A stretch of 64,000 nt of DNA from Pseudomonas graminis (GTDB lineage Bacteria; Pseudomonadota; Gammaproteobacteria; Pseudomonadales; Pseudomonadaceae), in contig NZ_CP053746.1 of assembly GCF_013201545.1 (NCBI RefSeq), positions 1,279,001 through 1,343,000 of the forward strand, read 5' to 3'. Shown here piece by piece: positions 1 through 64,000 of this stretch. Each line of letters begins with the position of its first letter. The stretch's first letter is position 1. The notes under the pieces were generated by a model, which did no database searches, was not told where the DNA came from, and saw nothing but the letters and a program-made list of their open reading frames with translations. The translations under genes and the position numbers were made by a program.

Positions 1-619
1 CGGCCACATGGGCCATGTCAACGAACAGCAGCGCGCCCACTTTGTCGGCGATCTCACGAAAGCGCGGGAAATCCAGGGTTTTGGAGTAGGCCGAGAAACC
101 GGCAACGATCATCTTCGGTTTGTGCTCGACGGCCAGTCGCTCGACTTCGTCGTAATCGATCAGGCCAGTGGTAACGTCAATACCGTATTGAACGGCGTTG
201 TACAGCTTGCCCGATGAAGACACTTTGGCACCGTGGGTCAGGTGACCGCCATGGGCCAGGCTCATGCCCAGCAAGGTGTCGCCCGCTTGCAGCAATGCCA
301 GATAAACCGCGCTGTTGGCCGAAGAACCGGAATGCGGCTGGACATTGGCGTAGTCGGCGCCAAACAGCAGCTTGGCGCGATCGATCGCCAGTTGCTCGAC
401 TTTGTCGACATGCTCGCAACCGCCGTAGTAACGCTTGCCGGGATAACCCTCGGCGTATTTGTTGGTCAGGCCGCTGCCCTGGGCCTGCATCACACGCTTG
501 CTGGTGTAGTTCTCCGAGGCGATCAGCTCGATATGGTCTTCCTGACGCTGCTCTTCGGCACTGATCGCCGCCAACAGTGCATCGTCATAACCCTGGATCT
601 GGTCTTGCTTGCTGAACAT
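1..619 (-). CDS. glyA: Serine hydroxymethyltransferase, N-terminal part (cut by window edge)
   Basis: PLP enzyme interconverting serine and glycine with transfer of a one-carbon unit to tetrahydrofolate. About 206 residues are visible. They start [19 protein letters not shown] and carry the family blocks [24 protein letters not shown] and QPHSGSSAN; the frame is still open at base 1, so the PLP lysine lies outside. The ATG at 619 follows GGAGAACC. In P. aeruginosa the glyA1 copy sits next to the sarcosine oxidase genes and near ltaE and gbcAB, which also occur in this window. This is therefore probably the copy that handles glycine and formaldehyde from betaine breakdown; that assignment is inference from position. 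Confidence 0.95.
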
Positions 620-1105
620 CGCGGTTCTCCCAGCGGCGGCGCGGCGCCTGAATGATCGACAGGGCCTTGAACTGCCCTTTGGCCACGATGGTATGGCTGA
701 CGCTGGCTGCCCAGATGCCTACGCACGCCACACAAAGGCGCGTTTACGACATGGGTTGGCGGGGAGGAATAAATGAGCTGTTGCCGCAGCTTTCTGTAGG
801 AGCGCGTGTCAGACAAAGAAATCGCGGTCGAGGCAGGGAGTTTTAGTTCAGCGAATGTCGCAATTAGACCCATGCTTATCCCTTGATCCTAAATGCGCAC
901 TACGACCAGCGGTAGCAAAACCTGTCATTTGTGACAGTAGCAACAAGGCGTGCATACGCCTAACTTACCAGTGCAGCACAGTGACGGGTAAGTAGCCCTT
1001 GAAATTATGAACGTGGCGACTTTCCTCAAATACTACCGAATGCCTAACATCAGACTCATTACGCCTGAATGTTAAGCTCTGTGTAAACTTAAAAGGAATT
1101 ACAAC
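620..1105. other. Intergenic region upstream of glyA
   Basis: No gene found. A single REP-like stretch (CTGTAGGAGCGCG) lies near 795-810. At 1045-1076 an imperfect inverted repeat, TAACATCAG with CTGAATGTTA (one bulged base), stands about 30 bases before the start of the next gene and could be an operator or leader hairpin. A shorter imperfect repeat (CTTACC / GGTAAG) lies near 963-993. The glyA promoter must be in the left part but I cannot place it. Confidence 0.4.
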
Positions 1106-1540
1106 ATGGCTAATATCAACAAAAAACCGGAAGAAACCTTTACAAAAGGGCCCATTCCTCTCAATCAGGCTTTGCTTAATGTTTATCCTGGTGACGTATA
1201 CCAGTGGGTAGGAGGCTCAGAAGGAGGCACTGGAACCGTCGTCTCAAGAGAGTTCTTCTACAACACAGGGAATGGAGAGGTAGCTGTTTCCTTCCGGATC
1301 CGAGAGGACGGTAAAACCAGCGTAAACGGAACGATGAAGAAAGTGGTGAGCAAAAATTCTACAGCTGCCCCAGTCGCCGACGCGTTCTATTTTACGGTAC
1401 AGGTCGGCGATGCAGTCCAACATACCGACCTTTGGAACTCATTCGACGTTGTCGGCAAAAAAGTCATTTTCGATGCATCTAACGACACCGCCACAGTCGA
1501 ATTAAAAGTGAACTGGACAAACTGGCAAACCGAGAAGTGA
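1106..1540 (+). CDS. Hypothetical protein, 144 aa
   Basis: I do not recognise this protein. The start ATG follows AAAAGGAATTACAAC. There is no signal peptide or membrane segment, and the sequence is rich in Thr, Val, Asn, Lys and Gly with alternating hydrophobic residues, suggesting a small beta-rich fold. It ends in a tryptophan-containing strand (VNWTNWQTEK). Base composition is more AT-rich than the flanking core genes, and the gene has its own terminator at 1603-1632, so it looks like a monocistronic accessory gene. It stands between glyA and alaC with no functional link I can see. Confidence 0.7.
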   Translation: MANINKKPEETFTKGPIPLNQALLNVYPGDVYQWVGGSEGGTGTVVSREFFYNTGNGEVAVSFRIREDGKTSVNGTMKKVVSKNSTAAPVADAFYFTVQVGDAVQHTDLWNSFDVVGKKVIFDASNDTATVELKVNWTNWQTEK

Positions 1541-1602
1541 CTGCTCTCCATCAGGCCAGAAAAAATTAAAAAGTTGATCTAATGATATAAAATACGCGAC
1601 CC

Positions 1603-1632
1603 AAACTCTCCCTGCGACTGCAGGGAGAGTTT
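1603..1632. terminator. Perfect-stem terminator hairpin
   Basis: AAACTCTCCCTG pairs perfectly with CAGGGAGAGTTT around the loop CGACTG. The A and T ends make it usable in either direction. It follows the 1106-1540 gene by 62 bases. Confidence 0.8.
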
Positions 1633-1833
1633 GTCGTTAAGTCAGACCGATTTGGAATTCAGCTGCCCCTAGGTCTCGATCTTGCCGAGAATCATCACCC
1701 CCCGCACACCTAAGACCAACGGTCATGAACGCTGTCAACAATGACAATATTCAAATAGCGACGACGGGTTTACTTTTTAGGCCAACGGAATGCCAGCCAC
1801 CCACTTCTCACTTATTCACTCAAGGGAATGATC

Positions 1834-2571
1834 ATGGGCACAATCGCAAGGTCGCATACGCTAACTCCGCAGTTATGGAAAAAGCTAAGGGGGAAAAACG
1901 TCTGTCGGCAGGGACCCGCTACGGAGCTGCTGCTCTTTCTGACTCAAGGCGTGTTTCATACGGTGGATATAGAAGGCTCGGTCAAACTGAGGATTATTCG
2001 GGAACTGAGCGAGTTTGAGGCGCTGATTGCCGTCTACGTCGAAGATTCGGATGTAGTTCTTTCGGCCACAGTTGCAGTGGGCGATGCCAGGCTTTATGCG
2101 ACACCCCAAGACATCGTTCATCAGGACGGCGGGTACTATTCGGTCATTCTCAAGATCATTTCCTATCCGGACGCAGAAGTGGAAGCCGATATTTATTTAT
2201 GGGAACTACCCCCCATCGCGGCACCGGAGTCCGTCGAATCCGACCTTGCGCTGTATCTTCCAAAAGGCACGACTTTTTACGTAAGTCCTACTGAAGAAGA
2301 CATTGTGATGGACAGAACTTTCAGAGTGTCTGATGACCGCCAAGTGTCAGTGAACATCCGTACCGTTGAAGGGCGCAGCTACTCAAAAACTGTTACGGAA
2401 GCTGAAGCAATTCGATGTGACGCGCCCGGTGATTACTATGTAGAGAACAGTTCCAATAAACTATCGGTCGTCTATGGCATCACCACACATGCCGAATTAC
2501 CCTCATCACCGATTCTCAAGCATATGCCGCTACCGGATGTGCCGAGGTCCCGTCATGACCTCGGCAACTGA
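1834..2571 (+). CDS. Hypothetical protein, 245 aa
   Basis: Not recognised. An in-frame ATG also exists at 1828, but AAGGGA directly abuts it, whereas the ATG at 1834 has that motif six bases upstream, so 1834 is preferred. There is no signal peptide or transmembrane segment. The body looks beta-rich, with repeated strand-like blocks (VKLRIIREL, IAVYVEDSDVVLSATVAVGD, YYSVILKII, RQVSVNIRTVEG), and may hold two or three beta-sandwich units. Base composition is AT-richer than its neighbours. It is convergent with alaC, with only 10 bases between the stop codons. Lack of a recognisable family and the local composition suggest an acquired gene. Confidence 0.7.
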   Translation: MGTIARSHTLTPQLWKKLRGKNVCRQGPATELLLFLTQGVFHTVDIEGSVKLRIIRELSEFEALIAVYVEDSDVVLSATVAVGDARLYATPQDIVHQDGGYYSVILKIISYPDAEVEADIYLWELPPIAAPESVESDLALYLPKGTTFYVSPTEEDIVMDRTFRVSDDRQVSVNIRTVEGRSYSKTVTEAEAIRCDAPGDYYVENSSNKLSVVYGITTHAELPSSPILKHMPLPDVPRSRHDLGN

Positions 2572-2581
2572 GTGACGGTAT

Positions 2582-3796
2582 TCAGTTTTTTTGCGTAACC
2601 GATCCGTCAGCCCGGAACATGCTACGAATACCCCGCACGGCCTGACGGATGCGGTCCTGATTCTCGATAAGCGCAAAGCGAACGTGGTCGTCGCCGTATT
2701 CACCAAAACCGACACCGGGCGACACGCAGACCTTGGCTTCGGCCAGCAGCTTTTTCGCGAATTCCAGCGATCCCAGGTGCGCGTACGCTTCGGGTATCTT
2801 GGCCCAGACGTACATCGACGCTTTCGGGTTCTCGACCATCCAGCCTAACTCATGCAGACCTTTGACCAGCACGTTACGGCGTTGGCGATACTGCTCGGCG
2901 ATGTCGAGCACGCACTGTTGATCACCTTCCAGCGCGGCAATGGCGGCCACTTGCAGCGGCGTGAACGTGCCGTAGTCGTGATAGCTCTTGATCCGCGCCA
3001 GGGCGTTGACCAATTCCGGGTTGCCGACCATGAAGCCGATCCGCCAGCCCGCCATGTTGTAACTCTTGGACAGGGTGAAAAATTCCACCGCAATGTCCTT
3101 GGCGCCGGGCACCTGCATGATCGACGGGGCTTTCCAGCCGTCGTAGACGATGTCGGCGTAGGCCAGGTCGTGAACCACCAGCACGTCGTACTGTTTGGCG
3201 AGGGCAACGACGCGCTCGAAGAAATCCAGCTCGACGCATTGAGCGGTCGGGTTGGACGGGAAACCCAGAATCATCATCTTCGGTTTGGGGATCGAGCCGC
3301 GAATGGCTTTCTCCAGCTCGGCGAAGAAGTCCACGCCTGGCACCAGTGGCACGGAGCGCACCTGGGCGCCGGCGATAACGGCGCCATAGATGTGGATCGG
3401 GTAACTGGGGTTCGGCACCAAAACGGTGTCGCCCTGATCCAGCGTGGCGAGCATCAAGTGCGCCAGGCCTTCCTTGGAGCCGATGGTGACGATGGCTTCA
3501 TCTTCAGGGTCGATGTCGACGTCGTAGCGTTTCTTGTACCAGCTGGAAATCGCCCGACGCAGACGCGGGATGCCACGCGAAGTCGAGTAGCCGTGAGTGT
3601 CTTCACGTTGGGCGACGGTAACCAGTTTCTCGACAATGTGCGGCGGCGTTGCCCCATCGGGGTTGCCCATGCTCAGGTCGATGATGTCCTCACCACGACG
3701 ACGCGCAGCCATTTTCAGCTCGGCGGTGATGTTGAACACGTAAGGGGGGAGTCGATCGATACGCGCAAAGCGGCGCGGCGAACCTTGGTCTGCCAT
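2582..3796 (-). CDS. alaC: Alanine-type aminotransferase AlaC
   Basis: A 404-residue fold-type I PLP aminotransferase of the AlaC group, which converts pyruvate and glutamate to alanine and 2-oxoglutarate. Visible landmarks are the substrate loop [11 protein letters not shown] (41-51), SNPTAQ (181-186) with the ring-stacking region VVHDLAYAD (207-215), and the PLP lysine K244 in [12 protein letters not shown]. Length matches the family. The start ATG at 3796 follows CAGAGGTTTCC. The gene appears monocistronic, with REP-type repeats upstream. It is named by similarity to the E. coli AlaC (YfdZ) type; substrate preference is not provable from sequence. Confidence 0.88.
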
Positions 3797-3928
3797 GGAA
3801 ACCTCTGAAGACGTAAGCGCCCGGAACCGTCCGAGCGACGCTGGCCACTGCGGTGGCCTGACGCGGAAGATACGGGCGGGGATGGAGGTTTGTCTAGAGC
3901 GATACTGCGAAATTGAGGGTGCTCACAC

Positions 3929-3960
3929 GGGCCTCTTCCCGGCTGAAGCCGGTCCCACTG
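3929..3960. repeat. Single REP element, GGCTNAAGCC type
   Basis: CTCTTCCCGGCTGAAGCCGG with flanks matches the arm of the larger repeats at 22858-22971, 39271-39362 and 58279-58371. Here only one arm is present. Confidence 0.75.
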
Positions 3961-3978
3961 AATCACTGAGTTCGACAG

Positions 3979-4090
3979 ATGATCGTTCCTGCGCTCCGCG
4001 TGGGAATGCCGCCCGAGACGCTCTGCGTCCATCGCTGAGACGCAGAGCGTCAGTGGATGCATTCCCACGCAGAGCGAGGGAACGATCGTT
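3979..4090. repeat. Long inverted-repeat element (about 110 bases)
   Basis: The ends GATGATCGTTCC and GGAACGATCG are inverted. Inside are GTGGGAATGC and GCATTCCCAC, and at the centre GACGCTCTGCGTC and GACGCAGAGCGTC, so the whole element can fold into one long hairpin. It contains no reading frame of its own. It resembles short non-coding repeats scattered in pseudomonad genomes. It lies between the 3 prime end of the TraX gene and the 5 prime end of alaC. Confidence 0.7.
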
Positions 4091-4096
4091 TCACCG

Positions 4097-4840
4097 TCAT
4101 TCAATTAGCTGCCGCAACCCGAACAGCAGCAGAAAATGCACTGGATAAATCAGGTACGCCCACCGCCGCATTGGCCACACGTCAAATGCCGGGCGCCAGT
4201 GCAGAATTGCCAGCCCCAACAACGGCGCCAGCAGACAAGCCACCAGCGCACCGATAGAAATCGGGTCGCCCCACAGCATGCCGTCGATGATCTTCGGCCA
4301 CTCGTTGCTCAATAAACAGACGATTCCCGGCACAATCGCCAGCCATAAAGAGGTGCGCAGCACGAGCACAAACGCCAGCGGCAGCAAAACCCCATACATG
4401 CCGAACATCAAGTGCGGCCCAAACAGAACACCCATCGCCAGGGCAGCGATACCCAGGCCCCTCGCCGGCCATGAGCGACTTAATCCGCCTTGCGCAACCA
4501 GCAAACCCAGCGCCAGCGTGGGTAATACATTCAGCGTCGTGACCTCACCGGCCATGTAAATGCGATAGGGCAGCTCAGCAATCACTGAAAAAACGGCCAG
4601 CCATGTCAGGTATTTCCACTTGATCGCCGAACCAATATCGCGCCGGCCAGTGCGCACGACGTTGACGGCAATCGCCAGGCAAAACCACGGGAACGCCAGC
4701 CGCCCCGGCACGTACAGCCAATTGGCGTGCCAGCCGACGTAGCGCAGGTGATCCATCACCATGCTCAGCATCGCCAGCCACTTGAGCAGGTCCAGCGCGC
4801 GATCACGCGCGGGTGCGGTCATTGATTTCGTTTCGGTCAT
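4097..4840 (-). CDS. TraX family membrane protein
   Basis: A 247-residue polytopic inner-membrane protein with about eight hydrophobic segments. The N-terminal block DLLKWLAMLSMVMDHLRYVG carries the family's MDH signature. The C-terminal block WAYLIYPVHFLLLFGLR resembles acyltransferase-3 type membrane proteins. TraX is the F-pilin N-acetylating protein, but chromosomal members occur in many bacteria without conjugation genes, and none are seen here. The target in this strain is unknown. The gene stands alone, divergent from ltaE with about 100 bases between the starts. Confidence 0.85.
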   Translation of the reverse strand: MTETKSMTAPARDRALDLLKWLAMLSMVMDHLRYVGWHANWLYVPGRLAFPWFCLAIAVNVVRTGRRDIGSAIKWKYLTWLAVFSVIAELPYRIYMAGEVTTLNVLPTLALGLLVAQGGLSRSWPARGLGIAALAMGVLFGPHLMFGMYGVLLPLAFVLVLRTSLWLAIVPGIVCLLSNEWPKIIDGMLWGDPISIGALVACLLAPLLGLAILHWRPAFDVWPMRRWAYLIYPVHFLLLFGLRQLIE

Positions 4841-4939
4841 ATTGCTTCGCTGTCTGGCTGAATTTTCTGACGCAAGAATGCATGACCAAACCGATCAACT
4901 TTGGTTACAGTCGCAGCCTTCGATTACAGGGGAGCGGCC

Positions 4940-5980
4940 ATGTCAGACCAAAGCCAGCAGTTTGCCAGCGACAACTATTCGGGAATCTGCCCCGAAGCGT
5001 GGGCGGCCATGGAACAAGCCAATCACGGGCACCAGCGTGCCTACGGCGACGACCAGTGGACAGCGCGCGCGGCCGATCAATTCCGTCAGTTGTTCGAAAC
5101 AGACTGCGAGGTGTTTTTCGCTTTCAACGGCACGGCAGCCAACTCCCTGGCGCTGTCATCGCTCTGCCAGAGCTACCACAGCGTCATCTGCTCGGAAACC
5201 GCCCACGTCGAAACGGACGAATGCGGCGCACCGGAGTTTTTCTCCAACGGCTCTAAACTGCTGACCGCACGCAGCGAGAACGGCAAGCTGACGCCCGCCT
5301 CCATTCGTGAAGTCGCGCTCAAACGCGCCGACATCCACTACCCAAAACCCCGCGTGGTCACGCTGACCCAGGCCACGGAAGTGGGCAGCGTTTATCAGCC
5401 GGAAGAACTCAAAGCCATCAGCGAAACCTGCAAGGAGCTGGGCCTGAACCTGCACATGGACGGCGCCCGCTTCGCCAACGCCTGCGCATTCCTCGGTTGC
5501 TCGCCTGCCGAGCTGACCTGGAAAGCAGGGGTTGATGTGCTGTGCTTCGGCGGCACCAAAAACGGTATGGCGGTGGGCGAGGCGATTCTGTTCTTCAACC
5601 ACAAGCTCGCCGAAGACTTCGACTACCGCTGCAAGCAGGCCGGCCAACTCGCCTCAAAAATGCGTTTCTTGTCAGCCCCGTGGGTGGGCTTGCTGGAAAA
5701 CGACGCCTGGCTCAAACACGCGCGCCACGCCAACCGCTGCGCCCAGTTGCTGGCGGATCTGGTGAAGGATATTCCGGGCGTTGAATTGATGTTTCCGGTG
5801 CAGGCCAACGGCGTGTTCCTGCAACTGTCGGAAGCGGCCATTGCCGCGCTGACCGCCAGGGGCTGGCGCTTCTACACGTTCATCGGCAACGGCGGCGCCC
5901 GCTTCATGTGCTCGTGGGACACTGAAGAAGCCCGCGTGCGTGAGCTGGCAGCGGACATCCGCTTGGTGATGGGGAGCTGA
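4940..5980 (+). CDS. ltaE: Low-specificity L-threonine aldolase
   Basis: A 346-residue PLP enzyme that cleaves L-threonine and allo-threonine to glycine and acetaldehyde. The frame is open from an upstream TTG at 4901, but AGGGGAGC lies just before the ATG at 4940, giving the usual N-terminus MSDQSQQFASDNYSG. Visible motifs are FNGTAAN (62-68), HMDGAR with D174, and the PLP lysine K207 in FGGTKNG. Its presence near glyA and gbcB matches the order in P. aeruginosa (PA5413-PA5415 region), consistent with a role in the glycine pool fed by betaine breakdown. Confidence 0.95.
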   Translation: MSDQSQQFASDNYSGICPEAWAAMEQANHGHQRAYGDDQWTARAADQFRQLFETDCEVFFAFNGTAANSLALSSLCQSYHSVICSETAHVETDECGAPEFFSNGSKLLTARSENGKLTPASIREVALKRADIHYPKPRVVTLTQATEVGSVYQPEELKAISETCKELGLNLHMDGARFANACAFLGCSPAELTWKAGVDVLCFGGTKNGMAVGEAILFFNHKLAEDFDYRCKQAGQLASKMRFLSAPWVGLLENDAWLKHARHANRCAQLLADLVKDIPGVELMFPVQANGVFLQLSEAAIAALTARGWRFYTFIGNGGARFMCSWDTEEARVRELAADIRLVMGS

Positions 5981-6000
5981 AAATAGCTCGCTCGTCACTG

Positions 6001-6027
6001 GCAGGCTGCATGACCTCAGCAGCCTGC
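6001..6027. terminator. Hairpin between convergent ltaE and zapA
   Basis: GCAGGCTGC pairs perfectly with GCAGCCTGC around ATGACCTCA. There is no U-run on either side, so it may be a weak or Rho-assisted bidirectional terminator. Confidence 0.5.
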
Positions 6028-6047
6028 GGATGGACTGAACCAGTGGC

Positions 6048-6350
6048 TCAGTTCTGAGCAATCACCTTTTCGATCACCTCAACCGTTGCGCTGACCTTGT
6101 CTTCGTAACGGCTCAGCGCTTCGGCATGTTGTTGCTTGAGTTCGATCTGCTTTGAACACAGGTTCAACGCCGCCAGCACCAGCAAGCGGTCGCCGATCAG
6201 CGTCGGGTAACTGCGCTTGGTTTCAAACAATGCCGATCTCAGCATCGAGACCGCATCCATCAAGGTCTGCTCTTGCCCGGCAGGTGCCTTGATCGTGTAG
6301 TCGTTGCCAAGGATGGAGATAACCTTGGCGCCGTCCTGATCCGTGATCAT
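6048..6350 (-). CDS. zapA: Cell division protein ZapA
   Basis: A 100-residue FtsZ-associated protein that bundles FtsZ protofilaments at the division site. It shows the ZapA pattern: an N-terminal small domain (KVISILGNDYTIKAPAGQEQTLMDAVSMLR), then the block RDRLLVLAALNL-like (GDRLLVLAALNLCSKQIEL) and a C-terminal coiled coil. Its start overlaps the stop of the upstream zapB-like gene by four bases (ATGA), so the pair is translationally coupled. In other pseudomonads zapA is followed by the 6S RNA gene and the 5-formyl-THF cyclo-ligase gene; neither is here, only 67 bases and then the end of ltaE. Confidence 0.92.
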   Translation of the reverse strand: MITDQDGAKVISILGNDYTIKAPAGQEQTLMDAVSMLRSALFETKRSYPTLIGDRLLVLAALNLCSKQIELKQQHAEALSRYEDKVSATVEVIEKVIAQN

Positions 6351-6580
6351 GCGTCAACCGCGCTGACGCTGGTGGCACGATCAACCAACGCCTGGATGCG
6401 CGCAGCCGTCGCGCCTTGCTTCTCTTCCTGCTCCATCAGACTCAGCTGCAGACTGTCGTTGTCATCCCGGGCTTGTTTCAACTCTTCGGTGAGTCGCGCG
6501 TTTGTGTTCTGCAGCTCCTGATTGTGTTGCACCAGGTCACTGACGAGCTTTTCCAACTGGCTTAGGGATGCTTCCAACAT
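6347..6580 (-). CDS. TIGR02449-type, ZapB-like coiled-coil protein
   Basis: A 77-residue protein that is almost wholly heptad-patterned coiled coil (LSQLEKLVSDLVQHNQELQ, then LTEELKQARDDNDSLQLSL). It is the small partner usually coded just before zapA in pseudomonads and is taken to act at the division septum by analogy with ZapB; I infer that role from position and fold. The start ATG at 6580 has no strong ribosome site, and the TTG/GTG alternatives are not better. It is transcribed divergently from the chemotaxis receptor gene. Confidence 0.85.
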   Translation of the reverse strand: MLEASLSQLEKLVSDLVQHNQELQNTNARLTEELKQARDDNDSLQLSLMEQEEKQGATAARIQALVDRATSVSAVDA

Positions 6581-6806
6581 TTTGATATCTCAGGCAAATT
6601 TCAAAGGGCGCGTACGATAAAGAAAAGTCACTTTAGCTACCAGTGAAATCAGGGCATCCAAGCCACTACACCGACCAACAAGCATCTCAATCACTTCTAT
6701 TGCGCAAACGCATAACGGCCCTGATTGACTACGTTTCTGCGATCTTGTTCCTGCTGTTCGTCAGATTAGCGGGTGCGACATAACCGCACAGCGCAGACCA
6801 GCGGCA

Positions 6807-6833
6807 TCAAGTCCCCATGGGGCCGACCGATAA
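6807..6833 (+). promoter_or_regulatory. Sigma-28 (FliA) type promoter candidate
   Basis: TCAAGT at 6807-6812 and ACCGATAA at 6826-6833 are close to the Pseudomonas FliA pattern TCAAG-t-N12-GCCGATA, with one extra spacer base and one changed base. It stands 64 bases before the receptor start, the class of gene FliA usually serves. The rest of 6581-6896 shows no gene; this is the divergent spacer of the zapB-like gene and the receptor. Confidence 0.5.
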
Positions 6834-6896
6834 CCCGTGCATCTCTGACGCTTTTATCTTTCGCCTCGCATGGATCGCGGCCTTCCTGGAACCGTA

Positions 6897-8522
6897 ATGT
6901 CCCTACGTAATTTGAATATCGCGCCCCGCGCCTTTCTTGGATTTTCCGTCATTGGCCTGCTGATGCTGATTCTGGGCATCTTCGCTTTGTCGCAGATGAA
7001 CAAGATCAACAACGCCAATGTGGTCATGGCGACCAACAGCATGCCGAGCATCAAGGCGCTGGATAAGCTGACCGAGGGCAGCATTCGCCTGCGCGTGTTG
7101 TCGTATCGGCTCATGCTCAATCGCGACCCCGACACGCTGCAGAAAACCACCGAATTGTTGGCCATGCGCAACAAGCAGATTGACGATGCCCGTGCGGTCT
7201 ACGTCAAACTGATTTCCGCACCTGAAGAACAGTCGGCCTACGACCAGTACGTCCAATTGCTCAACGACTATCGCCAGCTTGAAACCCGCATGAAGTCGCT
7301 GAGTCAGGCCAATGACATGACCGAACTGACCCGCCTGCTCAGCGCCGATCTGCAGACCAACTCGGACCAGATGAACGTAGTGCTCGGCAAGCTGGTGGAG
7401 ATGAATACGCAGCAGCTCAACCAGGCCAGCGCCAATGCGACTCAGCAGTACTCGACCGCGTTCACGATGGTTGTCACGCTGCTGATCATTGCCACTGCGC
7501 TGACCTTGCTGTTCGCCTGGTTGCTGACCAACAGCATTACCCGACCTATCGCATCGGCACTGCACGCTGCCGAGGACATTGCCGAAGGTGACCTGACGCG
7601 CACCATCACAGTGGACGGTACTGACGAAGCGGGCCGTTTACTGGCCGCGATGCTGAAGATGCAATCCAAGCTGCGCGACACCCTGCAGCGCATTTCCGGT
7701 TCGGCGACCCAGCTTGCTTCGGCAGCCGAAGAGCTGAACGCTGTCACCGATGAAAGCGCCCGTGGCCTGTCCCAGCAGAACAACGAAATCGAACAGGCCG
7801 CCACCGCGGTCAACCAGATGACCAGTGCCGTGGAAGAAGTCGCACGCAATGCTGTGAGCACCTCGGAAGCGTCGAAGAATGCCACCACGTCCGCCAGCGA
7901 TGGCCGCGATCTGGTGCAGGAAACCGTCAGCGCCATTGAGCGCATGAGCACCGATGTGCAGAGCACCTCCACCTTGATCGGCAATCTGGCGGACGAGTCC
8001 CGTGACATCGGCAAGGTGCTGGATGTGATTCGCGGTCTGGCGGACCAGACCAACCTGCTGGCCCTTAACGCCGCCATCGAAGCGGCCCGTGCAGGTGAAG
8101 CGGGTCGCGGGTTTGCTGTGGTTGCCGATGAAGTCCGCGCCCTCGCCCACCGCACCCAGCAGTCGACCAGCGAAATCGAGCGCATGATCGGCAGCATCCA
8201 GGGCGGCACCGAGCAAGCCGTGAACTCCATGCGCAGTAGCACCGAGCGCGCTGAGTCCACCCTGAACATCGCCAAGGGCGCCGGTCTGGCGCTGGACACC
8301 ATTAACAGCGCTGTCGTGGAAATCAACGAACGCAATCTGGTCATCGCCAGTGCGGCAGAAGAGCAGGCGCAAGTTGCTCGGGAAGTGGACCGCAACCTCG
8401 TTAACATCCGTGACCTGTCGACCCAGTCCGCCACCGGCGCCAATCAGACCAGCGCTGCGAGCAACGAGCTGTCGCGTCTGGCCGTGGATCTGAACGGTAT
8501 GGTTGCGCGCTTTAAGGTGTAA
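6897..8522 (+). CDS. Methyl-accepting chemotaxis protein (4HB sensor)
   Basis: A 541-residue transmembrane receptor. The frame opens at 6870, but ATG 6897 gives the family N-terminus MSLRNLNIAPRAFLGF. Order of parts: TM1 (about 12-32), a periplasmic four-helix-bundle sensor domain (about 35-188), TM2 (about 190-212), HAMP (about 213-265), then the long cytoplasmic signalling domain. The conserved hairpin tip lies near residues 375-420, with DQTNLLALNAAIEAARAGE and GFAVVADEVRALA. The tail ends MVARFKV without a CheR/CheB-binding pentapeptide. The ligand cannot be told from sequence. It is monocistronic, with a strong terminator at 8539-8574. Confidence 0.95.
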   Translation: MSLRNLNIAPRAFLGFSVIGLLMLILGIFALSQMNKINNANVVMATNSMPSIKALDKLTEGSIRLRVLSYRLMLNRDPDTLQKTTELLAMRNKQIDDARAVYVKLISAPEEQSAYDQYVQLLNDYRQLETRMKSLSQANDMTELTRLLSADLQTNSDQMNVVLGKLVEMNTQQLNQASANATQQYSTAFTMVVTLLIIATALTLLFAWLLTNSITRPIASALHAAEDIAEGDLTRTITVDGTDEAGRLLAAMLKMQSKLRDTLQRISGSATQLASAAEELNAVTDESARGLSQQNNEIEQAATAVNQMTSAVEEVARNAVSTSEASKNATTSASDGRDLVQETVSAIERMSTDVQSTSTLIGNLADESRDIGKVLDVIRGLADQTNLLALNAAIEAARAGEAGRGFAVVADEVRALAHRTQQSTSEIERMIGSIQGGTEQAVNSMRSSTERAESTLNIAKGAGLALDTINSAVVEINERNLVIASAAEEQAQVAREVDRNLVNIRDLSTQSATGANQTSAASNELSRLAVDLNGMVARFKV

Positions 8523-8538
8523 CTTTCCAGCCGACAGT

Positions 8539-8574
8539 AAAGGGGAGCGCACGAAGTGCACTCCCCTTTTTTTT
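8539..8574 (+). terminator. Rho-independent terminator of the chemotaxis receptor gene
   Basis: GGGGAG plus CGCAC pairs with GTGCA plus CTCCCC, followed by eight T residues. It lies 20 bases after the receptor stop codon. Confidence 0.9.
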
Positions 8575-8857
8575 GCGATACATAACCGTTCCAACTATGC
8601 GGGTGTGGATTCAACTGGCAAACAGGCGCACCGCCTTGCAACTTAGATTATTTCGCAATTAACTGAAGCGCAAAAAATTCTAACGGAGTAAGTGACTGAT
8701 TCCAATCATCAACCTCCGAATGTGGCGATGACTAACCGATCTAATGATTTTAAAGAGTTGCTCTCCACCATAGCTCGGTCTAATGTTGACTGGTCACAGA
8801 AAATATTTTTCTGGCTTAAACAAACACTTAACAGTATCGATGATAAAGGGATTTAAC
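8575..8857. other. AT-rich intergenic region
   Basis: No gene, REP element or clear promoter seen. The stretch from 8640 to 8857 is AT-rich compared with the flanks, like the gene that follows it. Confidence 0.4.
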
Positions 8858-9589
8858 ATGGAAGCCACTGCACTGAGATCTACAGGTTTTTTACCTAAGC
8901 CTATTGTGCTTGAAGCAACAGCGAGTGCTGGAAGCGATATCAAGACAATCGTCGTTGACAAACTTCCGCCTGAGGGGGCAACCCTTGTAGTTGACTGCCC
9001 CGATGTCCGCAAGGGTGACATGATCCATGTCTATGAGACGACTCCAGGCTTTGAGTATGACTGTAGCCAGACTGCTGAGACGGACGGCGAAATTCTGCGT
9101 TTCAATATCCCCAAGGAGTTGTTTTTCCATGCAGGGATCGCTCTGGCATATACGTATATCCTTCTGAACAGCGCCGGAGACATTGTCGGCGTGTCCGAGG
9201 AGGGCGTCTATCTCAAAACTGCGTTCGAGCCAGAGCGCGTTAAAGGCCCCATCGTCAGCGAAGCGCAAGTGCTAGAAAACTCTCCTATTAAAATATTAAA
9301 GATTGAGGAACTTGAGCACGAGTTCGCCACGCTGGTTGTTCAGTTACCCGAAGGGGCGGCAGGCCATCTATTGACGCTGTGGATTCAAACACAAGAACCC
9401 TATGAGGAAACCGTTGAAATAAAATCAGGGAAGACCGAATATATCCATCACATCGCGAAACCGAAACTGAATGATGAAAAACAAACGCTGTCTGTTTCTT
9501 TCGTCATACGAAACAGGCGCGGTAGCATGCTGTATTTTTCCGCCAACACTCTGTATCTCAAAAAGCCTGGATTCAACGGTGTGCGGTAA
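8858..9589 (+). CDS. Hypothetical protein with two internal repeats, 243 aa
   Basis: No family recognised. The frame opens at 8783, but ATG 8858 follows AAAGGGATTTAAC and is preferred. There is no signal peptide or membrane segment. The protein contains two related beta-rich units: EGATLVV at 39-45 to GVYLK at 116-120, and EFATLVV at 155-161 to TLYLK at 231-235, offset by about 115 residues. This suggests two tandem Ig-like or carbohydrate-binding-like sandwiches. The gene is AT-richer than its neighbours and stands alone between the receptor and gbcB, at a place where P. aeruginosa has no such gene, so it is probably acquired. Confidence 0.7.
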   Translation: MEATALRSTGFLPKPIVLEATASAGSDIKTIVVDKLPPEGATLVVDCPDVRKGDMIHVYETTPGFEYDCSQTAETDGEILRFNIPKELFFHAGIALAYTYILLNSAGDIVGVSEEGVYLKTAFEPERVKGPIVSEAQVLENSPIKILKIEELEHEFATLVVQLPEGAAGHLLTLWIQTQEPYEETVEIKSGKTEYIHHIAKPKLNDEKQTLSVSFVIRNRRGSMLYFSANTLYLKKPGFNGVR

Positions 9590-9750
9590 TACGACGACAT
9601 TTTTATCGATCTGATGATCACCCATCGGCTTTGATCAAACGTGAACACATCCGCAATCTTTCGGGCGTGTCAGACACATCGGTGAATGACACGACCCGCA
9701 CGTCACGATTCGCTCTGGATCACACCAGCGCCTCGGAACGGAACGCGACC

Positions 9751-10851
9751 TCAATACTCAATCCGCACATCGCCCTTCGGCACGCTGCAGCACGCCAGGA
9801 TGTAGCCTTCGTCTACGTCGTCATCGGTGATGCCGCCGTTGTGCTCCATCTCGACCTCCCCGCTCAGCTTCATCACCTTGCAGGTCCCGCAGATGCCCAT
9901 GCCACACGCCTTGGGAATCATCAGGCCGAGCTTGGCCGCCGCCGCGTGGACGGTTTCGCCCGGCGCGACGCGAATGCTCTTGCCGGTGTCGGTGAATTCC
10001 ACCTGATGCAGGTCGGCGACATCCACATCCGGCGCATCGGCCGCCTGTTCGGCCTGTTCCACTGCGTCGGCGCGGGCTTCAGGCGGCGTCGCGCCGAAGG
10101 ACTCTTCGTGGTACTGCGCCATGTTGAAACCGTTGGCTTCAAGCAACCGCTTGACCGCGCTCATGTACGGCGTCGGCCCGCAGCAGAACACCTCGCGCTC
10201 CATGAAATCCGGGGCCATCAGCTCGAGCATCTTCTGGTTCAGATAACCCCGATAACCCGCCCACGGCTCACCCAGGCCGTGTTTTTCACAAACGATGTGC
10301 AGGGCGAAGTTATTGATTCGCGACGCCATCTGCTCCAACTCGCGGTGGTAGATGATGTCTTTGGGCGAGCGCGAGCTGTGGACGAAGACCATGTCGACGT
10401 TGGCGTTGGTGTCGTAATACCAGCGCGCCATGGACATGACCGGCGTGATGCCGACACCGCCGCTGAGGTAGAGGATTTTCGGATTGGGGAAGTCGATGGC
10501 GTTGAACAGACCCACCGGCCCGTGCACCGCCAGCTCCTGGCCTTCGTGCAATGTGTCGTGCAGCCAGTTTGAAACCTTGCCGCCGGGCACACGCTTGATC
10601 GTGATCGAGAAACTGTAGGGCACCGAGGGCGAACTGGAGATGGTGTACGAGCGCATGATCGGCACGCCGTCGATTTCCAGCTCAAGGGTGACGAACTGCC
10701 CGGGCTTGAAAAAGAACAGAATCGGCTGGTCGGCCATGAAGCAGAACGTGCGCACGTCCCAGGTTTCCTGGATCACTTTGACGACCCGTACCAGGTGGCG
10801 GCCGTTGGCCCACGTCTGGGTGTTGACCGGGCTGAGGAAACTCTGGGACAT
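9751..10851 (-). CDS. gbcB: Glycine betaine monooxygenase, reductase subunit
   Basis: A 366-residue flavoprotein that passes NAD(P)H electrons to the oxygenase GbcA. It has an FAD domain with RSYTISSSP, an NAD-binding domain with LSGGVGITPVMSM and FCCGPTPYM, and a C-terminal plant-type 2Fe-2S ferredoxin domain with CGMGICGTC and a distal ACCSVP cysteine. An acidic, alanine-rich linker (about 260-285) joins the ferredoxin. A GTG at 10857 is in frame, but GGAGAG fits the ATG at 10851. It is divergent from gbcA with a 328-base shared control region, as in the known gbcAB locus. Cofactor choice is not determinable here. Confidence 0.95.
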   Translation of the reverse strand: MSQSFLSPVNTQTWANGRHLVRVVKVIQETWDVRTFCFMADQPILFFFKPGQFVTLELEIDGVPIMRSYTISSSPSVPYSFSITIKRVPGGKVSNWLHDTLHEGQELAVHGPVGLFNAIDFPNPKILYLSGGVGITPVMSMARWYYDTNANVDMVFVHSSRSPKDIIYHRELEQMASRINNFALHIVCEKHGLGEPWAGYRGYLNQKMLELMAPDFMEREVFCCGPTPYMSAVKRLLEANGFNMAQYHEESFGATPPEARADAVEQAEQAADAPDVDVADLHQVEFTDTGKSIRVAPGETVHAAAAKLGLMIPKACGMGICGTCKVMKLSGEVEMEHNGGITDDDVDEGYILACCSVPKGDVRIEY

Positions 10852-11179
10852 ACACACTCTCCACGGCCGACGGTCGGCCTCTTATGGTGGCGATTCTGCG
10901 TAACGCACGAGCCGCCTATTTACCTATCAGCGACATTCACATACTTATGGCGACCAGCCCCGGTCTATAGGGGCCGGGCCGTCGGAAACGGATTCGGCCA
11001 TGTCGCCCATGGATAAGGTTCAGGTCGCGCCCGGCTCCACACTCGCCATCAATTCGTTACAGAATTTTTATCTGTCGGCCGGCGCGTCAGAAACCTTGCC
11101 GCCTCACTTGATTCGCTACACACCCACCGTATCAGCCACATTCGTAGGCTGCGCCAAGCGCGGCCTGAGGACTTGAAAG
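10852..11179. promoter_or_regulatory. gbcB-gbcA divergent control region
   Basis: Both genes need control elements here. At 11001 (TGTCGCCCAT) and 11023 (GGTCGCGCCC) there are two direct GTCGC half-sites 22 bases apart, two helical turns, the arrangement used by AraC-family activators. GbdR is the known activator of gbcA in P. aeruginosa; I propose but cannot prove that these are its sites. A GC-rich inverted stretch (CCCCGG / GGGGCCGGG) lies at 10963-10980. Confidence 0.45.
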
Positions 11180-12478
11180 ATGGACGTCACTGCAACTCTG
11201 AGCCTGGGCGATCCGCTGGAACCCGCGCGCAAGGCGACTGCTGAGATGCTGCACACCCGCGAGCGCACTTACTCGCTGCCGCAGCCTTTCTACAGCGATG
11301 AGCGGCTGTTTGAAATCGACATGCAGGAAATTTTTCAGAAAGAATGGCTGATCGCGGGGATGAGCTGTGAAGTGCCGGCCAAGGGCAACTTCCTCACCCT
11401 CCAGATCGGCAAGAACCCGATCCTGGTCGTGCGCGGACCGGACGGCTCGATCAATGCGTTCCACAACGTCTGCCGCCACCGCGGTTCTCGCCTGTGCACC
11501 AAGGAAAAAGGCAAGGTTGCCAAGCTGGTCTGTCCTTACCACCAGTGGACATACGAACTCGATGGTCGCCTGCTGTATGCCGGTACCGAAATGGGTGCGG
11601 ACTTCGACATGAAGCAGTTCGGCCTCAAGCCGGTGCATTGCAAAGTGGCGGGCGGGTACATTTTCATCAGCATGGCCAGCAACCCTCCCGCCATCGACGC
11701 GTTCCTGCAGACGCTGAACCACTACATGGAACCGTACGACATGGAGAACACCAAGGTGGCGGTGCAAACCACCCTGGTCGAAAAAGCCAATTGGAAGCTG
11801 GTTCTGGAAAACAATCGCGAGTGCTACCACTGCAATGCTTCACACCCCGAACTGCTGAACACCTTGCTGGAGTGGGACGACGTCACTGACCCGCGCGCCG
11901 ACCAGGCTTTCAAGGACCACGTCGCGGCATCCGCCGCCGCCTGGGAGGCCGAAAAGATCCCGTTCGCCCACGCCAGCTTTGGCCTGCGCAACCGGATCGT
12001 GCGCATGCCGCTGCTCAAAGGCACCGTCTCGATGACGTTGGATGGCAAGCAAGGCAGCAAAAAACTGATGGGCCGCATCCAGAACCCAGACCTGGGCTCG
12101 ATGCGCATCCTGCACCTGCCCCACTCGTGGAACCACTGCATGGGCGACCACGTCATCGTATTCACCGTGTGGCCGGTCAGCGCGCAAGAAACCCTCGTTA
12201 CCACTAAATGGCTGGTGCACAAGGATGCTGTCGAAGGCGTGGACTACGACGTCGCGCGCCTGCGTGAAGTCTGGGACGCCACCAACGACCAGGACCGTCG
12301 ACTGGCCGAAGAAAACCAGCGCGGGATCAACTCAGTCGCTTACCAGCCGGGGCCGTACTCGAAAACCTATGAATTCGGCGTGGTGAATTTTATCGACTGG
12401 TACAGCGCCAAATTGCTGGAAAACATGGGCGCCGAGCCTGCTTCCTATCTGAAGGGCGTGGCGGTTAATCACGAGTAG
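11180..12478 (+). CDS. gbcA: Glycine betaine monooxygenase, Rieske oxygenase subunit
   Basis: A 432-residue aromatic-ring-hydroxylase-type oxygenase that demethylates glycine betaine to dimethylglycine, releasing formaldehyde. The Rieske 2Fe-2S ligands are C98-x-H100 and C118-x2-H121 (CRHRGSRLC, CPYHQW). The mononuclear iron histidines are in ECYHCNASHPEL (H217, H222). Length is normal for the family. It pairs with gbcB across the divergent spacer. Downstream comes no cotranscribed gene but a short REPIN and the DnaA-box array. Confidence 0.96.
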   Translation: MDVTATLSLGDPLEPARKATAEMLHTRERTYSLPQPFYSDERLFEIDMQEIFQKEWLIAGMSCEVPAKGNFLTLQIGKNPILVVRGPDGSINAFHNVCRHRGSRLCTKEKGKVAKLVCPYHQWTYELDGRLLYAGTEMGADFDMKQFGLKPVHCKVAGGYIFISMASNPPAIDAFLQTLNHYMEPYDMENTKVAVQTTLVEKANWKLVLENNRECYHCNASHPELLNTLLEWDDVTDPRADQAFKDHVAASAAAWEAEKIPFAHASFGLRNRIVRMPLLKGTVSMTLDGKQGSKKLMGRIQNPDLGSMRILHLPHSWNHCMGDHVIVFTVWPVSAQETLVTTKWLVHKDAVEGVDYDVARLREVWDATNDQDRRLAEENQRGINSVAYQPGPYSKTYEFGVVNFIDWYSAKLLENMGAEPASYLKGVAVNHE

Positions 12479-12507
12479 GGTTTTTCTGTCCGATTTAGAC
12501 TGACACT

Positions 12508-12568
12508 GTCGCGGGCAACCGCGCTTCTACAGACATTCGAGCTGTAGGAGCGCGCTTGCCCGCAATGC
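12508..12568. repeat. Short REPIN, CTGTAGGAGCGCGC type
   Basis: GCGGGCAACCGCGCTTCTACAG is inverted against CTGTAGGAGCGCGCTTGCCCGC around a few bases. It lies 30 bases after the gbcA stop and may act as its 3 prime stabiliser or terminator. Confidence 0.7.
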
Positions 12569-12641
12569 GTTTTGGTTGGGCGACAGGAATCGGTTCGAGG
12601 CTGGCCGTGTCCGCATGCAATCTGGCCTGCTTTGATAGCTA

Positions 12642-12677
12642 GCAAAAAAATAAATGATCATTTTTTGATCATATCAC
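12642..12677. other. AT-rich tract with paired TGATCA palindromes
   Basis: A stretch of about 36 bases that is mostly A and T, containing two TGATCA palindromes separated by five T residues. It stands 44 bases before the first TTATCCACA of the array. Its position and composition resemble an unwinding element, but nothing proves that use. Confidence 0.4.
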
Positions 12678-12720
12678 TCAACCGACCGGATTCAGGGGTT
12701 AAACCTCGACCGCAAACATG

Positions 12721-13108
12721 TTATCCACAGAAGCGCCAACAGCATATGTGTGTAAGTCTGCCGAGTGCTGTGGAAAAGCATGAAAAGCGCTCATTAAAGC
12801 TGACCAGCAGCGCGGATTAGCTCTGGATGGCTGTTATTGGTTAAATTTCGACCAGAGCTCTATACGCCCTGAATTACAAGGCCTGCAGCGAATCACGAAC
12901 ATCTTATCCACACGAACGCTCACAGACAATGTGGGTAAGAGCACGCGCCAACAGGACTGGCCTGTGGAAAAAATTCATAGTAATCCGCTAGATAGAGCGA
13001 TCAAAAATCAACCAGCCGGCTGAGAGCGACGCCAGCAAAGGGCTGGAGCAATACGCGAACAGTTTATCCACAGGCGGATCAACAGCGATTGTGGGTATGT
13101 TTCCACAG
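12721..13108. repeat. Three-fold array of inverted DnaA-box-like pairs
   Basis: TTATCCACA occurs at 12721, 12904 and 13064. In each copy a reverse box begins exactly 26 bases later: TGTGTGTAA at 12747, TGTGGGTAA at 12930, TGTGGGTAT at 13090. A further TGTGGAAAA-type box (reversed in the third copy) follows at 12769, 12963 and 13100. The copies are 183 and 160 bases apart and the sequence between the motifs is not conserved, so it is the motif layout that is repeated. No credible reading frame covers this stretch. Confidence 0.75.
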
Positions 13109-13205
13109 ACATTTGGGTGAGTACGTTTAGGAAGTGTCTGACATCCAAGCCCCGGACCGCCCGGTACACTCATCGCACATCAACCCGGCAGGAAGGAGCA
13201 CGCTT

Positions 13206-13394
13206 ATGGATCGCTGGGCACCGTTCTCACACAAAGTCGTTATTGAGGCGAACAACAGGCTATCCAAACGTAAGCAAGGGGCCTCGTTTGCTCTGCCCAA
13301 AGAATTATTGGGCATTATCAGCTTCAAACCCAAGACCACGGAAGAAATCAGGGAAGCATTCCGATCGGCCTCCCGCAGGCTCCGGCAGGAGTGA
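13206..13394 (+). CDS. Small hypothetical protein, 62 aa
   Basis: Not recognised. An upstream in-frame GTG at 13134 exists, but AAGGAG lies seven bases before ATG 13206. It is a basic protein (many Lys and Arg) of mixed helix, ending in a helical stretch EEIREAFRSASRRLRQE. There are no cysteines and no membrane segment. The next gene starts seven bases after its stop, and its ribosome site AGGAG overlaps this stop codon, so the two are a coupled pair. A role in DNA or nucleic-acid binding is possible from charge only. The pair lies between gbcA and the ETF genes, directly beside the DnaA-box array. Confidence 0.6.
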   Translation: MDRWAPFSHKVVIEANNRLSKRKQGASFALPKELLGIISFKPKTTEEIREAFRSASRRLRQE

Positions 13395-13400
13395 CTGCAC

Positions 13401-13919
13401 ATGACCGAAGAGCGCTACAACTACATCTTCAGTGAGTTAGTGAACGATGAAGACGACATACTCGGCCAACTGGCCTACTCGGTATATAAACGGCAAAAAA
13501 TCGAGTATATCCACGCGTTCAAAGAGAGAAACGGCACTGATCCGCTAGATTGCGATCTCGCTGCGTTTCACGATATCAGCAATAGCAGTTCGCAACTTGA
13601 AGCCTATCGAACCCAGGCGACCCGGCTGGCGACAAACTTTTTGGAGTCCTCGCTAAGTACCGAAACGGACGAGTTGGCGGCGTTTTACTCTCCCAGAGCC
13701 GCCAACGACATCCGCATGGCGCGGCCCGGGTTCTGGAAGGGAGCCGCGCAGAGCCTCGTTGGCTCGGGCTTGTTCACTTTGCTGGTTGGGTGTCTTGTGT
13801 TCTTCGCATGGAGTTTGAAACAGGGACCACGTCAGGTCATTAAGCAGGTTTTCGACGTCGTGATTGTTGATGCAGATGCCAGGAATCGAAAAATGCAACC
13901 GGATAGGCCTCAGACGTGA
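13401..13919 (+). CDS. Hypothetical single-pass membrane protein, 172 aa
   Basis: Not recognised. The start ATG follows AGGAGTGACTGCAC. Residues 1-105 are polar and acidic and probably cytoplasmic. One transmembrane segment lies at about 114-138 (GAAQSLVGSGLFTLLVGCLVFFAWSL), and a short basic tail follows. It is coupled to the 62-residue gene upstream and ends at a convergent terminator shared with the ETF genes. The small-basic plus membrane-protein layout recalls accessory or toxin-like pairs, but I have no family evidence for that. Confidence 0.65.
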   Translation: MTEERYNYIFSELVNDEDDILGQLAYSVYKRQKIEYIHAFKERNGTDPLDCDLAAFHDISNSSSQLEAYRTQATRLATNFLESSLSTETDELAAFYSPRAANDIRMARPGFWKGAAQSLVGSGLFTLLVGCLVFFAWSLKQGPRQVIKQVFDVVIVDADARNRKMQPDRPQT

Positions 13920-13926
13920 ACAGAGA

Positions 13927-13949
13927 AAAGGCGCCAGCGCGGCGCCTTT
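13927..13949. terminator. Bidirectional terminator between convergent genes
   Basis: AAAGGCGCC pairs with GGCGCCTTT around AGCGC. It lies between the stop codons of the 172-residue protein gene (+) and the ETF beta gene (-). Confidence 0.75.
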
Positions 13950-13955
13950 CCGTGT

Positions 13956-14747
13956 TCAACGAACCACCCCCTCCTCCACCAACAACTTCAAAATCGCCGC
14001 AGCACCTTCCTGAGCGCTCACTCCCTTCAGCACCTGCCCGCCACCTCCGCTCGCTTTCGCCGTTGCAGCTTTCATGCGATCAGCGCCGCTCTTCGCCTTG
14101 ATAACCTTCAAGCGTTTTGGCCGTGGCTTTGCGGGCGTCAGTTCAGCGCCGGTGAACACTTCGTCGATGACCACCTCGATCTCTTCTACATCCAGCAGAC
14201 CCCGTTGCGCCGGGCCGTATGCGCTTTGACGAGGTTTTGGTGCGGCGTTATCCACAGTCGCCAGAAACGGCAGTCGCACTTTGAGTCGGCGACGCTGACC
14301 TCGGGGGAGCGCCTGCAGCACCTGGGCGCTGCCATTGCTCATGGACTCGACCTCGGCCAGGCCCACCACGAGCGGCCAGCCGAGCGTTTCGGCCAACAAA
14401 TAGGGAAGCATGCCGGACCCTTCGCCCGTCTCGGCCTGACTGCCGGTCAGCACCAGTTGCACGCCCGACTCACGAATGTAATCCGTTAGTCCAGGCACTG
14501 CGTCCGCGCCTGGCGGCTGGGCGAGCACATGGAGTTCGTCCACGCCCATACCCAGGTAGCCACGCAAGGCGGGTTCTTCGGCATTACCCGCATGCAACAC
14601 GTGCAAGTTATCCCCAGCCAGTTGCAAGCCCAATTCAACCGCGCGGGCGTCCTGCTCGGCGCGACGCGGACGCCCTGACGTCGGGTGCGCGCCGACGGAG
14701 ACGAGGCTGATGACGTGCAGCGTGCCTTTATCCACAGAGCTCCCCAT
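13956..14747 (-). CDS. Electron transfer flavoprotein, beta-type subunit
   Basis: An ETF beta (FixA) type subunit of about 263 residues; with its alpha partner it should carry electrons from dimethylglycine or sarcosine oxidation. Family features are the N-terminal VISLVSVGAHPTSGRPRRAEQDARAVELG, the AETGEGSG-type loop and the LPRGQRRRLKVRLPFLATVD core; the Lys/Ala/Gly-rich tail is typical of this Pseudomonas sub-family. The start is uncertain. ATG 14747 overlaps the upstream stop region but has no clear ribosome site, while a GTG at 14735 has GGGGAG four bases upstream. A perfect DnaA box (14728-14736) overlaps that GTG, and another lies at 14248-14256 in the coding region. Confidence 0.85.
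   Translation of the reverse strand: MGSSVDKGTLHVISLVSVGAHPTSGRPRRAEQDARAVELGLQLAGDNLHVLHAGNAEEPALRGYLGMGVDELHVLAQPPGADAVPGLTDYIRESGVQLVLTGSQAETGEGSGMLPYLLAETLGWPLVVGLAEVESMSNGSAQVLQALPRGQRRRLKVRLPFLATVDNAAPKPRQSAYGPAQRGLLDVEEIEVVIDEVFTGAELTPAKPRPKRLKVIKAKSGADRMKAATAKASGGGGQVLKGVSAQEGAAAILKLLVEEGVVR
14248..14256 (+). promoter_or_regulatory. Perfect TTATCCACA (DnaA box) inside ETF beta gene
   Basis: Exact match to the consensus 9-mer, in coding sequence. See the cluster finding for 12721-15472. Confidence 0.6.
14728..14736 (+). promoter_or_regulatory. Perfect TTATCCACA (DnaA box) at ETF beta start
   Basis: Exact match; it overlaps the candidate GTG start codon of the ETF beta gene, so a bound protein could affect that gene. 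Confidence 0.6.
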
Positions 14748-14748
14748 T

Positions 14749-15969
14749 TCAGGCTGCATCGCGCTTCGCCCCATTTCGGTAAGTGTCGACCGCTTCCATA
14801 AGCGCTTCGAGAATGGACGAACTCTCTCCGATCACCGACAGATCAGCACGCTTGATCATGTCGCAGGTCGGGTCGAGATTGATGGCCACCACCTTGTCGC
14901 AGGCGCCGATCCCCTGCAAATGCTGGATCGCGCCGGAAATTCCGACCGCCACGTAAACCCTGGCAGTGACCCAGGTGCCCGACGCACCCACTTGGCGATC
15001 GCGCATCATGAAGCCATCGTCCACCGCCACCCGGGATGCGCCTTCAGTGGCGCCCAATGCGACGGCGGTGCGGTGAAACAGCGGCCAGTCCTTGACCCCA
15101 TTACCACCTGAAAAGATAAATTCAGCTTCAGACATGGGGATAAGTGCCGGATCGACCGCCACTGCGCCAAGGTCTTCGATGCGCGGCAAGCTGCGTGCGA
15201 CTGCTGTGGATAACTCCACGGGCAGCGCTTCATGCCGTGTTTCACTGACAGGTTCGGCACATTCCGCTTCCGCAAGAATAAGGCGTGACACGGGGCGCAA
15301 CAGGTCTTGCGCTCCAGCACCGGCGCGCCCGATGCACTGTTCGCCAGCCACTTGCCAGACTCGCGTCGACGGCCGCTCTCCCAGGCTCGCCGCAAAACGG
15401 CGTCCCAACTCTCCCCCACCGTTTCGGCTGTCGGGCAGCAACCAGTGATGCGGGTCGAACTGGTTATCCACAGCCCGCAAACCCTGCACCCGTTGCTCGG
15501 GCGAATAACCACTGAACGCACTGCCTTCCAGTATCAACAGACGATCAACGCCCGTAATATCGAACGCCGTCTCTTTGTGCTCGCCAAAAATCACCGCCAG
15601 GACAGCGCCCTCGTTGCCAGCCAGTCCATGGGCCAAGCCCAGCAGGTCTCGGTCGTGGCTGCTCAACCGGCCGCCGACCATGTCGGGGACGACAGCGACA
15701 TAAAAAGCAGGCGTTGCGATCCGATGCAGTGGTAACTGCACGTCAACAACTACGGCGCGTTTGGTCGCGCCACCTTGTTGAGCCCCGCTTCGATCAATGC
15801 GTTTGACGCCGTTGGGACCGATGAAACCGACGCCATGCATGTTTTTACGCAGGACACCGTTCGGGCCCATCCAGCTGGCTTGCGCCGGTTGCATGACAGC
15901 GTGCAGCGGATGCAGCCGGTTTCGTGCGATCCATTCAGCACGTGGGTCGCGGCGGATAATGTCGCTCAT
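14749..15969 (-). CDS. Electron transfer flavoprotein, alpha-type subunit
   Basis: A 406-residue ETF alpha (FixB) type subunit binding FAD. The C-terminal FAD domain is clear at about 325-385: GASGTWVTARVYVAVGISG, AIQHLQGI and VVAINLDPTCDMIKRADLSVIGE. The N-terminal half contains an RNRLHPLHAV...GPNGVLRKN segment that is extra relative to short housekeeping EtfA proteins. Its ATG overlaps the stop of dgcB by one base (TAATG), and its stop overlaps the start region of ETF beta, so dgcB-alpha-beta are translationally coupled. Two perfect DnaA boxes, at 15205-15213 (reverse) and 15464-15472, lie within the gene. Confidence 0.88.
   Translation of the reverse strand: MSDIIRRDPRAEWIARNRLHPLHAVMQPAQASWMGPNGVLRKNMHGVGFIGPNGVKRIDRSGAQQGGATKRAVVVDVQLPLHRIATPAFYVAVVPDMVGGRLSSHDRDLLGLAHGLAGNEGAVLAVIFGEHKETAFDITGVDRLLILEGSAFSGYSPEQRVQGLRAVDNQFDPHHWLLPDSRNGGGELGRRFAASLGERPSTRVWQVAGEQCIGRAGAGAQDLLRPVSRLILAEAECAEPVSETRHEALPVELSTAVARSLPRIEDLGAVAVDPALIPMSEAEFIFSGGNGVKDWPLFHRTAVALGATEGASRVAVDDGFMMRDRQVGASGTWVTARVYVAVGISGAIQHLQGIGACDKVVAINLDPTCDMIKRADLSVIGESSSILEALMEAVDTYRNGAKRDAA
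15205..15213 (-). promoter_or_regulatory. Perfect DnaA box (TGTGGATAA) inside ETF alpha gene
   Basis: Exact reverse complement of TTATCCACA, in coding sequence. Confidence 0.6.
15464..15472 (+). promoter_or_regulatory. Perfect TTATCCACA (DnaA box) inside ETF alpha gene
   Basis: Exact match in coding sequence. Near-matches with one change also occur at 14608-14616 (TTATCCCCA) and 15135-15143 (TGGGGATAA). Confidence 0.6.
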
Positions 15970-17930
15970 TAATGCGCCTCCGCAGGTTCACGTCGGGCCG
16001 CCGCCGGTTTTACCGGCGCGGTATCTTCCAGCAGTGCGTCAGCCACCAGCTCGGCGATGTCCTTGATCATCGGCCGTGGCTCCACAACGCCTTCGAGCAT
16101 TGCGGTGCACTGTGGACAACCCACCGCCACCAGCTCGGCGCCCGTCTCGCGAATGTCGTCCATGCGCATGTCCGGGATGCGTTGTTTGCCGGGAATGTCG
16201 GTAATCGGCGCGCCGCCGCCGCCGCCGCAGCAACGTGAGCGGAATCCGGATCGGACCATTTCTTTAACCTCGATGCCCAGCGCACGCAGCACATCGCGCG
16301 GCGCCTGGTACTCGCCGTTGTAACGGCCGAGGTAGCACGGGTCGTGATAGGTGACGCTGGTGCCTGTGTGCTGGCCCAGATTCAGCGCGCCGTTACCAAT
16401 CAGCTCGGCCAGATACGTGCTGTGGTGCTGTACGACGTAGTGACCGTCGAACGCGCCGTATTCGTTTTTCAGCACATGAAAGCTGTGCGGGTCGCAGGTG
16501 ACGATGCGCTTGAACTCGTACTGCGCCAGCGTCTGGATGTTGCGTCTGGCGAGCATCTGAAACGTCGCCTCATCTCCCAGACGACGGGCCACATCGCCGC
16601 TGTCGCGTTCTTCCAGCCCCAGCACGGCGAAGTCGACCTTGGCGGCTTTCAGTACTTTGACGAAGGCGCGCAAGGTGCGCTGATTGCGCATGTCGAATGC
16701 GCCGTCACCGACCCAGAACAGCACGTCCACGGTTTTCTTGTGGCTCATGAGGTCAAGGTTCAGGTCGGCCGCCCAGTTCATGCGTCCGCCCGGCGCGAAG
16801 CCGCCTGGGTTGTCGGTCGCGATCAGGTTTTCCAGAACCTCGGCGCCCTTGTTGGGGGTGGCGCCTTTTTCGAGGGTCAGATGCCGGCGCATGTCGACGA
16901 TCGCGTCTACGTGCTCGATCATCATCGGGCACTCTTCCACGCAGGCCCGGCAGGTCGTGCACGACCACAGGGTGTCGGCGTCGACCAGCCCGTTGACGAT
17001 AGGTTGATGGGGATTGCCGCCATGCTCGCCAATAGGCTTGCCCTGGCCGCCGAGGGACGGATAAGGGCTGCCGGCGAAGTGGGCATCGGTGCCGCCCGCC
17101 AGACCGACGACCATGTCCTGTATCAGTTTTTTCGGGTTCAGCGGCTGGCCGGCGGCGAAGGCAGGACAGGCAGCTTCGCACTTGCCGCACTGCACGCACG
17201 CATCGAAACCGAGGAGCTGATTCCAAGTGAAATCCTTGGGTTTTTCTACGCCCAACGGCGCGGTGTTGTCCGCCAGATCGAGGGGCTTCAACCCTGTGGA
17301 GCGGCCACCGCCGAAGCGCTCGGGGCGCCGGTGCCACGCCAGGTGCAATGCGCCGGCGAAGGCGTGTTTCATCGGGCCGCCCCAGGTCATGCCGAGGAAC
17401 AATTCGCAGACGCCCCAGAGCACGCCAATCCCCAGAATGATCGCCAGCAACCAGCCCCCGAAGTTCACCGGCAGTACGCCCGCAACGGGCAGCGTGACGA
17501 TAAAGAACGAACCCGAGAACGCCAGCAGGCTTTTTGGCAGACGCATCCACGGGCCTTTCGACAGCCGACTCGGCGGATTGCGTCGACGCAGGCACATGAA
17601 GATTGCGCCCACGAACATGACGGCTGACACCAGCAGCAGCGCGTAACCGAGGACCCGGTTATGCCACCCAAGCCCGTGTACCAGAATCGCCAGGACGATC
17701 GACGCCACCGCGCCGCCGGCCGTGGCCACGTGGGTGTTGGCGATGTATTTGTCCCGCGCGACGACGTGGTGCAGATCGACCATGTAGCGCTTGGGCATCG
17801 CCAGCAATCCGCCGAGCAGATCGACCTTGGCGGCACGCCCGTTGCGCCACAGACTCACCCGCCGCAGCGCGCCAAGGACCGCGAGGGCCAGGGCAGCGAA
17901 AAGCAGGATGGGAAGAAGGGTGTTTAACAT
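15969..17930 (-). CDS. dgcB: Dimethylglycine demethylase subunit DgcB (Fe-S membrane protein)
   Basis: A 653-residue heterodisulfide-reductase-like iron-sulfur protein working with DgcA. Membrane segments lie near 1-21, 70-115 and 138-180. Then come two 4Fe-4S motifs, C245-x2-C-x2-C-x3-CP (CVQCGKCEAACP) and C324-x2-C-x2-C-x3-CP (CTTCRACVEECP), and two cysteine-rich CCG-type blocks (ending CYLGRYNGE and CCGGGGG). The frame opens at 17951, but ATG 17930 has GAGG eight bases upstream. It probably passes electrons from demethylation to ETF or the quinone pool; that direction is inference. The gap to dgcA upstream holds a repeat element. Confidence 0.92.
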   Translation of the reverse strand: MLNTLLPILLFAALALAVLGALRRVSLWRNGRAAKVDLLGGLLAMPKRYMVDLHHVVARDKYIANTHVATAGGAVASIVLAILVHGLGWHNRVLGYALLLVSAVMFVGAIFMCLRRRNPPSRLSKGPWMRLPKSLLAFSGSFFIVTLPVAGVLPVNFGGWLLAIILGIGVLWGVCELFLGMTWGGPMKHAFAGALHLAWHRRPERFGGGRSTGLKPLDLADNTAPLGVEKPKDFTWNQLLGFDACVQCGKCEAACPAFAAGQPLNPKKLIQDMVVGLAGGTDAHFAGSPYPSLGGQGKPIGEHGGNPHQPIVNGLVDADTLWSCTTCRACVEECPMMIEHVDAIVDMRRHLTLEKGATPNKGAEVLENLIATDNPGGFAPGGRMNWAADLNLDLMSHKKTVDVLFWVGDGAFDMRNQRTLRAFVKVLKAAKVDFAVLGLEERDSGDVARRLGDEATFQMLARRNIQTLAQYEFKRIVTCDPHSFHVLKNEYGAFDGHYVVQHHSTYLAELIGNGALNLGQHTGTSVTYHDPCYLGRYNGEYQAPRDVLRALGIEVKEMVRSGFRSRCCGGGGGAPITDIPGKQRIPDMRMDDIRETGAELVAVGCPQCTAMLEGVVEPRPMIKDIAELVADALLEDTAPVKPAAARREPAEAH

Positions 17931-17941
17931 CGAGGTACCCT

Positions 17942-18030
17942 CGAGCTGCAAGCTTCAAGCCACAAGTTGCAAGCAAAAGCCGGTCACCCATTGCTCTTGC
18001 CTGCAGCTTGAAACTTGCCGCTTGAGGCTG
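17942..18030. repeat. GCAAGCTTCAAGC-type palindromic repeat
   Basis: AGCTGCAAGCTTCAAGCCACAA is partly inverted against TTGCCTGCAGCTTGAAACTTG. Related copies occur at 46494-46583 and 48193-48358. Here it separates dgcA from dgcB inside an operon, so it will be transcribed and could set differential mRNA stability. Confidence 0.7.
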
Positions 18031-18033
18031 ATC

Positions 18034-20094
18034 TTAGAAGTCTTTACACAGCCTGAGTGCGTCATAGATCGCCGCATGGGTATTGCGTTGAGCCACGCAA
18101 TCGCCAATGCGGAACAGCAGATACCCGTCACCCGGCTGACTCAACGACGGCTGCGGCTGAATCGCAAACAGGGCGTCGATGTCGATCTGGCCTTTGTTGC
18201 GCGAACCTTCCTTCATCCCGTAGTAGAGCGCTTCGTCAGGACGCACGCCGTTCTCGATCACCACCTGATCAATCACCCGCTCCTCTTTGGCGCCGGTGTA
18301 TTCGTTCTCCAGCACGGCCACCAACTTGTCGCCCTCGCGGTAAACCTTTTCCAGCATAAGGTCGCCGGTCATGATCACTTCTTTCGGGTACATGCTGCGG
18401 TAGTAGGTCGGGAACGACGTGCCGCCGATGGCCACACCCGGCTTGATGTCGTCGGTGACGATCTCGACCTGGCTACCCTTGTCGGCGAGAAAATCTGCCA
18501 CGGACATGCCGGTGAATTCGCAGATGGTGTCGTAGACCAGCACGTTCTTGCCCGGCGCGACTTTGCCGTCAAGCACATCCCAACTGCTGACGACCAACCC
18601 TTCGGCCGCGCCCCAATGCTCGTTCTGCTCAATGAATGGATGACCGCCGACCGCCAGCACCACCACGTCCGGACGCAGGTCCATGATGGTCGCAATGTCT
18701 GCCGCCGTGCCAAGGCGCAAATCCACTTTCAGGCGAGCCAGCTCCAGCTGATACCAGCGCGTGATGCCGGCGATCTGATCGCGCTGCGGCGCTTTCGATG
18801 CCGTGGTGATCTGGCCGCCGATGGCGTCTTTCTTCTCGAACAAAGTGACGTCGTGGCCCCGCTCGGCCGAGACACGCGCCGCTTCCATCCCCGCAGGCCC
18901 TGCCCCGACGATCACCACCTTGCGCTTCACACCGGTGGTCTTTTCGATGATGTGCGGCACGCCCATGTATTCGCGGGACGTCGCGGCGTTCTGAATGCAC
19001 AGCACATCCAAACCCTGGTACTGACGGTCGATGCAATAGTTGGCACCGACGCACTGACGGATCTGGTCGACCTGACCCATTTTGATCTTGGTGATCAGGT
19101 GCGGGTCGGCGATGTGCGCGCGGGTCATGCCGACCATGTCGACGTAGCCGCCTTCGAGGATGCGCGTCGCCTGATTCGGGTCCTTGATGTTCTGCGCGTG
19201 CAGGACCGGCGCCTTGACCACTTCCTTGATCCCGGCCGCCAGATGCAGAAATGGCTCCGGTGGATAACTCATGTTCGGAATGACGTTGGCGAGGGTGTTG
19301 TGCGTGTCGCAGCCCGATCCCACCACCCCGATGAAGTCGATCATGCCGGTCTGGTCGTAGTACCTGGCGATTTCCTTCATGTCTTCGTGGCTGAGGCCGT
19401 CCGGGTGGAACTCGTCGCCGCATAGGCGCAGGCCCACGCAAAAGTCCGGACCGACTTCCTTGCGCACGGCCTTGATCACTTCCAGGCCGAAACGCATGCG
19501 GTTTTCAAAGCTGCCGCCCCACTCGTCAGTACGCTTGTTGACGCGTGGGCTCCAGAACTGGTCGATCATGTGCTGGTGCACCGCCGACAGCTCGACGCCG
19601 TCCAAACCACCGGCCTTGGCGCGCGCTGCCGCGCTGGCGTAGTTGCCGATCACCCGCCAGATTTCTTCCGGCTCGATGGTCTTGCAGGTCGCACGGTGTA
19701 CAGGCTCGCGGATGCCCGAGGGCGACATCAGCGTCGGCCAATGATCGCCGTCCCAACGGGAGCGACGGCCCATGTGGGTAATCTGGATCATGATCTTGGC
19801 GCCGTGCTTGTGCATGGCGTCAGCGAGGTTCTGGAAGTGCGGAATGATCTTGTCGGTTGCCAGGTTGACCGATTTCCACCAGCCTTGCGGGCTGTCGATG
19901 GCCACGCTGGACGAGCCGCCGCAAATGGCCAGACCGATGCCGCCTTTGGCTTTCTCCTCGTAGTACTTTACGTAACGGTCGGTGGTCATGCCGCCGTCGG
20001 TGGCGTAGACCTCGGCGTGTGCGGTACTCAATACGCGGTTGCGTATGGTCAATTTACCGATCTGAATCGGTTGAAACATCGCTTCGAAAGCCAT
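18034..20094 (-). CDS. dgcA: Dimethylglycine demethylase subunit DgcA
   Basis: A 686-residue old-yellow-enzyme-type dehydrogenase that demethylates dimethylglycine to sarcosine. An FMN TIM barrel (about 5-360) has MIQITHMGRRSRWDGD and GLDGVELSAVHQHMIDQFWSP. A 4Fe-4S cluster region is CVGANYCIDR...CIQN (about 345-370). A C-terminal Rossmann domain shows VVIVGAGPAGMEAARVSAERGHDV. It is full length for the dgcA / trimethylamine dehydrogenase-like family. The order (transcribed) dipeptidase, DUF5943 gene, dgcA, dgcB, ETF alpha, ETF beta follows the PA5396-PA5400 arrangement. Confidence 0.95.
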   Translation of the reverse strand: MAFEAMFQPIQIGKLTIRNRVLSTAHAEVYATDGGMTTDRYVKYYEEKAKGGIGLAICGGSSSVAIDSPQGWWKSVNLATDKIIPHFQNLADAMHKHGAKIMIQITHMGRRSRWDGDHWPTLMSPSGIREPVHRATCKTIEPEEIWRVIGNYASAAARAKAGGLDGVELSAVHQHMIDQFWSPRVNKRTDEWGGSFENRMRFGLEVIKAVRKEVGPDFCVGLRLCGDEFHPDGLSHEDMKEIARYYDQTGMIDFIGVVGSGCDTHNTLANVIPNMSYPPEPFLHLAAGIKEVVKAPVLHAQNIKDPNQATRILEGGYVDMVGMTRAHIADPHLITKIKMGQVDQIRQCVGANYCIDRQYQGLDVLCIQNAATSREYMGVPHIIEKTTGVKRKVVIVGAGPAGMEAARVSAERGHDVTLFEKKDAIGGQITTASKAPQRDQIAGITRWYQLELARLKVDLRLGTAADIATIMDLRPDVVVLAVGGHPFIEQNEHWGAAEGLVVSSWDVLDGKVAPGKNVLVYDTICEFTGMSVADFLADKGSQVEIVTDDIKPGVAIGGTSFPTYYRSMYPKEVIMTGDLMLEKVYREGDKLVAVLENEYTGAKEERVIDQVVIENGVRPDEALYYGMKEGSRNKGQIDIDALFAIQPQPSLSQPGDGYLLFRIGDCVAQRNTHAAIYDALRLCKDF

Positions 20095-20109
20095 GACGGA
20101 AACCTCGAC

Positions 20110-20640
20110 TTACAACGGCTTGACGACAAACAGGCCGTCGTCATGGCCTTCTTCGGATCCGCCGTAAACCTGCTCGGCCACGGTGCGGATTTTGCTGCCG
20201 CTGGCTTCCAGGACCTGGTCCATGGCGCCGGCAAACCAGCCGGTGAACATGTAATCAACCTTGCGACCCACTTTGCCGTAGACGTAAACGAAGGCCGAGT
20301 GCTCGAGCTTGACGCTGGCGGTGCCTTTTTCCAGATCGATGTCCTGAATCTTGAACAGGCCCCAACCGCGCTGGGACAGACGATTCATGTAGTGCTCGAA
20401 CACCGCGACGCCCTCGATGCCGTGGCATTCGGCCTCTTTCTCGCACCAGTGCCAGGCGGACTTGTAGCCGGCCTTGTAGAGGATTTCGGCATACGCCTCG
20501 GCGCCCAGCACTTCTTCGATGCCCATGTGGTTATTGACGAAGAAATGCCGCGGCACGTACAGCATCGGCAGGGCGTCGGAGGTCCAGACACCGGTCTCGC
20601 TGTCGACTTCGATTGGCAATTGCGGGGCGATCTTGGCCAT
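20110..20640 (-). CDS. DUF5943 domain protein of the dgc operon
   Basis: A 176-residue protein always found next to dgcA in pseudomonads (PA5397 type). It has V4R / heme-NO-binding-like features: an N-terminal block YVPRHFFVNNHMGIEEVLGAEAY, a central CEKEAECHGIEG and a C-terminal YMFTGWFAGAMDQVLEASGS. The biochemical role is not known to me; a binding or maturation function for the demethylase is a guess from context. It is separated from dgcA by 15 bases and follows the dipeptidase gene by 88 bases, so the three should be cotranscribed. Confidence 0.85.
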   Translation of the reverse strand: MAKIAPQLPIEVDSETGVWTSDALPMLYVPRHFFVNNHMGIEEVLGAEAYAEILYKAGYKSAWHWCEKEAECHGIEGVAVFEHYMNRLSQRGWGLFKIQDIDLEKGTASVKLEHSAFVYVYGKVGRKVDYMFTGWFAGAMDQVLEASGSKIRTVAEQVYGGSEEGHDDGLFVVKPL

Positions 20641-20728
20641 GGAAACTTAACTCCGAAAAATTCGAGTGGATGCCATCTCCGCGAGGGGGAGAGGGAAAAT
20701 TCAGTGCTCGGCGCGTGTGGCCGGAGGC

Positions 20729-21706
20729 TTATTCGCCCCAGACGTCGCCCAGAATGCGAACCCAGTTTTCGCCCATGATCTTGCGCACCACGCGCTCGGA
20801 GTGGCCGCGTTTGAGCAGGGTTTCGGTGAGGTTCGGGAATTCGCCGACGGTGCGAATGCCCAGCGGGTTGATGATCTTGCCGAAGTTGGTCAGGCGGCGG
20901 GCGTAGCCTTTGTCGTGGGTCAGGTATTCGAAAAATTCCTGGCCGTGACCCTGGGTGAAGTCAGTGCCGATGCCGATGGCGTCTTCGCCGACGATGTTCA
21001 TCACGTACTCGATGGCTTCGGCGTAATCGTCGATGGTCGAATCGATGCCCTTGGCCAAGAACGGCGCAAACATTGTCACGCCGACAAAGCCGCCGTGATC
21101 GGCGATGAACTTCAGCTCGGCGTCGGATTTGTTGCGCGGGTGTTCTTTGAGGCCCGAAGGCAGGCAGTGGGAGTAGGTCACTGGCTTCTTCGATTCGAGG
21201 ATGACTTCCTCGGAAGTCTTCGAGCCGACATGGGAGAGGTCGCACATGACGCCGACACGGTTCATCTCCGCGACGATTTCACGACCGAAGCCCGACAGGC
21301 CGCCGTCGCGCTCGTAGCAGCCGGTGCCCACCAGATTCTGGGTGTTGTAGCACATCTGCACGATACCCACGCCCAGCTGTTTGAAGATCTCGACGTAGCC
21401 GATCTGGTCCTCAAAGGCGTGGGCATTCTGGAAGCCGAAAAGGATGCCGGTCTTGCCCTGCTCCTTGGCCTTGCGGATGTCAGCCGTGTTGCGCACCTGG
21501 ATCACCAGGTCGCTGTTTTCACGAATCAGTTTCTGGCTGGACGCGATGCCGTTGACGGTCTGCTGAAAACCTTCCCACACCGAAACTGTGCAGTTGGCCA
21601 TGGTCAGGCCGCCTTTGCGCATGTCTTCGAACAGCTCACGGTTCCATTTGGCAATGATCAACCCGTCAATGACGATGCTGTCGGCGTGTAATTCGGCTGG
21701 GCTCAT
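20729..21706 (-). CDS. Membrane-dipeptidase family (M19) amidohydrolase
   Basis: A 325-residue renal-dipeptidase-type metallohydrolase (PA5396 type), first gene of the dgc operon. Family signs are VIDGLIIAKWN, GFQNAHAFED, the metal-ligand region MCDLSHVGSKTSEEVI, SHCLPSGLKEHPRNKSD and IGTDFTQGHG. The first metal site is HxD in most family members, but here the corresponding segment near the N-terminus reads VIDGLIIAK without the usual HNDLP, so the metal site may be altered. Its substrate in betaine catabolism is unknown. The start ATG at 21706 has only a weak AGGGGACCGCC upstream. Confidence 0.85.
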   Translation of the reverse strand: MSPAELHADSIVIDGLIIAKWNRELFEDMRKGGLTMANCTVSVWEGFQQTVNGIASSQKLIRENSDLVIQVRNTADIRKAKEQGKTGILFGFQNAHAFEDQIGYVEIFKQLGVGIVQMCYNTQNLVGTGCYERDGGLSGFGREIVAEMNRVGVMCDLSHVGSKTSEEVILESKKPVTYSHCLPSGLKEHPRNKSDAELKFIADHGGFVGVTMFAPFLAKGIDSTIDDYAEAIEYVMNIVGEDAIGIGTDFTQGHGQEFFEYLTHDKGYARRLTNFGKIINPLGIRTVGEFPNLTETLLKRGHSERVVRKIMGENWVRILGDVWGE

Positions 21707-21933
21707 CAGGCGGTCCCCTGGGGTTCTTTAATGGCCGGAAGGTCTGCCGGCGCTTTGGGGTCAGCATATGCCTGAGGGTTGGAGGAGCCGGGTGCAAAAA
21801 CGACAGGGGAATTGCCGAAAGCGTCAAGAAACGACAAAGGGACGACATGGCTTTTTGCAGCCCGCATTTGATACCTGTTCTTTGCCTCGCGCTTGGGCGA
21901 GAATCCAATCCATCTCTGACTCGGAAAGCCCTA

Positions 21934-22338
21934 ATGAAAACCATGTTTCTGGCTCTGGCTCTATTCGCGACAGGCGCACACGCTGCATCCAACCCGGCCG
22001 CGAACCCTTGTGACGGCGTTGAAGAAGATCAGCAGACGCTTGAGTGCTCGGTGTACAGCCGCGACACGGCGGAGAAGCTGCTGACAGAGAATGTTCAGAA
22101 CGTGCTTGAGCGTGTGCAGACGCAGTTCGGTGCGAACAAGGCCCAGGCCGAAGAATTCGCCACCAAACTCAAGGCCGCCCAGGAAGCCTGGAAAAAACTG
22201 CGTGACGCGGACTGCGCAGTGGAAGTGTTCCCGGCCAAGCCTGGCACCAAAGAGTTCAACATCGACCAGAACGATTGCCTGACCCGCGCCAGCGACGAAC
22301 GATCGGAGTATCTGGACACCGTCGCGCAGTCTGAGTGA
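21934..22338 (+). CDS. LprI-family secreted protein (DUF1311)
   Basis: A 134-residue protein with a signal peptide (MKTMFLALALFATGAHAA). The family residues of DUF1311 / LprI lysozyme-inhibitor proteins follow: four cysteines (C22-, C33-, a C in DADCAVEV and a C in QNDCLTRASDERSEYL) and a central helix rich in Lys and Ala. It probably acts in the periplasm; lysozyme inhibition is the known role of some members but is not shown for this one. The ATG at 21934 follows GGAAAGCCCTA. It stands alone, divergent from the dgc operon. Confidence 0.82.
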   Translation: MKTMFLALALFATGAHAASNPAANPCDGVEEDQQTLECSVYSRDTAEKLLTENVQNVLERVQTQFGANKAQAEEFATKLKAAQEAWKKLRDADCAVEVFPAKPGTKEFNIDQNDCLTRASDERSEYLDTVAQSE

Positions 22339-22385
22339 TCCCGAATGCGCTACCCTGACGCCCTTCCCGAGCTCAAGGTATGCAC

Positions 22386-22805
22386 ATGAACATCTGCGGC
22401 GTAGAAATCAAAGGCAGCGAGGCCATCTTCGCTGTCGCCACTCGCGCGTCCGGCGCGCTCGAACACCTTCCACTGCCGACCAAAAAGATCGCACTCGAAG
22501 ACGACGATGAAGCCGTCAACGTGAAAGCGTTCGCCCGCCAGATCGAGGCCTTCGTGCGCGATAACGGCATTGGTCACATCGCGATCAAAAAGCGCAGCAA
22601 GAAAGGCGAGTTCGCCGGCGGTCCGACGACGTTCAAGATCGAGACTATCTTTCAGCTGCTGGAAGACTGCGAGGTCATCCTGCTGTCGCCTCAGACGATT
22701 AATGCTCAGATGAAGAAGCACAGCTTTGAATTGCCGACGGCGTTGAACAAATATCAGCATGAGGCGTACAAAGCGGCGTGTTCGGCGTTGATGAAGACCA
22801 AGTAG
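22386..22805 (+). CDS. DUF3010 family protein
   Basis: A 139-residue cytosolic protein with the family start MNICGVEIKGSEAIFAVA. It has an alternating strand pattern suggestive of an RNase H-like fold (ICGVEIKGSEAI, then IGHIAIKKRSKKGEFAGG). Function unknown. An ATG at 22380 directly abuts AAGG, so 22386 is preferred. It is 47 bases after the LprI-type gene and may be cotranscribed with it. Confidence 0.8.
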   Translation: MNICGVEIKGSEAIFAVATRASGALEHLPLPTKKIALEDDDEAVNVKAFARQIEAFVRDNGIGHIAIKKRSKKGEFAGGPTTFKIETIFQLLEDCEVILLSPQTINAQMKKHSFELPTALNKYQHEAYKAACSALMKTK

Positions 22806-22857
22806 AAAGGTCTGCACCCGATCGCTTGCTCGGTGGTGGGCCGGGGTTAAATCCGAC

Positions 22858-22971
22858 TGTAGGACCGGCTTTAGCTGGGAAGGCGTCAGGCGCCACCACC
22901 TTAAACTGAGGGTGCTCAACCGGGCCTATTCCCGGCTAAAGCCGGTCCTACTGAACGAGCCGGAGCCTGAA
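22858..22971. repeat. REPIN, GGACCGGCTTTAGC type
   Basis: TAGGACCGGCTTTAGCTGGGAA is inverted against TTCCCGGCTAAAGCCGGTCCTA, about 70 bases apart. This is a full two-arm REPIN in a convergent spacer. Confidence 0.85.
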
Positions 22972-23008
22972 GAAGAAGACGAAAGCCGCCCGCCGGGTCA
23001 TTTATACC

Positions 23009-23032
23009 GAATTATAGTCGCGACTATAATTC
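23009..23032. promoter_or_regulatory. 24-base perfect palindrome, operator-like
   Basis: GAATTATAGTCG is followed directly by CGACTATAATTC. It lies 15 bases beyond the cdhR stop codon in a spacer where both neighbours end, so no visible gene is in the right place for it to regulate. Confidence 0.6.
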
Positions 23033-23046
23033 ACCATAATTGAGCA

Positions 23047-24003
23047 TCAAACAGCCTTCACCTCGCGTGTGCGCCCTCGATCCTCCCTCGGGCACAGCAC
23101 AAATTTTGCTCTGTAACTACGGGTGAAATACGACGGCGATTCAAACCCGCAGGCGATGCTGACTTCCAACACGCTCATATCGCTCTGACGCAGCAGTTGC
23201 CTGGCTTTTTCCAGCCGCAGGCCGAGGTAGAAGTTGCTCGGCGTGTCATTCAAGTGCAGACGAAACAACCGCTCCAGCTGACGCCGCGTCACCTGAATTC
23301 CTTCCGCCAGTTCCAGCGTGCTCAGCGGCGGCTCGGTGTGCTGCTCCATGACCCCGATGACCTGTACCAGTTTCTTGTTATTGATGCCGTAACGGGTGGC
23401 GATCTGCATGCGCTGGTGGTCTTTGCGCTGGCGTATGCGCCCGAGGACGAACTGCTCGGACACCTTGATCGCCATATCCGCGCCATGGGCCTGCCCAATC
23501 AGGTCAAGCATCATGTCGATGGAGGCCGTGCCTCCGGCGGAGGTGATGCGGCGCCGGTCGATCTCGAATAGCTCCTGCGTCGCTTGCAGCCGGGGATAGG
23601 TTTCCTTGAAGGCGTCCAGCGCTTCCCAGTGCAGGGTCAGGCGATACCCCTCCAACAGACCGGCTTGGGCGAGGACGAAACTGCCGGTGTCGATCGCCCC
23701 GAGAACCACGCCTTCCAGGTCCAGCCGGCGCAGCCAGTGTTCCAGTGTCCCGGTGTAAAACTTCAATGGATCAACGCTGCCCATCACCCACAGTGTCGCA
23801 TCCTTTTTCAGCGGCTCAAGCGCGGCGTCGGCGTTTACCGACATGCCGTTGCTGGCAATCACAGGACCACCGTCGACGCTCAGGATGTGCCAGCGAAACA
23901 GCTCGCCTCCAAAACGATTGGCGACGCGCAGCGGCTCCAGCGCCGACACGAAGCCCATCATCGAAAAGCCGGGCATGAGCAGAAAGTAGAAATCCTGGGA
24001 CAT
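23047..24003 (-). CDS. cdhR: Carnitine catabolism regulator CdhR (GlxA/AraC family)
   Basis: A 318-residue regulator. An N-terminal DJ-1/PfpI-like domain (about 1-170, YFLLMPGFSMMGFVSALEPLRVAN) is followed by an AraC-type DNA-binding domain with two helix-turn-helix units (about 215-305, with LELAEGIQVTRRQLERLFRLHL and SVLEVSIACGFESPSYFTRSYRAKF). Close relatives GbdR and SouR respond to betaine and sarcosine. The adjacent divergent cdhCAB operon makes CdhR, the carnitine-linked member, the best call. The last residues after the second HTH (CPREDRGRTREVKAV) are normal for the family. Confidence 0.88.
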   Translation of the reverse strand: MSQDFYFLLMPGFSMMGFVSALEPLRVANRFGGELFRWHILSVDGGPVIASNGMSVNADAALEPLKKDATLWVMGSVDPLKFYTGTLEHWLRRLDLEGVVLGAIDTGSFVLAQAGLLEGYRLTLHWEALDAFKETYPRLQATQELFEIDRRRITSAGGTASIDMMLDLIGQAHGADMAIKVSEQFVLGRIRQRKDHQRMQIATRYGINNKKLVQVIGVMEQHTEPPLSTLELAEGIQVTRRQLERLFRLHLNDTPSNFYLGLRLEKARQLLRQSDMSVLEVSIACGFESPSYFTRSYRAKFVLCPREDRGRTREVKAV

Positions 24004-24130
24004 CGTTGGCGCGTTCCTAGGGATCGGAGCAGATGGGCGATTGGGGTGGAGACGTGAGTTCAGAAATGATCATGCCTCTTGGGCCCGATCATCAAATACA
24101 CCTCTTGCCGATGGGCAGCAACAGCACAGG

Positions 24131-24187
24131 TCGCTGCTGTGCAAGACCGTGTCGCCGCTGTGCGTTTTGAAAAGCTCGCCGCTGCGT
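24131..24187 (+). promoter_or_regulatory. Three direct TCGCYGCTG repeats before cdhC
   Basis: TCGCTGCTGTGC (24131), TCGCCGCTGTGC (24152) and TCGCCGCTGCGT (24176) are spaced 21 and 24 bases apart on one strand, upstream of cdhC and divergent from cdhR. This is the arrangement expected of AraC-family half-sites, so CdhR or GbdR sites are likely. An ATGATC / GATCAT pair at 24066-24092 is also present. Confidence 0.45.
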
Positions 24188-24254
24188 AGTTTTGCACCTC
24201 AAAAGCGGGCCGCAAACGTCCGCGTCATTGTCTGGCCTGCAAGGAACCTCCCCC

Positions 24255-25142
24255 ATGAATCATGACGTCATCATCACCTGCGCACTAACCGGTGCTGGCG
24301 ACACGACCGGGAAAAGCCACCTGGTCCCGATCACGCCCAAGCAGATTGCCGCTGCCGCAGTCGAGGCCGCGAAGGCCGGGGCGACCGTCGTGCACTGCCA
24401 TGTTCGCGACCCCGAGACCGGCAAGTTCAGCCGTGACGTCGAGCTGTACCGCGAAACCATGGACCGCATCCGTGAAGCCGACATCGACATCATCGTCAAC
24501 CTGACCGCCGGGATGGGCGGCGATCTGGAAATCGGCCCGGGCGAACGTCCAACCGATTTCGGTCCCGGCACCGATCTGGTCGGTCCGCTGAACCGGCTCG
24601 CGCATGTCGAAGCGCTGCTGCCGGAAATCTGCACACTGGATTGCGGCACCCTCAACTTCGGCGATGGCAACACGATTTACGTGTCCACGCCCGCGCAACT
24701 GCGGGCCGGGGCCAAGCGAATTCAAGAGCTGGGGGTGAAAGCCGAGCTGGAGATTTTCGACACCGGCCATCTTTGGTTTGCCAAGCAGATGATGAAAGAA
24801 GGCTTGCTCGACAACCCGCTGTTCCAGCTGTGCATGGGCATTCCGTGGGGGGCGCCGGCGGACACCACCACGATGAAAGCCATGGTCGACAACTTGCCCG
24901 CCGACGCGGTGTGGGCTGCCTTCGGCATCGGCCGCATGCAAATGCCGATGGCCGCGCAGGCGGTATTGCTCGGCGGCAACGTGCGGGTCGGTCTGGAGGA
25001 CAACATCTGGCTCGACAAAGGCGTGCTCGCCAGCAACGGCGCGCTGGTCGAACGCGCCAGCGAGATCCTCAGCCGCCTGGGCGCCCGGGTTCTAACCCCG
25101 GCCGAGGGCCGCGTGAAGATGGGGCTGAAGAAGCGGTTTTGA
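24255..25142 (+). CDS. cdhC: 3-dehydrocarnitine cleavage enzyme (BKACE family)
   Basis: A 295-residue beta-keto acid cleavage enzyme that uses acetyl-CoA to turn 3-dehydrocarnitine into betainyl-CoA and acetoacetate. Family signs are [15 protein letters not shown] near the N-terminus, the zinc-ligand motif [15 protein letters not shown] (HxH), and the [15 protein letters not shown] block. The frame opens at 24192, but ATG 24255 follows AAGGAACC. In P. aeruginosa the carnitine-binding protein gene caiX precedes cdhC; here it is absent and cdhC is the first gene after the divergent promoter. Confidence 0.92.
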
Positions 25143-25162
25143 TCCCCACGCAAATCCTCCCA

Positions 25163-25250
25163 TGTAGGAGTGAGCGTGCTCGCGATAACGGTGTGTCATT
25201 CACACATCTGGCACAGATAACCAGCTATCGCGAGCAAGCTCACTCCCACA
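25163..25250. repeat. REPIN, GAGTGAGCTTGCTCGCGA type
   Basis: TGTAGGAGTGAGCGTGCTCGCGATA is inverted against TATCGCGAGCAAGCTCACTCCCACA. It sits between cdhC and cdhA inside the operon. Confidence 0.85.
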
Positions 25251-25280
25251 AGGTCCCCGACACTTTTTCGAGTTTCCGAT

Positions 25281-26246
25281 ATGACCTTTATCACCACCAT
25301 TAAAACATTCGCAGCCTTGGGCAGCGGTGTCATCGGCAGCGGTTGGGTGGCGCGCGCGCTGGCTCATGGCCTGGATGTCGTGGCCTGGGACCCGGCGCCG
25401 GGGGCAGAAGCAGCGCTGCGCAAACGCGTCGCCAACGCCTGGCCGGCGCTTGAGCAAAAGGGCCTGACGGCGGGCGCCTCCCAGGAACGTCTGCGCTTCG
25501 TCGACACCATCGAAGAGTGCGTTCGCGAGGCCGACTTCATCCAGGAAAGCGCCCCGGAGCGCCTTGACCTCAAGCTGGATCTGCACAGCAAGATCAGCGC
25601 GGCGGCCAAGCCTGACGCGATCATTGGTTCCAGCACCTCCGGCCTGCTGCCGTCGGAGTTTTACGAAAGTGCCACGCACCCGGAACGCTGCGTGGTGGGC
25701 CATCCGTTCAACCCGGTTTATCTGCTGCCGCTGGTAGAAGTGGTCGGCGGCAAGAACACCGCGCCCGAAGCGGTGCAGGCAGCGATTCAAGTCTATGCAT
25801 CACTGGGCATGCGCCCGCTGCATGTGCGCAAAGAGGTCCCTGGCTTTATTGCGGATCGCTTGCTGGAAGCGCTGTGGCGTGAGGCGCTGCACCTGGTCAA
25901 CGATGGCGTGGCGACCACCGGCGAAATCGACGACGCGATCCGTTTCGGTGCCGGCCTGCGCTGGTCATTCATGGGCACATTTTTGACTTACACCCTGGCC
26001 GGCGGCGATGCAGGCATGCGTCACTTCATGGCGCAATTCGGCCCGGCGCTGCAGTTGCCGTGGACCTACCTTCCGGCGCCCGAGCTGACCGACAAGTTGA
26101 TCGATGACGTGGTTGATGGCACCTCGGATCAGCTCGGTAGCCAAAGCATTGCAGCGCTGGAGCGGTATCGCGATGACTGCCTGCTGGCGGTGATTGAAGC
26201 GGTGAAAACCACCAAGGCCAAACATGGAATGGCGTTTGAGGATTGA
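25281..26246 (+). CDS. cdhA: L-carnitine dehydrogenase
   Basis: A 321-residue 3-hydroxyacyl-CoA dehydrogenase-type enzyme that oxidises L-carnitine to 3-dehydrocarnitine with NAD. The Rossmann motif is [27 protein letters not shown] (about 11-37). The family motif [12 protein letters not shown] and the catalytic region [17 protein letters not shown] (about 140-156) are present, and the C-terminal helical domain is complete. The start ATG follows CGAGTTTCCGAT with a weak ribosome site. A REPIN separates it from cdhC; cdhB follows after 51 bases. Confidence 0.93.
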
Positions 26247-26297
26247 TACGCGAGAGCCACGTCGCCGGTTGACCACGAATAACTTTGGACTGATCCC

Positions 26298-26786
26298 ATG
26301 CCCGCGCTCATTACCTACAAAACCCCTGTCCTCGCCGAGTGGGTCGACTACAACGGTCACCTCCGCGACGCCTTCTATTTGCTGATTTTCAGCTTCGCCA
26401 CAGACGCCTTCATGGACCGCATCGGCCTTGCCAATGACGATCGGGATGCCAGTGGCCACTCGCTGTTTACGCTCGAAGCGCACATCAACTTCCTGCACGA
26501 GGTGAAACTCGGTGAAGCCGTGGAAGTGCGTACGCAAATCGTCGGACACGATGGCAAGCGGGTGCAGCTTTACCACGGTCTGTACAAGGCAGACGGGGAT
26601 GTCGAGCTGGCAGCGAGCGAGCAGATGCTGCTGCATGTGGATCTCGCGGATGGGCCGAAATCGGCGCCGTTTAGTGAAGTGTCGATGCAGGCGTTGCGCC
26701 TGCTCTCGGAAGCTCAACTTGATCAGTCGGCGCCAAAGTATGTCGGGCGGATCATCGCCCTGCCCGGCCGGCGACATACCGTGTAG
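26298..26786 (+). CDS. cdhB: Betainyl-CoA thioesterase (hotdog fold)
   Basis: A 162-residue thioesterase that hydrolyses betainyl-CoA to glycine betaine, linking carnitine breakdown to gbcAB. The hotdog signature EWVDYNGHLRDAFYLLIFSFATDAFMD is at about 14-40. It is the third gene of the cdhCAB order. The ATG at 26298 lies behind a GGACTGATCCC spacer. A terminator follows at 26806-26834. Confidence 0.9.
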   Translation: MPALITYKTPVLAEWVDYNGHLRDAFYLLIFSFATDAFMDRIGLANDDRDASGHSLFTLEAHINFLHEVKLGEAVEVRTQIVGHDGKRVQLYHGLYKADGDVELAASEQMLLHVDLADGPKSAPFSEVSMQALRLLSEAQLDQSAPKYVGRIIALPGRRHTV

Positions 26787-26805
26787 AAACGCAGATCACA
26801 GCCAC

Positions 26806-26834
26806 AAAAAAGCCCGCATCGCTGCGGGCTTCTT
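26806..26834. terminator. Bidirectional terminator between cdhB and fba
   Basis: AAAAAAGCCCGCA pairs with TGCGGGCTTCTT around TCGC. It serves cdhB (+) and fba (-). Confidence 0.85.
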
Positions 26835-26860
26835 CATTTCAGCAATCGATCAGAAAACGA

Positions 26861-27925
26861 TCAATTCACTTTGGCGTTCAACTCGCCTTTGGCATAACGC
26901 TCGAACATCTTCTCCAGAGAGATCGGCTTGATCTTGGAGGCGTTGCCAGCGGTGCCGAATGCTTCGTACCGGGCGATGCACACGTCGCGCATGGCCGATA
27001 CGGTTTTGGCCAGGTATTTACGCGGGTCGAACTCGCTCGGGTTCTTCGCCATGAACTCGCGGATGGCACCGGTGGACGCCAGACGCAGGTCGGTGTCGAT
27101 GTTGACCTTGCGCACGCCGTGCTTGATGCCTTCAACGATTTCTTCGACCGGCACGCCGTAGGTTTCTTTGATGTCGCCGCCGAACTCGTTGATGATTTTC
27201 AGCCATTCCTGCGGAACCGAAGAAGAGCCGTGCATTACCAGGTGAGTGTTCGGGATGCGCTTGTGGATCTCTTTGATCCGCTCGATCGCCAGGATGTCGC
27301 CGGTAGGCGGCTTGGTGAACTTGTACGCGCCGTGGCTGGTGCCGATGGCGATGGCCAAGGCATCCACCTGGGTTTTCTTGACGAAATCGGCCGCTTCTTC
27401 CGGATCAGTCAGCATCTGGCTGTGATCCAGCATGCCCTCTGCGCCAACGCCGTCTTCTTCACCGGCCATGCCGGTTTCCAGCGAGCCCAGAACACCCAGC
27501 TCACCCTCAACCGAAACGCCGCAGGCGTGAGCCATGGCGACAGTTTCCTGCGTCACGCGAACGTTGTACTCATAGTCAGCCGGGCTTTTGCCGTCTTCGC
27601 GCAGCGAACCGTCCATCATGACCGAGCTGAAGCCCAGCTGGATGGAACGTTGGCAGATGGCCGGGCTGGTGCCGTGGTCCTGGTGCATGACCACCGGGAT
27701 GTGCGGGAATTCTTCGATTGCCGCCAGGATCAGGTGGCGCAGGAACGGGGCGCCTGCGTATTTGCGCGCACCGGCCGAAGCCTGAACGATCACCGGAGAG
27801 TCAGTCTTGTCGGCCGCTTCCATAATGGCGCGCATTTGTTCCAGGTTATTTACGTTGAATGCAGGGACGCCGTAACCGAATTCGGCTGCGTGGTCCAACA
27901 TCTGGCGCATGCTGATAAGTGCCAT
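26861..27925 (-). CDS. fba: Fructose-bisphosphate aldolase, class II
   Basis: A 354-residue zinc-dependent aldolase of glycolysis and gluconeogenesis. The metal and substrate motif [10 protein letters not shown] (H81, D83, H84) and the second metal loop [12 protein letters not shown] are visible, as is GTSHGAYKF and the MHGSSSVP region. The ATG at 27925 follows GGGAGAGAAACAG. It is the last of the tkt-epd-pgk-lipoproteins-fba order also found in P. aeruginosa (PA0548-PA0555), and in this lineage it acts mainly in gluconeogenesis and the pentose phosphate cycle. Confidence 0.96.
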
Positions 27926-28046
27926 TGTCTGTTTCTCTCCCGGTGGGGTCGTTAATCGTGCGTGCCGTATTGGCGGCTATTCAAATTATAGGGGTCGATT
28001 GTTCAGTCATCGCCCCGGTGCAGCCTCGCTCGAACTGCTCGGCCCT

Positions 28047-28370
28047 TTACGGCGCCTTGCAGCCACGACCGATCAAATCGTTGGTAGCGTCCCAGTAGAC
28101 CAGGCCTTCGCTGCCTTTGTTGTCGAACGCCAGCACGCCGTTACTGTAAAGCGACCCGGAAGCTCCGGGCGACGCTTGCAGACGGAATACCTGCTCGCTC
28201 TGATTGAGGCGTACATCCACCTCCTTCTTCGCGGCATCGGCATACTTCCAGAAAATCTCGGCTTTGCTGTCGCAGACCCAATGGGTCCAGGGGGCTGCCG
28301 GTTCCGAAGCCTTCATGCTGGCGCAACCGCTCAGCAGCATCAGTGTCGCAAGGGCTAACAAGCCTTTCAT
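28047..28370 (-). CDS. MliC/PliC-type lysozyme inhibitor lipoprotein
   Basis: A 107-residue lipoprotein precursor with the lipobox LSGC-AS (C16). The mature part shows the MliC pattern: WVCDSKAEIFWKY, QVFRLQASPGASGSLYSNGVLAF (the conserved SG.YS loop) and a final GLVYWDATNDLIGRGC with paired cysteines. MliC proteins protect the cell wall from c-type lysozyme in the periplasm or outer membrane. It is coded between pgk and fba on the same strand, together with a second small lipoprotein. Confidence 0.82.
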   Translation of the reverse strand: MKGLLALATLMLLSGCASMKASEPAAPWTHWVCDSKAEIFWKYADAAKKEVDVRLNQSEQVFRLQASPGASGSLYSNGVLAFDNKGSEGLVYWDATNDLIGRGCKAP

Positions 28371-28462
28371 TACTACTCCCGAATCCCCTGCATCGCGTGA
28401 CAGATGTCGATCACGGCAGGGGCAATGCTGTTCCTGTATTCCGGCACACCGTCAACCAAGAA

Positions 28463-28690
28463 TCAATGACAGGGGACTGGTCCCACGGCAGGCATGAATT
28501 CGTATTTTTCCCAGACTTCAGGCCCGCCACGCTTGTAAACGATCGGTACGGTTTCCGCCTGCCAGCCCGCCTGGTAGCAACTGACCTGAAGCAAACCCGG
28601 CGCCGCGGTCGATGCCGTCTCCGCTTCAGGCTTGCTTGCGCAGCCGACCAGCAAACCCGCCATGATCAACAGCGGTAATGGCTTGACCAT
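28463..28690 (-). CDS. Small lipoprotein, 75 aa
   Basis: Not recognised beyond being a lipoprotein: MVKPLPLLIMAGLLVGC-AS with a lipobox at C17, then a short mature part with two further cysteines (VSCYQAGW and the terminal VPCH) that could form a disulfide. The frame opens at 28705, but ATG 28690 follows GGGGAGTGAA. It lies 24 bases after pgk on the same strand and before the MliC gene; the same two-gene insertion occurs at this place in other pseudomonads. Confidence 0.75.
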   Translation of the reverse strand: MVKPLPLLIMAGLLVGCASKPEAETASTAAPGLLQVSCYQAGWQAETVPIVYKRGGPEVWEKYEFMPAVGPVPCH

Positions 28691-28714
28691 TTCACTCCCC
28701 TTCACCTTGGCCGG

Positions 28715-29878
28715 TCAGGCCTTGGCGCGTTGTTCCAGAACTTCCACGGCAGGCAGAACCTTGCCCTCGACAAACTCGAGGAACGCACCGCCGCCTGTAG
28801 AGATATAGGAGATTTTGTCGCCTACACCGTATTTGTCGATGGCGGCCAACGTGTCGCCGCCACCGGCGATGGAGAAAGCAGAGCTCTCGGCGATGGCGTG
28901 AGCCAGCGTCTTGGTGCCTTCGCCGAACTGATCGAACTCAAATACGCCAACCGGGCCGTTCCAGAGAATAGTCTTGGAAGATTTCAGCAATTCGGCGAAG
29001 TGAGCAGCTGTTTGAGGACCGATGTCGAGGATCATGTCGTCATCGGCCACATCGGCGATTAGCTTGACGGTGGCTTCGGCATCGGCGGCGAACTGCTTGG
29101 CAACCACCACGTCGACCGGCAACGGCACGCTGACCTTGGCGGCGATGGCTTTAGCGGTATCGAGCAGATCCGGCTCGTACAAGGACTTGCCCACCGGATG
29201 GCCGGCCGCAGCAAGGAAAGTGTTGGCGATGCCACCGCCGACAATCAGCTGATTGCACTTTTCGCTGAGGCTGTTGAGCACGTCCAGTTTGGTCGAGACT
29301 TTGGAGCCTGCAACGATGGCCGCCATTGGCTGGGCCGGGTTGCCCAAGGCCTTGCCCAGTGCGTCCAGTTCAGCTGCCAGCAAAGGACCAGCTGCAGCGA
29401 CTTTGGCGAATTTGGCAACGCCGTGAGTCGAGCCTTCTGCACGGTGGGCGGTGCCGAAAGCGTCCATCACGAACACATCACACAGAGCGGCGTACTTCTG
29501 CGCCAGCTCGTCAGCGTTCTTCTTTTCGCCCTTGTTGAAGCGCACGTTCTCGAACAGCACGATATCGCCCGCCTTGACGTCGACACCGTCCAGGTATTCC
29601 GCGACCAGCGGCACTTCACGACCGAGCGCCTTGCTCAGGTAGTCCGCGACCGGCTTCAGGCTGTTCTCGGCGGAAAACTCACCTTCGGTTGGACGACCAA
29701 GGTGTGAGCAGACCATGACCGCTGCGCCTTTCTCCAGCGCCAGTTTGATGGTGGGCAACGACGCGAGAATGCGTGCATCGCTGGTCACCACGCCATCTTT
29801 GACCGGGACGTTGAGGTCTTCGCGGATCAGTACACGCTTACCTTGCAGATCGAGGTCGGTCATCTTCAACACGGTCAT
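28715..29878 (-). CDS. pgk: Phosphoglycerate kinase
   Basis: A 387-residue glycolytic kinase (1,3-bisphosphoglycerate to 3-phosphoglycerate with ATP formation). Landmarks are the N-terminal signature [23 protein letters not shown], the hinge [14 protein letters not shown] block and the C-terminal [34 protein letters not shown]. The frame opens at 29956, but ATG 29878 follows CAGGGAATGCCCC and gives the usual start [16 protein letters not shown]. The start is 19 bases from the end of epd, so the two genes are in one operon. Confidence 0.96.
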
Positions 29879-29897
29879 GGGGCATTCCCTGTTTTTA

Positions 29898-30944
29898 CTA
29901 TTGTTTATGAATGGTGTGCAGGTAGTGATCGGCGACATCCAGCATACGATTGGCAAAGCCCCACTCGTTGTCGAACCAGGCCAGGAGGTTCACCAGCCGA
30001 GGGCCCGAAACCCGCGTCTGGCTGGCATCGATGATGGCCGAGTGCGGGTCGTGGTTGAAATCGCAACTGGCATGCGGTAATTCGGTGTATGCCAGCAGCC
30101 CCTTCAGCGGGCCGCGGGTAGCGGCCTCGCGCAGGATACGGTTGACCTCGACGGCATCGGTGTCATGGGCGACCTGCAGCGTGATGTCCAGGCACGAGAC
30201 GTTCACCGTCGGCACACGAACTGCTTTGGCCTGAATTCGGCCGGCAAGTTCCGGAAGCAGCCGCTCGATGCCGCGCGCCAGACCAGTGGACACCGGGATA
30301 ATCGACTGAAAGGCCGAGCGCGTACGGCGCAGGTCTTCATGATGATAGGCGTCGATCACTGGCTGATCGTTCATTGCCGAGTGAATGGTGGTGATGGTCA
30401 CGTATTCGAGACCCAGCTCGCGGTTCAGCAGGTCGAGCAACGGCACGCTGCAGTTGGTGGTGCACGACGCGGCAGACACCAGCCGCTCCTCGCCCGTCAG
30501 GGTTTCCTGATTGATGCCGTAGACGATGGTGGCGTCGACATCGGCTTCGCTGGCCATGGGCTGGGAGAACAACACCCGCGGCGCACGGGCGGAAAGAAAG
30601 CGCTCTCCGTCGGCACGCGTGTTGTAGACGCCGGAGCATTCAAGTACCAGATCCACATCGAGCGAGCCCCAGTCGATGCCTTCCGGTGTCGCGCTGCGAA
30701 ACACTTTGATGACGTGATCGTTAATGTGCAGAAAATCGCCTTCGACCCGCACTTCGCCGGGGAACCGACCATGTGTGGAGTCAAAGCGCGTGAGGTATTC
30801 GAGACTGGCCATGTCGGCCAGGTCGTTGATTGCCACCACTTCGAAGCCAGCCTTCGCACCTCGTTCGCACAGCGCGCGCAGCACGCAGCGGCCGATACGA
30901 CCGTAACCATTGAGGGCGACTTTATAAGGGCGTGGCTGAGGCAT
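29898..30944 (-). CDS. epd: D-erythrose-4-phosphate dehydrogenase
   Basis: A 348-residue GAPDH-family enzyme of pyridoxal phosphate synthesis (erythrose-4-phosphate to 4-phosphoerythronate). It has the NAD motif [17 protein letters not shown], the catalytic C161 in [12 protein letters not shown], and the Epd-type sequence [32 protein letters not shown]. The frame opens at 31058; ATG 30944 ([13 protein letters not shown]) is the start matching the family. Distinguishing Epd from a true GAPDH rests on these motifs and on its place between tkt and pgk. Confidence 0.93.
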
Positions 30945-31064
30945 GGGGTTCTCAAAATCTTGAGTGGTACAGAGAACCTGCAGGCGCGCCTCGCGATCTG
31001 TTGCCAGATACAGGCAGCAGATCGCAGGACAAGGCACGCGCCGACAAGGGCAACGCAATGGTGC

Positions 31065-33062
31065 TTAGTCTTCCAGCAGCTCTTCAGCTGTGGAGAGAAC
31101 GTTCTCCAGCGTGAAGCCGAACTCTTCGAACAACAGGTTGGCAGGGGCCGACTCGCCGAAGGTGGTCATACCGATCACGCGACCTTCCAGGCCCACGTAT
31201 TTGTACCAGTAGTCGGCGTGAGCCGCTTCGATGGCGATGCGCGCGCTGACTTCCAGCGGCAGAACCGACTGCTTGTACTCGGCGCTTTGAGTTTCGAAAA
31301 CGCTTGTGCACGGCATGGAAACCACACGCACGTTTTTGCCGTCCGCGCTCAGCTTGTCGTAAGCCTGAACAGCAAGGCCGACTTCGGAACCGGTGGCGAT
31401 CAGGATCAGATCCGGCTCGCCGCTGCAGTCGCGCAGCACGTAGCCACCGCGGTTGATGTTTTCCAGTTGCTCGGCATCACGTGCCTGATGCTGCAGGTTT
31501 TGACGAGAGAAGATCAGCGCCGATGGGCCGTCATCACGTTCGATGGCGTGTTTCCAGGCGATGGCGGACTCAACGGCATCAGCCGGGCGCCAGCAGTCCA
31601 GGTTCGGCGTGGTGCGCAGGCTGGTCAGTTGCTCGATCGGCTGGTGCGTCGGGCCGTCTTCGCCCAGACCGATGGAGTCGTGGGTGAATACGTAGATGAT
31701 GCGTTTCTTCATCAACGAGGACATGCGCACGGCGTTGCGGGCGTATTCCATGAAGATCAGGAACGTCGCGCCGTATGGCACGAAACCGCCGTGCAGGGCG
31801 ATGCCGTTCATGATTGCGCCCATGCCGAACTCACGCACACCGTAGTGCAGGTAGTTGCCGGTGGCGTCTTCGCCGGTGATGCTGCGGCAGCCTTTCCAGA
31901 TGGTCAGGTTGGACCCTGCCAGGTCAGCGGAGCCGCCGAGGAATTCAGGCAGCAGCGGACCGAAGGCGCTCAAGGCATTCTGACTGGCCTTGCGGCTGGC
32001 GATGGTTTCGCCCTTCGCGTTGACTTCTGCCACGTACGCGGCGGATTTCTCGGCGAAATCAGCAGGCAACTCACCGCTCATGCGGCGGATCAGCTCGTTG
32101 GCTTCGGTCGGGAAGGCAGCGGAGTAGGCAGCGAAACGCTGGTCCCACTCGGCTTCAACGGCCAGGCCTTTTTCCTTGCCATTCCACTCGCTGTAGATGT
32201 CGTCCGGGATTTCGAATGGGCCGTGGGTCCACTTCAGCGCAGCGCGGGTCAGGGCGATTTCTTCAGTGCCCAGCGGAGCGCCGTGGCAGTCTTCCTTACC
32301 CTGCTTGTTCGGCGAACCGAAACCGATGGTGGTCTTGCAGCAGATCAGCGTCGGCTTGTTGCTCTTGTGAGCGGTATCGATGGCGGTTTTGATCTCGTCG
32401 GCGTCATGGCCGTCGACGTTGCGGATGACGAGCCAGCCGTAGGATTCGAAGCGCTTCGGGGTGTCGTCGGTGAACCAGCCCTCGACTTCGCCGTCGATGG
32501 AAATCCCGTTGTCGTCGTAGAACGCGACCAGCTTGTTCAGGCGCAGCGTGCCGGCCAGCGAAGCGACTTCGTGGGAGATGCCTTCCATCATGCAGCCATC
32601 ACCCATGAACACGTAGGTGTGGTGGTCAACGATGTTGTGGCCTGGACGGTTGAACTGGGCAGCGAGGGTTTTCTCGGCGACGGCGAAACCGACGGCGTTG
32701 GCGAAACCCTGACCCAGTGGGCCGGTGGTGGTTTCAACGCCTGGGGTGTAGCCATATTCCGGGTGACCCGGGGTGCGGCTGTGCAGCTGGCGGAAGTTTT
32801 TCAGGTCTTCAATGGACAGGTCGTAACCGGTCAGGTGCAGCAGTGAGTAGATCAGCATCGAGCCGTGACCGTTGGACAGGATGAACCGGTCGCGGTCAGC
32901 AAACATCGGATTGGCTGGGTTGTGCTTCAGATAATCGCGCCAAAGCACTTCAGCGATATCCGCCATGCCCATCGGGGCACCCGGGTGGCCGCTATTGGCC
33001 TTTTGCACGGCATCCATGCTGAGGGCACGAATGGCATTGGCTCGCTCACGACGGCTTGGCAT
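31065..33062 (-). CDS. tkt: Transketolase
   Basis: A 665-residue thiamine-diphosphate enzyme of the pentose phosphate pathway. Seen are the N-terminal [19 protein letters not shown], the ThDP motif [19 protein letters not shown]-rich [20 protein letters not shown], and a complete C-terminal domain. The frame opens at 33215; ATG 33062 follows AGGAGATCAGCG and is the usual start [15 protein letters not shown]. It is the first gene of the tkt-epd-pgk-fba order and is divergent from the sahR-metK pair. Confidence 0.97.
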
Positions 33063-33254
33063 CGCTGATCTCCTGGGGCAGATAAAAGTGGGACCGGAAA
33101 AAGGCGGCCATTTTCCCTCAGGCACCCTCCGGGGGCAATGACAGATCACACGCCATCGGTGTTTTCCTCTGCCGCTGACGTGTTTTCGTACGCCACACCC
33201 AACGCCTGACGGCAAACGGCAGAATCACGGCGCCGGGAGGTCGCCACTGATCGA

Positions 33255-33300
33255 CCAATATCAAAACTTTTTGATATTGGCCTTGCGACCAGCTTGGTCG
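33255..33300. promoter_or_regulatory. Perfect 26-base operator palindrome (SahR-type candidate) plus second palindrome
   Basis: CCAATATCAAAA, two bases CT, then TTTTGATATTGG at 33255-33280 is a perfect inverted repeat. A second one, CGACCA-AGC/GCT-TGGTCG type, follows at 33286-33300 (CGACCAGCTTGGTCG). Both lie in the short divergent spacer, 40 and 20 bases before the regulator gene. They are most likely its own operator controlling sahR-metK and possibly tkt. Confidence 0.7.
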
Positions 33301-33320
33301 ATAACTAGACTGCCTGCCTT

Positions 33321-34316
33321 ATGAATCTTCGCGTGCCTGCCATTAGCCATGATGAATGCGACGAGCTGGCTGCCCTGTGCAAAGCCGGCGGCGATCCGCT
33401 GCGGCTGAATGTCCTGCGTGCGCTGTCGAATGATTCCTTTGGCGTGCTGGAGCTGGCGCAGATTTTCGCAATCGGTCAGTCCGGCATGAGCCATCACCTC
33501 AAGGTACTGGCCCAGGCTGACCTGGTGGCGACGCGGCGTGAAGGCAACGCGATTTTCTATCGACGCGCCCTGCCCCACACCGAACACACCGGCGGCAAGC
33601 TGCACGCGGCGATGCTTGAAGAAGCCGACAATCTGCGCCTGCCCGACGATGTACAAACCCGGATCGGGCTGGTGCATCGCCAGCGGGCGAATGCCAGTCA
33701 GGACTTCTTCGCACGCACTGCGGAGAAATTTCGGGCCCAACAGGACCTGATCGCAGGACTGCCGCAGTACCGCGACAGCCTGCTGTCATTGCTGGACAAG
33801 TTGAGCTTTCCCGCCGATGCCACGGCGATAGAAGTCGGGCCCGGGGATGGCGGTTTTCTGCCGGATCTGGCGCGGCGTTTTCGGCACGTTACAGGGCTGG
33901 ACAACAGCCCGGAAATGCTCGATCTGGCGCGCAAGATCTGCACGCAAAGGGCGTTGGGTAACGTTGAGCTGAAACTGGCCGATGCACTGACCAACGCTAA
34001 TATCTCCGGCAACTGCGTGGTGTTGAATATGGTGCTGCACCATTTCGCCGCGCCCGCCGAAGCGCTCAAACAATTGGCCAATCTGTTGCAACCGGGCGGT
34101 AGCCTGCTGGTGACAGAGTTGTGCAGTCATGACCAGAGCTGGGCCAAGGAGGCCTGTGGCGATCTCTGGTTAGGCTTCGAACAGGAAGATCTGGCCCGTT
34201 GGGCCATCGCTGCGGGGCTGGTCCCCGGGGAAAGCCTGTACATAGGCTTACGTAATGGTTTCCAGATCCAGGTCCGCCATTTTCAGCGACCGGCTGGCGA
34301 CACTCACCATCGGTAA
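33321..34316 (+). CDS. ArsR-family regulator fused to a SAM-binding domain (SahR type)
   Basis: A 331-residue protein. Residues about 12-85 form an ArsR winged helix with the recognition helix [14 protein letters not shown], lacking the metal-binding ELCVC motif. Residues about 160-270 form a class I methyltransferase-like domain with motif [12 protein letters not shown] (E171 to G178), GLDNSPEML and [11 protein letters not shown]. This architecture next to metK is that of SahR, an S-adenosylhomocysteine-responsive repressor of the methionine cycle in proteobacteria. Whether the methyltransferase domain is catalytic or only a sensor is open; sensor is more likely. It lies 20 bases before metK, so autoregulated co-expression is expected. 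Confidence 0.85.
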
Positions 34317-34336
34317 TAATCAGGAAAACCGTCGAG

Positions 34337-35527
34337 ATGAGCGAATACTCCCTTTTCACCTCCGAGTCCGTGTCTGAAGGACATCCGGACAAAATCGCCG
34401 ACCAGATCTCCGATGCGGTGCTGGACGCCATCATTGCCCAGGACAAGCAGGCGCGCGTCGCCGTGGAAACCCTAGTCAAGACCGGTGTAGCCATTGTTGC
34501 CGGCGAAGTCACCACCAGCGCGTGGGTTGACCTGGAGCAGATCGTTCGTGATGTGATTTGCGAGATCGGCTACACCAGTTCCGACGTCGGTTTCGACGGC
34601 GCCACCTGCAGCGTGATGAATATCATCGGCAAGCAGTCCCCTGACATCAATCAGGGCGTCGACCGGGCAAAACCTGAAGATCAGGGCGCTGGCGACCAAG
34701 GCCTGATGTTCGGCTACGCCAGCAACGAAACCGCCGAGCTGATGCCTGCGCCGATCGCGTTCTCGCACCAGCTGGTACACCGCCAGGCCGAAGCCCGTAA
34801 ATCCGGCCTGTTGCCATGGTTGCGCCCGGACGCGAAATCCCAAGTCACGTGCCGCTATGAAAACGGCATCGTGGTGGGCATCGACGCCGTGGTTCTGTCG
34901 ACCCAGCACAACCCGGAAGTGTCGTACAAAGACCTGCGCGAAGGCGTGATGGAGCTGATCGTCAAGCACGTGCTGCCGGCCGAATTGCTGCACAAAGACA
35001 CCCAGTTCCACATCAACCCGACTGGCCAGTTCATCATCGGCGGCCCCGTGGGCGACTGCGGTCTGACCGGTCGCAAGATCATCGTCGACAGCTACGGCGG
35101 CATGGCCCGTCACGGCGGCGGCGCGTTCTCCGGTAAAGATCCATCCAAGGTCGACCGCTCGGCAGCCTACGCTGGCCGTTATGTCGCCAAGAACATCGTC
35201 GCTGCCGGCCTGGCCGAGCGCTGCGAGATTCAGGTTTCCTACGCGATTGGCGTTGCACAGCCTACGTCGATCTCGCTGAACACCTTCGGCACCGGCAAGA
35301 TCAGCGACGACAAGATCGTCCAGCTTGTTCGCGAGCACTTCGACCTGCGCCCGTACGCGATCACCACCATGCTCGACCTGCTGCACCCGATGTACCAGGA
35401 AACCGCAGCCTACGGCCACTTCGGCCGCACGCCGCAAACCAAGACCGTGGGCGACGACACCTTCACCACGTTCACTTGGGAAAAAACCGACCGCGCCGAC
35501 GCCTTGCGCGCCGCTGCCGGTTTGTAA
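34337..35527 (+). CDS. metK: S-adenosylmethionine synthetase
   Basis: A 396-residue enzyme that forms SAM from methionine and ATP. Signatures are [20 protein letters not shown] at the N-terminus, [12 protein letters not shown] (about 114-125) and [23 protein letters not shown] (about 257-279). It is full length. It follows the SahR-type gene by 20 bases and ends in a strong terminator at 35569-35605. The other cycle genes ahcY and metF are 11 kb downstream. Confidence 0.98.
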
Positions 35528-35568
35528 TACCCGCAGGGTACATTGCGCTTAGCGGCACCCAGTCAACG

Positions 35569-35605
35569 AAAAGCCCCTGGCGATGAAAGTCGTCAGGGGC
35601 TTTTT
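35569..35605. terminator. Terminator after metK, also before the lysE end
   Basis: AAAAGCCCCTGGCGA pairs with TCGTCAGGGGCTTTTT around TGAAAG with one mismatch. It can serve metK (+) and the LysE-family gene (-). Confidence 0.85.
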
Positions 35606-35625
35606 GCATTCGACTGACGGAATGA

Positions 35626-36246
35626 TCAGCTTCGGCGCGCCACCAGCAAAAACGACGCCGCACTGGCCAACAACCCCGCGCACACTCGATTGAACACACG
35701 CTTGCCACTGGGCTTGGCAAACAGCCGACGCGCATGCACCCCCATCCAGCAATAAAGCGCGATGGCGATACATTCCAGCACCAGAAACATCGCCCCCAAT
35801 TGTGCGAACTGAGCAGTGACTACGCCGGAGCGGTCGACGAATTGCGGCAGAAACGCCGTAAACAACAGAATGGCTTTGGGGTTGCCAATGGCGACCAGAA
35901 ACTCCTGGCGTGCCAGCCTCGTCACGCCGGCCTGCGCGCCGGCTTCGACATCGTGCGCCTCGCATGGCGCTCGCCACAGTTGTAACGCCAGATAGAACAG
36001 ATACGCCGCCCCCACAATCTTGATCGTATGAAACAGCCACTCGGACGTATGCAGCACTGCTGTAAGCCCGACCGCTGCAAGCGCAATCATGATCGCGAAT
36101 GCCAGCAACCGACCAAGCCCACCGGTGCAGGCGCGGCCAAACCCATAACGCGACGCGTTGCTGATCGAGAGCAGGTTATTCGGGCCCGGCGCCATGTTCA
36201 GGGCGAAACAGGCGGGGATGAATAGAGCGAGGGTCGACAGGTCCAT
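35626..36246 (-). CDS. LysE/RhtB-family amino acid exporter
   Basis: A 206-residue inner-membrane protein with six hydrophobic segments. The start carries the family motif FALNMAPGPNNLLSISNASRYG (about 14-35), and FLVAIGNPKAILLFTAFLPQF lies at about 114-134. Members export amino acids such as lysine, threonine or homoserine lactone; the substrate here is not evident. It is transcribed towards metK and divergent from ligB, with a 190-base spacer. Confidence 0.9.
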   Translation of the reverse strand: MDLSTLALFIPACFALNMAPGPNNLLSISNASRYGFGRACTGGLGRLLAFAIMIALAAVGLTAVLHTSEWLFHTIKIVGAAYLFYLALQLWRAPCEAHDVEAGAQAGVTRLARQEFLVAIGNPKAILLFTAFLPQFVDRSGVVTAQFAQLGAMFLVLECIAIALYCWMGVHARRLFAKPSGKRVFNRVCAGLLASAASFLLVARRS

Positions 36247-36404
36247 GGCAGTGCCTCTTCCTGGTGCTGGGATGAAACATCATTTTGCACTCGTGACGAG
36301 CTAGCTCAAGACACAGCCGGGCGTGGTAAAAAAGGTCTGGCTGTACCGGTGCGAGACAAACGCGGTAACCAAGGCGCAATGAAACGCCCATCGAGAAAAC
36401 CTAG

Positions 36405-38123
<1,719 letters not shown>

Positions 38124-38182
38124 TCTTTTTAGGGCCACATGATTGTGTCGAGCGTATGGCTATTTGTATTCAAGGAGTATTC

Positions 38183-38602
38183 ATGAAATTCCTGTCATCC
38201 CTTTTTGCATTCACTGCGTGCGGGTTTCTGGCCGCGCCGGTGTTTGCAGCCGAGCAGGCGTCGGAGCCGTCCGGATGCGCCGCAAAGCGCCAGGACATCA
38301 CCACTCAGCTCGAAAACGCCAAGGCCGCTGGCAATACCAATCGGCAGGCAGGGCTGGAAAAAGCGTTGAGTGAAGTGACCGCGAACTGCACCGACGCCGA
38401 CTTGCTCAAGCAGCAGGAGCAGAAGGTGCTGGATGCCAAGCGCGAAGTCAGCCGTCGTCAGGCGGATTTGAACAAGGCGATGAGCAAGGGCGATCCCGAG
38501 AAAATCGACAAGCGTAAAGACAAGCTGGCCGAGTCCCGCAAGGAGTTGCAGGAAGAGCAGGAGAAGCTGGAAAACGTCAAGCCGGACGAGGACGACGATT
38601 AA
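38183..38602 (+). CDS. DUF1090 family periplasmic protein (YqjC type)
   Basis: A 139-residue protein with a signal peptide (MKFLSSLFAFTACGFLAAPVFAA). Most of the mature part is a charged helix or coiled coil (LLKQQEQKVLDAKREVSRRQADLNKAMSKGD...), with two cysteines (SGCAAKR and ANCTDADL) and an acidic end PDEDDD. The function of this family is not established. ATG 38183 follows AAGGAGTATTC. It lies 59 bases after ligB and may be read through from it. Confidence 0.88.
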   Translation: MKFLSSLFAFTACGFLAAPVFAAEQASEPSGCAAKRQDITTQLENAKAAGNTNRQAGLEKALSEVTANCTDADLLKQQEQKVLDAKREVSRRQADLNKAMSKGDPEKIDKRKDKLAESRKELQEEQEKLENVKPDEDDD

Positions 38603-38680
38603 GCGCAATTACTGCTTTCTGGAGGAGTGAGCTGCTCGGGAAGTGGCGTTCAGTCCGAAATACTCAGCGACTGTACTGGC

Positions 38681-38709
38681 CTCTTCGTGAGCAAGCTCAC
38701 TCCCACAGG
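38681..38709. repeat. Single REP arm, GAGCAAGCTCACTCCCACA type
   Basis: CTTCGTGAGCAAGCTCACTCCCACAGG matches one arm of the REPINs at 25163-25250 and 52457-52546. Confidence 0.75.
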
Positions 38710-38755
38710 TCGCGTGTTTGCTGCCACATCGCGTCAACTTAGAAATAGTGAGCGG

Positions 38756-39142
38756 TCAGACAGAGACGCCAAACAGCGCAATCACCAGCCCCATACCGAC
38801 GATCCAGGCCAGCGAACGCAACGCCGCGAGATCCGCCAGATAAAAGATGATGTAGAGCAGGCGACTGGTCACGAACAGCACGGCCAGTACGTCGATCGTC
38901 ACCAACTGCGCCACGCCGGCGACGTGGGCAATGATCACACCGGCAGTAAATCCTGGAATCGCTTCAAAACTATTGAGCTGCGCGTTGTGGGCGCGCCGCG
39001 GGAGACCTTCGAGGCGGTCGAGAAAGTCCCGGGGATCATGATTGTGCCGTGCACTGAACTTGCCGCTGCTGAACTTGGCAACACCAGCGCACCCTATCGG
39101 CAACAGAATCACGATCAACACACACCAAAACGCGACGGTCAT
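38756..39142 (-). CDS. MAPEG family membrane protein
   Basis: A 128-residue protein with four hydrophobic segments, of the membrane-associated eicosanoid and glutathione metabolism type. The signature RAHNAQLNSFEAIPGFTAGVIIAHVAG (about 49-75) carries the NSxE motif, and a C-terminal R-x-Y-type loop is LLYIIFYLADLAALRSLAW. The bacterial role is unclear. The frame opens at 39301 but its first part covers a REP repeat, so ATG 39142 after AAGGATGCAGGT is preferred. Confidence 0.85.
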   Translation of the reverse strand: MTVAFWCVLIVILLPIGCAGVAKFSSGKFSARHNHDPRDFLDRLEGLPRRAHNAQLNSFEAIPGFTAGVIIAHVAGVAQLVTIDVLAVLFVTSRLLYIIFYLADLAALRSLAWIVGMGLVIALFGVSV

Positions 39143-39270
39143 ACCTGCATCCTTTTTTAGAATTTGAGCTTCAATAGAAAACGCCCATCTACAGCCTAAG
39201 AGCCACGGCCCGTCGAAAGGTTCTTGCAGGTCCAGCATGCTGGTGAGGATCACTAGATCACGCGCACTCC

Positions 39271-39362
39271 GTGGGACCGGCTTTAGCCGGGAAGGCGTCA
39301 TGTGTACACCGCAAATCTGACGGCGTTCACTCCGGCCTCTTCCCGGCTAAAGCCGGTCCCAC
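39271..39362. repeat. REPIN, GGGACCGGCTTTAGCC type
   Basis: GTGGGACCGGCTTTAGCCGGGAAGG is inverted against CTTCCCGGCTAAAGCCGGTCCCAC over 92 bases. Confidence 0.88.
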
Positions 39363-39518
39363 TAAGGTATCGCATGCACTCAGTGGAACTGGCTGTGACG
39401 TCCCACTGAAACCAACCGGCGCGCAGTTTGCTCGTCGTTACTGCCACCGCCATCCCGATTGGCTAAGATGCCAGCCACGCGGCCGACCTCGGCTGTATTT
39501 CGTTGCCCAGGAGCCTGC

Positions 39519-40340
39519 ATGTCCAGCGAAGAAGACGCCACCCTCAGTGGCGCAGCGCCGATGATTCCCGATCAGCGCCGGGAGTTGATGCTGCGCCAGT
39601 TGCGCAAGCATCAGGTGCTGAGCGTGCATCAGCTCATGGAAATGTTCGACTGCTCGCACATGACTGTTCGCCGCGACATCGCGCTGCTTGAGCAAAGCGG
39701 CCGTGCCTATTCGGTGACCGGCGGGGTGCGCATCGCCAGCCAGGTTCACAGCGAGCCCAGTCACCAGTCCAAGGCCGTGGTCGAGCTGCCGCACAAACAG
39801 GCGATGGCGAAACTGGCCGCCAGCCTGCTGCACCCTGAGATGACGGTATACCTGGACGCCGGCACCAGCACGCTGGAAATCGTCCCGTACATCGTCGCAC
39901 TGTCGGGCATGACCGTGGTCACCAACGATTTTGGCGTGGTCAACGCCCTCGCCGATGCGACCCATGTGGATGTGATTCACACCGGCGGGCTGCTGGATCA
40001 TCCGAATCGATCCTGTGTCGGCGGGCTGGCCGCCGCAACCTTGCGGCAATTGGCAACCGACGTGGCATTCATGTCGACCAGTTCGTGGGACCTGCAACGC
40101 GGCACGACCACGCCTTCCGCGCTGAAGGTAGAGGTCAAGCAAGCGGCGATGCAGTCAGCGTCGCGCACGGTATTGCTGACGACCAGCACGAAATACGGCA
40201 CGTTCGGCATGTACAAGGTCGCGGGCCTGGAGCAGTTCGACACGATCATCAGCGACGACCGACTTGCCCATGGTGCTACGGACAGCATTCGCGGGCTGGG
40301 GGTCGAATTGATGCTGGCATCGGTGGACACGCCTCGCTGA
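39519..40340 (+). CDS. DeoR-family regulator of the tetronate operon
   Basis: A 273-residue repressor-type regulator. The N-terminal HTH_8 / DeoR domain is at about 20-75 (RRELMLRQLRKHQVLSVHQLMEMFDCSHMTVRRDIALLE). The DeoRC sugar-phosphate-sensing domain follows (TVYLDAGTSTLEIVPYI, VVTNDFGVVNAL, and the SSWDLQRGTTTPSALKVEVKQAAM block). ATG 39519 has AGGAG seven bases upstream; another start, MIPDQRRE at 39561, is possible. It is the first gene before ltnD-otnKC-gntP-otnI on the same strand and most likely responds to a phosphorylated intermediate of that pathway. Confidence 0.9.
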   Translation: MSSEEDATLSGAAPMIPDQRRELMLRQLRKHQVLSVHQLMEMFDCSHMTVRRDIALLEQSGRAYSVTGGVRIASQVHSEPSHQSKAVVELPHKQAMAKLAASLLHPEMTVYLDAGTSTLEIVPYIVALSGMTVVTNDFGVVNALADATHVDVIHTGGLLDHPNRSCVGGLAAATLRQLATDVAFMSTSSWDLQRGTTTPSALKVEVKQAAMQSASRTVLLTTSTKYGTFGMYKVAGLEQFDTIISDDRLAHGATDSIRGLGVELMLASVDTPR

Positions 40341-40359
40341 CCGGCATTGCCCTCAATCC

Positions 40360-40446
40360 GTAGGAGCCGGCTTGCTGGCGAGTGGTTGAACCCGCCGATG
40401 CAAAGGTGACTGACAAGCCGTGTTTGCCAGCAAGCCGGCTCCTACA
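40360..40446. repeat. REPIN, GTAGGAGCCGGCTTGCTGGCGA type
   Basis: GTAGGAGCCGGCTTGCTGGCGAG is inverted against TTGCCAGCAAGCCGGCTCCTAC. A second copy of this family is at 45928-46016, so the two flank the ltnD-otnI gene block. Confidence 0.88.
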
Positions 40447-40478
40447 GACTCAACCATCCTCGTCCCAGTAGTCCTATC

Positions 40479-40508
40479 AAAGCCTTGGCAGCCAGCCAGG
40501 GCTTTTTT
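40479..40508 (+). terminator. Terminator after the DeoR gene
   Basis: AAAGCCTTGGC pairs with GCCAGGGCTTT around CAGCC-type loop bases and is followed by a T run. It separates the regulator from the structural operon. The following 40510-40651 is AT-rich, with a GTTAATTTTTGTTAATTC stretch that may be an operator. Confidence 0.75.
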
Positions 40509-40651
40509 ATGTGCAGCCACGTCGATGTTAATTTTTGTTAATTCAAAAAAGCACTTCACATTATCCGATCACGGGTTCACTATCTTTAACAGATCAGAAC
40601 AAACACCGTTCGAGTGCTGATGAACTTCGGCGCTCACCCGAGGAGAGATTC

Positions 40652-41557
40652 ATGGATAACAAGAATGTCGGCGTCATTGGGCTGGGTGCAATGGGACTGG
40701 GCATAGCGCGCTCCCTGCTGCGCAGCGGCTTCAACGTTCATGCCTGTGACGTGCGCGCCGCCGTGACAGAGCAATTCGCCAGCGAAGGCGGCGTTGCCTG
40801 TGAATCTCCTGCAAGCATGGCGGCGGCCTGCGACGTGATCATCACCGTCGTTGTCAACGCCGAGCAGACCGAAACCGTATTGTTTGGCGACAACGGCGCA
40901 GTCGCCGCCCTGCGCCCGGGCAGCCTGATCATCGGTTGCGCCACGGTCGCACCGACCTTCGCTATCGAACTGGGTCAGCGCCTCACCGAAAAAGGCCTGC
41001 TCTACCTCGACGCGCCGATCTCCGGGGGCGCGGCCAAGGCAGCTGCTGGCGAGATGACGATGATGACCTCCGGCCCGGCTGATTCTTACGCCAAGGCCGA
41101 CGCGATCCTCAACGGCATGGCGGGCAAGGTCTATCGCCTGGGCGACGTCCACGGCCTGGGCTCCAAAGTCAAAATCATCAATCAGCTGCTTGCGGGCGTC
41201 CACATTGCCGCCAGCGCCGAAGCCATGGCCCTGGGCCTGCGCGAAGGCGTCGATGCCGATGCGCTGTACGAAGTGATCACCAACAGCGCCGGTAACTCGT
41301 GGATGTTCGAGAACCGCGTGCCGCACATTCTCAAGGCGGACTACACGCCGTTGTCGGCCGTGGACATCTTCGTCAAAGACCTGGGTCTGGTACTCGATAC
41401 CGCCCGCGCCAGCAAATTCCCGCTGCCGCTGTCGTCCACCGCCCACCAGATGTTCATGCAAGCCTCTACCGCTGGCTTTGGTCGCGAGGATGATTCTGCC
41501 GTGATCAAGATTTTCCCGGGCATCGAACTGCCGACCGCCAAGCCTGAAAACAACTGA
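40652..41557 (+). CDS. ltnD: L-threonate dehydrogenase type beta-hydroxyacid dehydrogenase
   Basis: A 301-residue NAD enzyme of the 3-hydroxyisobutyrate dehydrogenase family. The Rossmann motif GVIGLGAMGLGIARSL is at about 7-22. The family substrate motif LYLDAPISGGAAKAAAGEMTMM and the catalytic lysine in GLGSKVKIINQLLAG follow. Position with otnK, otnC and otnI gives the call: LtnD oxidises L-threonate at C2. ATG 40652 follows GAGGAGAGATTC. Substrate stereochemistry cannot be proved from sequence. Confidence 0.9.
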   Translation: MDNKNVGVIGLGAMGLGIARSLLRSGFNVHACDVRAAVTEQFASEGGVACESPASMAAACDVIITVVVNAEQTETVLFGDNGAVAALRPGSLIIGCATVAPTFAIELGQRLTEKGLLYLDAPISGGAAKAAAGEMTMMTSGPADSYAKADAILNGMAGKVYRLGDVHGLGSKVKIINQLLAGVHIAASAEAMALGLREGVDADALYEVITNSAGNSWMFENRVPHILKADYTPLSAVDIFVKDLGLVLDTARASKFPLPLSSTAHQMFMQASTAGFGREDDSAVIKIFPGIELPTAKPENN

Positions 41558-41558
41558 G

Positions 41559-42860
41559 ATGACGCTGATGAGCACCACGACTCCGCGCCCTCTGTTGGGC
41601 TGCATCGCCGATGACTTCACCGGCGCCACCGACTTGGCCAACATGCTGGTGCGGGGCGGCATGCGCACTGTGCAGAGCATTGGCATCCCGAGCGCCGAAA
41701 GCTTGGCCGAACTGGACGCCGACGCCATCGTCATCGCGCTGAAATCCCGCACCACGCCCGCTGCAGAAGCGGTGGAAGAATCCCTCGCCGCGCTGCAGTG
41801 GCTGCGTGATCGCGGCTGTGAGCAGGTCTTCTTCAAGTACTGCTCGACGTTCGATTCCACCGCCAAAGGCAACATTGGCCAGGTCAGCGAAGCGCTGCTC
41901 AAGGCGCTTAACAGCGACTTCACCCTGGCCTGCCCCGCGTTCCCGGAGAACGGTCGCACGATCTTCCGTGGTCATTTGTTCGTGCAGGACCAACTGCTCA
42001 GCGAATGTGGCATGCAAAACCACCCGCTGACGCCGATGACCGATGCCAATCTGGTGCGCGTGCTGCAATCGCAAACCACGCAGAAAGTTGGCCTGCTGCG
42101 TTATGACAGCATCGCCAAAGGCGTCGACGGCGTGCGTGCTCGCATCAAAGAGTTACGGGTAGACGGCGTGGTCATGGCGATTGCCGACGCGCTGTCTGAC
42201 GCTGATTTGTACACGCTGGGCGAAGCCTGCGCCGACCTGCCGCTGCTCACCGGCGGCTCGGGTCTGGCGCTGGGTCTGCCAGGCAATTTCCGTAAAGCGG
42301 GCAAGCTGCGTGACATTGATGCCGCGAAGCTTGAGCACGTCGACGGCGGCGAAGTCGTATTGGCGGGCAGCGCGTCGGTGGCTACCAACGGCCAGGTTGC
42401 CGCCTGGCTTGAGGCTAACCGGCCGGCTCTGCGCATCGATCCATTGGCACTCGCTGAAGGCAAACCGGTGGTGGCAGACGCTTTGGCCTTCGCCCGCGAC
42501 GCTGGGCAAACCGTGCTGTTCTACGCGACCAGCAGCCCGGAAGACGTTAAAGCCGTGCAGCAAAAGCTCGGCGTCGAACGTGCCGGCGCGCTGGTCGAAG
42601 ACGCGCTGGGGCAGATCGCTAGCGGCCTGTTGGACGCGGGCGTGAAACGCTTTGTCGTCGCTGGCGGTGAAACCTCCGGTGCCGTGGTTCAGGCCTTGGG
42701 TGTGAGCCTGCTGAAGATCGGCGCGCAGATCGACCCGGGTGTTCCAGCGACCATCAGCAGCGGTGCGATGCCTCTGGCCCTGGCGCTGAAGTCCGGGAAT
42801 TTCGGTGGCCGCGACTTTTTCGACAAAGCCCTCAAGCAACTGGCAGGGAGTGCCCAATGA
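41559..42860 (+). CDS. otnK: 3-oxo-tetronate kinase
   Basis: A 433-residue kinase of the former DUF1537 family that phosphorylates 3-oxo-tetronate at C4. The N-terminal substrate domain shows LLGCIADDFTGATDLANMLVRGGM and FFKYCSTFDSTAKGNIGQVS. The C-terminal nucleotide domain shows FVVAGGETSGAVVQALG. Starts at 41559 and 41568 are both possible (MTLM-STTTPRP); neither has a strong ribosome site. It lies one base after the ltnD stop and overlaps otnC by four bases (ATGA). Confidence 0.93.
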   Translation: MTLMSTTTPRPLLGCIADDFTGATDLANMLVRGGMRTVQSIGIPSAESLAELDADAIVIALKSRTTPAAEAVEESLAALQWLRDRGCEQVFFKYCSTFDSTAKGNIGQVSEALLKALNSDFTLACPAFPENGRTIFRGHLFVQDQLLSECGMQNHPLTPMTDANLVRVLQSQTTQKVGLLRYDSIAKGVDGVRARIKELRVDGVVMAIADALSDADLYTLGEACADLPLLTGGSGLALGLPGNFRKAGKLRDIDAAKLEHVDGGEVVLAGSASVATNGQVAAWLEANRPALRIDPLALAEGKPVVADALAFARDAGQTVLFYATSSPEDVKAVQQKLGVERAGALVEDALGQIASGLLDAGVKRFVVAGGETSGAVVQALGVSLLKIGAQIDPGVPATISSGAMPLALALKSGNFGGRDFFDKALKQLAGSAQ

Positions 42861-43519
42861 GCAACGTAACCAGCCCTTCAGTGAGCGCCGAAAACAAGCA
42901 GCGTGAAGAGATTTGCACCATCGGCCGTCTGCTGTTCGGACGCGGCTATACCGTGGGCAGCGCAGGCAATATCAGTGCGCGTCTCGACGATGGCTGGCTG
43001 ATCACGCCAACGGACGCGTGCCTGGGGCGCCTCGATCCTGATGCCATCGCCAAGGTCAATCTGGCCGGCGAATGGGTGTCCGGCGATAAGCCGTCGAAGA
43101 CATTGGCCCTGCATCGTCAGGTCTACGACCGCAATCCCGGCGTTGGCGGCGTGGTGCACACCCACTCGACGCATCTGGTCGCGCTGACACTGGCCGGCGT
43201 CTGGAAACCGGATGACATCCTCCCGCCCATCACGCCGTATCAGGTGATGAAAGTCGGGCACATTCCCTTGATTGCCTACGAGCGTCCCGGCTCGCCGAAC
43301 GTCGCCGATCAGGTGGCGAAGCTGGCGAACAGCGTGCGCGGCGTAATGCTCGAACGACTCGGCCCGGTGATCTGGGAAAGCTCGGTCGCCAAGGCCTCTT
43401 ATGCGCTGGAAGAGCTGGAGGAGACCGCACGCCTCTGGCTGATGAGCAACCCCAAACCTGAACCGCTGGACGCAGCGGCTCTGGAAGAACTGCGCCAGAC
43501 GTTCGGCGTGAACTGGTAA
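42857..43519 (+). CDS. otnC: 3-oxo-tetronate 4-phosphate decarboxylase (class II aldolase family)
   Basis: A 220-residue zinc enzyme that decarboxylates the phosphorylated intermediate to dihydroxyacetone phosphate. Zinc ligands lie in VVHTHSTHL (H101, H103) with the more distal LEETARLW region. YTVGSAGNISARL and ITPTDACLGRL are the class II aldolase / RhaD-type N-terminal motifs. Its ATG overlaps the otnK stop, so translation is coupled. Confidence 0.93.
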   Translation: MSNVTSPSVSAENKQREEICTIGRLLFGRGYTVGSAGNISARLDDGWLITPTDACLGRLDPDAIAKVNLAGEWVSGDKPSKTLALHRQVYDRNPGVGGVVHTHSTHLVALTLAGVWKPDDILPPITPYQVMKVGHIPLIAYERPGSPNVADQVAKLANSVRGVMLERLGPVIWESSVAKASYALEELEETARLWLMSNPKPEPLDAAALEELRQTFGVNW

Positions 43520-43537
43520 CCCCAACGGCGTTTGGAT

Positions 43538-43561
43538 CGAAAACCGGACTCCCGGTTTTCG
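43538..43561 (+). other. Intra-operon hairpin before the permease gene
   Basis: CGAAAACCGG pairs perfectly with CCGGTTTTCG around ACTC. It lies 19 bases after otnC and 43 bases before the permease start, with no U-run, so mRNA processing or stability is more likely than termination. Confidence 0.45.
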
Positions 43562-43603
43562 GCGGACCGGCTTGGCCGGAAAACAATAACAACGGGACAC
43601 AAC

Positions 43604-45061
43604 ATGACTCCTTTATTCCTCATGCTCGTCGCTGGAGCCGGCATTGCGCTGTTGCTGCTTCTAGTCCTGAAATACAAGTTTCAACCGTTCGTGGCTCTGA
43701 TGCTGGTCAGCATTATCGTGGCGCTGGTGGCCGGGGTTAAACCGAGCGACCTGGTGGCTACGATCGAAGGCGGCATGGGCAAAACCCTCGGCCACATTGC
43801 GATCATCATTGCCCTTGGCGCCATGATCGGCCGCATCATCGAACTGTCCGGCGGCGCCGAGGCGCTGGCCAAGACGCTGATCAACCGCTTCGGCAATCGG
43901 CGCACGCCGCTGGCCCTGACTGTCGCGGGTTTCATGGTCGGTATTCCGGTGTTTTTCGAAGTGGGCGTGATCATCCTCATGCCACTAGCCTACGGTGTCG
44001 CCCGGGCGGCTCGCAAACCGCTGCTGGTTTATGCGCTGCCAATGTGCGCAGCGTTGCTGTCGGTACACGCCTTCCTGCCGCCGCATCCGGGCGCCGTTGC
44101 AGCCGCCGGCCAGCTGGGTGCGGACTTGGGTCGCGTGTTGATGTTCGGGCTGCCGATGGTGGGCATTCTGTGCCTGATCGGTTACCTGATTGCCGGGCGC
44201 ATGACCCGCAGGGTCTACCCGATGACCGACGATATCCGCAGCGAAGTGTATGGCTCCCACGTTACCAACGAAGACCTGGTGGCTTGGGCCAATAACGATT
44301 ACTCGCGGGTGTCTGAAGCGACCCACACCAAAGAGCTGGGTCTTGAAGAAAACGCCAGCAGCCTGGCGGCACGCCTGCCAAAAGCGCCGGCGCCGGGGGC
44401 AGGCATCATCATCGCGCTGATTTTGCTGCCGATCATTTTGATTCTGCTGGGCACGCTGGCGACCACGATGTTGCCGGCCGACTCAATGCTGCGCAACGTG
44501 CTGACCGTTCTCGGCGCGCCGCTGGTGGCACTGCTGATCGACACGCTGCTGTGCGCCTGGTTGCTGGGCTCGCGCCGTGGCTGGAGCCGCAATCAGGTGT
44601 CCGACGTCGTGGGTTCGGCATTGCCGGGCGTGGCGATGGTGATTTTGATTGCGGGCGCAGGCGGCGTGTTCGGCAAGGTGCTGGTGGATACCGGAATTGG
44701 CGCGGTCGTGTCCGAAGCGCTGCGCAACACCGGCCTGCCGGTCCTCGCGCTGGGTTTTCTGCTGACGCTGCTGTTGCGTGCCGTGCAGGGCTCGACCACA
44801 GTGGCGCTGGTGACCACGGCCGGCATTCTCAGCCCGCTGATCGCCACGCTGAACCTGAGCGCCAACCACATGGCCCTGCTCTGCCTGGCCATGGGCGGTG
44901 GCGGTCTGGCAATGTCGCACATCAACGACGCCGGTTACTGGATGTTCACCAAACTGGCGGGCCTGAACGTTGCCGATGGCCTGCGCACCTGGACCTTTCT
45001 GGTGACCATTCTGGGCACCCTCGGTTTCTTGATGACGCTGCTGCTCTGGCCTTTCGTCTAA
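43604..45061 (+). CDS. GntP-family sugar-acid permease
   Basis: A 485-residue proton symporter of the gluconate permease family with about 12 to 14 membrane segments. Family signs are GGMGKTLGHIAIIIALGAMIGRIIELSGGAEALA near 52-85, GIPVFFEVGVIILMPL and the histidine-containing MGGGGLAMSHINDAGYWMFTKL near the C-terminus. The frame opens at 43532, but ATG 43604 gives the normal hydrophobic start. Position inside the operon makes threonate or a related C4 sugar acid the likely cargo. Confidence 0.93.
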   Translation: MTPLFLMLVAGAGIALLLLLVLKYKFQPFVALMLVSIIVALVAGVKPSDLVATIEGGMGKTLGHIAIIIALGAMIGRIIELSGGAEALAKTLINRFGNRRTPLALTVAGFMVGIPVFFEVGVIILMPLAYGVARAARKPLLVYALPMCAALLSVHAFLPPHPGAVAAAGQLGADLGRVLMFGLPMVGILCLIGYLIAGRMTRRVYPMTDDIRSEVYGSHVTNEDLVAWANNDYSRVSEATHTKELGLEENASSLAARLPKAPAPGAGIIIALILLPIILILLGTLATTMLPADSMLRNVLTVLGAPLVALLIDTLLCAWLLGSRRGWSRNQVSDVVGSALPGVAMVILIAGAGGVFGKVLVDTGIGAVVSEALRNTGLPVLALGFLLTLLLRAVQGSTTVALVTTAGILSPLIATLNLSANHMALLCLAMGGGGLAMSHINDAGYWMFTKLAGLNVADGLRTWTFLVTILGTLGFLMTLLLWPFV

Positions 45062-45083
45062 CGGCTTCAATTAGGAGATAACC

Positions 45084-45875
45084 ATGCCTCGCTTCGCTGC
45101 CAACCTCAGCATGATGTATCCGCAACACGACTTTCTGGCGCGTTTCTCGGCTGCGGCGAGTGACGGCTTCAAGGGCGTGGAGTACCTGTTTCCGTATGAC
45201 TTCAAGGCCGAGGAAATCAAGCTGCGTCTGGACGACTTCGGCCTGACCCAGGCGCTGTTCAACGCCCCGCCCGGCGACTTCACCAAGGGCGAGCGCGGCA
45301 TTGCATCGTTGCCGGGCCGGGAGAGCGAATTTCGCGACGGCTTTCAGAAAGCACTGAATTACGCAGCGGTGCTGGGCAACGACCGGATTCACGTCATGGC
45401 CGGCCTGCTGCCCAGTGAAGACCTGCGCCAGAAGCATCACGCGGTGTACCTGGAAAACCTGAGCTTCGCCGCACAACAGGCGGCAAAGGTCGGGCTGACG
45501 GTGTTGATCGAGCCGATCAACACCCGGGACATTCCGGGCTTCTTTCTCAACCGTCAGGATCAGGGCCAGGCGGTGCTTAGAGAAGTCGGCGCTGACAATC
45601 TGCGGGTGCAGTTCGACTGCTATCACTGCCAGATCGTCGAGGGCGACGTCACCAGCAAACTGCGCCGCGACTTCGCCGGCATCGGCCACATCCAGATCGC
45701 GGGCGTGCCGGACCGCCATGAGCCGAGCGTGGGGGAAGTGAACTACCCGTGGCTGTTCGAGGAAATTGATCGCCTGGGCTACACCGGCTGGGTCGGCTGC
45801 GAGTACCGTCCGAAAGGCGATACCAGCGAAGGCCTGCAGTGGCTGCGGGACTGGCAGGCGCGTCATCCGGCCTAG
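45084..45875 (+). CDS. otnI: 2-oxo-tetronate isomerase
   Basis: A 263-residue hydroxypyruvate-isomerase-like TIM barrel that converts 2-oxo-tetronate to 3-oxo-tetronate, bridging LtnD and OtnK. Metal and catalytic motifs are [16 protein letters not shown] (E), [13 protein letters not shown] and [17 protein letters not shown], with a final [16 protein letters not shown] 45084 follows AGGAGATAACC. It closes the operon; a 12-base G run (45898-45909) and a REPIN follow. Confidence 0.93.
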
Positions 45876-45927
45876 CGTGTTACAGGGTCTGGTTCCCTGG
45901 GGGGGGGGGCGGGATGCGCAGATCATT

Positions 45928-46016
45928 GTAGGAGCCGGCTTGCTGGCGAACACGTCGGTTCAGTCAACATCGTCATCGCTGACCCGGCGCATTCGCCAGC
46001 AAGCCGGCTCCTACAG
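45928..46016. repeat. REPIN, GTAGGAGCCGGCTTGCTGGCGA type
   Basis: TGTAGGAGCCGGCTTGCTGGCGAA is inverted against TTCGCCAGCAAGCCGGCTCCTACAG over 89 bases. Confidence 0.88.
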
Positions 46017-46048
46017 ACAACTGCCCCCTGCGTTCACCCTCTGCCCCA

Positions 46049-46453
46049 TCACTCGTTGATCACATCTTCCTTGAACTGATCTTTCACGTAGGTGATTTCG
46101 GTCTTGCCGTGTGGCGCCGGCAGGCCGTCTTCGCCCAGGTTCACGAAGACCATTTTCTCGACCGTGAGAATGCTCTTGCGGGTGATCTTGTTGCGCACCT
46201 GGCAGGTCAGCGTGATGGAGGTGCGGCCAAACTCGGTGGCGGTGATCCCCAGTTCGATGATGTCGCCCTGACGCGAGGCGCTGACAAAGTTGATCTCGGA
46301 AATGTACTTGGTCACGACGCGCTGATTGCCCAACTGAACAATGGCGTAGATGGCCGCTTCTTCGTCGATCCAGCGCAGCAGGCTGCCGCCGAACAACGTG
46401 CCGTTGGGGTTGAGGTCTTCGGGTTTTACCCATTTGCGGGTGTGGAAGTTCAT
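46049..46453 (-). CDS. Acyl-CoA thioesterase (hotdog, YciA-like)
   Basis: A 134-residue thioesterase. The hotdog signature NPNGTLFGGSLLRWIDEEAAIYA (about 15-37) contains the family Asp/Glu pair, and NFVSASRQGDIIELGI follows. It probably hydrolyses acyl-CoA thioesters; chain length is unknown. The frame opens at 46510, but ATG 46453 with CGGAGCCCCC is the family-like start. It is divergent from ahcY with a 326-base control region. Confidence 0.87.
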   Translation of the reverse strand: MNFHTRKWVKPEDLNPNGTLFGGSLLRWIDEEAAIYAIVQLGNQRVVTKYISEINFVSASRQGDIIELGITATEFGRTSITLTCQVRNKITRKSILTVEKMVFVNLGEDGLPAPHGKTEITYVKDQFKEDVINE

Positions 46454-46493
46454 GGGGGCTCCGGGGTGTTTGGGAGACGGTGGTGGATGTGCC

Positions 46494-46583
46494 CCAGCTT
46501 CAAGCTTCAAGCCTGAAGCTGCAAGTTAAAAGCAGGTCCGTTGTTGTTTACCGCTTGCCGCTTGCAGCTTGCCACTTGCAGCT
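46494..46583. repeat. GCAAGCTTCAAGC-type palindromic repeat
   Basis: CAGCTTCAAGCTTCAAGCCTG is inverted against CTTGCAGCTTGCCACTTGCAGCT. Related copies are at 17942-18030 and 48193-48358. Confidence 0.7.
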
Positions 46584-46596
46584 CAAAGAAAGATAA

Positions 46597-48189
<1,593 letters not shown>

Positions 48190-48192
48190 GCA

Positions 48193-48358
48193 GTAAGCGG
48201 CAAGCTTCAAGCGGCAAGTAAAGGCATCACCATTGTGAGCACTTGCCGCGTCAGGCTTTAAATCGTCCAAGCATTTAGCAGCACCAGGTGGCAAGCCTTG
48301 AGCTGCAGGATACGGCGCACCGCCACTCTTGCAGCTTATGGCTTGTAGCTTGCCGCTG
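48193..48358. repeat. GCAAGCTTCAAGC-type repeat between ahcY and metF
   Basis: AGCGGCAAGCTTCAAGCGGCAAG near the start and GCAGCTTATGGCTTGTAGCTTGCCGCT near the end are related inverted arms. The element fills most of the 181-base gap between the two genes. Confidence 0.65.
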
Positions 48359-48370
48359 GAGACTCGCTCC

Positions 48371-49219
48371 ATGAGCCAAGACCGTAGCTACAGTTTCGAG
48401 TTCTTCCCGACGAAGACCGACGCTGGTCATGAAAAACTGCTTGCCACGGCGCGTACGCTGGCCAGCTACAACCCCGAATTTTTCTCCTGCACTTACGGTG
48501 CCGGGGGTTCCACGCGCGATCGCACGATCAACACCGTGCTGCAGCTGGAAAAAGAAGTGCACGTCCCGGCCGCTCCGCACTTGTCGTGTGTCGGTGACAG
48601 CAAGGCTGACCTGCGCAGCTTGCTGACGCAGTACCAGCAAGCCGGCATCAAACGTATCGTTGCCCTGCGCGGTGACCTGCCCTCAGGCATGGGCATGGCC
48701 AGCGGTGAGTTGCGTTATGCCAATGACCTGGTGAGCTTCATCCGAGAAGAAACCGGCGATCACTTTCACATCGAAGTCGCGGCTTACCCCGAGATGCACC
48801 CACAGGCGCGCAACTTCGAAGACGATCTGAAAAACTTTGTGCGCAAGGCCAACGCCGGCGCCAACAGTGCGATCACCCAGTACTTCTTCAACGCTGACAG
48901 CTACTTCCACTTCGTCGAGCGCGTACGAAAGATGGGCGTGGATATTCCGATTGTGCCGGGCATCATGCCGATCACCAACTACAGCAAACTGGCGCGCTTT
49001 TCGGACGCATGCGGTGCGGAGATCCCGCGCTGGGTTCGCAAGCAGCTGGAAGCGTACGGCGACGACACGGCGAGCATTCAGGCGTTTGGCGAGCAGGTCA
49101 TCACCGAGATGTGCGAACGACTGCTGCACGGTGGTGCGCCCGGCTTGCATTTCTACACGCTGAATCAGGCCGAACCCAGTTTGGCGGTCTGGAACAACCT
49201 CAACCTCTCTGCACGATAA
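48371..49219 (+). CDS. metF: 5,10-methylenetetrahydrofolate reductase
   Basis: A 282-residue flavoprotein that makes 5-methyl-THF for methionine synthase. Landmarks are the N-terminal SFEFFPTKTDAGHEKL with its catalytic glutamate, CTYGAGGSTRD, HLSCVGDSKADL, GIKRIVALRGDLP and FFNADSYFHFVERVR. The frame opens at 48329, but ATG 48371 is the family start. It is the second gene after ahcY; the repeat in the gap may uncouple the two. Confidence 0.97.
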   Translation: MSQDRSYSFEFFPTKTDAGHEKLLATARTLASYNPEFFSCTYGAGGSTRDRTINTVLQLEKEVHVPAAPHLSCVGDSKADLRSLLTQYQQAGIKRIVALRGDLPSGMGMASGELRYANDLVSFIREETGDHFHIEVAAYPEMHPQARNFEDDLKNFVRKANAGANSAITQYFFNADSYFHFVERVRKMGVDIPIVPGIMPITNYSKLARFSDACGAEIPRWVRKQLEAYGDDTASIQAFGEQVITEMCERLLHGGAPGLHFYTLNQAEPSLAVWNNLNLSAR

Positions 49220-49260
49220 CGGTTTCTATCCAAACGGATTGAAACCGCGCTGGCTTCACC

Positions 49261-49288
49261 GGCAGGCCTCGTCACCCCGAGGCCTGCC
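49261..49288. terminator. Hairpin after metF
   Basis: GGCAGGCCTCG pairs perfectly with CGAGGCCTGCC around TCACCC. There is no U-run directly after it, so its strength as an intrinsic terminator is uncertain. Confidence 0.5.
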
Positions 49289-49371
49289 AGCCCCGTCATT
49301 GAGCCGAGCCTTCTGTTTTTGTTGAGAATCATTGCTTCTATTTAGTTAGCTCGCGTCGTAATCTCGCGCGC

Positions 49372-50181
49372 ATGCCGTCCATCCTCCCGCTATTCATTGC
49401 CGCTCTTCTCGCCTGCCTGAGCTTCAGCGCGCTGGGCGAAAAGCTGCGGATCGTCACCGAACCCTGGTCCCCTTACGTCATCGTGGACGACAACCATGCC
49501 TCCGGGCTGGATTACGACACGACGGCGGTTGTCTTCGAGCGTCTGGGCATCGACGTCGAGTGGCAGTTTCTCCCGTGGAAACGCTGCCTGATGATGCTCA
49601 GTGACGGCGAGGCCGACGGAGTTCTCGACATCTTCAAGGACGAAGCACGCCCTGATCTTTTGTATCCAAACGAACCGTTATCGAGCATCGACTGGGTGCT
49701 GTTTCAGGCCAATGCCCGGCCGCATGCCTTCAATGGCGTAGAAGACCTGCACGGGCTGACCGTCGGCGTCTCTCCGGGTTATCGATACAGCCCGGCGTTT
49801 GACAGCTCGACGGCGTTCATCCGCGAGCCTGCGCCAAGCCATGAAGCGAACTTCGGCAAACTGATTCGCGGCCGCATCGATTTGATGGTGACCGATCGCC
49901 TGCTGGGCCGACAGATGATCGAGCGACTCAAGCTGGAAGGCCAGGTCAGTCAGTTGCCGACCGTGCTCAATCACCGGGGGCAGTACCTGGCGCTGCGCCG
50001 CAATGCCGGCATGGACTTGCTGGCCCAGCGCTTCAGCGCAGAACTCAAGCGTTTCAAGCGCGAACCCGCGTACGCGAAACTGGTGGAGCGGTACACCGGC
50101 GAAACACTGACGACATTGCCTGCAGAACCGGGGGAAAGTGTCGATAAAACCGTTGAGCAGCAGGAAAGCAGCGCGTTGTGA
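49372..50181 (+). CDS. Periplasmic solute-binding protein, family 3
   Basis: A 269-residue SBP_bac_3 protein with a signal peptide (MPSILPLFIAALLACLSFSALG-E). The mature part begins KLRIVTEPWSPYVIVDDNHASGLDYDTTAVVFE, and the later LIRGRIDLMVTDRLLGRQMIERL is the usual second-domain block. No transporter permease or ATPase gene is near, and it does not carry a lipobox, so it may be an orphan or the sensor of another system. The ligand is unknown. The start ATG has no clear ribosome site. Confidence 0.82.
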   Translation: MPSILPLFIAALLACLSFSALGEKLRIVTEPWSPYVIVDDNHASGLDYDTTAVVFERLGIDVEWQFLPWKRCLMMLSDGEADGVLDIFKDEARPDLLYPNEPLSSIDWVLFQANARPHAFNGVEDLHGLTVGVSPGYRYSPAFDSSTAFIREPAPSHEANFGKLIRGRIDLMVTDRLLGRQMIERLKLEGQVSQLPTVLNHRGQYLALRRNAGMDLLAQRFSAELKRFKREPAYAKLVERYTGETLTTLPAEPGESVDKTVEQQESSAL

Positions 50182-50346
50182 TTGCTCTGTTATACTCCGG
50201 CGTCCCCGCCAGGCTTGCGCCCGGGTGCACGGTCTCACAGAAGACTTCTCGAACACGTCAGCAGCGCACTTTTTGCGCCCCTGCCCGAGTTGAACTTACA
50301 GACCTCCACAGGACCGGACGCCATTGCACCTTCCAAGGAGTGTGCG

Positions 50347-50610
50347 ATGACCGCAGCAGGGTCGAGCGCATTCACGTTACGTGCAGAACCTTTAGTCTGC
50401 GCCTGGAAGATCATCCCTATTTGGGCCTCTATGGCCCCAACTCAAGACAGGATTACTCATGTCCTTTGCTTCCCTCGGTCTCTCCGAGGCTTTAGTCAGC
50501 GCCATCGAGGCTGCTGGCTACACCCAGCCTACCCCAGTGCAACAGCGGGCCATTCCCGCCGTGTTGCAAGGCCGCGATCTGATGGTCGCCGCCCAGACAG
50601 GTACTGGTAA
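50347..50610 (+). other. Leader ORF overlapping the rhlE start
   Basis: ATG 50347 has AAGGAG at 50335-50340, a better ribosome site than that of rhlE itself, and runs 87 codons in another frame to 50610, overlapping the first 50 codons of rhlE. The predicted peptide has no recognisable family and turns Arg-rich after it enters rhlE, as expected of an out-of-frame reading. It could be a regulatory upstream ORF rather than a real protein gene. The rest of 50182-50458 is leader without another feature. Confidence 0.35.
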
Positions 50611-52378
50611 AACCGGTGGTTTCGCCCTCCCAATCCTGGAGCGGTTGTTTCCCAACGGTCATCCGGACAAATCCCAGCGTCACGGCCCGCGCCAACCCCG
50701 CGTTCTGGTCCTGACCCCGACCCGTGAACTGGCCGCTCAAGTCCACGACAGCTTCAAGATCTACGCCAAGAACCTCAAGTTCGTCAGTACCTGCATCTTC
50801 GGCGGTGTCGGCATGAACCCACAGGTCCAGGCCATGGCGCGCGGCGTTGACGTACTGGTCGCCTGCCCGGGTCGTTTGCTCGATCTGGCCGGTCAGGGCA
50901 GCGTCGATCTGTCCCACGTTGAGATCCTCGTACTCGACGAAGCTGACCGCATGCTCGACATGGGCTTCGTTCACGACGTGAAGAAAGTCCTCGCGCGCCT
51001 GCCGTCCAAGCGTCAGAACCTGCTGTTCTCGGCAACGTTCTCCCAGGACATCACCGCGCTGGCCGGCAAACTGCTGCACAACCCGGAACGTATCGAAGTC
51101 ACGCCGCCGAACACCACGGTCGAGCGCATCGAACAGCGCGTCTTCCGCCTGCCAGCCAACCACAAACGCTCGCTGCTGGCGCACTTGATCACCCAAGGCG
51201 CGTGGGAGCAAGTGCTGGTGTTTACCCGTACCAAGCACGGCGCCAACCGCCTGGCCGAGTACCTGGATAAGCATGGTCTCAGCGCTGTGGCTATCCACGG
51301 CAACAAGAGCCAGAACGCGCGCACCAAAGCGTTGGCGGATTTCAAGGCTGGCACCGTCCGCATCATGGTCGCGACCGACATCGCTGCCCGCGGTCTGGAC
51401 ATCGACCAGTTGCCACACGTGGTCAACTTCGAGCTGCCTAACGTCGATGAAGACTACGTGCACCGCATCGGTCGTACCGGTCGCGCAGGCCGTAGCGGCG
51501 AGGCGATCTCGCTGGTTGCGCCGGACGAAGAGAAGCTGCTGAAAAGCATCGAGCGCATGACCAAGCAAAAGATTGCCGACGGCGATCTGATGGGCTTCGA
51601 CATCACGGCCGTTGAAGCCGAGAAGCCGGAAGTCCGCGAGCGTCCGGACGTGCGTAACCCGCGCAATGCCCGTGGCCCGCGTGGCGACGGTCCGAACGGC
51701 GGCGGCGGTGGTGGCGGTCGCAAGGACAAAGGCAAAGACAAAGGCAAGGAAAAGCCGGCCGCTGCAGCAGCTTCGGGCGAGCGCCCGGCACGTCCGGCAC
51801 GCCCGCAAAAGCCGCGTCAGGGCACGGCGTCGAGCGAATCACGTCAGTCGCAGCCAGCGGCGTCAGGTGCGAATCGCGCACCCGACGAATTCCTCGATGA
51901 CGAAGTGGACAACTTCGGTAACCGCGCCGACTACGTCAGCCCGTACCAGAACAAGAACCAGAGCCGCGGTCGTCGTCCGGGCGCTCCTGCCACTGGGGCC
52001 GCACCGGCACCACGTGGTCAGGCGCCAGGCCGTAGCGGTCCGCGCGGTGGTTCAGGCAGCGGTTCGGCCACTGGCGCTCCCGCCAGCACCGATACCGCCG
52101 GCGCTCCGGCCAAACGCAGCGGTCCTCGCAACGGCTCCGGCCGTGATGGTCAGGCTCGCCGTGAAGACTCGCCACGTGCCCGTCGTCCGGCACGCGAAGA
52201 CCAGCCAGCGCGTCAGGAGCCAGCAGTTCGCGGCCCTCGCGACGGTCAGCCTGCACCGAAGATCATGCACAAAGAGTCCAAGGGCGATCGTTTCCCTTCG
52301 GCTGAACAACTTGATCAGCTGCCAAGCCGCCCACGCGGTGAAAAACCAGCCCTGCTGACCCGCAACCGCGAAGGTTAA
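50459..52378 (+). CDS. rhlE: DEAD-box RNA helicase, RhlE type
   Basis: A 639-residue ATP-dependent RNA helicase. The core has the Q-motif [14 protein letters not shown], Walker A AQTGTGKT (45-52), PTRELA, DEAD (160-163), SAT (190-192), and the C-terminal ARGLDIDQL and [13 protein letters not shown]. After about residue 395 comes a long low-complexity tail rich in Arg, Gly, Pro, Ala and Lys ([18 protein letters not shown] and many RPARP-type blocks), which likely binds RNA and promotes condensation. The 5 prime leader is long (277 bases), as often found for cold- or auto-regulated helicases. It ends in a strong terminator. Confidence 0.95.
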
Positions 52379-52403
52379 GCAGCGCCGGTTGTTCAGTAGC
52401 AAA

Positions 52404-52436
52404 TAAAACGCCCCGACTGATTCGGGGCGTTTTTGT
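52404..52436 (+). terminator. Rho-independent terminator of rhlE
   Basis: ACGCCCCGA pairs with TCGGGGCGT around CTGAT, followed by TTTTG. Confidence 0.9.
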
Positions 52437-52456
52437 TTCTGCCGGCTTATGAGTCC

Positions 52457-52546
52457 TGTAGGAGTGAGCTTGCTCGCGATTAGCGGTAGGGCAGATACAA
52501 AGCGCTGCCTGCTAGATAGCAATCGCGAGCAAGCTCACTCCCACAG
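52457..52546. repeat. REPIN, GAGTGAGCTTGCTCGCGA type
   Basis: TGTAGGAGTGAGCTTGCTCGCGATT is inverted against ATCGCGAGCAAGCTCACTCCCACA over 90 bases; same family as 25163-25250. Confidence 0.88.
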
Positions 52547-52624
52547 ATGCGGTGAGCAGTACATTCTCAGGAGTGCCGCATTGCCATCGCAGGGGAAGCC
52601 TGGCTGAAAAAAAGCGCCAGGCAC

Positions 52625-52653
52625 AAAAACGCCGACCCAAAGGTCGGCGCTTT
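52625..52653 (-). terminator. Terminator of the cybB-yceI operon
   Basis: On the minus strand GCGCCGACC pairs with GGTCGGCGT around TTTG, followed by a T run; it lies 20 bases after the yceI stop. Confidence 0.85.
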
Positions 52654-52672
52654 ATCACTACAACAACGGGTC

Positions 52673-53269
52673 TTACTTGGCTTTGACGCCTTCGAACGAG
52701 ATGTCCAGGTCCATGGTGTCGGACTGTGGACCCAGGTCCATCATCTTGCCGAAATCAGAACGCTTGATCGAGGTGGTGCCCTCGAAGCCGGCACGGTAGC
52801 CGCCCCATGGATCCTTGCCTTCACCCAGGAAGGTAGTCTTGACCACAACCGACTTGGTCACGCCGTGCAGGGTCAGGTCGCCAGTCACGTCAGCCGTGGT
52901 TTTGCCATCGGCGTTCTTGCCGACGTTGCTGACCTTGGTGGAGACGAATTTGGCGTCAGGATAAGTTGCGACGTCGAGGAAGTCCTTGCTGCTGATGTGC
53001 TTGTCACGTTCAGCGTGGTTGGTGAAGACGCTGGCGGTCTTGACGTCGATGCTGATCTTGCTGTCTTCAGGCTTGGCGGCGTCGAAGCTGAATGTGCCGG
53101 TCCAGTCCTTGAACGTGCCGTAGATGAAGCTGTAGCCCAAGTGGCTGATCTTGAAGTTGATGAAGGCGTGCTGGCCTTCCTTGTCGATCGTGTAATCAGC
53201 GGCCATTGCCTGACCCGCTGTCAGCAGCGCGGTACCAAGGGCCAGTGCAGCAAGTGTCTTTTTCAACAT
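52673..53269 (-). CDS. YceI family periplasmic protein
   Basis: A 198-residue lipocalin-like protein with a signal peptide ([24 protein letters not shown]). The mature part follows the YceI pattern: [57 protein letters not shown] and [12 protein letters not shown]. Such proteins bind isoprenoid lipids such as ubiquinone precursors in the periplasm. The frame opens at 53347; ATG 53269 after AAGGAAGAAGACGT is the start. It is 31 bases after the cytochrome b561 gene, the usual partner. Confidence 0.93.
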
Positions 53270-53300
53270 ACGTCTTCTTCCTTTCCAGTTGAATTGAGTA

Positions 53301-53852
53301 TCAGGCCTTACGGCCAAGCATACGTACAAGCGTGGCATCACGATCAACGAAGTGATGCTTCAAAGCGGCCAGCCCGTGGAGTCCAGCGAAAATCACCAGG
53401 GTCCAGGCCAGGTACAAGTGAACGGTGCCCGCCACGTCTGCCTGGTCGGGCAGTCCGCTGATCAATGCAGGCACTTCGAACAATCCAAACACCGAAATCC
53501 CGACACCGTCTGCGGTGGAAATCAGGTAACCGGCGAACATCACCAGAAACAGGTCCAGGTACAGAAACGCGTGCCCCAGTTTCGCAGCCGTCTTCACAAA
53601 CCGGCTGTGGGTAGCAGGCGCTGCTGGCGGCGGGCTGAGGAAACGCCAGATCACCCGGATCAGCATGAACAGGAACAGCGTGATGCCGATGCTCTTGTGC
53701 AGGTCAGGGCCAGCCTTGCGCCACGTGTCGTAATAGCCCAGCCCCACCATCCACAACCCTAGCGCAAACATGCCTAACACCGTCAGCGCGACACCCCAAT
53801 GCAAAACAATGCTGACCCAGCCATAGCGAGAAGAAGAGTTGCGTAGCTGCAT
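53301..53852 (-). CDS. Cytochrome b561 (di-heme membrane protein)
   Basis: A 183-residue membrane protein with four transmembrane segments and histidine heme ligands in [43 protein letters not shown] and [26 protein letters not shown]. It probably moves electrons between ubiquinol and a periplasmic acceptor; the CybB family in E. coli acts as a superoxide:ubiquinone oxidoreductase. It is first in the operon with yceI. Confidence 0.92.
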
Positions 53853-54009
53853 GCTGAATATCCTGTAAGGGCCGAGGGAGAGACTAGCGCTTTACCTATC
53901 GAAAGAAAGCGCAAAATGTTGCTTTGAAGAATCAGAAAATCCGATTGAAATCTTCTGACATATTTTCGTACGAAGGAGATTAAGCCAGCGTTACGGTTCA
54001 TCCAGGCGT

Positions 54010-54045
54010 AAAAAAGGCGCGGTATCAAGCCGCGCCTTTGTTTTC
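54010..54045. terminator. Terminator after the amine oxidase gene
   Basis: AAAAAGGCGCGG pairs with CCGCGCCTTTGTTTT around TATCAAG. On the minus strand it is 12 bases past the amine oxidase stop. Confidence 0.85.
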
Positions 54046-54057
54046 AGCCGTTACCGA

Positions 54058-55860
54058 TCAGTTTTTGCTGTCGGTCGCGGGTGCTGCCGGAGCCGCCGGA
54101 GTGGCCGGTGCCGCCTTGTCACCCGTGGCCTTGGCCGGCGCTTTTTTCGCAGCGTCGGTTTTGGCAGGGGCTTTGTGAGTGGCTGCCGGTTTGGCGGGGG
54201 CCTTTTTGACGGGGTCCTTCTTCGCCGGTTCTTTCTTGGCCGGTGCCTTTTTAGCAGGCTCCACGACCGCAGGCTTGGCCGGTTCAACCACTGGAGCTGG
54301 CGGCGGCGTTACCGGGGCAGGCGCTGGAGCCGGGGCCGGAGCAGGTGCTGGCGCTTTCTCGGCCGGTTTTGGCTCAGGCTTGGAACCGCCGAACAGGTTC
54401 GAGAAGAAGCCGCCAATACCGCCGCTGCTTTCCTTGGCCGGTTCAGGGGCCTTCGGAGGCGGCGCTTTGACCGGTTCGTACGACTTGCCTTCAGATAGAC
54501 CCTGCACCTGAGCGGCCGCGCGCTGACCCGAACGCAATGCGCCTTCCAGGGTGCCCGGGTACAAAGTGTCAGTATGTTCGCCGGCGAAGGCTACGCGCTG
54601 CAGTGGTCGTTCCCACAAGCGCCAGTATTTGCTGATCTGGCCAGGGCCGAACGCCAGGTACGCGCCGCCGCTGGACGGGTCGATGCTGGAGCGACGCAGC
54701 TCATAACCGGTGAACGCGCCGCGGGCCTGTGGGTAGAACGCCTGCATGCGGATCAGCACTTGATCCACCAGTTGCTTGTCGCCGAACGCCTGCATGATGC
54801 GGGCGTTGTCGCCGGACAGGTTGATCACGACATTGGCGCCGCCCTTCAGCGCAGGCTCGACCCACAGCATGCCGAGGCCGGTGTTGCTATAGATCTCGCC
54901 GGACATGCGCGCCTTGCTGTCCCAGACCGGGGTCTTGAACTTGAGCATGATCTGGTCATGCCAGCCGTAGTTGGTGCTCTTGATCGCGCCCAGACGCTGG
55001 GCGTCCAGGGCCGGGGTCATCTGGATCTTGCTCAGTGCGCGCAACGGCACGGCCAACACCACATATTCGGCTTCGTAACCCAGCGAGCCGACCTTGACGG
55101 TCACGCCGTCCTTATCCTGGTTGATGGCCGATACCGGCGAATTGGTCTTGATGACTTTCAGCTGTTTGACGAATTCCTCGGCCAGCACCGCGCTGCCACC
55201 CGGCAGGCGAGCGGCGCGACGGTCGCGGTCGTCGACGTTGCGATTGACCCGCGTTTGTTGTGCGAGATACAGCAGCGACAGACGCGAAGGTTCGTCGTAG
55301 CGCGTACGAATCTGCTGGTTGATCAGCTGGCGCGCGGTCGGTGGCAGGCTCAGACGGTCCAGCCAGTTGGCAACGGTGATCTGGTCCAGTGCAAACAACG
55401 TGCTGTTGGCTGCCGGGTTGTCCGGGTCAGTGATCGAGCGGGCCAGGTCATCCACCGCCGCTTCGTAGCGCTTGATGGCTTCAGCGGTCGCTGGCTGTTT
55501 GGTCGCCAGGTCGGCGCCGGTGAAGTATTCGCCTTCGATCAGGTAGCTCGGGGTCCGCACGAACTCCGGCGCGGGCACCGCCTTGATCTTGAAGCGATCA
55601 ATGTACTGATTGAGCACCGGCTGGGCCTTGGCGTTGCCAATCCATTCGCTGCCGGCCAGACCGGAGCGGCCGCCAACGTTGGGTTTGGCTTCCAGCAAGG
55701 TGACTTGCCAGCCTTTGCTCTGCAGCTCGTAAGCCGTCGTGAGTCCCGCCAGACCGCCGCCGACGACGATCACCGTATGCGGCTTATCCACGGCAAGCGC
55801 TGAAGCGCTGACCATCCCAACCATCACCAACGCACAGGCGCGCAGCCAACCAGAAAGCAT
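54058..55860 (-). CDS. Flavin monoamine oxidase-type protein with Lys/Ala/Pro tail
   Basis: A 600-residue protein with a signal peptide (MLSGWLRACALVMVGMVSASALA). The flavin amine oxidase domain spans about 28-455, with VIVVGGGLAGLTTAYEL, a KPNVGGRSG flavin loop and a C-terminal FAGEHTDTLYPGTLEGALRSGQRAA. Then comes GIGGFFSNLFGGSKPEP and a tail of about 115 residues of alternating Pro-Ala and Lys-Pro-Ala units ([24 protein letters not shown]), like AlgP/histone H1. The substrate is not evident. The signal peptide implies a periplasmic flavoprotein, unusual with a DNA-binding-like basic tail. It is divergent from bioA. Confidence 0.88.
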   Translation of the reverse strand: MLSGWLRACALVMVGMVSASALAVDKPHTVIVVGGGLAGLTTAYELQSKGWQVTLLEAKPNVGGRSGLAGSEWIGNAKAQPVLNQYIDRFKIKAVPAPEFVRTPSYLIEGEYFTGADLATKQPATAEAIKRYEAAVDDLARSITDPDNPAANSTLFALDQITVANWLDRLSLPPTARQLINQQIRTRYDEPSRLSLLYLAQQTRVNRNVDDRDRRAARLPGGSAVLAEEFVKQLKVIKTNSPVSAINQDKDGVTVKVGSLGYEAEYVVLAVPLRALSKIQMTPALDAQRLGAIKSTNYGWHDQIMLKFKTPVWDSKARMSGEIYSNTGLGMLWVEPALKGGANVVINLSGDNARIMQAFGDKQLVDQVLIRMQAFYPQARGAFTGYELRRSSIDPSSGGAYLAFGPGQISKYWRLWERPLQRVAFAGEHTDTLYPGTLEGALRSGQRAAAQVQGLSEGKSYEPVKAPPPKAPEPAKESSGGIGGFFSNLFGGSKPEPKPAEKAPAPAPAPAPAPAPVTPPPAPVVEPAKPAVVEPAKKAPAKKEPAKKDPVKKAPAKPAATHKAPAKTDAAKKAPAKATGDKAAPATPAAPAAPATDSKN

Positions 55861-56096
55861 TCAGCGAACTCCGGAGAAAAACGGGGGGGAATTGTCGGAT
55901 TTTGTTGTCCGATTTTTCGAAGAGCGCGAAGGATACGCGAGCCGCGAAACGCCCGCCAGCAATGTCCGTCAGGCTTGAAAGTGGTAACCGGAGCGATTTA
56001 AACAACGCGCTAAAGGTTGTCCCGCTGGCATGCATTGCATAGGCTTGCGCGATTGTTTGCCCTCGCGCCATGCGAGCCGCTATGTGGAGAAGAGTA

Positions 56097-57503
56097 ATGG
56101 GCCTTAACGACCAGTGGATGCAGCGCGACCTGAAGGTCCTTTGGCACCCCTGCACCCAGATGAAAGACCACGAAAAACTGCCGCTGATTCCGATCAAGCG
56201 CGGCGAAGGGGTCTGGCTGGAGGACTTCGAAGGCAAGCGATACTTAGACGCGGTCAGCTCCTGGTGGGTCAACGTATTCGGCCACGCCAACCCGCGTATC
56301 AATCAGCGCATCAAGGATCAGGTCGATCAGCTGGAGCATGTGATTCTGGCGGGCTTCAGCCATCAGCCGGTCATCGAGCTGTCCGAGCGCCTGGTGGCGA
56401 TGACGCCCGAAGGGCTGACGCGCTGCTTCTACGCCGACAACGGTTCGTCCTGCATCGAAGTCGCGCTGAAGATGAGCTTTCATTACTGGCTCAATCGCGG
56501 CAAGCCGGACAAAAAACGCTTCGTCACTCTGACCAACAGCTACCACGGCGAGACCATGGCAGCGATGGCAGTCGGTGACGTGCCACTGTTCACCGAAACC
56601 TACAAAGCGCTGCTGATGGACACCATCAAGGTGCCGAGCCCCGACTGCTATCACCGGCCTGAAGGCGTGAGCTGGGAAGAGCACACCCGCACGATGTTCG
56701 CGGTGATGGAGCAGACACTCGCCGAGCATCACGACAGCGTCGCGGCGGTGATCATCGAGCCGCTGATTCAAGGCGCAGGCGGCATGCGCATGTACGACCC
56801 GATCTACCTCAAACTGCTGCGCGAGGCCTGCGACCGGTATGGCGTGCACCTGATTCATGACGAGATCGCCGTGGGCTTCGGTCGTACCGGGACCATGTTT
56901 GCCTGCGAACAAGCCGGCATCCGCCCGGATTTCCTGTGCCTGTCCAAGGCGCTGACCGGCGGTTATCTGCCGCTGGCGGCCTGCATCACCACCGATGACG
57001 TGTACGACGCCTTTTACGACGACTACCCCACCCTTCGCGCGTTTCTGCACTCCCACAGTTACACCGGCAACCCCTTGGCGTGCGCGGCGGCGTTGGCGAC
57101 GCTGGATATTTTCGAGCAGGACAACGTCATCGAAAACAACAAGGCGCTGGCCCAGCGCATGAAGACCGCGACGGCGCATCTGGTCGATCACCCTAACGTC
57201 GCTGAAGTGCGGCAGACCGGGATGGCGATTGCCATCGAGATGGTGCAGGAAAAGGCCAGCAAAACGCCGTATCCATGGCAGGAACGGCGTGGGCTGAAGG
57301 TGTTCGAGCACGCGCTGACCCGAGGCGCGCTGCTGCGTCCGCTGGGCAGCGTGGTGTACTTCCTGCCGCCCTACGTGATCACGCCGGAGCAGATCGACTT
57401 CCTGGCCGACGTGGCGACCGAAGGGATCGACATCGCGACGCGCAGCAGCGTCACGGTGGCGGTGAGAGAGAACTTCCATCCGGATTTTCGTGATCCGGGC
57501 TAG
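56097..57503 (+). CDS. bioA: Adenosylmethionine-8-amino-7-oxononanoate aminotransferase
   Basis: A 468-residue class III PLP aminotransferase of biotin synthesis, using SAM as amino donor. Landmarks are LWHPCTQMKDHE and LDAVSSWWVNVFGHANPRIN (N-terminal substrate loops), SYHGETMAAM, HLIHDEIAVGFGRTGT and the PLP lysine K284 in LSKALTGGYLPLA. The frame opens at 56070; ATG 56097 follows GGAGAAGAGTA. It stands alone rather than in a bio operon, as in other pseudomonads. rsmE follows after 59 bases. Confidence 0.96.
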   Translation: MGLNDQWMQRDLKVLWHPCTQMKDHEKLPLIPIKRGEGVWLEDFEGKRYLDAVSSWWVNVFGHANPRINQRIKDQVDQLEHVILAGFSHQPVIELSERLVAMTPEGLTRCFYADNGSSCIEVALKMSFHYWLNRGKPDKKRFVTLTNSYHGETMAAMAVGDVPLFTETYKALLMDTIKVPSPDCYHRPEGVSWEEHTRTMFAVMEQTLAEHHDSVAAVIIEPLIQGAGGMRMYDPIYLKLLREACDRYGVHLIHDEIAVGFGRTGTMFACEQAGIRPDFLCLSKALTGGYLPLAACITTDDVYDAFYDDYPTLRAFLHSHSYTGNPLACAAALATLDIFEQDNVIENNKALAQRMKTATAHLVDHPNVAEVRQTGMAIAIEMVQEKASKTPYPWQERRGLKVFEHALTRGALLRPLGSVVYFLPPYVITPEQIDFLADVATEGIDIATRSSVTVAVRENFHPDFRDPG

Positions 57504-57562
57504 CAGGCCGTTACACACATTCTCCAGGCGCTGCATTCAACACAATCTTTAGAGACACAACC

Positions 57563-58282
57563 ATGAGACTGTCCCGCTTTTTCGTCGATGCCACCCTCAG
57601 CGTCGGGGAGCACGAACTGCCAGAGGCCCAGGCCCATTACATCAGCCGCGTGTTGCGCATGTCCGAAGGCGACGCGGTGCAGCTGTTCGATGGTTCGGGC
57701 CATGAGTTTCGCGCCACGCTGGCGGAAGTCGGCAAAAAGCAGGTCCGGGTGCAGGTAAACGAAAGCTTTGCCGGTCAGCCGGAGTCTCCCTTGCAGATCC
57801 ATCTCGGGCAGGGTCTCTCTCGGGGTGAGCGGATGGATTGGGCGATTCAGAAAGCCACCGAGCTGGGCGTGACGCAAATTACCCCGATCATCAGCGAGCG
57901 GTGCGAAGTGCGTTTGAAAGACGAGCGTGCGGAAAAGCGTCAGGCACACTGGCAGCAGATCGCAATCAGTGCCTGTGAACAGTGCGGGCGCTCAGTGGTG
58001 CCGGTGATCCATGCGCCCGTGACCCTGGCCGACTGGCTCAAGCAGACAGAAGCGGATTTGAAGCTGGTGCTGCACCCAGTGGCCGCACCCCTGACCAGCC
58101 ATGAAAAGCCCGGCAGTCTGGCGTTTCTGATTGGTCCGGAAGGCGGGCTGAACGACGCCGAAGTGGCTCAGGCGCAGGACGCCGGTTTCCACGCCGCCCG
58201 CCTCGGCCCCCGCGTGCTGCGCACCGAAACCGCGCCAGTGGTGGCGCTGAGCATCGCGCAACAGTTGTGGGGGGATTTGTAG
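57563..58282 (+). CDS. rsmE: 16S rRNA m3U1498 methyltransferase RsmE
   Basis: A 239-residue SPOUT-family methyltransferase modifying U1498 of 16S rRNA. N-terminal PUA-like part: HYISRVLRMSEGDAVQLFDGSGHEF. Knot domain motifs: ERMDWAIQKATELGVTQITPIISERCEV, AFLIGPEGGLNDAEVAQAQDAGF and LGPRVLRTETAPVVAL. ATG 57563 starts MRLSRFFVDATLSVG. The gene order bioA-rsmE is common in pseudomonads. Confidence 0.97.
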   Translation: MRLSRFFVDATLSVGEHELPEAQAHYISRVLRMSEGDAVQLFDGSGHEFRATLAEVGKKQVRVQVNESFAGQPESPLQIHLGQGLSRGERMDWAIQKATELGVTQITPIISERCEVRLKDERAEKRQAHWQQIAISACEQCGRSVVPVIHAPVTLADWLKQTEADLKLVLHPVAAPLTSHEKPGSLAFLIGPEGGLNDAEVAQAQDAGFHAARLGPRVLRTETAPVVALSIAQQLWGDL

Positions 58283-58371
58283 GACCGGCTTCAGCCGGGA
58301 AAGCGTCAGGCGTTAAGCCACGAGATTGACGGTGCGTACACCGGCCTTCCCGGCTGAAGCCAGTCCTACAG
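58279..58371. repeat. REPIN, GGACCGGCTTCAGCCGG type
   Basis: TGTAGGACCGGCTTCAGCCGGGAAAG is inverted against CTTCCCGGCTGAAGCCAGTCCTACA; it overlaps the rsmE stop codon. Confidence 0.85.
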
Positions 58372-58410
58372 GGGTCGGGTACATCCGCCAGAGATTTAGC
58401 GGATGTTCGT

Positions 58411-58441
58411 GCCTCTTCGCGAGCAAGCTCGGCTCCAACAG
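58411..58441. repeat. Single REP arm, GCGAGCAAGCTCGGCTCC type
   Basis: GCCTCTTCGCGAGCAAGCTCGGCTCC matches one arm of the GCTTGCTCGCGA family with a changed 3 prime end. It is next to the end of the hydantoinase gene. Confidence 0.65.
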
Positions 58442-58486
58442 GAATGGTGTGAGTCAGCCGTCATTGCGGCGCCTTTGCCATGGTGT

Positions 58487-59923
58487 TCACTCAGGCAATT
58501 CCGACGCCCGTCGCCGCGCTTTCGCAGGTTCCGGCCGGGCGCAGGGCAGAAATTCTCCGCGCCCCGGCTCACCCAACGGACTGCCGTCCCATACCCGTTC
58601 CCCTCTGGCGAAGGTCATCGCCGGCCATGCACTCAAGCGCATCCCCTCGTACGGGGTGTAATCGACATTGTGGTGCAGCATCTCGTTGGTCAGCTCTATG
58701 TCCAGGTCCTCATCCCAGATCACCAGATCCGCGTCCGACCCGATAGCGATGCTGCCTTTGCGCGGATACAAGCCGTACAGCCGCGCCGCATTGGTGGCCG
58801 TCAGCGCGACAAATGCCTGCGGGCTGATTCGCCCCTTGCGCACGCCTTCCGACCAGAGCAGCGCCATGCGCGTCTCGACGCCCGGAATGCCATTGGCCAC
58901 TTCGGAAAACGGCGCCGCCTCGCCGTGGGCACGTTTGCCGTCCGGGCCGCCGTAGCGAAACGGCGCGTGATCCGACGAGAACACTTCAAACGAGCCATTC
59001 TGCAGGCCGTCCCAAACCACTTGCTGATTGCCGGCGTCTCTCGGCGGCGGACTGCAGATGCATTTCGCGCCTTCGAAGCTGTCATCGCAACCCAGCGCAT
59101 CCGCGGTCAAAAACAGATATTGCGGGCAGGTTTCGCCGTAGACCTTCAGCCCGTGGCTCTGCGCCCAGCGGATCTGCTCAATGGCCTCGCGTCCGGACAC
59201 ATGCACGATGAGAATCGGCACATCCACCAGCTCGGCCAGCGCAATGGCCCGGTGCGTGGCCTCACGCTCCACCAACATGGGACGAGAGCTGGCGTGGTAA
59301 CGCGGCGCGCTGAGACCGGCGGCAAGCAGGAGCTCGGTCAGCCAGGCGATGCAGTCGCTGTTTTCAGCGTGGAGCATCACCATCGCGCCTTCGGCCCGCG
59401 CCACCGACAGGGTTTCCAGAATCTGCCGGTCGTTGAGCTTCAGCGCGTCATAGGTCATGTAGATCTTGAATGAGGTGTAGCCCTCGGCAATCAGCTCGGG
59501 CAGCTCGCGGCGCAGCACGTCCTCGGTAGGATCGGTGACGATGAGGTGAAACGCGTAATCGATCAGCGCCCGACCATCAGCGCGCCGATGGTAATCCTCC
59601 ACTGCCGCCCTCAGGGTCTGGCCCTTCTGCTGGCAGGCAAAGGGAATCACTGTTGTCGTCCCGCCACACGCGGCTGAACGGCTGCCGCTTTCGAAGTCAT
59701 CGGCCATGACCGAGCCATCGCCGGTCGGCTGATCCAGATGCACATGGCTGTCGATCCCGCCCGGCGTCACGGTTCGCCCTCGCGCATCGACTTCCTCTGC
59801 GGCACCTTGCAGGCCAAGGCCCAGCGCGGCTATTCTGCCGTCGCGCACACCGATGTCGCACAGGAAACCGTCCGCCGCCGTCACCACATTGGCGTTGCGG
59901 ATGATCAAATCAAAAGCCTGCAT
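58487..59923 (-). CDS. D-hydantoinase / dihydropyrimidinase
   Basis: A 478-residue amidohydrolase that opens cyclic ureides such as dihydropyrimidines or hydantoins. Metal-ligand motif H60-V-H62 (GIDSHVHLDQP); bridging carboxylated lysine K153 in SFKIYMTYD; further MLHAENSD, VHVSGREAIEQI and FSSDHAPFRYGG. It is complete. A GTG at 59932 is in frame, but GGAG eight bases before ATG 59923 decides. It is the last gene of a same-strand operon with a PuuE-like deacetylase 13 bases upstream, so the substrate is probably not simply uracil. Confidence 0.9.
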   Translation of the reverse strand: MQAFDLIIRNANVVTAADGFLCDIGVRDGRIAALGLGLQGAAEEVDARGRTVTPGGIDSHVHLDQPTGDGSVMADDFESGSRSAACGGTTTVIPFACQQKGQTLRAAVEDYHRRADGRALIDYAFHLIVTDPTEDVLRRELPELIAEGYTSFKIYMTYDALKLNDRQILETLSVARAEGAMVMLHAENSDCIAWLTELLLAAGLSAPRYHASSRPMLVEREATHRAIALAELVDVPILIVHVSGREAIEQIRWAQSHGLKVYGETCPQYLFLTADALGCDDSFEGAKCICSPPPRDAGNQQVVWDGLQNGSFEVFSSDHAPFRYGGPDGKRAHGEAAPFSEVANGIPGVETRMALLWSEGVRKGRISPQAFVALTATNAARLYGLYPRKGSIAIGSDADLVIWDEDLDIELTNEMLHHNVDYTPYEGMRLSAWPAMTFARGERVWDGSPLGEPGRGEFLPCARPEPAKARRRASELPE

Positions 59924-59936
59924 GTCGTTCACTCCG

Positions 59937-60833
59937 TCAGGCGCGGGTCAGCCAGGCCTTGGCGATCTCTTCGCGGGTGGTGAACCAGACGCCTTCGCGG
60001 GCCTGGGCGTACTCGATGAAATGCTTGATCGCACGAACCCGCCCCGGACGTCCGACCATGCGCGGGTGCAGCCCGATGGACATCATTCGCAAGCCGTCGG
60101 CGGACTCTTCGTACAGCACGTCGAAGCTTTCCTTCATGTACTCGAGGAAATCGGACGCCTGGGACAGGCCCGGGGAGTTCCAGTACCGGAAGTCGTTGAC
60201 GTCGCTGGTGTACGGCACCACCAGATGTTGCTTGCCCTCGACGTCGACGAAATACGGAACGTCATCGTTGTAGGCGTCGGAGTCGTAAAGGAACCCGCCC
60301 TCTTCCGCCACCAGCCGACGCGTATGAACGCTGGCGCCGTAGCGGCAATACCAGCCCACCGGGCGCTTGCCGCAGGTGCGCTCGAACGACTCGATCGCCA
60401 GACGAATGTGCTCGCGCTCCTCGGCCTCGGTCAGGCGGAACACTTCTTCCCAGCGGTAACCGTGGCTGCAGATTTCATGACCCAATTCGACGGCGGCCTT
60501 GGCCACATCCGGGTTCTGCTCGAAAGCCACCGCGCAGGCATGAAAGGTCGCCGGGACGTTGGCCTGTTGCAGGATGTCGAGGATCCGCCAGATGCCAACG
60601 CGGGCGCCGTACTCGTACATCGACTCCATCGCCAGATTGCGCACGCCGTCGGGAAACTGATAGCTGCCCCACTCGGTCATGCTCTCCTGGTCTGGATCGC
60701 CCATGGCCAGGGAGCGCTCCGAGCCTTCTTCGTAATTGATGACAAAGTTGACGGCCAGCCGCGCGCCATTGGGCCAAGTGCCTTGGGGGCGCTGCCGGCC
60801 GTAGCCGACCAGATCTCGAATGGGTGACGCCAT
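59937..60833 (-). CDS. PuuE-type polysaccharide deacetylase family protein
   Basis: A 298-residue carbohydrate-esterase-4 fold protein closest in its motifs to PuuE allantoinase: VINYEEGSER (about 31-40, NYEEG replacing the usual D-D motif), MESMYEYGARVGIWRILDI, GHEICSHGYRWEEV (H119, H124) and SIGLHPRMVGRP. PuuE members open allantoin without metal. In this operon it may act on a related ureide next to a hydantoinase. It is separated from the RpiR gene by 52 bases. Confidence 0.87.
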   Translation of the reverse strand: MASPIRDLVGYGRQRPQGTWPNGARLAVNFVINYEEGSERSLAMGDPDQESMTEWGSYQFPDGVRNLAMESMYEYGARVGIWRILDILQQANVPATFHACAVAFEQNPDVAKAAVELGHEICSHGYRWEEVFRLTEAEEREHIRLAIESFERTCGKRPVGWYCRYGASVHTRRLVAEEGGFLYDSDAYNDDVPYFVDVEGKQHLVVPYTSDVNDFRYWNSPGLSQASDFLEYMKESFDVLYEESADGLRMMSIGLHPRMVGRPGRVRAIKHFIEYAQAREGVWFTTREEIAKAWLTRA

Positions 60834-60885
60834 AAAAGCCTACTCCTGCAACGTTCGAACAGTCGGCCGACCGCCAAGCCAAGGC

Positions 60886-61758
60886 TCAGCAGTCGATGGT
60901 TTTCAGTGCATCGTGGTCCGGACCATCAAGGGTCTGACCGGTGCGAAAGGCCAGACCCATGGCCAGGGTCTGCGCAATGCAGAACGCGGCGGTGAGCGAG
61001 CGAAAGCCCAGCAGCTCGGCGTCGTTGACCTCGATCATCACCGACGCGGTTTGTCCGATGGGGCTGAGAAGGCTGTCAGTAATCGCCACGATGGGCGTCC
61101 CCGCAGCGACCGCTTGCTGGCAGGCGTCGATGGTTTCCTGCGCGTACGGCGGAAAACTCACCGCCACCAGCACGTCATCGCCGTGCAGTGCGCCGACCTG
61201 TTCGCGCAGGCTGCCGCCCAGACCGCTGATGTGTACGGCACGACGACCCACACGGCTGAGGGCGTAACTCAGGTAGGACGCCATGGGAAACGAGCGACGC
61301 ATGCCGACCACGAAGGTGGTTCGCGCCTGTTCCAACAGCTCGATGGCGCGCTCGATGGCCTCGACTTGCTCGCCTTCGGCCAGGTGCTCCAGCGAAACGA
61401 TATTCGCGCGACTGAACGCCGAGAGCATGGCGCCCACATCGGTGGGATCGTCGAGCAATTGCTCGCCGCGATAGTGCCGTATGCGCTCTTTGAAACTGCC
61501 CTGCCCCGCCTGTTGCAACGGCTGCTTGAACAAGCGCTGCAGGTCGCTGAACCCGCCGAAGCCCAGCGCCTGGGCCAGCCGAATGAACGCTGACGACGGA
61601 ATGCCGGAGATCTTCGCCAGCGCCGCGACCGTGTTCAGTGCCACGTCGTGGGGGTGCTCGTTCAGGTAATGCGCCGCATCACGCTGCCGCGCGGTCAGGC
61701 GTTCCTGATGTTCGACGATGGCGGCACGCAGCTCGGCCAGGGTTTGGGGTACAGGCAT
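60886..61758 (-). CDS. MurR/RpiR-family transcriptional regulator
   Basis: A 290-residue regulator. The HTH_6 domain is at about 1-77 (LTARQRDAAHYLNEHPHDVALNTVAALAKISGIPSSAFIRLAQALGFGGFSDLQRLF). The SIS domain is at about 125-260, with TFVVGMRRSFPMASYLSYALSRVG and VAVSFPPYAQETIDACQQAVAAGTPIVAITDS. RpiR proteins usually respond to phosphosugars, but several control amino acid or ureide use. It is coded inside the operon between the aminotransferase and the deacetylase genes. Confidence 0.9.
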   Translation of the reverse strand: MPVPQTLAELRAAIVEHQERLTARQRDAAHYLNEHPHDVALNTVAALAKISGIPSSAFIRLAQALGFGGFSDLQRLFKQPLQQAGQGSFKERIRHYRGEQLLDDPTDVGAMLSAFSRANIVSLEHLAEGEQVEAIERAIELLEQARTTFVVGMRRSFPMASYLSYALSRVGRRAVHISGLGGSLREQVGALHGDDVLVAVSFPPYAQETIDACQQAVAAGTPIVAITDSLLSPIGQTASVMIEVNDAELLGFRSLTAAFCIAQTLAMGLAFRTGQTLDGPDHDALKTIDC

Positions 61759-61776
61759 AAAAAGGCTCGATAAAAG

Positions 61777-63024
61777 TCAGGATGGACGCAGCTCTGTGAT
61801 CGCCTGGGCAAGGTGCTCCACCAGACGATTCAGCTCATCGATGCTGTTGTAGTGCGCAATCGACACACGAACCACGCCGCCGTATGGGGTCAGCCCCAAC
61901 TGTTCGATCAGGCGGCGAGCATAGAAGTCACCAAAGCGGATGCCCATGCGGTGGTTGTCCACGCGGCGCACGATGGCTTCCGACTGAATACCCTCCACCA
62001 CGAAGCTGATGGTCGGCACGCGATCACCGTCGGTCACACGGGATTTTCCGATGATTCGTACACCCGGTGTCTCCCGCAGAAACGCCAGCAGTGTTTCGGC
62101 CAGCAGGTCTTCCTGCACTTCAAAGGCATCGAATGCGGCCTGCATCAACTGGCGTTCGCTGCCACTGGCGCCGAGCCGTTGGCCGACGTCGATCAGGTAA
62201 TCGCTGATGCCGATGCAGCCGTAGGACAGCTCGTAGTTCAAGTTGCCGGGCTGCAGCTTGTAGGGAATGACCTCCTGGCCGATGAAAAAGTGGTTCAGGC
62301 TCGGCAGTTCCAGCAATGCTTCCCGCTTGCCCCACAGCACAGCAAAGTGTGGGCCGAAGGTCTTGTAGAAGCTGAAGACGTAATAATCGGCACCGCTGGC
62401 TTGCACGTCGACCAGCCGATGGGGCGCGTAGGCCACGGCATCGACGCACACCTTGCCGCCCACCGCGTGCACCCGGCGCGCAACCTCGGCGACCGGGTTG
62501 ACGCTGCCGAGGATGTTCGACGCATGGGTCATGGCCAGGTAGCGGGTTTTGTCGCTGAGCAGCGCGTCCAGATCAGCCAATTCCAGGTCCATGCTCTGCG
62601 CATTGACCGCCCAGACGCGCAACGTCGCCCCGCGCTCTTCGCACAGCCGCACCCACGGCCCGATATTGGCTTCGTGGTCGCAGTTGGTGACGATGATTTC
62701 GTCGCCGGGATTGATCGACGGCGCGATGGCGCGGCAAAGGATTTGCAGCAAATGGGTGGTCGAGCCGCCCATCACGCACTCTTCCGGGTAGCGCGCGTTG
62801 ATCAGTTGCGCGACCGATTCCCGCGCCTGCATGACCCGCGCGCCAGCGTCCACCGACTCGCTATAGGAGGCGCCCAGTTGCACGGCGCTGTTGAGCAAGT
62901 AATCGGTGATGCGCTCGGCGACCGGCTTGAGCACGGCCGATCCGCCGGCATTGTCCAGGTAGGCGTAACCGCTGCCGAGCGCAGGAAACTGGCTGCGTAC
63001 GTAATCGATGTCCAAGGCATTCAA
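61777..63024 (-). CDS. Class V aminotransferase, cysteine-desulfurase-like (TIGR01976 type)
   Basis: A 415-residue fold-type I PLP enzyme. The PLP lysine is K221 in FSFYKTFGPHFAVLWGK, with THASNILGSVNPV and GKVCVDAVAYAPH as the usual pyridoxal-contact stretches. The desulfurase active-site cysteine, normally in an R-x-G-x-x-C loop, is missing: the segment reads RFGDFYARRL. True cysteine desulfuration is therefore unlikely, and a lyase or transferase role on another amino compound is more likely. It is in one operon with an ABC transporter upstream (21-base gap) and the RpiR gene downstream. Confidence 0.85.
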   Translation of the reverse strand: MNALDIDYVRSQFPALGSGYAYLDNAGGSAVLKPVAERITDYLLNSAVQLGASYSESVDAGARVMQARESVAQLINARYPEECVMGGSTTHLLQILCRAIAPSINPGDEIIVTNCDHEANIGPWVRLCEERGATLRVWAVNAQSMDLELADLDALLSDKTRYLAMTHASNILGSVNPVAEVARRVHAVGGKVCVDAVAYAPHRLVDVQASGADYYVFSFYKTFGPHFAVLWGKREALLELPSLNHFFIGQEVIPYKLQPGNLNYELSYGCIGISDYLIDVGQRLGASGSERQLMQAAFDAFEVQEDLLAETLLAFLRETPGVRIIGKSRVTDGDRVPTISFVVEGIQSEAIVRRVDNHRMGIRFGDFYARRLIEQLGLTPYGGVVRVSIAHYNSIDELNRLVEHLAQAITELRPS

Positions 63025-63045
63025 GGGATGAGCTCCAGAGTCTGA

Positions 63046-63780
63046 TCAGTGATGCAGGATGGCCTGCAAAAACGCGCGAGTTCTCGGCTCTTGCGGGGCC
63101 GTGAAGAAATCGTGCGGGTTGTTCTGTTCGATGATTCGGCCGTTCTCCATGAAGATCACCCGGTCGGCGACCTTGCGCGCAAAGCCCATTTCGTGGGTCA
63201 CGACGACCATGGTCACGCCCGAGCGGGCGAGGTTCTGCATGACGTCCAGCACTTCGCCGACCATCTCCGGGTCAAGTGCCGATGTGGGCTCGTCGAACAG
63301 GATCACCCGGGGTTCCATTGCCATGGTCCGGGCAATGGCCACGCGCTGCTGCTGGCCGCCGGACAACTGGCTCGGGTATTTCGCCGCGTGGGCGCCCATG
63401 CCGACTTTCTCCAGCAACAGGCGCGCGCGTTCGTTGGCGTCACGGCGAGACATGCCACGCACCCGCACCGGCGCCAGCGCCACATTGGCGAGCACGGTGA
63501 GGTGCGGGTACAGATTGAAATTCTGGAAGACCATGCCGACTTCGCAGCGGATGCCCGCCAATTTTGGGCCTGTTTCAACGCGCTGGCTGCCGACGCGTAT
63601 GTCGCCCTGCTGATACTCCTCCAGCAAGTTGATGCAGCGGATCAGTGTCGATTTCCCGGAGCCCGATGGCCCGAGGATGACCACCACTTCGCCTTGATCG
63701 ACCGTCAGGTTGATGTCGGTCAGGGCCTGGAATGGCCCGTAGAATTTGGCCACGCCTTCCATTTCGATGACGGTGCTCAT
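63046..63780 (-). CDS. Polar amino acid ABC transporter, ATP-binding protein
   Basis: A 244-residue GlnQ/HisP-type ATPase: Walker A GPSGSGKS (37-44), Q-loop, signature [15 protein letters not shown], Walker [21 protein letters not shown] and the switch histidine in [11 protein letters not shown]. Its start overlaps the permease stop by four bases (ATGA at 63777-63780). The cargo is a polar amino acid or a related molecule, perhaps the substrate of the hydantoinase operon. Confidence 0.95.
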
Positions 63781-64000
63781 GAACTCTTCCTCCCGGCGCC
63801 ATTACGCCGCTCGATCCAGCTCACCAATTGCACCAGCGGCAGAAGCAGCAACAGGTACATCACCGCCGCGCCCACCAGCGGTGTCGGGTTGGCCGCCAGC
63901 GCCTGGGCTTGAGTGGCTTGTTTCAGAAGATCGGGCATCGCCACGACGGACGCCAGCGCGGTGTCCTTCATGACGTTGATGCAGTTGCTGGTCATTGGCG
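63777..64000 (-). CDS. Polar amino acid ABC permease, C-terminal part (cut by window edge)
   Basis: About 74 residues; the frame is open through base 64000, so the ATG at 63995 is internal. The typical end of HisM/GlnP-type permeases is seen: [25 protein letters not shown]..., then a last transmembrane segment [23 protein letters not shown]. The EAA loop lies upstream, outside the window. Confidence 0.9.

Follow-up and report, generated by a model that had tools for sequence, protein, structure and literature searches.

The stretch of DNA analysed here (the window) comprises 64,000 nucleotides, bases 1,279,001-1,343,000 of the 5.52-Mb single-contig genome of Pseudomonas graminis. Within it, a non-coding array of box motifs for DnaA, the initiator protein of chromosome replication, is flanked by a Rieske oxygenase gene (11180-12478, +) and by two ETF genes on the opposite strand (Table 1). 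For the oxygenase gene, which Pfam places in the Rieske oxygenase family and no further, we keep the name gbcA, that of a glycine-betaine gene, from the original prediction. From the coordinates of dnaA, the array lies 328 kb from that gene. After gbcA, positions 12520-12580 hold what we take to be a REP-like sequence; it stands near the spot where a fourth, upstream unit of the array might have stood, relatives usually having four units.

Table 1. Features of the array, its neighbouring genes and related sites. Coordinates refer to the window unless marked as genome coordinates.
Feature	Position	Strand	Remarks
Unit 1 AT-rich palindrome GATCATTTTTTGATC	12656..12670	.	-65..-51; fits Fis consensus GnnYAnnnnnTRnnC (PMC8682772)
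Unit 1 box III TTATCCACA	12721..12729	+	
Unit 1 weak box II GCGCCAACA	12733..12741	+	+12 from box III
Unit 1 box I, reversed (TGTGTGTAA on +)	12747..12755	-	+26
Accessory box TGTGGAAAA after unit 1	12769..12777	-	
Unit 2 degenerate AT-rich element GGTTAAATTTCGACC	12839..12853	.	at -65; no fit to Fis consensus
Unit 2 box III TTATCCACA	12904..12912	+	
Unit 2 weak box II ACGCTCACA	12916..12924	+	
Unit 2 box I, reversed (TGTGGGTAA on +)	12930..12938	-	
Accessory box TGTGGAAAA after unit 2	12963..12971	-	
Unit 3 AT-rich element GATCAAAAATCAACC	12999..13013	.	at -65; no exact fit to Fis consensus
Unit 3 box III TTATCCACA	13064..13072	+	
Unit 3 weak box II GGATCAACA	13076..13084	+	
Unit 3 box I, reversed (TGTGGGTAT on +)	13090..13098	-	
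Accessory box GTTTCCACA after unit 3	13099..13107	+	
172-aa ORF between array and ETF genes	13401-13919	+	without Pfam match
ETF-domain gene	13956-14774	-	ORF list and Pfam
Exact DnaA box in ETF-domain gene	14248..14256	+	exact 9-mer in 10/17 homologs
Exact DnaA box, start of ETF-domain gene	14728..14736	+	covered by only 2 homologs, kept in 2/2
ETF_alpha gene	14749-15969	-	ORF list and Pfam
Exact DnaA box in ETF_alpha gene	15205..15213	-	read through TTA leucine codon; kept in 14/16 homologs
Exact DnaA box in ETF_alpha gene	15464..15472	+	kept in 15/15 covering homologs
dnaA	1,617,702-1,619,231	-	genome coordinates
Locus P, E. coli-type DARS core	3004347-3004381		genome coordinates (L115:3848-3882); between FKBP and DUF1232 genes

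The original prediction described three copies of TTATCCACA, each followed 26 bases on by a reversed box and then by a third box, and every one of these motifs was recovered in place. Describing the motif as a pair captured only part of it: each copy is a trio, with TTATCCACA at 0 (box III), a weak forward box at a fixed +12 whose last bases are ACA (box II, matching the consensus at only 4-6 of 9 positions) and the reversed box at +26 (box I). The third, accessory box is likewise present after each unit in the window; its place is not fixed across relatives, where a trailing TGTGGAAA/TTTCCACA box is common and variable in position (23/82 units compared with 0/82 shuffled ones). The pattern TTATCCACA-N{16,18}-TGTG, representing the TTATCCACA-N17-TGTG pairs, had three occurrences in the window and none in 100 dinucleotide shuffles, and a search of both strands of the 64 kb for the full trio returned the same three sites only, while 20 Markov simulations of 64 kb yielded no site at all.

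When its opposite strand is read, the DARS1 core of E. coli MG1655 places boxes III and II at 0 and +12 and a reversed box I at +26, which is the geometry of the window units. The MG1655 DARS2 core, also on its other strand, has the same 0/+12/+26 spacing with weak outer boxes III and I; boxes III, II and I match the consensus at 7, 9 and 8 of 9 positions in DARS1 and at 5, 9 and 6 in DARS2. Section 20 of PMC5742627 describes the equal core spacing of DARS1 and DARS2 and a box I opposite in direction to boxes II and III, and section 21 a head-to-head contact between I and II and the release of ADP; Table 1 of PMC11317965 places the DARS2 outer box one base over, 2 bp from box II. All three window units keep the core spacing, with box I opposing boxes II and III and standing head to head with II. 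An exact box II, a trait of both E. coli DARS that is not known to be defining, is absent from the window and present at a separate locus, P (Table 1). Because box II is weak and box III strong in the array and its counterparts in relatives (hereafter locus A), we refer to a 'DARS-like' variant and not to a proven DARS member.

Trio order, spacing and orientation are thus joined by further likenesses to DARS1 and DARS2, namely an intergenic setting, the presence of more than one locus and a conserved distance from oriC (for E. coli, PMC4585315). The differences are that Pseudomonas locus A holds three to four tandem units, that the strong box is III at loci A, B and C (the latter two described below) but II in E. 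coli, and that the Pseudomonas units carry an AT-rich palindrome at a fixed -65. The 3-bp, head-to-tail arrangement of boxes III and II also recalls the 'double DnaA boxes' 2-3 bp apart reported by Stringer et al. 2024 (PMC11317965), to which the window units add a conserved reversed third box and a tandem arrangement. A scan of the fetched stretches with a single set of cut-offs matched DARS1, unit 3 of locus A and loci B, C and P; it missed the DARS2 core and window units 1 and 2. Its extra matches were two: another trio of the DARS2 region (L040:670) and, within a 15-kb stretch (L117), an unrelated site 46 kb from oriC. Given these misses and the unrelated match, the geometry is not a clean classifier. 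For E. coli, PMC5835720 counts 52 similarly arranged box pairs, among which two chromosomal DARS were identified.

The unit scan in relatives demanded the 0/+12/+26 arrangement, so independent support for the spacing comes from a spectrum compiled across 40 congeneric genomes, in which TTATCCACA was followed by TGTGNGTA after any spacer of 4 to 34. Among its 61 matches, spacer 17 accounted for 53, spacer 5 for 4 and all other spacers for 4, with one match for the reversed control; spacers 17 and 5 correspond to the distances from III to I and from II to I in the DARS core. Although the pattern did not demand it, ACAG stood at +18 in 51 of the 53 spacer-17 pairs, and it accompanied all five exact pairs found in the same permissive way in the source genome. 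With one mismatch allowed, the strong-III trio was found in 184/199 congeneric genomes (reversed control, 0), at one to nine copies per genome. The 15 genomes of the genus that lack it all have E. coli-type trios (at most two mismatches; control, 0).

A draw at the level of the order yielded the trio in 19/194 genomes: three of the genus, three of another genus of the family and 13 of other families. Most of these 13 have strong boxes at both III and II, as in TGATCCACA-AGG-TTATCCACA-GATTC-TGTGGGTA. None shares the gene neighbourhood of locus A, B or C in the fetched loci, and they therefore support the geometry only. At class level, CACA-N3-TTATCCACA-N6-GTGGRTAA was present in 100/229 genomes (control, 0). 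The idea that these E. coli-type matches mostly mark oriC was rejected for the 20 loci fetched, none of which matched proteins of at least 150 aa from the oriC region of the source genome.

Locus A was followed in two samples. The first comprised 20 loci fetched for their trio matches which, with the present one, gave 21 loci and 82 units: four units in 17 loci, three in three and five in one. The second consisted of 80 loci found via GbcA alone, of which the 78 with at least 1.2 kb downstream were used; having been picked by the protein, it is free of motif bias. Within 1.5 kb downstream of gbcA, 41/78 of these loci carried three to four trios, two carried one or two and 35 carried none, and the 1.5 kb upstream of gbcA held no trios. 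In 12 of the 35 the array lay farther downstream on the same strand, in three there were trios upstream on the other strand, and the remaining 20 of the 78 had no trio anywhere in the fetched stretch. Several of the 12 displaced arrays adjoin ETF, consistent with gene insertions downstream of gbcA.

Tandem units in relatives are mostly about 150-194 bases apart, in near-helical steps. In the first sample, unit-to-unit distances (n=60, one of 793 left out) fell at 128, 150-151, 159-161, 172-173, 182-183 and 191-192, with a circular concentration of 0.93 for a period of 10.75. The genomes are related and so are not independent samples; for the 12 distinct values the concentration is 0.83. The second sample (114 distances below 400) gave 0.94 at 10.5-10.75.

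The original prediction also held that the sequence between the motifs is not conserved and that the layout, not a duplicated block, is under selection. Across relatives neither statement holds, as the units share flanking elements at fixed distances throughout the 82 units of the 21 loci: AACA at -6..-3 (81/82 units; box III itself is exact in 78/82) and an AT-rich palindrome, TTGATCATTTTTTGATCA, at -67..-50 from the trio. By eye, AACA is not evident at loci B and C, where similar AT-rich blocks occupy the palindrome position. In the window the palindrome is well kept at unit 1 only, which is also the one unit of three there to fit the Fis consensus (GnnYAnnnnnTRnnC, as quoted in PMC8682772); overall, 75/158 units fit it at -65, compared with 0.14% per position. 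Matches to the IHF consensus (at most one mismatch) occurred in 20/82 units against 7/82 in one shuffled null, a modest excess for IHF as the upstream factor; in DARS2, Fis and IHF sites adjoin the core.

Two further loci carry strong-III trios between genes in tandem. Locus B holds single trios beside a histone-deacetylase-family gene (10/10 fetched), and locus C holds trios mostly in pairs beside a YigZ-family gene (10/10 fetched). Distances from dnaA were compiled for 37 of the 38 complete genomes searched, among the matches listed, and for the source genome (38 in total, 28 with sizes rounded to 0.1 Mb), loci being assigned by matched sequence and place, with synteny checked on the fetched loci only. 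Among the matches listed, locus A stands at a median of 531 kb from oriC and points toward it in 38/38 genomes, whereas loci B (875 kb from dnaA) and C (803 kb) point away in 33/33 and 28/28; one genome (G029) is an outlier in distance. Expressed as a fraction of the genome, locus A lies about 8% from oriC, nearer to the relative place of E. coli datA (about 10%, from coordinates) than to that of DARS1 or DARS2.

Separate from these loci, most of the Pseudomonas genomes carry an E. coli-type core, locus P. Its inner II-I pair, TTATCCACA-N5-TGTGNRTA, was found in 177/199 genomes; like a palindrome, it matches both strands in 162 of these. A box ending in TTCACA precedes the N5 pair by 12 bases in 31/31 loci read, so the locus P trio is III-II-I with strong boxes II and I. 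Identity of locus P with the nrdAB promoter was considered and dropped on account of its actual neighbours (Table 1). Two genomes from a different genus of the family (L177, L178) combine a strong-II with a strong-III unit at one locus, at a distance of 113 bases. In seven genomes without the strong-III trio (L167-L173), another locus holds a pair of strong-II trios at a spacing of 508-521 bases, with a distant FKBP homolog next to it in 5/7; this pair, about 519 bases apart, was considered as a counterpart of locus A and rejected, as neither gbcA nor ETF stands beside it.

DnaA as the putative ligand, proposed in the original prediction, is well supported by the exact boxes, the proximity to oriC, the genus-wide conservation and the protein itself. 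The source DnaA is identical to that of E. coli at 326/466 aligned positions and at 74/94 in domain IV, and 19 of 20 residues looked up agree, the exception being Glu21, which is Gln. The conserved residues include D269 and L290, which have been tied to DARS1 and DARS2 activity (residue roles in part from PMC5742627).

Conserved DnaA boxes in the coding sequence of the ETF genes extend the cluster (Table 1). Mean 9-mer conservation in these genes is 6-11%, and at the three well-covered boxes codon conservation ranks at the 97th-99th percentile within the gene. For 9-mers of the second ETF gene the 95th percentile is 0.76, so some others are equally well kept. The TTA codon is rare in Pseudomonas, and its retention is the strongest point in favour of selected boxes in the ETF genes, suggesting that selection on DnaA binding reaches into genes.

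Taken on its sequence features, locus A is very likely a DnaA-binding replication-control locus. Our preferred reading, to which we give a probability of roughly 0.57, is that this non-coding tandem trio array near the ETF genes acts as a multi-unit, DARS-like locus of DnaA reactivation; a trio spacing and orientation like those of the E. coli DnaA-recharging sites suggest a little-known control station for replication timing. In each unit, strong box III would be bound by DnaA, which would also occupy weak box II cooperatively, head to tail at a distance of 3 bp. A DnaA molecule on reversed box I would then face the box-II protomer head to head, the arrangement proposed for E. coli DARS. By the same proposal, the I-II contact would loosen ADP and leave DnaA free to take up ATP. 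A nucleoid protein (Fis, judging by the consensus, or possibly IHF) on the palindrome about 58 bp upstream may bend the DNA, and the near-helical unit spacing would place successive units on roughly the same DNA face.

Among possible functions, DARS-like reactivation has the best structural support, and the main rival is the other half of the original suggestion of 'DARS or datA', a datA-like sink in which the array and the ETF-gene boxes bind much DnaA soon after initiation, titrate it or help to hydrolyse its ATP, and so prevent re-initiation. The density of boxes speaks for a sink: the 3 kb from the first unit contain seven exact boxes, a higher density than in any other window of that size in the genome (the maximum around oriC is six), and of the 84 exact boxes 46 are no more than 350 kb from oriC, where 10.6 would be expected. 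The datA-like relative position and the conserved ETF-gene boxes, which look like plain binding sites, point the same way, and an oriC-proximal enrichment of boxes is known in E. coli and read as titration in section 6 of Olivi et al. 2025 (PMC12371093). What that section describes in E. coli and Salmonella is density and not architecture. Titration needs no conserved opposed box, yet both the reversed orientation of box I and the precise spacing are conserved here; the essential boxes of datA share one direction around an IHF site (PMC5742627, section 12), whereas box I is reversed in every unit of locus A and IHF matches show only the excess given above; and no trio turned up in the datA region, in a scan imperfect enough to miss the DARS2 core too. 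While the DARS half of the suggestion thus fits the geometry and the datA half does not, we regard a sink as possible, if doubtful.

Control of the adjacent genes by DnaA or another TTATCCACA-reading factor appears quite improbable. DnaA serves several E. coli promoters as a transcription factor (PMC11317965), DARS1 and DARS2 themselves lie in promoter regions (PMC5835720), the 172-aa ORF stands downstream of the array in the window, and the B and C units sit between tandem genes. But gbcA and ETF converge on the array in all 10 of the 20 fetched relatives in which both genes were found, the 172-aa ORF is beside 0/20 of those loci, neighbours are unrelated among loci (ETF, histone-deacetylase family, YigZ family, FKBP), and it is the orientation relative to oriC that is fixed. 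The presence of several similar units per genome, some in tandem, could also suggest a dispersed repeat family or mobile element that happens to hold DnaA boxes, an explanation largely refuted by synteny (gbcA or ETF beside 19/20 fetched A loci, with B and C at their own constant neighbours) and scarcely credible given the fixed orientation and oriC distance and the low copy number across the 184 genomes. A chance cluster is refuted and its probability negligible: TTATCCACA is common near oriC in the source genome, but the shuffles and simulations gave no such array and the reversed control no match in 199 genomes.

Returning to DARS-like reactivation, a wider version of it, tentative and rather unlikely as it stands, would treat the Pseudomonas trios as one distributed set of fixed geometry in which the strong box is swapped between III and II, with locus A contributing tandem strong-III units close to oriC and locus P an E. 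coli-type strong-II core at a greater distance. Together with the near-helical phasing of the multi-unit array, this swap would modulate the nucleotide form of DnaA that is retained or let go when a given locus is copied. Such a gene-dosage timer would differ from the E. coli sites with their single cores and would be extended by the boxes kept in ETF coding sequence. The natural swap offers a ready-made test of the role of the trio geometry.

The DARS work cited here concerns E. coli and near relatives. Citing Fujimitsu 2009, PMC10380432 reports the conservation of DARS1- and DARS2-like sequences in many species of proteobacteria, which may include Pseudomonas; in the open-licence literature, none of the titles and abstract openings among the matches listed evidently concerned DARS in Pseudomonas. 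If true, a conserved multi-unit DARS-like system with fixed places and orientations around oriC would show initiation timing outside the enterics, and its loci would be direct experimental targets. A separate concentration of exact DnaA boxes was noted about 51 kb from oriC, where six lie in one 600-aa ORF (genome 1670089-1671290; L117:10090-11291).
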